From: a virus
DNA: 28,674 bases
Reading direction: 5' to 3' (one strand)
Virus record (IMG/VR): IMGVR_UViG_3300029319_000178
Span: 1-28,674 of that record
Position 1 is the first letter of the stretch. Each line of letters opens with the position of its first letter. The position numbers were made by a program, and so were the translations under genes. Shown in pieces: positions 1 to 28,674 of this stretch. The notes below the pieces were generated by a model. The model ran no database searches, was not told the origin of the DNA, and saw only the letters and a list, made by a program, of their open reading frames with translations.

Positions 1-30
1 AAGCGTACTATATTTCGTGCTTTCGTGCAA

Positions 31-495
31 TCAATTTGTAATAACTTTTTGCGTCAATCTTTCTGGCTGCAACTTTATGCGATACGCAAGCTTAACAATT
101 GCGTCCAGGTAATTTGCCTTGACGCGCTTTGGTGAGATCCGATCCTTGCTCATTTTGCTAAGTTTTTCCCAGGCTGGCCCACGTTCTCGAATGTATCCAT
201 TACGCAGCACCGCTGAATAATTAACGGCCCATATCAACCGGCGCTGCTCTGTATCGCAATATGCCAGGGAGATATCGAGCGCCAAAAAATACCGGTCAAT
301 ATCTTTCGGTGTTGCTTTTGGTGGTTTTGGTGAGAAAGCAGCTGCATTGTATGCGTGCCAGGATTGTTCGTACTCTGGCCAGCTGGCAAGTTTGCGTTTG
401 ATGATTGCCGGAGGCAGTCTGCGCTCTGTTGCTGCGGCCTCGAGAAACAGCGACTCAAGCCAGGTTACGTCGTATGGAATTTCCCTATGCAGCAT
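31..495 (-). CDS. DUF6362-like phage protein (terminase-proximal)
   Basis: The 154-aa product begins with a segment resembling DUF6362: a Trp near the start (WLESLFLEAAATERRLPP), then a WPEYEQSW block at about residues 39-46. The C-terminal half is basic and helical and could hold a helix-turn-helix. DUF6362 proteins are common in alphaproteobacterial phages, often close to the small terminase gene; their biochemical role is not known to me. It is the last gene of the Cro/VRR-NUC operon inside the window and transcription runs off the left edge, which fits a terminase module beyond it. The ATG lies just downstream of a TGTAATTACA palindrome. The family assignment is from memory of the motif, so moderate confidence; that it is a gene is likely. 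Confidence 0.7.
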   Translation of the reverse strand: MLHREIPYDVTWLESLFLEAAATERRLPPAIIKRKLASWPEYEQSWHAYNAAAFSPKPPKATPKDIDRYFLALDISLAYCDTEQRRLIWAVNYSAVLRNGYIRERGPAWEKLSKMSKDRISPKRVKANYLDAIVKLAYRIKLQPERLTQKVITN

Positions 496-498
496 ACG

Positions 499-560
499 TG
501 TAATTACACTGTAATATATATGTAATTATAACGTGTAGCTGACCGGGCGCGGTAATTACC
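499..560. promoter_or_regulatory. TGTAATTACA palindrome cluster upstream of the DUF6362-like gene
   Basis: Three related palindromes occur here: TGTAATTACA at 499-508, TGTAATTATA at 521-530 and GGTAATTACC at 551-560. The first sits immediately before the ATG at 495. The spacing (22 and 30 bp) is compatible with cooperative binding of a dimeric regulator. They lie in the 180-bp gap between two minus-strand genes, where I see no further gene. Function is inferred only. Confidence 0.4.
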
Positions 561-674
561 GAGGGTATCAACTATTTGCATCTTGTAAACAACTTTTTGC
601 ATTTAATTAAAAAGCGCTGCCAAACGCTGCTATTGTACTGTGCAAACAGCTGGCCATATCTGCCGGTCAAATGC

Positions 675-875
675 TTATCGATGTGAGAGTTTTGCATCGA
701 TCATGCCCCAGCTTAGTTGCAAAGCATCTTTTGAAATGACATCGACTAAGTGACTTTCAGTGTAGCAATTGCTGTACTGCGGCGGCACGTCATGCAGCTT
801 TGCTATTCTAAGTAAACTCCAACCCTGGCTAATTCGATAGTCGATGTATTCTCTAGCCTCTTTTTTAAGATCCAT
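675..875 (-). CDS. hypothetical 66-aa protein
   Basis: This small acidic/basic mixed protein has no motif I recognise. A strong ribosome site, GGAGG, lies about 6 nt before the ATG at 875. The start overlaps the last 11 nt of the VRR-NUC gene, so the two are co-transcribed and probably translationally coupled. It is the third gene of the operon that starts with the Cro-like regulator. A short amphipathic stretch (YIDYRISQGWSLLRIAKLHDV) could be a degenerate HTH, but this is not convincing. Confidence 0.6.
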   Translation of the reverse strand: MDLKKEAREYIDYRISQGWSLLRIAKLHDVPPQYSNCYTESHLVDVISKDALQLSWGMIDAKLSHR

Positions 876-1260
876 AGATATTCCTCCTTGCTTGAAATAA
901 AAAACTGTCTGTTTGTGAATGATCTTTCATCTGCACCACTGTGCCTAACACCTGGCGCACTTCGTCGAGTGTCTTGCATACAGCTGTGACACAGCCAGCT
1001 GTTGATAATGCTTGCAGCGTTTTGTTTTGTGCTGCCGTTATTGTGTTCTTGCCTACTTTTAGCTCGATAAACACCGGCGGCTTACCTGGACAAAAGATCT
1101 CGAGATCCGGCCAGCCAGTACACATGCCAGCTTTCTTTAGCTTGACACGATGCGCCACATGGCTTTTGCCCTCGTTTGGTGAATGGTGAAATATCGATCC
1201 GTCCGGTAAAGCAGCACGCAGATAATCCGCAACCAGGTTTTGCAGCTGCGCCTCTGTCAT
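865..1260 (-). CDS. VRR-NUC domain nuclease
   Basis: This 131-aa protein is a stand-alone VRR-NUC domain (PD-(D/E)XK fold). The signature GWPDLEIF at about 49-56 supplies the metal-binding Asp52, and FIELKVGK at about 64-71 supplies Glu66-x-Lys68. A following TAAQ block (about 75-78) is also typical. Such small phage VRR-NUC proteins are associated with nuclease or Holliday-junction activity and often sit near packaging or replication genes. The ATG overlaps the stop of the Cro-like gene by 4 nt (ATGA), so both are one operon. Length matches single-domain family members. Substrate and timing are inferred. Confidence 0.88.
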   Translation of the reverse strand: MTEAQLQNLVADYLRAALPDGSIFHHSPNEGKSHVAHRVKLKKAGMCTGWPDLEIFCPGKPPVFIELKVGKNTITAAQNKTLQALSTAGCVTAVCKTLDEVRQVLGTVVQMKDHSQTDSFLFQARRNIYGS

Positions 1261-1478
1261 ACGTCATCCTGGTAAAAATCATTTGGCTGCACTGCGCCAT
1301 CTGTTGCGACCTTGATCCGGCGCATGTATTCCTTGTTTGGATGCACTGCTCGAGCGGCCCCTGGATGATTACGATCCAAACACCAGCGATGCACAACACC
1401 AGCACCAGGCGCATCAAGCAATTCAGCCAGCTGCCGATACGTCAAACCCCTATTCTTGCGCCATTCCTCAAGTTTCAA
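1257..1478 (-). CDS. Cro-like helix-turn-helix regulator
   Basis: This 73-aa protein has an N-terminal helix-turn-helix (LTYRQLAELLDAPGAGVVHRW, about residues 11-33) and lies divergent from the CI-like repressor, the classic Cro position. The start is a TTG at 1478, preceded by AGGGGA at a suitable distance; a stop codon lies a few codons upstream, so a longer product is excluded. An ATCAATGT element touches the start codon, so the operator overlaps the ribosome site. As first gene of the leftward operon it probably controls the switch to lytic growth. The role is inferred from position and HTH. Confidence 0.75.
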   Translation of the reverse strand: MKLEEWRKNRGLTYRQLAELLDAPGAGVVHRWCLDRNHPGAARAVHPNKEYMRRIKVATDGAVQPNDFYQDDV

Positions 1479-1552
1479 ATCAATGTTCCCCTACGTTAAC
1501 AAATCAATACCCGGATCAATGTTCTTGATTTAACAAATTAAGTTACATTGAT
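1479..1552. promoter_or_regulatory. cro-side operator cluster
   Basis: The direct repeat ATCAATGTTC occurs at 1479-1488 and 1515-1524, each followed by TAACAAAT (1497-1504 and 1531-1538). An inverted copy, ACATTGAT, is at 1545-1552. Embedded in it at 1530-1546 is TTAACAAATTAAGTTAC, a degenerate version (TAAC-N7-GTTA) of the perfect operator found elsewhere. It lies directly upstream of the Cro-like start codon and most likely holds the leftward promoter and its operators. Confidence 0.6.
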
Positions 1553-1591
1553 GTTAAAAGCAATACTTATTGTGTAAAAGATAAATATGAT

Positions 1592-1628
1592 TGACTTACT
1601 TGGATTTATTAACTACGTTGGTAAGTCA
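1592..1628. repeat. inverted repeat between cro and the repressor
   Basis: Arms of 8 bp, TGACTTAC (1592-1599) and GTAAGTCA (1621-1628), are separated by 21 bp. It lies mid-way in the divergent switch region, next to a perfect palindromic operator. It may be a pair of half-sites or a regulatory hairpin in the repressor leader; the sequence alone does not decide. Confidence 0.45.
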
Positions 1629-1629
1629 T

Positions 1630-1646
1630 GTAACACTAATTGTTAC
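1630..1646. promoter_or_regulatory. repressor operator GTAACA-N5-TGTTAC (switch-region copy)
   Basis: The perfect 17-bp palindrome GTAACACTAATTGTTAC lies upstream of the 48-aa ORF and the CI-like gene. The same half-sites with the same 5-bp spacer recur at 5132-5148 and 6525-6541, and with one changed base at 2592-2608. The most economical reading is autoregulation by the CI-like repressor. Confidence 0.7.
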
Positions 1647-1682
1647 GTTTATTATTGATTTAAAAGATGAACGGAGGATAAA

Positions 1683-1829
1683 ATGATTGATAATATAACT
1701 AAATATAATCGACTAACCATATGTATAAACGCAGACATTAAATATTATAAAGTTGTACTTGGCACAATTATTCAAGCCATGCGATACCTCCAGCATGCAA
1801 GGGGGCCAACATGGATAACAACAACGTAA
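1683..1829 (+). CDS. 48-aa upstream ORF overlapping the repressor start
   Basis: This short ORF has an excellent ribosome site (GGAGG at 1673-1677, 5 nt before ATG at 1683). It runs through the start of the CI-like gene in another frame, stopping at 1829, 19 nt inside it. The product has no recognisable domain. It could be a small phage protein, or a leader whose translation controls access to the repressor's own ribosome site (AGGGGG just before 1811). It lies inside the 332-nt gap between cro and the repressor, which otherwise holds operators. Confidence 0.45.
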   Translation: MIDNITKYNRLTICINADIKYYKVVLGTIIQAMRYLQHARGPTWITTT

Positions 1830-2548
1830 TAAACTTTTTTGGAGATATGACAGAACAACAAACGACTGGGAATTTAAAAGCACTGGCACGGCGCGCTGGT
1901 CTTAGTGGTGTGCAGATCGCAGAACAAATGGGTATGCGACCGGAAACAATATCACGTCATCTCAATGGAAAACAAAACATAAGCATCGAGGATGCAATGC
2001 GCTATGCAAAGATACTGAATTGCACAGCTGAAGAAATACTGTTCCAGCGCAGCATGTGTCCGATCATTGGCGAACTAGCGCCGTCCGGTATATTTACGCA
2101 TTACGGACAGAACGAATCAAAGATACGCTATTTAGCTGGGCCACTAAGCTTTCAATCGTATCACGGCGCATATTTTGTGCCTGGATGGTTTACAAAAAAG
2201 AGAACAGCTATTTGTATTATTGATACGCGACCAATAGATAAACGCTACGTCCACAATCAAGCTGTTGGTCAAATTGCACTCAATCACGTCAAAGGTCTTG
2301 GAGAAGATGGTAAAGACGTAACAGTGCTAGGCTATCCATTTGAGAACAGCGATTTTAAAACATACACAGTGCGGCGCATTGTAAACATGGTTGACTCCAT
2401 GCAAAATAATGAACGCAAAAAACACGTTAAGTATCCAATAATGGAAAAAGATTATTTGCCGGAGTGTGAATTGATCTGGTCAGTGCCGGTATCGATGACG
2501 CTGTACGATCCACCGGCGCTCGGTTTCGAGTGCGTAAAAGATAATTGA
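1811..2548 (+). CDS. CI-like phage repressor (HTH_XRE N-terminal domain)
   Basis: This 245-aa protein has an XRE-type HTH at residues ~20-77, with recognition region VQIAEQMGMRPETISRHLNG. The C-terminal domain (about 83-245) is beta-rich with a YFVPGWF segment, as in LexA/CI (S24-like) repressors. I do not see a clear Ala-Gly cleavage site or Ser/Lys dyad, so self-cleavage is uncertain. It is transcribed divergently from the Cro-like gene and toward the recombination genes. Ribosome site AGGGGG precedes the ATG. It probably binds the GTAACA-N5-TGTTAC operators and maintains lysogeny (inference from context). Confidence 0.8.
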   Translation: MDNNNVINFFGDMTEQQTTGNLKALARRAGLSGVQIAEQMGMRPETISRHLNGKQNISIEDAMRYAKILNCTAEEILFQRSMCPIIGELAPSGIFTHYGQNESKIRYLAGPLSFQSYHGAYFVPGWFTKKRTAICIIDTRPIDKRYVHNQAVGQIALNHVKGLGEDGKDVTVLGYPFENSDFKTYTVRRIVNMVDSMQNNERKKHVKYPIMEKDYLPECELIWSVPVSMTLYDPPALGFECVKDN

Positions 2549-2581
2549 TGATCCATAAGATCTATTTATTGATTTTAATTA

Positions 2582-2611
2582 TTGACGCATAGTAACAATA
2601 TTTGTTATCAA
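2582..2611 (+). promoter_or_regulatory. early promoter with repressor operator, upstream of exonuclease gene
   Basis: A -35-like TTGACG (2582-2587) and a -10-like TATCAA (2606-2611) are spaced by 18 bp. Between them and overlapping the -10 lies GTAACAATATTTGTTAT (2592-2608), one base off the perfect operator. A repressor bound here would block RNA polymerase. An ATCAATGT element follows at 2607-2614. The promoter assignment is by inspection only. Confidence 0.6.
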
Positions 2612-2617
2612 TGTAAG

Positions 2618-2657
2618 ACGCGCCGTCGCTCCTCCTAAAATTAGTTCTGCGGCGCGT
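2618..2657 (+). promoter_or_regulatory. 5' leader hairpin before the exonuclease gene
   Basis: The arms ACGCGCCG (2618-2625) and CGGCGCGT (2650-2657) form an 8-bp GC-rich stem with a 24-nt loop containing CTCCTCC, which resembles an anti-Shine-Dalgarno sequence. It sits between the promoter and the weak ribosome site of the exonuclease gene. No U-run follows, so it is not a simple terminator. It could affect translation or mRNA stability. Confidence 0.45.
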
Positions 2658-2677
2658 ACCAAACTTAGAGAGATAAC

Positions 2678-3583
2678 ATGCCGCTGCCCGAACTGACACC
2701 CGACTATGCTTTACGTTTTGATTACCATCATCATAGCAATCCCATGTCGCAGCCTCGAGGACGTAAGCTGTTCGACAAAATAATTGTCCGGCCCTTGCTA
2801 AATAAGCTTTGGAAAGAGGATCCGGATCGTGCCAGGCAATTTGATCCCAATCGTGCAGCATCCCCACGGATGGTCGCTGGTACAGCTACACAAAAAGCCG
2901 TAGACAGTGTGCTAAATATCGATGATGCGGAACCCATGAAACTTGCTGAAGCGCACTCCTGGGCCAAATCTGAGGGGCTAATTTTTCAGAATCGTCATTT
3001 TATCAGCGATTTTCTCGGAAATAGCGACGAAATGGAGGTTGAACTCTACAAAGAGGAGATTCCCCTGGTTATCAACCATGCGCTCGAGGGATTGAAACAA
3101 GCCATGTCCAGGGAGAACCGATATGTCGGTGAGATTATACTCCAGGACAAGCTGCCAGGATGCGAACTGCCGCACAACACGCGGCCAGACTATGCGCGAC
3201 GCGGCGATCTAAAAACAAAATGGAGCAGCGTAAAACGTAAATCATATTTACCAAATAATTTATCCGGGCCTTTCGAGCAGAAAGCAGTATACCAGGTCGC
3301 CGGCTTTTGGGCCTTGAATGGTCAGCAGCCGCCGTTCCTGGTGTACGCAAACTACAAAGAATATAAAGTATTTGACCAGGACAATGCACCAGAGTTAAGC
3401 GACGAGAACTTAGCCAGGATTGTAAAAGAAATTGCCCGGCATCACCAGGTAACAGAGCAGCTACTTAAAAAAGCAGACAACCAGGACGATTTGTTCCGCA
3501 TGATCGACCCGGAATGGCACGACGGATTTGCCTGGACGCTGCAACCAGAACTGAAAGAATTAGCAAGGAGTGTATTTAAATGA
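2678..3583 (+). CDS. PD-(D/E)XK (RecB-like) exonuclease
   Basis: This 301-aa protein has the RecB-type nuclease core in its centre: an acidic residue at GEI (about E152), RPDYARRGDLKTKW at about 169-182 (D171, D177, K179 as the metal/catalytic set), then QKAVYQ at about 201-206 (the QxxxY motif). Phage proteins of this type resect double-stranded DNA for a partner annealing protein. That partner fits the next gene, whose ATG overlaps this stop (ATGA). It is first in the early operon behind a repressor-controlled promoter. Polarity and the exact family are not determinable here. Confidence 0.78.
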   Translation: MPLPELTPDYALRFDYHHHSNPMSQPRGRKLFDKIIVRPLLNKLWKEDPDRARQFDPNRAASPRMVAGTATQKAVDSVLNIDDAEPMKLAEAHSWAKSEGLIFQNRHFISDFLGNSDEMEVELYKEEIPLVINHALEGLKQAMSRENRYVGEIILQDKLPGCELPHNTRPDYARRGDLKTKWSSVKRKSYLPNNLSGPFEQKAVYQVAGFWALNGQQPPFLVYANYKEYKVFDQDNAPELSDENLARIVKEIARHHQVTEQLLKKADNQDDLFRMIDPEWHDGFAWTLQPELKELARSVFK

Positions 3584-4314
3584 AAGATCAGCTGCAAGCA
3601 GCCATGCAAGAGATAGGAAAACTAAACGAAAGTGGTGTGGTTACGCGAGGTAATAAAAAATATACAACAGTTGCGGTACGTGTAGAGGTATTTAGAAAAT
3701 ACTTTCCGGACTACTCTATAAATACCAGGGTAACAGTTGACGACGGCAAGCGTGTGATTGTTGTTGCTGAAGTATTCGCACCAGGATCTGACCGGCCAAT
3801 ATCCACCGGGATAGCAGAAGAGATACGCGGCAGCAGCAATGTAAACAGAACGTCAGCTGTGGAGAATGGCGAAACGTCAGCTATCGGCCGCGCGTTAGCT
3901 AACCTGGGATTACATGGCGGAGAGTTTGCCAGCGACTTCGAGATCGAGGTTGCTGCATTAAAAGATGCAACGATGGATATGAACGAGGCCATCGAGCAAG
4001 CCAGGGAAGAGGAAGAAGATGCAGCAATGGAAGAGTTGCGGCAAGACAGCGATACGTTTTATGTAAATGAGGAATTTCATAAAGTTCCGGACGATGTTGA
4101 GGCAGAAAAAACGACCAGCAAAAACGATGATATATTTCAAAAGTTTGTCGATCGCATGGTCAAAGAATTTAAGTTTGCAAAATCTATCGGGCAGATGAAC
4201 GCAATATTTAATACAGAGCAAGCAAACTATCGACGACTAAAAAAAGAGAGGCCAGGAATGGCACAGATCATTGAGGATAAGTATGACGAGATGGAAAAAA
4301 AGTTAGGGAAGTAA
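3580..4314 (+). CDS. putative single-strand annealing protein (ERF/Rad52-like)
   Basis: This 244-aa protein has a compact N-terminal domain (about 1-125) containing ENGETSAIGRALANLGL at 95-111, the kind of motif seen in phage ERF/Rad52-like annealing proteins. A very acidic linker follows (about 130-175, EEEEDAAMEEL), then a charged helical C-terminal domain (about 175-244). Translationally coupled to the exonuclease gene, it matches the usual exonuclease/annealase pair that recombines or circularises phage DNA. The annealase call rests on one motif plus neighbours; it could instead be another ssDNA-binding protein. Confidence 0.6.
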   Translation: MKDQLQAAMQEIGKLNESGVVTRGNKKYTTVAVRVEVFRKYFPDYSINTRVTVDDGKRVIVVAEVFAPGSDRPISTGIAEEIRGSSNVNRTSAVENGETSAIGRALANLGLHGGEFASDFEIEVAALKDATMDMNEAIEQAREEEEDAAMEELRQDSDTFYVNEEFHKVPDDVEAEKTTSKNDDIFQKFVDRMVKEFKFAKSIGQMNAIFNTEQANYRRLKKERPGMAQIIEDKYDEMEKKLGK

Positions 4315-4315
4315 C

Positions 4316-4714
4316 ATGGAAAAAATTAAGATCGGCGGATCAAAACCGCACTTTGGAAATAATAATTTTAGATTGATGGGCGGATTGAAAAAGGATGTAG
4401 ATTATCAATGCGCTGCCTGGTTGCAGTTTCGCACCGGCAAAGGTGAGGATGGCCGGCAGCTGCCGCAGACTAACGAGCAACGTGCTGCGATCCAGGAGGC
4501 TTATCAAACACTGCTTGACCTGGCAATGAAACACGGCAACGGACAGTTGCAGCTAGGACTAAGCATAAAAGAAAAAGGAGAGCCCGGCGGAGTATGGCCT
4601 GTCCTCGAGCGGCCCCTACTCTTTCTCGATGTTCCGAAAGATCTACGAGAATATCCGCGACCGAACTTTGGTGATGATGATGACAATAGTAAAACTGACC
4701 GCCCCCAGTTCTAA
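4316..4714 (+). CDS. hypothetical protein, possible ssDNA-binding protein
   Basis: This 132-aa protein starts 1 nt after the stop of the annealase-like gene. The body resembles a small beta-rich domain, but I recognise no OB-fold motif. The C-terminus is acidic and ends with an aromatic residue (FGDDDDNSKTDRPQF), reminiscent of the SSB tail that recruits partner proteins but not identical to it. Position after exonuclease and annealase supports a recombination or replication role. Unproven. Confidence 0.6.
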   Translation: MEKIKIGGSKPHFGNNNFRLMGGLKKDVDYQCAAWLQFRTGKGEDGRQLPQTNEQRAAIQEAYQTLLDLAMKHGNGQLQLGLSIKEKGEPGGVWPVLERPLLFLDVPKDLREYPRPNFGDDDDNSKTDRPQF

Positions 4715-4892
4715 AGGATTGTATACGCTATCTGAGGCTGGCAAGCTGTTGTTCCCAGGATTATCAGAGGCAGCTGGTTATCAGCGACTCCGGCGGATCC
4801 TGGCGCATGGTGACTACGAGATCCACAAGAGCGGCCGCACAACGTATATTGCCAGGCATGTTCTTGAAAGATTAGGCGCTCAGATTAACTGA
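4674..4892 (+). CDS. small MerR/excisionase-like HTH protein
   Basis: The 72-aa product (from ATG 4674; two further in-frame ATGs follow at once, and an upstream ATG at 4629 lacks a ribosome site) contains a winged-HTH-like stretch: LYTLSEAGKLLFP... RLRRILAHGDYEIHKSGRTTYIARHVLERL. This is the pattern of excisionase-family (HTH_17) DNA-binding proteins, with the wing at HKSGRTTYI. It overlaps the previous gene by about 40 nt. It is a candidate Xis or recombination directionality factor for the integrase, but could be another regulator. Confidence 0.62.
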   Translation: MMMTIVKLTAPSSKGLYTLSEAGKLLFPGLSEAAGYQRLRRILAHGDYEIHKSGRTTYIARHVLERLGAQIN

Positions 4893-5119
4893 TGAAAGTT
4901 GGCGGCGAGTATCATTACAACGGCTGGACAATATCCTGGCGCAAGGCACGTATGGAAACATTTGAACTGCGTTTAGAAAAAGATAACTATGAATGGGCCG
5001 ACTATTTTTGCTTGAAAGATCTTCGCAAAAGAAAGACGATTATGTATTACGTTTTCCATATTATAAAACAGTATGATGAACACCAAAACATCAATACAAA
5101 TTGGCGGTTCTATAAATAA
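4892..5119 (+). CDS. hypothetical 75-aa protein
   Basis: Its ATG overlaps the stop of the HTH gene (TGATG), so it belongs to the same operon. The protein is rich in aromatic and basic residues (several Trp and Tyr) with no motif I recognise. It is the last gene before a new operator/promoter region. Spacing and coupling support a real gene; function unknown. Confidence 0.6.
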   Translation: MKVGGEYHYNGWTISWRKARMETFELRLEKDNYEWADYFCLKDLRKRKTIMYYVFHIIKQYDEHQNINTNWRFYK

Positions 5120-5131
5120 TCATAAATACTT

Positions 5132-5188
5132 GTAACACTTTCTGTTACTTTTTACTTGCAATTGTTGACGCTATGAGTCAATAATAAT
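5132..5188 (+). promoter_or_regulatory. duplicated early promoter/operator cassette, copy A
   Basis: The perfect operator GTAACA-N5-TGTTAC is at 5132-5148, followed by ACTTTTTACTTGCAA and a second palindrome TTGAC-N7-GTCAA at 5165-5181, then AATAATAATGAG. A TTGCAA / AATAAT pair spaced 18 bp could be the promoter; TTGACG is an alternative -35. The same order and spacing (33 bp between palindrome starts) recur at 6525. The leader then contains a GATCAAnTGATTCGAAA stretch up to the ribosome site, also shared. Confidence 0.65.
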
Positions 5189-5248
5189 GAGTAAATGGAT
5201 CAAGTGATTCGAAAATATCCCCCCCAAGACAGACAGAAAGGAGCGAAC

Positions 5249-5776
5249 ATGAGCGCTTTTGCATTGACCGGAAAACACGACTGGGCCGATGCCAAAGGGC
5301 CATGCTGCGGTGTGCTAGCTTGCGCGATAGCGACACAGACTAAATTTGCCGACGCATGGTGGTGGTTCAAAAAAACTTACGAGAAGTGTGCAAGCCCTAG
5401 ATGGAAAGGCAGCACTTACACTCTTTGGTACAAAGCTTTCTTAGACAGACACAATGTCGATTACGAAAGACTTAGCCCTGGTAAGTTTGGCGACAACTGG
5501 TACAAAAAACCTTTGACTTACTTTGCTAGGGTAAAAGCAAAGCCAGACACTGCATACTTAATCACTACTACTGGCCACGCCCAAGTGCTTTACAATGACA
5601 TGGTTGTCGATCAGAGAGGTGCAGTTCCCATCCACGAGTATTGGGGCAAACTCAAAAAGGTAGATGCTGCGATCGAGATCAAAAGATCTAGCGCGATCTA
5701 CCACGCAATCAAAAACATCGATCCCAACGAGTTCGGACTACCACTGTTCGACGCTGCAAACAAGAAAGGTTATTAA
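5249..5776 (+). CDS. papain-like / C39-like putative cysteine peptidase
   Basis: This 175-aa protein is predicted to start at ATG 5249, behind AAAGGAG. An in-frame ATG at 5195 lies inside the conserved leader and lacks a ribosome site. KGPCCGVLACAIAT at about 16-29 gives a candidate nucleophile Cys19 or Cys20 at the head of a hydrophobic helix. TTTGHAQVLYNDMVVDQRG at about 107-124 gives His110 and an Asp/Asn partner, the order of papain-fold C39-like peptidases. No secretion signal is seen. It lies in a repressor-controlled early unit with a TGT-like protein (TAATG coupling), so a role in host takeover or counter-defence is possible but unproven. The C-terminus carries a GLPLF peptide. Confidence 0.6.
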   Translation: MSAFALTGKHDWADAKGPCCGVLACAIATQTKFADAWWWFKKTYEKCASPRWKGSTYTLWYKAFLDRHNVDYERLSPGKFGDNWYKKPLTYFARVKAKPDTAYLITTTGHAQVLYNDMVVDQRGAVPIHEYWGKLKKVDAAIEIKRSSAIYHAIKNIDPNEFGLPLFDAANKKGY

Positions 5777-6528
5777 TGAAAAGATTAGTTCACGGAACAC
5801 CGATAACACCAAAGCGATATCTTCACCAGCTTAAAGGTCACAGTTTCTGCGTCAGCTACATGCACCCGGAGCAGCTAGAAGATTGCATCAAGCTGGTAGG
5901 CAAAGATCAGATCTTGATCCTGGACAACGGCGCGTTTACTGCTTGGAAGAAAGGCATCAAACTAGACGCAGCTTGGTGGGATGGGTTCTACAGCTGGGCC
6001 AACGACGCGATGGATCGATGCGACCAGGCAGTGTGTGTCATCCCGGACGTGATCGGCGGATCTGAGGCAGAGAACATGGCCTTGATCGCAGACGCGATAC
6101 ACAACGACAAAATCAAATACCCCGAAAGAGCGATGGCCATATGGCACATGAATGAGAGTTTCGAACAGCTAGAAAAGCTTTACAGACTTTTTAACTTTGT
6201 TGGTTTCGGCAGCTGCGCCGAGGTTGACATAGCCAGGAACGGCCCAGCCAGCGCCTACTTCAACAAGGTCAAACAAGCTTTCGCCCATATGGATTATTGG
6301 GATGCAAATTACGGACTAGAAAATAGACCCTGGATCCACATGATGCGAGGTCTAGGAGTGCTGCACAAGATCGGTTTCGATAGTGCCGACAGCTGCAACA
6401 TAGCAATGAACCACTGCTACAAGCGAGATAAGATGGTTCACCACGTCAAGCAGTTTGCTGACAGACTCGAGGCAAAAGTTAATCACCAGGAGTTGCACGA
6501 TCTACCATTGTTTAACACAGCTGCGTAA
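5776..6528 (+). CDS. TGT-like TIM-barrel protein (possible DpdA-like enzyme)
   Basis: This 250-aa protein shows a barrel-like series of short blocks: ILILDNGAFTAWKKG (about 46-60), CVIPDVIGG (87-95), AIWHMNES (121-128), FVGFGSCAE (141-149) and PWIHMMRGLGVLHKIGFDSADS (185-206). Asp50, Asp91 and Asp202 are plausible active-site residues. It resembles queuine tRNA-ribosyltransferase-like proteins, including phage DpdA relatives that insert 7-deazaguanines into DNA. No partner synthesis genes (queC/D/E, folE) are in the window. Length is short for a full bacterial TGT. The start overlaps the previous stop; the last residues include DLPLF. Family call moderate. Confidence 0.55.
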   Translation: MKRLVHGTPITPKRYLHQLKGHSFCVSYMHPEQLEDCIKLVGKDQILILDNGAFTAWKKGIKLDAAWWDGFYSWANDAMDRCDQAVCVIPDVIGGSEAENMALIADAIHNDKIKYPERAMAIWHMNESFEQLEKLYRLFNFVGFGSCAEVDIARNGPASAYFNKVKQAFAHMDYWDANYGLENRPWIHMMRGLGVLHKIGFDSADSCNIAMNHCYKRDKMVHHVKQFADRLEAKVNHQELHDLPLFNTAA

Positions 6529-6581
6529 CAAAATGTGTTACTTTTTCCTTGCAAACCTTGACGGATTGTGTCAATAATAAT
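6525..6581 (+). promoter_or_regulatory. duplicated early promoter/operator cassette, copy B
   Basis: Operator GTAACAAAATGTGTTAC (6525-6541) overlaps the stop codon of the TGT-like gene. ACTTTTTCCTTGCAA and the second palindrome TTGAC-N7-GTCAA (6558-6574) follow, then AATAATAATGAG. Layout and spacing match copy A at 5132. The conserved leader extends to the ribosome site AAAGGA before ATG 6643. Confidence 0.65.
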
Positions 6582-6642
6582 GAGTAATGGATCAATTGAT
6601 TCGAAACCAAATCCCAAAAAAAACAAACAGAAAGGACACTGC

Positions 6643-7086
6643 ATGAGTGCATACGTTGTCAATCCGGAACACATAGGCCAGCTGGTCTTGTGGTACTTAC
6701 AAAACAAAGGCCCGATCTCCAATTCGATCGTCCACGACGGCAAAGATATTTTCCTCGATGCCAAAGACTTAGTGCTGCACCTGGCCAACGCTAACCAGGA
6801 AAGCTTTTGTTACAAATACAAAGAGCCAAGAGATAACGGCTACTGCGGCGACATTTGGCAATATCAAAAGCTTGTAAGGTACAAGGTCAAGATCAAGGCA
6901 GCTGACGCTTACAAGATGGCGATCTGCTTACGATACCAATCTTGTGAGCACCCAGGTTACAAGAAATCTGCGGCTGCTATGTTGCTCGATATGATCCAGG
7001 ATTGTGCCGGCAGAAAGCTTGCAAAAGATGCGGATGTTTCCTGGGAATACCACGACGATGACAAACTAGAGAAAGGAGTTGCTTAA
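6643..7086 (+). CDS. hypothetical phage protein with YQSCEHP motif
   Basis: This 147-aa protein starts at ATG 6643, behind AAAGGA; a GTG at 6568 would read through the conserved leader and is unlikely. The N-terminus (MSAYVVNPEHIGQLVLWYL) and the central ICLRYQSCEHPGYKKSAAAMLL resemble a family I recall from many phages and plasmids, with a conserved YQSCE motif of unknown function. The Cys/His content could bind metal but no clear four-ligand site is seen. It is first gene of the last early unit, under operator copy B. Confidence 0.65.
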   Translation: MSAYVVNPEHIGQLVLWYLQNKGPISNSIVHDGKDIFLDAKDLVLHLANANQESFCYKYKEPRDNGYCGDIWQYQKLVRYKVKIKAADAYKMAICLRYQSCEHPGYKKSAAAMLLDMIQDCAGRKLAKDADVSWEYHDDDKLEKGVA

Positions 7087-7329
7087 TTGTACGACAAAAA
7101 ATTCATAAAAAAACTTGAGGCTGGGATACCAGCCTCACTCAAGATGATGCGAAAAGTTATCAAGGACGCAACCGGTCATGACCCCCATGTGCTAGGTCTT
7201 ATTACCCTGGCAAAACAAAAACCAGATTTGTTTCCAGCTGCTGCACACGCAGACATCAAGATTGCCAACGAACACATCGCTAATTGCATTTACGACAACC
7301 TAAGTTTCAACAAAAAGAAAGGATCTTAA
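7087..7329 (+). CDS. hypothetical 80-aa protein
   Basis: It begins with TTG at 7087, directly abutting the previous stop; AAAGGAG at 7072-7078 within the end of the preceding gene serves as ribosome site. The protein is small, basic and helical with no recognised domain. Tight packing with both neighbours supports a real gene in this early unit. Confidence 0.55.
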   Translation: MYDKKFIKKLEAGIPASLKMMRKVIKDATGHDPHVLGLITLAKQKPDLFPAAAHADIKIANEHIANCIYDNLSFNKKKGS

Positions 7330-7503
7330 ATGAAATACACCATCGATCAGTTTGTAGAGTTTGCTAAGAATGGAATGTGTGAGATAGGACAAGCTACAGA
7401 AAAACAGCTTGACCAGGTAATCGAGATAATGAACGACGAGGGATTAGCCGGTGATGATATCTTTACTTTGTGGGAAGAGATGCAAGATCCGGACAACTTC
7501 TAA
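7330..7503 (+). CDS. hypothetical 57-aa acidic protein
   Basis: This short ORF runs from ATG 7330 to TAA 7501-7503 and starts immediately after the stop of the 80-aa gene, with AAAGGA just upstream. The product starts MKYTIDQFVEFAKNG and ends WEEMQDPDNF; it is acidic and helical. A strong terminator follows 21 nt later, so this is the last gene of the early transcript. Function unknown; small acidic early proteins sometimes act as inhibitors, which is only a thought. Confidence 0.6.
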   Translation: MKYTIDQFVEFAKNGMCEIGQATEKQLDQVIEIMNDEGLAGDDIFTLWEEMQDPDNF

Positions 7504-7524
7504 CAAAAACCACATAGCAAACTA

Positions 7525-7549
7525 GGCCGCGCTTGCGGCCTTTTTTTTT
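7525..7549 (+). terminator. Rho-independent terminator of the early operon
   Basis: A perfect 6-bp GC stem (GGCCGC / GCGGCC, loop GCTT) is followed by nine T residues at 7541-7549. It sits between the last plus-strand early gene and the convergent integrase gene. On the minus strand the downstream U-tract is poor, so it works mainly for plus-strand transcripts. Confidence 0.9.
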
Positions 7550-8765
7550 AGTATGACAATGCTGCTTGATCTTCTCTTGCAGTTTCTTCTGGATCTTCTT
7601 CGTAATCGTTTAGCCAATGTCCGTAAGTTGCGGTTGTGGTGACAGTGTTGCTATGGCCCAGGTTGTTCGACACTTTCCAGATGCCATCCTTTGTGCCGCC
7701 TTTTAAGGCCAGCTGAGCGGAGGCATAGTAATGTCTTAGTTCGTGCCAGGTAATACGAGGAACACCGGCTGCAGCGGCTGCTTTGGCCAGCTTTTTGATA
7801 AACATTGAGGGATGTATTGTATGGCCGCGCGTGTCTTGCCAGATCAGATCTTCTTTTGGCGGCTTGCCCTGGCGCATGTATTCTTCTTGCAGCGCCTTGA
7901 CAACTACCGGTGCAAACCGCAGCTTTCTTTTTGACTTAACAGTTTTTGTCTTGTTGATCTTTCCGTATCGATCGATGCCTTTGTCAACCGCGACAGATCT
8001 AAGATCAAAGTCTACGTCGTTCCAGGTCAATGCTCTTTGTTCGCCCTGGCGCAATCCGGTTTGTGCTGCAAAGAAAGCAGCTAGTCGCCAATTACATTTT
8101 TTGTAACCATGCAGCTGATTGCTGTTGCCGGTCGGTAGCTGCTCGAGGATCCGCTCGACTACATCGCGCTGCACTCTCTCGATCTTGTCTGACTTTGTGT
8201 TCTCCTTGCCGCCGCTCTTTGGTCGTGTGTCACGAAAGATATTGTGATCGGCATAACCAGCCAGGACACAAAACGAATTGAAATGCGTGTAGCTGGCCCA
8301 ATAATTTTTTACAGTTTTTAGGACTCTGTTTTTCTGTGTTGCCGGAACGATCCATTCATAAACTTGCGCCGGGTTGCTGTAAAATTCTAGCGCCGTCATG
8401 TTGCCAACTTTCTTGCCATCGATCTTGATGTTAAGAAAGAAGTTTATGTCGCGCATCGAGTTTTCAAAACTATGCTCCCGGAGATCTCCGGTCTTGATGC
8501 TGTCACGTCTGACTTTTTTGTAGCAGCAATTCTTGTCGGGTTGATGCTGGCCGCAATCGAAAATCTTACGCAGTGTTTTGCCAGCCTTGCCGGACGTGTG
8601 CATTGTAAAATTTTCTGAGATCTCAGCTGCGTAATTTAGCGCCTCTTCCCTGGTACTGAATTTCTTAACTTTTAATCCATGCTTTCTTGCATCAACTGCG
8701 TACTGCTGCGTTTTTCTGCTTGGATAGAATCTAACAAGATTGACAGTGTTTTCTTTTGTGAGCAT
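7548..8765 (-). CDS. int: tyrosine recombinase / phage integrase
   Basis: This 405-aa integrase has a complete catalytic set: Arg239 in TGLRQGEQRALTW, a Lys in TKTVKSKRKLRF (about 278), HELRH with His341 and Arg344, LGHSNT with His371, and Tyr381 in TATYGHW. The N-terminal 1-100 is a basic arm-binding-like region, 100-180 a core-binding SAM-like domain. It catalyses integration at the attP lying about 350 bp upstream of its start. ATG 8765 follows AGGGGGG, which can be paired into a hairpin. The upstream small gene is co-transcribed. The gene appears intact. Confidence 0.96.
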   Translation of the reverse strand: MLTKENTVNLVRFYPSRKTQQYAVDARKHGLKVKKFSTREEALNYAAEISENFTMHTSGKAGKTLRKIFDCGQHQPDKNCCYKKVRRDSIKTGDLREHSFENSMRDINFFLNIKIDGKKVGNMTALEFYSNPAQVYEWIVPATQKNRVLKTVKNYWASYTHFNSFCVLAGYADHNIFRDTRPKSGGKENTKSDKIERVQRDVVERILEQLPTGNSNQLHGYKKCNWRLAAFFAAQTGLRQGEQRALTWNDVDFDLRSVAVDKGIDRYGKINKTKTVKSKRKLRFAPVVVKALQEEYMRQGKPPKEDLIWQDTRGHTIHPSMFIKKLAKAAAAAGVPRITWHELRHYYASAQLALKGGTKDGIWKVSNNLGHSNTVTTTATYGHWLNDYEEDPEETAREDQAALSY

Positions 8766-8769
8766 CGAT

Positions 8770-8793
8770 CCCCCCTATAGATAGATAGAGGGG
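8770..8793 (-). promoter_or_regulatory. hairpin that can mask the integrase ribosome site; TCTA microrepeat
   Basis: On the minus strand CCCC(U)CUAU can pair with AUAGGGG, with a CUAUCU loop. This places the G-rich ribosome site of the integrase inside a stem. The loop and arms are made of tandem TCTA units that also encode the end of the upstream gene, whose TAG stop is in the repeat. Translation of the upstream gene would open the stem, suggesting coupling. Confidence 0.45.
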
Positions 8794-8969
8794 TCAGTAT
8801 CGACACACTGATTGATGCCGCGCCGGATCAATTCCAGCTGCGCTTGTGACAATACTATTTTTTGATTCTTGTTTGTATGCACGATCATGCTTGTTGTGTT
8901 TGTTGTCAGATCGTACAGCTGCTTTAGTTGTTGCGATTTCTCACCGCTGCTCTCAATAACTTTTTCCAT
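8775..8969 (-). CDS. hypothetical 64-aa protein upstream of integrase
   Basis: It is predicted to start at ATG 8969, because GGAGG lies 6 nt before it; an ATG at 8984 would place GGAGG inside the gene. The protein (MEKVIESSGEK... ending DPSIYL) has no HTH or other motif I recognise. It lies 9 nt upstream of the integrase start and shares its promoter. Could be an integrase accessory or regulator; not identifiable. Confidence 0.55.
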   Translation of the reverse strand: MEKVIESSGEKSQQLKQLYDLTTNTTSMIVHTNKNQKIVLSQAQLELIRRGINQCVDTDPSIYL

Positions 8970-9015
8970 ATTGAACCTCCACATTCTTTTTGGAAACTTG
9001 ATTAAAATTGCATTG

Positions 9016-9044
9016 ATAATGACTTAAAGAGTCAACAATGTCAA
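9016..9044 (-). promoter_or_regulatory. int: putative integrase promoter
   Basis: On the minus strand a consensus TTGACA (9044-9039) is followed after 17 bp by CATTAT (9021-9016). Between them lies TTGAC-N7-GTCAT, one base off the second palindrome found in early promoter cassettes A and B, so the same regulator could act here. An ATTGAT-type element also overlaps. By inspection only. Confidence 0.55.
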
Positions 9045-9050
9045 ACAAGC

Positions 9051-9267
9051 TTGTGCCAAATCTTGTGCCAAATTCGTGCCGATATCTTGTAAGTTATTGT
9101 AATATATGGAAATTTTTGGTGCGGGTGATAGGACTTGAAAATTCACTCCGAGTGATATCTGGTGATAATATATGATATTTAATGATAATTAATGATAATA
9201 AAAGTGATTCCTATTATCATCTATTATCGTTTGTTATCATCTATTTTGTGCCAAATCTGTGCCAATT
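9051..9267 (-). other. attP: phage attachment site attP with tRNA-Leu-like core and integrase arm repeats
   Basis: The core is at 9117-9139: read on the minus strand it gives the T-loop, T-stem 3' strand, acceptor 3' strand and CCA end of a tRNA (TTCAAGT, CCTAT, CACCCGC, A, CCA). The acceptor implied (GCGGGTG) and discriminator A fit an alphaproteobacterial tRNA-Leu best. The 5' half of a tRNA is absent, so it is not a gene. Arm-type direct repeats TTGTGCCAAAT lie left of the core (9051-9061, 9063-9073, degenerate 9074-9083) and right of it (9246-9256, degenerate 9257-9267, running into the end of the endolysin gene). Phage genes on both sides show the site is unrecombined. No gene is seen between 8985 and 9265. 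Confidence 0.82.
9151..9240. repeat. helically phased 10-bp repeats in attP (TGATAAT / ATTATCA)
   Basis: Units of about 10 bp built on TGATAAT run from 9151 to 9200 (for example GGTGATAATA, TATGATATTT, AATGATAATT, AATGATAATA). After a 10-bp centre, inverted units CTATTATCAT, CTATTATCGT and TTGTTATCAT occupy 9211-9240. The period equals one helical turn, so bound proteins would line up on one face, or the AT tracts would bend the DNA. Confidence 0.7.
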
Positions 9268-9802
9268 ACACCATATCCAGGGCAGTGTCTTTGACGTGTG
9301 CGTTCCTGGTTGTCCAGCCTCGACCATAGTGTTTGAACGTCGATAATCCCTCCAGAAAATCTTGCCGCAGATCGTGCATTTCCTCGATGATATCTTTAGA
9401 ATTTTTTTGCTCAACAGCTGCAATAGTCTTAGGCCCGATCGCTCCATCCTTTGTTGCAGACACAATTCCTTGCAGCGCTTTTGCAGCGCGAGATACTCCG
9501 CTGTTCACACAAAAATCAAACGTCGTCCAATCGACTCCATCCGGTAGATCGTCACCCTTTATGCGATCCCAATACAACTCTTTGTAGACCGGATACACGT
9601 CCTCTTTTTGCAGCGATTTCATAATCTCTCTGGTAGCTGGTTGACCGGTAAACTGTGCATAAACTTTTGCTGTGACTCCCCAGTTTGTTGAGCCTGGATT
9701 TCCATAACCATCGCCGTGATTGCCAGGATCCCGATCGTCGTCCTGGTAGCCGCCCTCGTTCTCTAGCAGCATGACCATGCATTTTTCAAAATTCTTTTTC
9801 AT
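9266..9802 (-). CDS. endolysin, GH108 family (N-acetylmuramidase)
   Basis: This 178-aa protein has the glycosyl hydrolase 108 pattern: ENEGGYQDDDRDPG at about 14-27 with the catalytic Glu in EGGY, TNWGVT at 39-44, and DWTTFDFCVNSGVSRAAKALQ in the middle. A C-terminal peptidoglycan-binding segment (DGAIGPKTIAAV) follows, as in PG_binding_3. It hydrolyses the glycan strand of peptidoglycan at lysis. No signal peptide is seen, so release depends on the holin, whose stop overlaps this ATG (ATGA). The 3' end of the gene overlaps the right attP arm repeat. Confidence 0.92.
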   Translation of the reverse strand: MKKNFEKCMVMLLENEGGYQDDDRDPGNHGDGYGNPGSTNWGVTAKVYAQFTGQPATREIMKSLQKEDVYPVYKELYWDRIKGDDLPDGVDWTTFDFCVNSGVSRAAKALQGIVSATKDGAIGPKTIAAVEQKNSKDIIEEMHDLRQDFLEGLSTFKHYGRGWTTRNAHVKDTALDMV

Positions 9803-10200
9803 TTTGTTAATCCTTTCTGCTTTTCGTATGTACGGAGTCCACCGATCCCAAGCATACCGCCCAAGACAGTAAGTAGCGTACCCATATCAAACTCTGGTAA
9901 ATCTGGAACCACAACACCAGCTATAGCGCAGCCGAAAATAATTAAATCTTTTAATATAAAATGGTAAAAAAAGGAAATCGCACAGCACCAGCCAACTGCC
10001 GGCCGCCAGCCGCCTTTCCATAACGACCCGGATGCTGCCTCCGCTTTGTTAAGTTCGATGTTAGCTAACGCTCGTTCTTGCGAAAACTTTTCCGACATAG
10101 TGGCAATCTCATGGGCCAACTTTGCTTTTTGATCTTTGTCCTCGACAAATTTATCAAGCAAAGAAGATACCGGGCCAACTAAAGTATTTATAAGACTCAT
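9799..10200 (-). CDS. holin, 3TM (GTA_holin_3TM-like) family
   Basis: This 133-aa protein has a charged N-terminal half (about 1-60) and the signature GGWRPAVGW at about 63-71, followed by three hydrophobic segments (about 68-84, 86-100, 106-123). This is the layout of the three-TM holins of gene transfer agents and alphaproteobacterial phages. It forms the inner-membrane lesion that releases the endolysin encoded immediately downstream with a 4-nt overlap. Its own start overlaps the stop of the upstream 2TM gene. Confidence 0.85.
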   Translation of the reverse strand: MSLINTLVGPVSSLLDKFVEDKDQKAKLAHEIATMSEKFSQERALANIELNKAEAASGSLWKGGWRPAVGWCCAISFFYHFILKDLIIFGCAIAGVVVPDLPEFDMGTLLTVLGGMLGIGGLRTYEKQKGLTK

Positions 10201-10418
10201 GTTTTAGTATCTCCACTTTTTTTTGACTCGGCATTAAGGAACACCGCCAGCGATCCTGTCATGGCCCCTGTGACAACCGATATCAAACTTGCTTGCTGGG
10301 TGGTCATATCTCCACCAAGACTTATGGCGTACTCAATGCAGCGAATGTAGACACATGTCATAATTAAAAGCATTAACCGGGGAATTACCTTCCAGCGATC
10401 TAAGTTTTCCGGAGTCAT
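10197..10418 (-). CDS. small two-TM membrane protein (holin-like)
   Basis: This 73-aa protein has two hydrophobic segments (about 12-34, VIPRLMLLIMTCVYIRCIEYA, and about 44-61). The N-terminus MTPENLDRWKVIPRL recalls small membrane proteins in marine phage lysis clusters. It overlaps the genes on both sides by ATGA junctions, so it is part of the lysis cassette. It may be a second holin or an antiholin; which one cannot be told. Confidence 0.72.
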   Translation of the reverse strand: MTPENLDRWKVIPRLMLLIMTCVYIRCIEYAISLGGDMTTQQASLISVVTGAMTGSLAVFLNAESKKSGDTKT

Positions 10419-10576
10419 TTACTTTTCTTGCGCTGGACAGTCTTGCCAGCTGCCGACTTGGATAGCTTTGGTCTGCCCCTTTTCTTGGTTGATGTAGACG
10501 CAGTAGTATTCGTTAAGACTTCTACCGGCTGCGGTTTTCCGAACCCTTTTAACCAGGTCATAAGATATGCGATCAT
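10415..10576 (-). CDS. 53-aa protein with AT-hook-like KRGRPK motif
   Basis: This short ORF has a textbook ribosome site (GGAGG, 6 nt before ATG 10576) and its stop overlaps the next ATG (ATGA at 10415-10418), as with all its neighbours. The product starts MIAYLMTWLKGFGKPQP and has KKRGRPKLSK at about 31-40, an AT-hook-like minor-groove-binding motif, followed by a Lys-rich tail. I prefer it to an 85-aa ORF in another frame (10419-10676), which starts well inside the upstream gene and lacks a ribosome site. Role in a lysis/tail region unknown. Confidence 0.68.
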   Translation of the reverse strand: MIAYLMTWLKGFGKPQPVEVLTNTTASTSTKKRGRPKLSKSAAGKTVQRKKSK

Positions 10577-10590
10577 CGTTTACCTCCGAT

Positions 10591-11070
10591 TTAGTTTGCA
10601 TAGGTGAAATAGACACCAACAGCCACAAGCACGACAACAGCACCGCACAGAATGTAAGCAAATAATTTGAGGTCATTCATTAATTCTTTCCGGCGCTTTG
10701 CTTTAGCTGCTAATCGTTTACGCTCTGCCTCGTTGTATTCCTTTATTCTTTTTTGCCGCTCTTCCTGGATCCCACGAAACGTGCCGTGTCCAAACCTATT
10801 GTCGATCAAAACAGAAATATTATAGAGTTCTTCCTCGGCTAGCTTGGCACTAATTGTATCTGACGCTATCGATTTAATACTAAACGATCCTGGCGGTGCT
10901 TTGTGTTTCTTCGCACGATCGATCCTAGCCTTGCCATCCAGCAGCTGATCGATACTAGACGCAATATCGCGAACATCCTTTGCGCTGCCTATCGTTGATT
11001 TAATTGCGTCCACAGCACTTTTAAAAGCCGCCGCAGCTGCGATGGCCTCTCCAACCCCAAACCCTAACAT
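10591..11070 (-). CDS. hypothetical membrane protein with C-terminal TM segment
   Basis: This 159-aa protein has an Ala-rich, weakly hydrophobic N-terminus (about 1-30). A helical, very basic region follows (about 100-132, RQKRIKEYNEAERKRLAAKAKRRKE), then one strong TM segment near the C-terminus (about 136-157). It sits between tail genes and the lysis cassette. This could be a spanin-like or tail-associated membrane protein; no lipobox or partner is seen. The ATG at 11070 follows GGGGGAG at short spacing. Confidence 0.65.
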   Translation of the reverse strand: MLGFGVGEAIAAAAAFKSAVDAIKSTIGSAKDVRDIASSIDQLLDGKARIDRAKKHKAPPGSFSIKSIASDTISAKLAEEELYNISVLIDNRFGHGTFRGIQEERQKRIKEYNEAERKRLAAKAKRRKELMNDLKLFAYILCGAVVVLVAVGVYFTYAN

Positions 11071-11102
11071 TGCTCCCCCAGGTTAATTTAATGTATTTAT
11101 TT

Positions 11103-11516
11103 TTAGCTTGGCTTTGTAGGCCAGGTAACACTAGACATATCTAACGACCCATCGGCAGATATCTTTGGTTTCGCACTTGCTGGCAAATCTCTTAGATTTT
11201 TTCTGTAAGTTTTCCAGGCAGTTGACATAGTAACATCTGAATTGCCTAGCCAATCTGTTTCAGCAAGCAATCTATTACGTTCAACTCTAAGCAATCGCAT
11301 AGGCTCTGCATTGATTAGCTCTGTTTTTTTATCAGACACAGCTTTCCATGTAGTACCAAAATCTTTTGGGTCTGAGCTTTCGATGCCTGAACCATTGCTA
11401 TCTGCTCCTGTGACTTTACGAAACATCTGGTTGAACTCTTCTTCATTTGTAGGCTCTCCTCTAAGAACCCACTCTGTAATTCCTAAACTCGTTAATGCGT
11501 TTGCTATTGTTGTCAT
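11103..11516 (-). CDS. tail fibre assembly/chaperone-like protein (Phage_tail_APC)
   Basis: This 137-aa protein has the pattern RVERNRLLAETDW...WKTYRKNLRDLP at about 76-112, typical of Phage_tail_APC / tail fibre assembly proteins. These assist folding or attachment of tail fibres. It lies directly downstream of the fibre-appendage genes and overlaps the previous stop by 4 nt; GGAGATAAAACA precedes the ATG. It lies inside the GATC-free segment, so it probably travels with the adhesin genes it serves. Confidence 0.75.
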   Translation of the reverse strand: MTTIANALTSLGITEWVLRGEPTNEEEFNQMFRKVTGADSNGSGIESSDPKDFGTTWKAVSDKKTELINAEPMRLLRVERNRLLAETDWLGNSDVTMSTAWKTYRKNLRDLPASAKPKISADGSLDMSSVTWPTKPS

Positions 11517-12007
11517 TGTTTTATCTCCATTACTCTTAATGTTAGTGCAGTAGGTGTATAATTATAAAAATAAGTTCCACTATTAGTCTTAATATACGGC
11601 TGATAGTTTATTGCATTAGTTGTATTGTGCGTTGTATCTATAAATTCACAGGCGAGAGTGTGTCCGTAATCTGAATCATCATCACCTCCCATTGATTGTT
11701 CACATACTTGTCCTGAAAGGTCAGCATAACTACCTCCTGTCAATTGACGATAAATATGCACTGTTCCTGTTATTATACCTCCACCACTATAAGTCTGTTC
11801 CCCTCCAGTAATATTGATTAGTATTTTACTATTTGAAAACTTTGGAGTTATAGCAACAATGTGACCAGATGCAGCAAGAGAACCAGAAGTTGTAGTAATA
11901 CTACTTGTTGTTGTTGTATATTGTACTTGAATGACATGACCACTAGGCATAGCCACCGTACCAGCCGTTGTCTTGCCCTGAATTGTATCGACTTTAAGTG
12001 TACTCAT
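11513..12007 (-). CDS. tail appendage protein, paralogue 1
   Basis: This 164-aa protein is rich in Thr, Ser and Gly, predicted beta. The N-terminus STLKVDTIQGKTTAGTVAMPSGHVIQ closely parallels that of the next upstream protein and weakly that of the S74 protein, so these share an attachment motif. The downstream body (ITPKFSNSKILI...) also aligns with its neighbour (ITPKFATSKLNV). Such short proteins are common tips or side appendages in marine podoviruses. Probable receptor-binding role, inferred. The ATG overlaps the preceding stop; GGAGAT is the ribosome site. Confidence 0.68.
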   Translation of the reverse strand: MSTLKVDTIQGKTTAGTVAMPSGHVIQVQYTTTTSSITTTSGSLAASGHIVAITPKFSNSKILINITGGEQTYSGGGIITGTVHIYRQLTGGSYADLSGQVCEQSMGGDDDSDYGHTLACEFIDTTHNTTNAINYQPYIKTNSGTYFYNYTPTALTLRVMEIKQ

Positions 12008-12522
12008 TGGGCTATCTCCTGTATTATAAGCTCAACGTGTTCTTCTGTTGTAGGTGGTAATTCAACATCTGCCGCTGAACCCATTGTTTTTACATATACT
12101 TTGTATGTTACCGCACTCGTTGTATTAGGAGCGTCCATGATTTCAAGCAACATTGGTGCGTGAGTTCTTGAATAAGTATTATAAAGAGAACCTATACCAA
12201 ACCCACTTGAAGTTGACCTTACATCAGAAAAACCAGCTCCTCCAATATCTCTAAAAAATGTCATACGGAAACCCTCTACGTTTCCATTAGTTTGATTAGT
12301 ATTACCAGTAATAAAAGCCCTTACGTTAAGCTTACTGGTTGCAAATTTTGGTGTAATTGAATTACTCAGTCCTGTAGCTACATAGCTAGAGCTTGCTGTT
12401 TGTATTCTTGTAATTGTTGTTGACGCTAAACTTACTGTCTGTATTACCATACCAGCTGGCATCTGAACAGTACCGCTTGCGGTCACTCCTTCGATTTTGT
12501 CGGTTTTTAATGTTGAGGTCAT
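12004..12522 (-). CDS. tail appendage protein, paralogue 2
   Basis: This 172-aa protein has the N-terminus STLKTDKIEGVTASGTVQMPAGMVIQ and the central block SITPKFATSKLNV, matching paralogue 1 in order and spacing. The two are therefore tandem duplicates that have diverged in the rest of the body. Overlapping starts and stops (TAATG upstream, ATGA downstream) place it in one translation-coupled set with the S74 protein. Probable host-recognition appendage. Confidence 0.68.
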   Translation of the reverse strand: MTSTLKTDKIEGVTASGTVQMPAGMVIQTVSLASTTITRIQTASSSYVATGLSNSITPKFATSKLNVRAFITGNTNQTNGNVEGFRMTFFRDIGGAGFSDVRSTSSGFGIGSLYNTYSRTHAPMLLEIMDAPNTTSAVTYKVYVKTMGSAADVELPPTTEEHVELIIQEIAQ

Positions 12523-13445
12523 TACTTGCCCTCCAATGCTGTTACTTTGGTTTCAAGTGTTTCAATACGAGCCATCGCCTCTTGTAGTGCCTTAACTGCT
12601 TTCATGTAGAGAATAGAATACTTAACAGACTTGGTTACAGTTCCAGTGTCTTTCATGTTTTCATCGAAATCTGGATTATCTTTTACGAGACCATTCATCC
12701 CAGATGTTTCTAAGTCTTGAGCAATTACACCAATCTTATTTGGTTTATCTAGTTTGTCATCTTTCAAACTAAAATTTTTAACTTTTATTGCTTTAATATC
12801 ATCCCATTGACTGCTTGCATCTACAATATTTTCTTTTAGTTTTTCATCAGAAATAGAACCATAAGAGCCATTTGTATTTAATACATCACCATCACCCTCA
12901 ACTGAAAATGTCCGTGTACCAGACGGATTTAACCCATGAAAATTCCAGTAAGCATTATTATTAACTTTCGCTAAAAATGCATTTTGTGTAGTGCCACCAC
13001 CATTCACGCTAAATATCGCATTCATAGTGCTTGAGCTACGAACAGTTATTGATTCATTTTGATGAATCCTAAGAATTTCTCCTAAAGACCCTCCAGTAGC
13101 TGTATAGAAAGTTAATTGACCACCATTATCATCACTTCCCCTTTGACCAGATACTTGAGCAACTAATGTCCCAGCTGAATGAAACTGAAGATTGCCTAAA
13201 CCTTGACCATCACTATCCCTGTCTGCCTCAAAAACAATATTCTTTGCTGAATTTCCAGCATTTATGTGAATTACTCCATCATTTGTAGCAGTGCCATTTC
13301 CTAAAGATATATTACCAGACGCATCAACCCTAGCTACTTCACTACCAGCTATCTTTACTGCAACTACATCATTCGTACTTAGGTCAAGACCACTATCATT
13401 ATCGCCAGTTTGATTGACTATTTCATCTACTTCAATTTTGCTCAT
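12522..13445 (-). CDS. tail fibre/spike with Peptidase_S74 intramolecular chaperone
   Basis: This 307-aa protein begins with SKIEVDEIVNQTGDND (attachment motif) and has a beta-rich middle (about 30-195). It ends with an S74 chaperone domain: SDEKLKENI at 199-207 (catalytic Ser199, Lys204), NKIGVIAQDLE at about 236-246, then a heptad coiled coil (about 280-305, MKAVKALQEAMARIETLETKVTALE). S74 domains trimerise fibres and are then cut off by themselves before the Ser, so the mature fibre should end near residue 198. ATGA overlap with the upstream gene. Confidence 0.88.
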   Translation of the reverse strand: MSKIEVDEIVNQTGDNDSGLDLSTNDVVAVKIAGSEVARVDASGNISLGNGTATNDGVIHINAGNSAKNIVFEADRDSDGQGLGNLQFHSAGTLVAQVSGQRGSDDNGGQLTFYTATGGSLGEILRIHQNESITVRSSSTMNAIFSVNGGGTTQNAFLAKVNNNAYWNFHGLNPSGTRTFSVEGDGDVLNTNGSYGSISDEKLKENIVDASSQWDDIKAIKVKNFSLKDDKLDKPNKIGVIAQDLETSGMNGLVKDNPDFDENMKDTGTVTKSVKYSILYMKAVKALQEAMARIETLETKVTALEGK

Positions 13446-13627
13446 ACTACCACCAATATCCCAGACACAGTTACAGTTGCAGTACTGCCAATCGTTATCG
13501 GCCCAGCAACAACAGCATTATTCGTTGCGTCTATTGTGAATGAATTATTTATTGTGTTTTCTACTTGGCGAATAACTGGCTCATAGCTTGTGCCATCCGC
13601 TTGTTTTCCTATGCTATACTCTGACAT
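13442..13627 (-). CDS. hypothetical small virion/tail protein
   Basis: The 61-aa product is predicted from ATG 13627, preceded by GGAG and overlapping the upstream stop (TAATG). An upstream in-frame start at 13681 would lie inside the previous gene without a ribosome site. The protein MSEYSIGKQADGTSYEPVIRQVENTINN... ends with a beta-rich, hydrophobic VTVSGILVVV. It lies between two structural genes, so it is probably a minor virion component. No known family recognised. Confidence 0.6.
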   Translation of the reverse strand: MSEYSIGKQADGTSYEPVIRQVENTINNSFTIDATNNAVVAGPITIGSTATVTVSGILVVV

Positions 13628-13986
13628 TATGTAATCTCCATTATTGACATTGTGACCGATACTTTGTCTGCGACGGAACAATCTATCTGAATTTTGTCAC
13701 CCGTTTCTAAAACGTGTTTACCACCCACTAACGCTTGTTTGCTTTCACCTTGCGCGATCGGTATGTCTTTTTGCAAAAACGTGGTTGTGTTTGTTGCTGC
13801 TCGACCACCGCCCGACGTTGTAGAAACGTGCTTTACGCTAAAGGTGACTTGTGACGTATGCACGTTAGCAATCATCAATCCGATGACTACTGTGGTCGTA
13901 CTCGCTGGTGTTGTGTATAAGTCCTCTGGTGTTCCAGCACTAGCTGGCATAACATCATGACTTACCGATTTAAATGTGTTTGGCAT
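13627..13986 (-). CDS. hypothetical virion protein (beta-sandwich-like)
   Basis: This 119-aa protein is rich in Thr, Val and Ser with alternating beta pattern and no TM. The ribosome site AGGAGA precedes ATG 13986, right after the tail fibre gene. The type (MPNTFKSVSHDVMPASAGTPEDLYTTP) recalls small structural proteins in marine podovirus tail regions, but I cannot name a family. It stands at the boundary of the GATC-free segment: GATC sites reappear inside this gene. Confidence 0.62.
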   Translation of the reverse strand: MPNTFKSVSHDVMPASAGTPEDLYTTPASTTTVVIGLMIANVHTSQVTFSVKHVSTTSGGGRAATNTTTFLQKDIPIAQGESKQALVGGKHVLETGDKIQIDCSVADKVSVTMSIMEIT

Positions 13987-14001
13987 GTATTTTCTCCTTT
14001 A

Positions 14002-15558
14002 TCACCCCAATGCCAGCGCAAGCGCCGTGGCCTCGTCTGTTGTTGCTGCACCAATATCACTCGCTAATTCTGATGCACTCCTACCCTCAATCGATGTACC
14101 ACTTACTCTTAAAAAATCATCGTCAGCGACACCCGACGTAAATGTTGCGACGTTGCCACTGGATATGCCCGATGTTGGAATTTGTGATGTAAGCGCTACA
14201 GTTCCAGCTGTTGCTGGTAGAACTATTGAAATATTGCCCGAAAAATCGGAATGTGCTGGCGCAGTCAGCTGTGCATAGTGCGCGTTAGAACTTTCGCAGT
14301 AAAAACGTATATACGATACAGCGCCACCATTTTTAAGATCAATCGCACCGGTAGATATATCGACGTTACCATCTATTCTTACAACTCCTGTGCCGTTTGG
14401 TGTCAGCGCAATATTACGATTACTTGTCGATACAAGACCATGCGTGACAACATCGAGATCACCGCCAAGCTGCGGTGACGTATCTCCAGCAACAGACGTA
14501 AGTGACGCTTGTGTTGTTATCTGCCAAGCTGATCCGGTGTATACTTTCAGTGCATTAGCTGTTGTGTCGAAAAATAACATGCCTGTGCTTAGCGCATCTC
14601 CGTCGTTGTCCGTTGATGGTTCGCTTGATTTTGATCCCAGGTAAGTATCATCAAAGTTATCGGCGCTAACCGCTGCTGCTGCTGCACTAGCGGCCGCAGC
14701 TGTTGCAGAAGAGGCCGCCTCCGATGCTTTTGTCGTCGCCGTATCTTTGTGGCCGGATGCTGTCGATGCACTCGAGGCCGCTGCCGTTGCGCTGCTTGCC
14801 GCTGCGGTTGCACTACTAGCCGCGTTTGTCGCGCTTGTTGTTGCCGAGGCTGCATCTACAAGTAAATCATACTTGGCGCTGTTTGCATTAGTTGTAAGAG
14901 GTTGTGAACCGGAACTTGTATGCGCTGCGTTGACTATAAATATATTGTTTGTGCTTGTATCTTTGACAATATCACGCTGAACATACGCAGTGCTTGCAGC
15001 CCAATTACCCTGGAACTCGCCTATTTCTTGTGCAATGCTTAGTTCCCCGGAAGTATCGAAAGCAATCAGCTTACTAGCACGATCCGTTGCTGACGTTGTA
15101 AACTCCGTCGAGGTCATTGTATTTGTACGCGATAACTTGAGTGACCGGCCTAATTCTTCGTCATGCTGCTGCACCATACGGACGAGTTTGTCCATATTTG
15201 TTTCAAGGGTTTCTGCTGGAAATGGATCGTTAGCCACTAGATCCATTGTCTGTGTGTTTGCTAGCTCCGATCGTATAACAACTGTTTCGCCAGATTGCGG
15301 CCGTTGATCGGTCACAGAATAATGTGCATCCGACGCATTGCCGGTATTAAACTTAAATAAAATTGTTCCGCCGCTCGATACGCCAGCACCGGTTACGATG
15401 TAATGCGTATTGAGTGTCTTAACTGTTTCTACACCGGTCGAGGATCTTATAATAACTGTTAGATCCGCGTCTGCAAAAATCTTAAAATCATACGCAAAAG
15501 AGTGAGTCGATCCGTTTCCCGAATAACTTTTCGAGATTGTCGTTGTACTAATGGTCAT
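14002..15558 (-). CDS. T7-type tail fibre protein
   Basis: This 518-aa protein has an N-terminal ~150 residues matching the phage_T7_tail domain that docks fibres to the tail: HSFAYDFKIFADADLTVIIRS, ...LNTHYIVTGAGVSSGGTILF, ...ETVVIRSELANTQTMDLVANDPFPAETLETNMDKLVRMVQQHDEELGRSLKL. A long Ala/Ser/Thr-rich rod follows (about 235-300), then beta-rich C-terminal repeats. The C-terminus lacks a recognisable adhesin, and smaller appendage genes lie downstream; they may form the tip. The ribosome site GAGG precedes ATG 15558. Confidence 0.85.
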   Translation of the reverse strand: MTISTTTISKSYSGNGSTHSFAYDFKIFADADLTVIIRSSTGVETVKTLNTHYIVTGAGVSSGGTILFKFNTGNASDAHYSVTDQRPQSGETVVIRSELANTQTMDLVANDPFPAETLETNMDKLVRMVQQHDEELGRSLKLSRTNTMTSTEFTTSATDRASKLIAFDTSGELSIAQEIGEFQGNWAASTAYVQRDIVKDTSTNNIFIVNAAHTSSGSQPLTTNANSAKYDLLVDAASATTSATNAASSATAAASSATAAASSASTASGHKDTATTKASEAASSATAAAASAAAAAVSADNFDDTYLGSKSSEPSTDNDGDALSTGMLFFDTTANALKVYTGSAWQITTQASLTSVAGDTSPQLGGDLDVVTHGLVSTSNRNIALTPNGTGVVRIDGNVDISTGAIDLKNGGAVSYIRFYCESSNAHYAQLTAPAHSDFSGNISIVLPATAGTVALTSQIPTSGISSGNVATFTSGVADDDFLRVSGTSIEGRSASELASDIGAATTDEATALALALG

Positions 15559-15562
15559 GTAT

Positions 15563-18028
15563 TTACCTCGTTAGATTGTCAAATCTTGGGCCGCGTCGTG
15601 GCTCCGTTCTTCCTGGCCTCCACCAATAAGAATTTCCATATAACTTTTTCTGACGTTTTTCTAAGCGCCGCCGCTTTGCACGTATCTTAGGATCTGTCAT
15701 TGTTGACAACTGATCCCAAACTAATCGCTCCATAGCTAACCGGCTATACCACAATGATGCACCAGGTATGTATCGTTTTGTAAAATTTACTGTTTCCGCT
15801 GCAAAGTTTGTATCTTCTCCCTGGGCCAGCTGCAACAAATTGCCGACAGTTAAATTGTTTACATCATTAGCAAACCCTACTACCGGCCCAGCAATCGCTG
15901 TTGCTAGTCCCTGGCCAAAACGATTTACGTTAGAAAATAGAAAGTCACCATACAATCCAAAGCCACCGGATGCCATAAGAGCATGGCCCCAAAACTTAGG
16001 ATCGTCCATTGGTCTAGGATCCCGGCCTTTCGCAAGCTCTTTCATTTGTATGCCAAAAGCTGCCAACACTGTACCGCCGATAATAAACTGTGCTAGGTAT
16101 CCAGCTTTTTTATTGTTCTTTAACTCTGCAACACCACGAAATAAATGTGTGTTCATAATCGTGACACCAAAGTTTTTATACATGGCAAAGGATCGTAAGA
16201 TCTCACCGCCGATCTCGCCTGGCTGCGTATTACCTAACAACACTCCTCGAGAACGCAGCGATCCGGTAGGAACAGCAAATTCTGTTTCCGTATTAATCAT
16301 TTCTAAAATTCTTGTGCCTAGTCGCTCTGCCTCTCCAGCATCAATATCAGTACGCTCAATTAGCTTTTGTACGTCAAAGAATGTTGCACCCTCATATTCG
16401 AGCAATTCTGTCTGACGTATTACTTCCCAATCTGCCGGACTGAAACCATACCGCTCAAATGCACCGCGTACACCTTTGTCTAACTGTGCAAAAGGTTTAT
16501 CGACGCTATCAGCTAATGTACCTAGAAACTGTTGACCGAAGGCCCATCGACCAGCTTGTGTCCAGGGAGATAATAAAGATCCGCGCATTACCAGGTCGCT
16601 AATACGTCGTGTGATCTCCGGCCCACTTATCTCGCCTATGTAACGCATTTGTGCCGAGGCGATTGTTGTCCAATGATCGGCAATCAATCCTAATCGTGTC
16701 GCAAGTTTACCCCTCTCTTTCGCTTTCATAGGATTCATAAACTTTATGACCTGGTTGAGAGTGTTTACCTGGGGCAAGCCATTAAATTTTCGTGCTAACG
16801 ATGCACTATTTAGATCTGTTATCGCTGTAAAAAATGTTGCTCCTAACTGTGCAGCTGTTAGTAAGTTTCGTAATCCAGCAAAGCCGTTTGCGAAAACACC
16901 GCTTATAGGTGCATTAAGTGTTCCCATATGCGCCCGGTACAATGTATCTATTTTTGCTGACGCTCTGTTTGCTCTGCTTTCTCCCTCGCCCGTTTCCGCA
17001 ACTCGTTTTCGCAGCGCTGTTTTTATAGCATTAATAGTCGTAACCGGGTTTGGCCCTAGAACTTCCATCATAGCAATATCGCGTGATAACGACGTAATAT
17101 GCGTAATCATTGTATCAAAAGCGTTGACGTTACCAAACTCTTGTTGGTACTCAAGCCAGCTATCGCCGTTTTTAAATTTGAGAAAACGATGATCTTGTCG
17201 TCGATTAGCCATCGACCGGCCTTGCATTGCACCGCCAGCCTTTACTTTGTTTAATCCATCTTGCGTTATAGTTGTATATACATCATTAAGAACGATACGT
17301 AATCTAGCCTCGTTAAAAGCTAGACCGGTTTGCTCGTCTATCATTCCCTCGATATCAAGCTTTGCGATCGTAAAATCGACCCACTCATCACGCGATTTCT
17401 TACGGATCCGAACGGCATCGTGAACTTGTGGCATACCCCAATTGCGTAACTTAGGTATTGCACCCCCAGCTGCATTAAATCTTTTACGCAGCATATCTGT
17501 TGTTTGTGTCCAGGCATCCGCCATTTCTCTAGCAGCCGTATCGCCGGTGTTTTCACCAAACAACTCACGCACCATGTTTTTTTGTTTTGCTTTTTGCTGC
17601 GTTTCTCCAAAAATGTTTCTTTTAAATGAGGCTAGTATTTCATCCATTCTTTTAAATGCGATGCTTTTTATTGCCTCTGCTCTGCTTTCTACAGACGAAA
17701 ACTTTTGATCGCGTACATGGCCAAGTAAATTTACCGCTGCATCCGCTGGATCCTGGCGGCCAAATGGTGTTCTGTGTGTGTCCAGGATCTGCTCGATCTC
17801 TTGCCATTTACGTGCTTGCAGTAGTTTTTTTCTGCGTGTTTCGTGTTTTTGTCGCCGGATCGTTGCTAGAGTGTCGGCTGCGGCTCGAGCATCCGCTGGA
17901 GCATTTGCCATATTTCCTCGATACTCCCCGGAAAGCTGCTCAAACATTGTATTGATTTCGTTAGCATCTTCTTCCCTTATCAATCCCTCTTGAACACCAT
18001 CATTTATGCAGCTTTGAAACGTACTCAT
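15563..18028 (-). CDS. internal virion / DNA-ejection protein
   Basis: This 821-aa protein is predicted to start at ATG 18028 (ATGA overlap with the previous stop); a TTG nine bases upstream is less likely. It has a helical, charged N-terminal region with many Arg/Lys (about 40-100), a long helical body, amphipathic or hydrophobic segments near 630-720, and a basic C-terminal tail (about 790-815). Order after the gp14/gp15-like and polyvalent genes and before the fibre equals T7 gene 16. Block YIPGASLWYSRLAMERLVWDQL near the C-terminus is characteristic of such podovirus proteins. No lytic transglycosylase motif is seen. Likely forms the trans-envelope conduit. Confidence 0.72.
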   Translation of the reverse strand: MSTFQSCINDGVQEGLIREEDANEINTMFEQLSGEYRGNMANAPADARAAADTLATIRRQKHETRRKKLLQARKWQEIEQILDTHRTPFGRQDPADAAVNLLGHVRDQKFSSVESRAEAIKSIAFKRMDEILASFKRNIFGETQQKAKQKNMVRELFGENTGDTAAREMADAWTQTTDMLRKRFNAAGGAIPKLRNWGMPQVHDAVRIRKKSRDEWVDFTIAKLDIEGMIDEQTGLAFNEARLRIVLNDVYTTITQDGLNKVKAGGAMQGRSMANRRQDHRFLKFKNGDSWLEYQQEFGNVNAFDTMITHITSLSRDIAMMEVLGPNPVTTINAIKTALRKRVAETGEGESRANRASAKIDTLYRAHMGTLNAPISGVFANGFAGLRNLLTAAQLGATFFTAITDLNSASLARKFNGLPQVNTLNQVIKFMNPMKAKERGKLATRLGLIADHWTTIASAQMRYIGEISGPEITRRISDLVMRGSLLSPWTQAGRWAFGQQFLGTLADSVDKPFAQLDKGVRGAFERYGFSPADWEVIRQTELLEYEGATFFDVQKLIERTDIDAGEAERLGTRILEMINTETEFAVPTGSLRSRGVLLGNTQPGEIGGEILRSFAMYKNFGVTIMNTHLFRGVAELKNNKKAGYLAQFIIGGTVLAAFGIQMKELAKGRDPRPMDDPKFWGHALMASGGFGLYGDFLFSNVNRFGQGLATAIAGPVVGFANDVNNLTVGNLLQLAQGEDTNFAAETVNFTKRYIPGASLWYSRLAMERLVWDQLSTMTDPKIRAKRRRLEKRQKKLYGNSYWWRPGRTEPRRGPRFDNLTR

Positions 18029-21000
18029 TTTACGCAATACCCCATCCGCTCGATCATTTTATTCTCATAATCGATCTCGTCTTTTATCTGTCGCATTGTT
18101 TGATTTACAACTGTAATATCGCCCGTGGCCGGATCTGTTACCTGGCCGACCGGAACTTCATAATCTAGTTGCTGGTCTGTAACTTCTTCGCTATCTCTAA
18201 GACTTGCTGTTTCGCCCTCGGCGAGTTCGCTCTCTGGATCCCTCGTTCCTCCGCCGCGTCGTAATCGAATATCAGTGTCTTTGACGACTTCTCTTGTATC
18301 TTCGATGAGGACTTTGCCTTCGTCGATTTCGCCGTTGTTGTCGATTCTTGTGTAGCCATCAGCTTTCCCTTGTTGTTTGAGCGTGTCGTATGTTTTACCA
18401 GGATTATCACCCACTTGACGAACATAGTCTGGATTTATTAATCGTCCGGTCTTAACAAAACGCATAAACATTCTGTTTCTTGCATTACTATAAGTAACAG
18501 ACATATCAACTAAATCAACAGAATATCCCTTTTCTTTAAGCTTTGTAATAAGTCTTTCTATTGATCCAGGACTGCCGCCGACTTTTGGTATTACGACATT
18601 ATCACCAAATTCTAACGCAAGATTGAGTACTCGCTCTGCAATATCGCTGCTTTCTTCATGTACTGCGTTTGCTCCTATGCCGCCCTCGTACTCCGGTATT
18701 AATTTTTTTGCCTCGTCACTATCAATAATAGCTGCGTTCATCTTACGTGCTATGGGATTTGCAAGCGTTGATTTGCCGGCAGCTGGTGGCCCCAAGACAA
18801 TAGCAGCACGTCTATTTTGATTTATATACTGACCTTGTGGAAGATCTAATCCATCGTCTTTCCAGGCCATATTTCTTGCGCCACGATATAAAGCAGCGAT
18901 CGCGTCAGCATACCCAAGTATTTCATCTTCAATCTCAACTCCCATTTTCTGAAGAGATTTTGTATTAAATACTCTCGATGTTTCAAAAGCCTCTGTTCCA
19001 TAACCAGGCAAAGTCGTCGTGTCTGTTTTGGATTGGGCCTCCTCTATAGCTTTTGTAACCGCCGGATGTGCATCAACTGTAGCCTCGTCAGCACCCTCTT
19101 CTAATATCCGCCCCAGGTCGTTTCGTAATTCATCGTCAGATTGAAAAGCCTCGCGCGGTGTTTTAGGCGGCGGCTCCTGGAACATATCGGCTGTTAGCTG
19201 ATCCATTTGCTGCGTGGATCCTGGGCCGGCTGCAACGTCGAATGATTCTAAACTTTGCTCAATTGTGCTTGCTGGTACTTCGCCGTTCTGCGGCGGAGCA
19301 TTGATAGCGCGTCCTGGATTGCTAGGGATTTCCCCAAAGAAATCGCCTCTGTCAACTGCTCCTCGGACAGACTCGACAAAGCTGTCTGTAGCCGCTGCAA
19401 ATTTTCCATCTCGTTTGGCGGCTTTGGCGGCAGCTGTGAGGTCGTCGCTGAGTTGTCCTCTTCTGTTTGCAAGCGTTTGGATGAGGTCGATCGCTTCTGC
19501 GTCTTTCTGGATTTTTTGCTCATTCGCACTCCTTGCCAGCTTATTGCCAGCTGACTCAAACTTTGTTTGGTTACGTACTATAGTATTAAATGCGCTTTTA
19601 TCACGCTGCAATATTTTTATTGCGTTATCGAGAACCTTTGCTCTTTCAAAATATAAGCTTTCTTCTTCTAATTTGTCGCCAAACAAACTCTCCTGGTTGA
19701 CCTTTTCTGTGCCGCTATCCATAACTTGCCTGGTGACAGCCTCTGTCTGCACGTCGTTTTCCGGCTTCACTTTGGCAATAACATTCATTGCAGCACGCTG
19801 CATTGTGCCATCATCCGGAATCATTCGGCCCACTACGCTAGCTTGTTGTGGTGAAACAAGGCCATTCTTAAATAATCCAAATGCCTCGTCGTCCTCGATG
19901 TTGACTATGTTACGTGCCATGCGTACCAGGGCAGATCGTGGCGGCAACTCACCAAAGAGTTTTTTATCACCACGTAAAACCTTTACAGCATCAAGAACAG
20001 TACCGGTTCCCTCGGCAATATTTTTCATAGCAGCAACGACCATTGCTTGCTCTCTTGATATGCCGTCTTTTTCACGCAAGACAGATCCTAGAAGAAATAC
20101 ATCCTGGCTAGGATCCTGGCTTTTTATACGTTTTGCTAGACCTAATCGCTGGTGTCCATCTGCTATAAAGAACTTACCATCAGCTTGCTCGTAAACGACC
20201 ACTGTACCAGCTTTGATCGGATCCCACTTTTTAACGTCTTTTAACCTTTCTGTAACACCAAACTCGTCACCGCCCTCTTTGAACTGAAACGCTTTTGCAT
20301 CGACGTTCAGTTCGTCTACCTCGAACCTAGACACAACATCATTTATTGTTGCTCTCGGCTTTACTTTGGGTTGTGCCTCTAATTGTGTTTCCAGATCTTT
20401 CTTCTGTTCGTTAAGAACTGTAAGTATTTGTTTTGCATCATCTAAGTTTTTCTTAGACTCAAGTGCATCTATTCTTCGTGCTGCGTCATTGAAATCATCG
20501 TATGTTAGCTCTCTAGTTTTTCCTAACTGATCTAACTCAAATGCGATCGCCTCTTCTTCTTCTTTGAATTGTTGTTGAAAAAGATCTCTTGCCTCTTCTA
20601 TTTGTTTTATTTCTTTGTTAATTTCGTCTAAATTTGCTGCACCCTGGCCAGGATTTGCTTGTTTTTGTATCTCAGCTTTTGTTACACCGCTTGCCGGCTG
20701 GTCATCTATACCAGGTAACACACCATCATTCACAGCATCATCGACCGCATCCATCCTATTTAAATGCTCATCAACATCATTTATAGGCTTGTTTGCAAAC
20801 GTATTTTCGATCTCATCGACCATATCTGCCGCTGTATCGGCCGTTTGACTAAATCTTTGACCGACAGACTGATGAGCGCTTTTCATGGCCTCATAGCCTT
20901 TTTTTGCCTGGTTGACAGTAAGTTTAACTGTGTCACCTCCGACCTTAAAAGCAAGAGGAAACGCAGCGGATAATGCTGCTGCCGCTCCTACGTTTGTAGC

Positions 21001-21672
21001 AAAAGTTTCCCAGGTATAAGGCAAATCCAAAGTTTTGTACCAATCTTGCACCTCGGCTTGTATCAACGCTTCACTTGTGCCGCCTATGATTGCCTCACGA
21101 AACATCAATCCATACAATGTTTTTAGACCAGGCATAATCATGCCGGTTCCTATGGTAGATTGAATAACCGGATCATTAAGAGATCCAACAGCTGCACCGG
21201 AAAACTGACCTAACCATTTTTTCCAATCATTAGATCGCGCAGCAATCGCGTCGTTTTCTTCCGCTCTGTTTTGCGCCAGCTTGATTGCACGATCCATTAT
21301 GAAATCGTGTGTAAGCTGCTCAAACTCGACACCTAAAGTTTCGGTATTATTTTTTGCAAAATCTATAATTTGTTCAACATCGTGCCGATATTTAAATTGA
21401 TTAGTGCCGTGTGTTGCACCACCACTAAATATACCTTTGTTCAAGTGCTTGGCTGGATTAGAAAACTCTTGACCGGTCTTTCTTTGTATCTCATCTATAA
21501 ATGGTTGCCAGGCATCTTCTAGCATAACAGCACGAGAGTTTGAGTTACCTCTTGCTCTTTGATCCTCTCTCGATGCAGAATAGTTTTGCATGAAAGATGA
21601 TTGCGCCTCAGACGTGCCAGCTATTTTGTCAAGATACGATCGACTTCTATATTTTTGAAATATCGCGCTCAT
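18025..21672 (-). CDS. giant polyvalent virion protein with ParB-like and Zeta-toxin-like domains
   Basis: This 1215-aa protein occupies an ejected internal protein slot. Residues 1-300 are helical with amphipathic/hydrophobic stretches (about 158-190, 225-245), as in podovirus ejection proteins. A coiled coil spans about 345-435. A ParB/sulfiredoxin-like domain covers about 445-570, with IADGHQRLGLAKR at 503-515. Residues 950-1135 form a Zeta-toxin-type kinase: Walker A GPPAAGKST (961-969), IIDSDEAKKLIPEY (982-995), AVHEESSDIAERVLNLAL (1003-1020). Zeta toxins phosphorylate UDP-GlcNAc or small nucleotide substrates. Such mixed proteins match the published idea of 'polyvalent' proteins delivered with phage DNA. 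Overlaps both neighbours by ATGA. Delivery and enzymatic activity are inferred. Confidence 0.82.
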   Translation of the reverse strand: MSAIFQKYRSRSYLDKIAGTSEAQSSFMQNYSASREDQRARGNSNSRAVMLEDAWQPFIDEIQRKTGQEFSNPAKHLNKGIFSGGATHGTNQFKYRHDVEQIIDFAKNNTETLGVEFEQLTHDFIMDRAIKLAQNRAEENDAIAARSNDWKKWLGQFSGAAVGSLNDPVIQSTIGTGMIMPGLKTLYGLMFREAIIGGTSEALIQAEVQDWYKTLDLPYTWETFATNVGAAAALSAAFPLAFKVGGDTVKLTVNQAKKGYEAMKSAHQSVGQRFSQTADTAADMVDEIENTFANKPINDVDEHLNRMDAVDDAVNDGVLPGIDDQPASGVTKAEIQKQANPGQGAANLDEINKEIKQIEEARDLFQQQFKEEEEAIAFELDQLGKTRELTYDDFNDAARRIDALESKKNLDDAKQILTVLNEQKKDLETQLEAQPKVKPRATINDVVSRFEVDELNVDAKAFQFKEGGDEFGVTERLKDVKKWDPIKAGTVVVYEQADGKFFIADGHQRLGLAKRIKSQDPSQDVFLLGSVLREKDGISREQAMVVAAMKNIAEGTGTVLDAVKVLRGDKKLFGELPPRSALVRMARNIVNIEDDEAFGLFKNGLVSPQQASVVGRMIPDDGTMQRAAMNVIAKVKPENDVQTEAVTRQVMDSGTEKVNQESLFGDKLEEESLYFERAKVLDNAIKILQRDKSAFNTIVRNQTKFESAGNKLARSANEQKIQKDAEAIDLIQTLANRRGQLSDDLTAAAKAAKRDGKFAAATDSFVESVRGAVDRGDFFGEIPSNPGRAINAPPQNGEVPASTIEQSLESFDVAAGPGSTQQMDQLTADMFQEPPPKTPREAFQSDDELRNDLGRILEEGADEATVDAHPAVTKAIEEAQSKTDTTTLPGYGTEAFETSRVFNTKSLQKMGVEIEDEILGYADAIAALYRGARNMAWKDDGLDLPQGQYINQNRRAAIVLGPPAAGKSTLANPIARKMNAAIIDSDEAKKLIPEYEGGIGANAVHEESSDIAERVLNLALEFGDNVVIPKVGGSPGSIERLITKLKEKGYSVDLVDMSVTYSNARNRMFMRFVKTGRLINPDYVRQVGDNPGKTYDTLKQQGKADGYTRIDNNGEIDEGKVLIEDTREVVKDTDIRLRRGGGTRDPESELAEGETASLRDSEEVTDQQLDYEVPVGQVTDPATGDITVVNQTMRQIKDEIDYENKMIERMGYCVK
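19248..19523 (-). CDS. possible nested gene inside the polyvalent ORF (91 aa)
   Basis: In another frame within the polyvalent gene (its residues ~717-808), an ATG at 19523 follows AAGGAG at 19529-19534 with ideal 5-nt spacing. The product begins MSKKSRKTQKRS, is basic at the N-terminus and ends in a helical segment (LSSLSEEQLTEAISLGKSLAIQDALSMLRRR). The host frame here is a low-complexity linker between the ParB-like and Zeta-like domains, so dual coding is tolerable. It could encode a small regulator or antitoxin of the Zeta domain; equally it may be chance. Confidence 0.35.
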   Translation of the reverse strand: MSKKSRKTQKRSTSSKRLQTEEDNSATTSQLPPKPPNEMENLQRLQTALSSLSEEQLTEAISLGKSLAIQDALSMLRRRTAKYQQAQLSKV

Positions 21673-23957
21673 TCTTTAATATTCCCAAATCCAAAGAAAC
21701 CTCGTTTTACTTCTTCAGTAAATGCGTTTGGAAACTCTAGCTGCATTAATTCCAGGTTAATAAAAACTACTTCGTCATTAGGATAACGAACTATCAGTTC
21801 ACGCGATTTGTCATAAATGTAATATTCGTCACCAGAAAAATATTTTAAAACATAGTCATCATAGCGATTGCGGATATCTAATATTATTGCGTCCGATAAT
21901 TTCATCTCCGCATCCTCTTCACGGACAAACCTATTCATTTCAGCTATAATATCGCTGCTAAAATTATCTAAAAAATTTTCCGCCTCATCAGCGGTGATCT
22001 CCGGCGGCAACAATGTTTTTGTATTGCGTACTTCCTGGATCCCTCCTCGTTCGCCCTCTTTCCCTAATACAATATCAATTGAATTTTCGAACAACTCTTG
22101 ATCAAAATCAACAACTCCCAAACCTTTGTAATGCGCCTTTGCAAGATTATACAATGCCATTTGATCGCGTGGATCCATCGTTTCCAGCAAATTTCTTCCC
22201 TCATCGTCGGTAATAAACGTTGTAAATATTTGCATTAGATTTTGTTCAGTTTCACCGGTAATTTTTAACCCAGCGTCAAACTCTTCCATGCCCTTTATGA
22301 TTGATAGCGCAGCCTCGTTACGGCCAGCATTGACCAATGCACCTAATGCTGATATTTCGTTTGCGTCTTTCTCGCCCATTTGTAGAAATACATCAGCGGC
22401 TGCACCACTCCAGGCTTTTTGAAAATCAGACATAAATGCAAGCTTTACATTTGGATTTATATCTTTTTTCTTAATATATCGTGCAAAAGATTTTACTTCA
22501 TTTTTTGTAAGATATTGCGGTACTGCCAATCCATAATGCTCAGCAACTGTTTCTGCATTAAGATTTCTTTTTGCAATATTGATTGGATCAAAATTTCCTT
22601 CCTCAGTAAATAGGTTTTCGACCGGTTCTTCGACTAATCCGTTATCTATGCCCCATTGTAACGCATCGTCTTTCAGTGCTTTTTGCATCTTACTCGCTCT
22701 GTTTGTAAGATACTTAAGCGCTCTTTGTTCGGCTGCCGTATCCATACCAGCACCACCAAAATTTTCTGCACCCTCTCTAAAATCTTTTATTACAGTGTTT
22801 ATTCCATCTATATCAGCTGTTCGCACTGTTGCTGCCACTGCACTGACCAGCTGTAGCTCATTTCTTTTATCTCTAAACGATGGCGCAATACTTGGATCTT
22901 TCAAAATAAGATCATCCATGTTTGCTAAAACATCTGCAACTGCTTGACTATCCGCTTTACCCTCTAGTTCCATTTGTGACAACAACGTATCTGATTGATT
23001 CAAAAGCAACGTTTTCATGCTTGTAAGCTGTGACTTTTTTGCTTTTTCCTCAAACCCCGGGCCGTATATTGACGCAATATCAGATGCTGACGTTTTGATA
23101 ACACTTGCTAAATCATCGTCGTCTAGCTGCGTTAGTCTTTTGTAAAGCTCTTCACCACCCTCTAAACCACGCGCAGCCAGGGAGTTGCCCTCGCCGGTCA
23201 TAGGATTAGTATCAAGTAACTCTCCTTTTCTTCCGTCACGAATAGCGTTACGTATAGCCGTGAGTGTTGTTAATTCAGATCCGCGCTGGTCTGCAATAAA
23301 CTTAGTGAGCGCATTTCGTGTTGCGCCTAACTCCATTGCTTTGATTGTTTCGTTTACCTTTGTCTTGCTTGCGCCTGTTTGTGAAACATAACCATTCGTA
23401 AATATTTTAATATCACTTGTTATCCTGGCACGATCAAAAGCATCAAGCTTATAGTCACTCAACTGCCTCTCGCCCTGGACAAGTTTGTTACTGTAGTTAT
23501 TAGCACTTGCTATTTGTATCTGACGATCAACTTCGTTTCTAAGCTGAAATCTATGTTTGAGTTCTAGCTGGCTAAATCGTGTATTAAAATAATTTTGGCT
23601 ATAATTATCTTTGCCTACTTTTTTTCGTATCTCTTCTTTTACTGCATTAGATCCACTCATCCATCGCGGATTGTCACCATCTAAAATATTATTGTAGTCG
23701 CGTGTCTTTTCTAAATCATTACGCAACTTGAACAATGCCTCTTCCGCTGCAATATCCGCCTCGGCAAGCAAATTGTTTCGTACTGTTTTATAACGCTCTT
23801 TTGCGTATTCACTAACCTCATCGGCAAACTTACTGAATGGCGCAGCCTTTGCTAATTCTGTTTGCGCTGCAAGCTGCACGTTTTGACGCGCAGTTATTGA
23901 TCGTCCAGGAGCCTCGTTAGTTGCCCTGGATTGCGCGGTGTATAATGGTATTCGCAT
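21669..23957 (-). CDS. internal virion protein (T7 gp15-like position)
   Basis: This 762-aa protein is almost entirely helical and charged, with an N-terminal segment RIPLYTAQSRATNEAPGRSITARQNVQLAAQTELAKAA resembling those of podovirus gp15-like core proteins. No catalytic motif is seen. It lies between the gp14-like small protein and the polyvalent protein and overlaps the latter by ATGA. In T7-like phages the matching protein forms a ring or tube that crosses the periplasm during ejection. The ribosome site AGGTGA precedes ATG 23957. Assignment by size, composition and order. Confidence 0.7.
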   Translation of the reverse strand: MRIPLYTAQSRATNEAPGRSITARQNVQLAAQTELAKAAPFSKFADEVSEYAKERYKTVRNNLLAEADIAAEEALFKLRNDLEKTRDYNNILDGDNPRWMSGSNAVKEEIRKKVGKDNYSQNYFNTRFSQLELKHRFQLRNEVDRQIQIASANNYSNKLVQGERQLSDYKLDAFDRARITSDIKIFTNGYVSQTGASKTKVNETIKAMELGATRNALTKFIADQRGSELTTLTAIRNAIRDGRKGELLDTNPMTGEGNSLAARGLEGGEELYKRLTQLDDDDLASVIKTSASDIASIYGPGFEEKAKKSQLTSMKTLLLNQSDTLLSQMELEGKADSQAVADVLANMDDLILKDPSIAPSFRDKRNELQLVSAVAATVRTADIDGINTVIKDFREGAENFGGAGMDTAAEQRALKYLTNRASKMQKALKDDALQWGIDNGLVEEPVENLFTEEGNFDPINIAKRNLNAETVAEHYGLAVPQYLTKNEVKSFARYIKKKDINPNVKLAFMSDFQKAWSGAAADVFLQMGEKDANEISALGALVNAGRNEAALSIIKGMEEFDAGLKITGETEQNLMQIFTTFITDDEGRNLLETMDPRDQMALYNLAKAHYKGLGVVDFDQELFENSIDIVLGKEGERGGIQEVRNTKTLLPPEITADEAENFLDNFSSDIIAEMNRFVREEDAEMKLSDAIILDIRNRYDDYVLKYFSGDEYYIYDKSRELIVRYPNDEVVFINLELMQLEFPNAFTEEVKRGFFGFGNIKE

Positions 23958-23964
23958 TTATCAC

Positions 23965-24480
23965 CTATGCTGTTAGTGTTCGTGCCGCAGATCCAAAACT
24001 CTTAATAAGACTTGCAGTGCCTTGCGCGCGTAAACTTGCAGCGGCTGATCCGCCTTCCATACGTGCAAGCTGAGCATTTAGCCTGGCATTTTCTTGCGCG
24101 TCATCAATCTGCATGTTTGTCACGTCGTTGTTGAACTTATCGGTATCAAGCTCAAATTTCATTTCTCTCGCATTTTTTCTAAGAACCGATATTGGTGTAC
24201 CCTCAGATATATCGATGCCGCCATAAGCATAGTTTGCTTTGACTTCGCCCTGGACAGATTTAAAGCTTTGTTTTTTACGATCGTTACTGACACCAAAGTT
24301 TGCATTGACGAATTGCCGCTGCTTTTCTAGCAAATCAATATCACGCTCGATAATATCAGCGTTAAAGTTTGCCGCTTGTTGTGCGGCTGCCGCAGCATTA
24401 TCCGCTGCTTGTTTATCGTTGATGCCGCCTAGAATTGTTGATCCGGCAGCTATTAAGTTAAATACTGTTAAGAAATCCAA
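23965..24480 (-). CDS. internal virion protein (T7 gp14-like)
   Basis: This 171-aa protein has a short hydrophobic N-terminus (FLTVFNLIAAGSTILGG) followed by an Ala/Gln-rich helix (ADNAAAAAQQAANFNADIIERDIDLLEKQ) and charged helices. It ends with an Ala/Ser-rich tail (AARMEGGSAAASLRAQG-type). This matches T7 gp14-like ejected pore proteins and their place after the nozzle gene. The start is TTG 24480 behind AGGT; I find no better start nearby. Probably forms a pore in the outer membrane during DNA entry (family knowledge). Confidence 0.72.
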   Translation of the reverse strand: MDFLTVFNLIAAGSTILGGINDKQAADNAAAAAQQAANFNADIIERDIDLLEKQRQFVNANFGVSNDRKKQSFKSVQGEVKANYAYGGIDISEGTPISVLRKNAREMKFELDTDKFNNDVTNMQIDDAQENARLNAQLARMEGGSAAASLRAQGTASLIKSFGSAARTLTA

Positions 24481-24488
24481 TGTTTTAC

Positions 24489-26495
24489 CTATACATCAAA
24501 AGTGTTCATACGTGCATATAATGCCAGGACAGTAAGAGGCAGCGGCTGGTTTTGCCGGACAAATATCCGATCATCCTCCTCAAAACCACCAGCAAACTCT
24601 ATATCTTTATCGCCTGTGAAAAGATCAACAGCTTGATCCATCGCCATGCTGCTATCTCGAAATGGCACACGATCTGCGTCGCTCGAGGACGAACCAACCT
24701 CAAGACCAACAGTTCTAAACAAACGCAGCGTTATGTGGTGGATCCGCTTTGGTTTGCCCTGGCTAGTGCCATCGACAGATCCACTTTCCAGCCTCAGTGT
24801 TTGTAAATTAGACGTATATCCTAACCCGACAGCTGCCGTGGTTGCTGATACATCTAAAGCAATAGCACCGCTGCTAACTGTTTTGTCAGAGTGTGAACCA
24901 CCATTTCCCAATATACTTACTGTTTGACCCTCAAGATGATGTAATCCACTAAATGAGGATACTGCACTGCCACTGTATGTAAGACCGCTATCAACAAAAA
25001 ATGCTGACGTTGCTGACGTTCCAAAATCAAACAGATTTAATTTTTCTACATAGCGCTTTGTTTGTGAATTGATAGTTCTTTTTACTATCATATACAATTC
25101 ATCTTCGCCGGTATCTGTAGGCAATGTGGCGATGCTCTCGACTACTGCATTTCCGGAACTAAACGCGCCACCTATTGTGTGCTTATGCCAGGCAACAACT
25201 TGTTCTTCCCGGCGGTATGTAAGACCCAGCAACACACCATCCGATCGCAAGGCCCACACCACACTGTCGGGCTCTTGCTGGTATGCAAACTCTGTTATGC
25301 CGCCCTCGGTAATATGCTCAGCTAACACTGTCATATCCGGGGCCGTATAGCCGCTGGTATCAACATCTCCTACAAATCGAAACTCACGTACTTTTCTATT
25401 ACCACGTTGTAGAAATAAGGTAACGTCTGCGACTTGCACGGGATCCGCATTTGCCGATCCATAATTACTATACTTACGTATAAGAGTTGTCGTCGGTGTT
25501 ATAGGGCCATCGTTTGTTGTAGAAACAACATATTCGCCGCCGGACGTGCCTACTGTAAGTACGCGCGTCGCCGTCATAAATCGTATTGCATTTACCTGGT
25601 TGCTGGCAATCGTGTAAATAAGAGCATCATCAGCGTTGCTGCCAGCTGTAAAGTTTGTGTAATCCGCTGTTTTAGAAAACCATATTGTCTGCGGATTGTT
25701 GTTTGTATTAGCAAAAACTAGCCGCTGTTCAAAGAATGTAACGACAGCTGGATAATTATCGCTTGAGTTGTTTAAGTTTGGACTAGGCGATCCGGTAATA
25801 GATGGGGTCGCAAACGTCCAGGTTGTATGTGCTGATCTCGATAACGTGCGTATTGCATGACTAGGATGCACGATATACATCGTATCAGCGCTTTGTGCAT
25901 AGCGCAGTGTAGGTAAATCAGCCTCTGGATAAGGAGAAGTAACCTCAAATATTTCGTTGACGTTGCCGCCACTGCTATAAGACGAGAAGCTTGTTGTATT
26001 TATGGCATTGCCGAAAAGATCCGTAAGCGTAAATGTGTTTGTGGTTGCGTTTGCCACCTTATAATTTCTACTATTAAGCTCTGTCATGCCAGCTACTGAG
26101 GCTATAAAAATCTCATCGCCGTTGCTGTATCCATGCGAACTTGACGTAATAACACCAGGATTTGCTTGCGTTATAGCGCTTATTGTTTTTGTTGTTGCCG
26201 ACAAAACTTGCTGACCATTACGAAACACACGCATAACAGAGTCACCAAACTCTAAAATGTACGTGTCAGACGTTTTGAATTGAAAAGGTATAAGTCTTGT
26301 TTTGACGCTGCTAGATTTTACCTCGCCTAAAAATTCTGTGCCTGGTCTACGCGCAACACCGCCATGCGGCATTGATACCATGTTTGTAAGTTCTGATAAT
26401 CCCTCTCTATACTTCTCTATAGATATTCTTCCCTCAAGCCTGGGAGATAGTTCTCCAGCCGTAAAGGATTGGATCGCTGGCGCAGATCGTGCCAT
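24489..26495 (-). CDS. tail tubular protein B (nozzle, T7 gp12-like)
   Basis: This 668-aa protein is typical of podovirus nozzle proteins: N-terminal RSAPAIQSFTAGELSPRLEGRISIEKYREGLSELTNMVSMPHGGVARRPGTEFLGEVK, followed by long beta-rich repeats with EFGDSVMRVFRNGQQVL and NYPAVVTFFEQRLVFANTNNNPQTIWFSKTADYTNF. It forms the distal tail tube that carries the fibres and closes the tail. The ATG overlaps the stop of tail tubular A (TAATG) with GAGG upstream. The gene is intact and somewhat shorter than T7 gp12. Confidence 0.9.
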   Translation of the reverse strand: MARSAPAIQSFTAGELSPRLEGRISIEKYREGLSELTNMVSMPHGGVARRPGTEFLGEVKSSSVKTRLIPFQFKTSDTYILEFGDSVMRVFRNGQQVLSATTKTISAITQANPGVITSSSHGYSNGDEIFIASVAGMTELNSRNYKVANATTNTFTLTDLFGNAINTTSFSSYSSGGNVNEIFEVTSPYPEADLPTLRYAQSADTMYIVHPSHAIRTLSRSAHTTWTFATPSITGSPSPNLNNSSDNYPAVVTFFEQRLVFANTNNNPQTIWFSKTADYTNFTAGSNADDALIYTIASNQVNAIRFMTATRVLTVGTSGGEYVVSTTNDGPITPTTTLIRKYSNYGSANADPVQVADVTLFLQRGNRKVREFRFVGDVDTSGYTAPDMTVLAEHITEGGITEFAYQQEPDSVVWALRSDGVLLGLTYRREEQVVAWHKHTIGGAFSSGNAVVESIATLPTDTGEDELYMIVKRTINSQTKRYVEKLNLFDFGTSATSAFFVDSGLTYSGSAVSSFSGLHHLEGQTVSILGNGGSHSDKTVSSGAIALDVSATTAAVGLGYTSNLQTLRLESGSVDGTSQGKPKRIHHITLRLFRTVGLEVGSSSSDADRVPFRDSSMAMDQAVDLFTGDKDIEFAGGFEEDDRIFVRQNQPLPLTVLALYARMNTFDV

Positions 26496-27100
26496 TATAA
26501 CCTCGATTCAATAAGATCACTTGCCTCAATACGTTGTGGCGCTCCCTCTGTCGCATCGATAAATCGTGCCTCTCGTAATCGCTCGTCATACAAGACTTTT
26601 TGCAGCTGTACTACTGTTGTAGATCCGGTCAAGGCATAGGCTATAGAATAAGCAAGCCTGGCTGATAATGTGCCTACTAATCCAGCATCGTATTCGTTTG
26701 GATCTTCTATACGCGCAACAAACTTAATCTTTGCTGTATCTTCATCCGTAAGCAGCTTTCTGCCCTCTATAACAAAAACGCTGCCGCCGGTATTGTTTGT
26801 TAGATTATCAAAAGGATATGTTGACGTACCATTACTAAACTCGAGAACACGCAAGCAAAATGGATCCGTCGGTAATGTGTATGAGTTACTATATCCATAA
26901 GTAGGGCCGCTAGCGTCTTTTGCTAAATCGGCCCTCTTAATTAAACAGTTCCAGGGATGAGCGCGAAACGTTTCATTTCGGACGTTTGCATAGACTTGAC
27001 TAATAACACGCGCTGCTTTGGAGTTCTCATCCAGCGCTGTTATATTGGTCGCTCCTATCGCATTAAGCGCATTATTAGCTATTTCTACTACACTCGACAT
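26495..27100 (-). CDS. tail tubular protein A (adaptor/gatekeeper, T7 gp11-like)
   Basis: This 201-aa protein has the N-terminus SSVVEIANNALNAIGATNITALDENSKAARVISQVYANVRNETFRAHPWNCLIKRADLA, the hallmark of T7 gp11-like tubular A proteins, and a middle YSNSYTLPTDPFCLRVLEFSN block. It forms the ring joining portal and nozzle. AGGGGTGA lies just before the ATG. It lies between head genes and nozzle as usual in T7-like phages. Confidence 0.9.
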   Translation of the reverse strand: MSSVVEIANNALNAIGATNITALDENSKAARVISQVYANVRNETFRAHPWNCLIKRADLAKDASGPTYGYSNSYTLPTDPFCLRVLEFSNGTSTYPFDNLTNNTGGSVFVIEGRKLLTDEDTAKIKFVARIEDPNEYDAGLVGTLSARLAYSIAYALTGSTTVVQLQKVLYDERLREARFIDATEGAPQRIEASDLIESRL

Positions 27101-27119
27101 AGATCACCCCTGGTTATTT

Positions 27120-27623
27120 TTAGGTTACGACGTACTCAATCATGAATGAGAGATCGCCGGCAGTGTCACCAGCTGCATCAAACGTCAGACCAATATTGTA
27201 ATATCCGCCTGGATCGCTTGATTGCCCGGCATCTTCCCAAACTCTCTGACCCATTGTATTGATGTTTCTCGCCTCAAAAGCTACCTCAGTACCGGTAGTA
27301 ACCGCAGCACGTAGATCGGTGATAGCGCTTGCATATGCGTCATCATCTACAGCAGTTACATTGCCATCCGCAGAAAATAATCCTACGTCGCAAGTATTGG
27401 TAGTACCACTATCCAAGTCGTCATTGAATAGTTTGATGCTGATAACACTTGCGTTTGTTGGAATTGGCGCAAGCATTACAGTATCACTAGCACTTAGATC
27501 GCCAGCAGCAAGAGCTACAGTACCCTGTATAACTCTTTTGATTCCGTGATGCTGTCGTGCATGGTTCATAACCTGGGGATCAGCCTCAAAGTTACTAACT
27601 AAAGTTGAATTTTTATTCGCCAT
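27120..27623 (-). CDS. putative head decoration/minor head protein
   Basis: This 167-aa protein follows the capsid gene by 12 nt with a strong ribosome site (AAGGGGG). The product is Asp/Ala/Thr-rich and beta-predicted (VIQGTVALAAGDLSASDTVMLAPIPTNASVISIKLFNDDLDSG...), with no membrane segment. Small proteins of this type next to the capsid gene in marine podoviruses are usually virion components. Decoration or head-stabilising role is an inference from position; the family name is unknown to me. Confidence 0.65.
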   Translation of the reverse strand: MANKNSTLVSNFEADPQVMNHARQHHGIKRVIQGTVALAAGDLSASDTVMLAPIPTNASVISIKLFNDDLDSGTTNTCDVGLFSADGNVTAVDDDAYASAITDLRAAVTTGTEVAFEARNINTMGQRVWEDAGQSSDPGGYYNIGLTFDAAGDTAGDLSFMIEYVVT

Positions 27624-27635
27624 GATCTAGCCCCC

Positions 27636-28280
27636 TTATTCGTTACAAGCTATTTCAACGACCATTTCTTCTTGCATCCTGGATGCACCAAAGGTCGAGC
27701 AATAGTAGATTTGTGTTGAATAGGATTTGTCTGGTCGAGGATCGATCTTCGCCGTCACGTCCTTACCAAGTGCCATTACCACACCCTCACGCGCATACGC
27801 ATAGCATAGTCGTGATGTGCCATCGTCTTTTAAACGATTGGATGTAATGAATTTAAATCCCATAAATGAATCAACAGTTCCATTTACCAGCGCTTTGACA
27901 CTGTTAAAGTCTGCGCTAGTTACGGATGTTGTGTTGAGTAGATCCTCGATCTGCTCGGGAGATACAACAATATATCTCTCGATTGAGGGATCAACACTGT
28001 TTTGATCCATAATTTTTTTAGCACTAATTAGCTTAGCGATTGTCAAACCGGCACTTCCATGCACGATTTTCTGACCACTAGGCAATGCTGTGCTAGTTCC
28101 ACCGGACACACCGGTTTTAGCTGTACCGCCTAAAGCACTGATGATTTCATCATCCATTGCTCTACCGATAGCTGCCGCCGCTGCTTTGCCGTATGTTGAC
28201 TCCGGACTAATAAGTAGCCGAATTTTGTCCTGGTCATCTACAAGATCTGCGTATTCATAGTCAGACATTGTAACCATTCT
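27636..28280 (-). CDS. major capsid protein, exon 2 (C-terminal part)
   Basis: This exon encodes the C-terminal 214 residues of the capsid protein, from RMVTMSDYEYADLVDDQDKIRLLISPESTYGKAAAAAIGRAMDDEII through FKFITSNRLKDD and ending ACNE. The pattern HAR-RMV...YADLVDD-DKIR...YGKAA-AIGRAMDD is that of podovirus capsid proteins with an HK97-type fold. It begins after the intron; an ATG at 28283 looks like a start but spans the 3' splice site. Exon 1 ends on a full codon (CGT), so splicing joins HAR to RMV in frame. The protein forms the icosahedral shell. Confidence 0.92.
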   Translation of the reverse strand, partial: RMVTMSDYEYADLVDDQDKIRLLISPESTYGKAAAAAIGRAMDDEIISALGGTAKTGVSGGTSTALPSGQKIVHGSAGLTIAKLISAKKIMDQNSVDPSIERYIVVSPEQIEDLLNTTSVTSADFNSVKALVNGTVDSFMGFKFITSNRLKDDGTSRLCYAYAREGVVMALGKDVTAKIDPRPDKSYSTQIYYCSTFGASRMQEEMVVEIACNE

Positions 28281-28528
28281 CATTTGTGTTCGCTTTGTTT
28301 CGTTAAAACAAAACCGCCTTTCGGCTGCTATATGTCACCATATAGATCAGACTATATCATCATCCTGGTTGGATGCTCTGCGCTTCGGATCACTTGATCC
28401 TACTTCCTCTCGGAATAGTCGTTGCACCTTCCTATTTCTAGGCTTGGCTCAGAATTATCTCAGTAAGACTTTTTCTGAGTTCACAGAGTTTTTCGAAATG
28501 TATTTCTACATTAAGCCGCTGAAAGTTA
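28281..28528 (-). ncRNA. group I self-splicing intron in the major capsid gene (ORF-less, IA-like)
   Basis: The 248-nt intron runs from 28528 to 28281 on the minus strand. All core helices can be drawn: P1 (exon CCGU plus intron U with AGCGG, U-G at the 5' splice site); P2 (AATGTA-GAAA-TACATT); P3 (CTCTGTG 28488-28482 with CGCAGAG 28382-28376); P4 (CTCAGAA with TTCTGAG); P5 (GTCT/AGAT); P6 (CCTA-GAAA-TAGG); P7 (GACTA 28420-28416 with TAGTC 28354-28350); P7.1 and P7.2 (28415-28404, 28400-28387); P8 (CATCC/GGATG); P9 (CTATATG-GTGA-CATATAG); P9.1 (GCC-GAAA-GGC); P9.2. The last base is G (omega-G). P7.1/P7.2 suggest subgroup IA. Unspliced RNA meets UAA at the first intron codon. No homing endonuclease ORF is present. 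Confidence 0.94.
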
Positions 28529-28674
28529 ACGGGCGTGGGGTGTATCCATGATGGGGGTAGAAGCGTGTCGACTCGCTCGTTTTTGCGCGACCGCTGACCC
28601 GATCTGCTCGAAAAAGGCTTTCTCGCCGTTAACAGTTTCCTGTCGTACAGAATTACGCAGTAATGAACCCATTT
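28529..28674 (-). CDS. major capsid protein, exon 1 (partial, runs off the window)
   Basis: In the frame that includes an ATG at 28672, 48 codons read MGSLLRNSVRQETV, NGEKAFFEQIGSA, VAQKRASRHASTPIMDTPHAR. This matches the conserved N-terminal part of podovirus capsid proteins (G-x-LR-x-VR, E-x-V-x-G-x-x-AFFEQIG, RH-x-x-TP, TPH-x-R). The true start is probably further upstream, outside the window, since the family has some tens of residues before this point. The exon ends with CGT at 28529 and the next codon is TAA, the first bases of the intron. Confidence 0.9.

Follow-up and report, generated by a model that had tools for sequence, protein, structure and literature searches.

Results and Discussion

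A group I intron interrupts the major capsid gene

The window analyzed here, a stretch of 28,674 nucleotides, covers positions 1-28674 of an IMG/VR scaffold of 36421 bases from an uncultured HTVC010P-like phage. At its right end, the minus strand carries a major capsid gene in two pieces: part of the 5' exon at 28529..28674 (codons 24-71, ending in CAC GCC CGT) and the 3' exon at 27636..28280 (codons 72-285 and the stop). Between codons 71 and 72 lies a block of 248 nt at 28281..28528, also on the minus strand, which the initial annotation had proposed to be a group I intron from the letters alone. A covariance-model search bore this out. RF00028 matched at 28538-28328 (minus strand) with 95.6 bits (E = 1e-23) over the complete model (positions 1-253), the gathering score being 50, and it was the sole Rfam family over threshold in the whole window.

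The identity of the interrupted gene was also as annotated. Exon 2 matched PF19821 (Phage_capsid_2) in a profile search with E = 1.4e-69, and its protein is about 62% identical to HTVC010P-type capsid proteins. Joining 28529 to 28280 gives a single reading frame through the capsid protein, and uninterrupted intronless relatives fix the exact ends of the intron (28528-28281): three of them (L003, L004, and L008) encode MDTPHAR followed directly by RMVTMSDYEY, which is exactly the join after HAR that had been predicted. The intron starts with an in-frame UAA and ends with a G (the omega G, at 28281), both of which had been noted, and the AAATG at its 3' end provides exon 2 with a start codon in frame (ORF 27636-28283). 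A protein insertion in place of an intron was ruled out, as the relatives lack the insert and the insert contains stops. Both exons are, judged by codon comparison, under purifying selection; G000+ and the intronless L008 differ by 45 silent and two amino-acid-changing codons.

We found no introns in the capsid genes of cultured pelagiphages. In all 22 HTVC010P-type records among the matches listed, the gene is in one piece and of full or nearly full length, and in Hodr, a more distant pelagiphage (capsid at 33.5%), it is uninterrupted over 90% of its length. Homologues that carry the block as protein, which would have spoken against an intron, were thus not seen among these Pelagibacter phages. 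Pelagibacter is the host of HTVC010P; the contigs studied here range from 39 to 56% G+C, and their phages need not share that host.

Elsewhere in the window, a tyrosine integrase (7548-8765, minus strand) and a Cro/CI-type repressor (1811-2548, plus strand) suggest that the phage is probably temperate. A protein encoded at 5776-6528 (plus strand) matches phrog_887, queuine tRNA-ribosyltransferase, and the virion-gene region contains a frame for a 1215-aa protein (18025-21672, minus strand) in which a Zeta_toxin/AAA domain (PF06414, E = 7.4e-20) lies close to the C-terminus.

The intron folds into a covarying group I core

The centroid fold of the intron contains P1, P2, P3, P4, P5, P6, P7.1, P7.2, P8, P9, P9.1, and P9.2, with P7 (GACUA/UAGUC) as a pseudoknot. 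The minimum free energy is -73.8 kcal/mol (z = -3.95), and none of 200 shuffled sequences was equally low. Five loops are of the GNRA type (P2 GAAA, P6 GAAA, P7.1 GAGA, P9 GUGA, and P9.1 GAAA). In P1, the exon 1 end CCGU (28529..28532) pairs with the internal guide sequence GCGG (28516..28519), leaving a U.G pair at the 5' splice site. The two strands of P7, the guanosine-binding helix, lie at 28416..28420 (GACUA) and 28350..28354 (UAGUC). All of these elements are on the minus strand.

We aligned 14 introns of capsid genes and tested on them this structure, written from the window intron's own sequence. In total, 93.5% of pair cells were formed and 51 of the 71 pairs showed changes on both sides, amounting to 217 doubly changed cells vs 66 in shuffles and 25-55 in slid-partner controls. 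Pairing was nearly complete in P3 (99%), P4 (98%), and P8 (96%) and complete in P7 (100%). P7.1 and P7.2, which sit between P7 and P3, were both 100% paired, with double changes. The P1-P9.2 core, the five GNRA loops, and the P7 strands described in the initial annotation are all present, and the 14 introns covary strongly in the fold they share. P1 shows a matched change of its own: one codon-64 intron (s64_L034) has exon CCAU with guide GUGG, whereas the other codon-64 introns examined have CCGU with GCGG, and the change is silent in the protein. Because the P7.1 and P7.2 hairpins lie between P7 and P3, we take the intron to be IA2-like, an assignment made from this feature rather than from a subgroup model.

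The capsid gene is occupied at ten sites

In order to place this intron in context, we gathered 230 distinct complete capsid genes from five IMG/VR scans by capsid queries and one by intron pattern. At least one group I intron was present in 27 of them, a proportion that does not represent a population frequency, as the queries were partly chosen around intron-bearing genes. The 34 introns occupy ten sites (codons 43, 60, 64, 65, 68, 69, 71, 83, 92, and 257), with members at every site exceeding the RF00028 gathering score. Single genes hold up to three (L167 and L168 have three; L056, L154, and L217 have two). The introns are all short (206-266 nt, the 3' splice site of the codon-83 introns being provisional) and ORF-less. 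Nine of the ten sites fall within 50 codons (P = 6e-5 vs uniform placement), and the sites are more conserved than random ones (P = 0.004).

Occupation was detected in this gene only. Among 32 whole records, there were 22 RF00028 matches, every one at the capsid gene, in a set partly picked for capsid introns; 50 further whole records had none. The informative part of these 82-record scans is the absence of RF00028 outside the capsid gene.

Silent exon tracts accompany the introns

Directly beyond the window, at record positions 28675-28684, lies a run of 10 N, and the record segment 28675-29013 (L002:1676-2014) comprises this gap and, after it, a further copy of the capsid N-terminus that lacks the intron. 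The record also has overlapping ends (216 nt, 96%). Because of the intronless second copy past the gap and the overlapping ends, the record is a mixed-strain, near-circular assembly. We read the gap flanks as two alleles joined by the scaffolder, and we rejected in favor of this scaffolding gap the alternative of a genuine genome in which the start of the capsid gene is duplicated in tandem. The intron-plus and intron-minus alleles encode identical proteins over the 258 nt compared; their 30 substitutions, in 24 codons, cause no amino acid changes and are confined to the interval from -70 to +47 around the insertion site. Assembly-graph overlap would by itself account for part of the identity of the outer flanks. 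In the intronless allele, exon 1 ends in GCTAGG, which cannot form P1 with the window intron, so the intron could have arrived there only together with exon DNA.

An exact DNA pattern search located the window intron at the same site in two other contigs (L083 and L084), with only 2 of 248 positions changed. Of 160 exon positions around the site, about 35 do not match the window, the adjoining sequences CACGCCCGT and AGAATGGTTAC being the exception, which leaves a near-identical intron inside divergent exons. Such a contrast between intron and flanks indicates that the intron moved horizontally not long ago and took a short tract with it. In these two contigs, the intron contains an open frame in phase with the capsid gene. 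A second clear case is provided by L033 (intron-minus) and L187 (codon-64 intron), which are separated by 21 silent changes, all between -25 and +83 of the site, and are otherwise identical throughout the 855-nt capsid gene. Exon co-conversion is a recognized mark of intron homing driven by an endonuclease (PMC2988022). Intron-plus and intron-minus alleles with exon tracts of the co-conversion type are thus present, and silent tracts of this kind mark recent transfer; a homing event behind them is putative.

In 33 disjoint close pairs, normalized silent divergence is elevated across codons 46-135 and 241-270. These codons hold most of the introns; none was found at codons 106-135, and the codon-43 site lies just outside. 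The peak is also present in intronless pairs, and pairs of intronless phages show silent tracts of equal size, which points to local conversion that is independent of a present intron. The footprint is consistent with repeated conversion and falls short of proving it. We also observed short silent conversion tracts away from known introns (L154, L155, L156, and other pairs; for example, nt 450-540 in L155/L156), suggesting that the capsid gene recombines locally at many places.

A putative mechanism of splicing and spread

Our preferred reading, to which we assign a probability of roughly 0.8, is that of a functional, IA2-like self-splicing intron that has spread by gene conversion in mixed infections. 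Two-step, guanosine-initiated self-splicing would remove the intron from the late mRNA, and the capsid protein would be made from spliced RNA only, with translation of unspliced RNA ending at the UAA that forms the first intron codon. As far as sequence can tell, the intron should self-splice in vivo and capsid synthesis should depend on it; that virion yield would in turn depend on splicing, as the initial annotation suggested, seems sound. The spread would be selfish. During mixed infection, gene conversion would copy the intron, along with a short length of adjoining exon, into related capsid alleles. The conversion may begin with a double-strand break for which the endonuclease comes in trans, i.e. 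collaborative homing.

The initial annotation remarked that a homing endonuclease is absent and asked how the intron spreads. Indeed, no stop-free frame longer than 85 codons occurs in any of 28 distinct introns. Searches of the record gave no match to HNH (PF01844), HNH_3 (PF13392), GIY-YIG, or LAGLIDADG_3, and a search for Endonuclease VII, run without a positive control, gave none either. Among the part of the record's proteins that was scanned with Pfam, the recognizable nucleases are a VRR_NUC protein and the integrase. Four of the 32 related records (L226-L229), with and without introns, contain an HNH_3 frame some kilobases from the capsid gene, and these frames are candidate free-standing endonucleases. 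When the endonuclease families were searched as partners of the capsid introns, no link to the introns was found.

This absence of an endonuclease gene from both the intron and the record would suit a functional but passive intron, spread by ordinary homologous recombination of capsid alleles, with no cutting and no drive. Mosaic capsid alleles, which are common among intronless phages too, point the same way. However, the clean intron-plus/intron-minus pairs differ by a short divergent tract that straddles the intron site itself, and the two codon ranges that cover most of the sites are those in which close pairs show elevated normalized silent divergence. On balance, we consider passive spread rather unlikely.

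Movement from one site to another is a separate matter, for which the relations among the introns are informative. The codon-43, 60, 68, and 83 introns form one supported clade (99/96), within which the joining of the codon-68 and codon-83 introns is flagged for long branches, and the codon-65 introns adjoin a Klebsiella phage intron with weak support. A single clade of capsid introns vs seven other phage introns was neither supported nor rejected (p-AU 0.505). Carriers are patchy on the capsid tree, with six changes for six carriers at codon 64 and three for three at each of codons 43 and 68. From the clade pattern, more than one arrival and some movement between sites appear likely.

Such movement could have occurred if introns reverse-spliced into capsid mRNA wherever a short sequence complementary to the guide was available and the cDNA then recombined. 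The abundance of capsid mRNA would explain the choice of this gene, where ten sites are used and none was found elsewhere. The supported four-site clade is in keeping with this route, as is the common guide GCGG on CCGU of the codon-64, 71, and 92 introns. The same holds for the similarities of the window intron, to which the L210 intron at codon 69 is closer (75%) than the L212 intron at codon 71, its own site (66%). Against it, the grouping of the codon-71 introns is nonsignificant (p-AU 0.25), the long-branch warning falls within the very clade invoked, and endonucleases likewise favor conserved sites. An untargeted survey of the examined proteins showed no reverse transcriptase, and mobility by this route is without direct experimental support (PMC3984707). 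We regard reverse splicing as an unlikely, and for the changes of site a speculative, explanation. A broader and doubtful idea is that the capsid gene is a stable colony of ORF-less introns, moving between sites and phages by reverse splicing into the abundant mRNA or by an unrecognized endonuclease in trans, with a silent footprint that lasts even after intron loss.

Two further explanations question the intron itself. A degenerate intron, whose core no longer splices and whose alleles are dead or make a shortened capsid from a downstream AUG, could draw on the in-frame start at the AAATG end, and we consider it very improbable given that the core is intact with covarying helices and that the same intron occurs in three contigs with the amino acids of both exons conserved. 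An assembly artefact, suggested by the scaffold gap at the window end and the intronless exon duplicate beyond it, is refuted for the intron by the independent contigs L083 and L084, which have the same intron in a continuous capsid gene, and can practically be dismissed.

Implications and comparison with known systems

Production of the most abundant virion protein would here require splicing after transcription. The capsid gene is a common marker, and annotators should note that in roughly one in eight of the distinct relatives we examined it is broken up or shortened by ORF calling. Evidence on how ORF-less group I introns spread, including the role of reverse splicing, is only circumstantial (PMC3984707). 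This question can be tested here with a small gene, since ten of its sites hold related introns, both intron-plus and intron-minus alleles occur in one metagenome, and silent tracts mark recent transfer.

Group I introns in capsid genes are already known (LittleE and Tuc2009; PMC3706429), as are up to three introns in a gene (PMC11878797). We found no report, in the open-licence literature, of introns in HTVC010P-type capsid genes and, with incomplete coverage of the literature, none of a phage lineage whose capsid gene is a hotspot for ORF-less introns at multiple sites.

The closest cases are in temperate phages. The mycobacteriophage LittleE has a capsid intron of about 820 bp that encloses a reading frame for an endonuclease, and BAKA and Optimus have tail-gene introns, that of BAKA being about 265 bp long with no endonuclease gene; all are probable group I introns in virion genes, and their splicing was proven by RT-PCR (PMC3706429). 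A capsid intron in the lactococcal phage Tuc2009 is cited in the same paper. The introns described here resemble those of LittleE, BAKA, and Optimus in being group I introns in virion genes, and that of BAKA also in lacking an endonuclease gene. LittleE differs in that one site is occupied in one phage, in a different capsid lineage and with an endonuclease frame, whereas here multiple sites are occupied and the endonuclease frame is absent.

Concentration in one gene has a precedent in Bastillevirinae phages, whose introns gather in the DNA polymerase gene, with up to three per gene; they lie mainly in replication genes, average 802 nt, and mostly carry endonucleases (PMC11878797). The Twort introns (Landthaler and Shub 1999, as cited in PMC11878797) belong to the same comparison. 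One gene with up to three introns is the shared feature, while the present introns are 206-266 nt long, ORF-less, and in the capsid gene.

With regard to mechanism, the intron in collaborative or trans homing lacks an ORF, and the cut at its site is made by a free-standing endonuclease (PMC2988022, PMC3984707). The ORF-less intron at a conserved site and the short exchanged exon tracts are common to both systems; here, no endonuclease can be paired with the introns, the HNH_3 frames of four of 32 related records being absent from this one. For nuclear rDNA group I introns, spread by reverse splicing has been proposed (as cited in PMC3984707). They share with the present introns the occupation of several sites of one highly expressed gene by related, often ORF-less introns, but here the gene is a protein-coding phage gene and its silent exon tracts point to transfer at the level of DNA.
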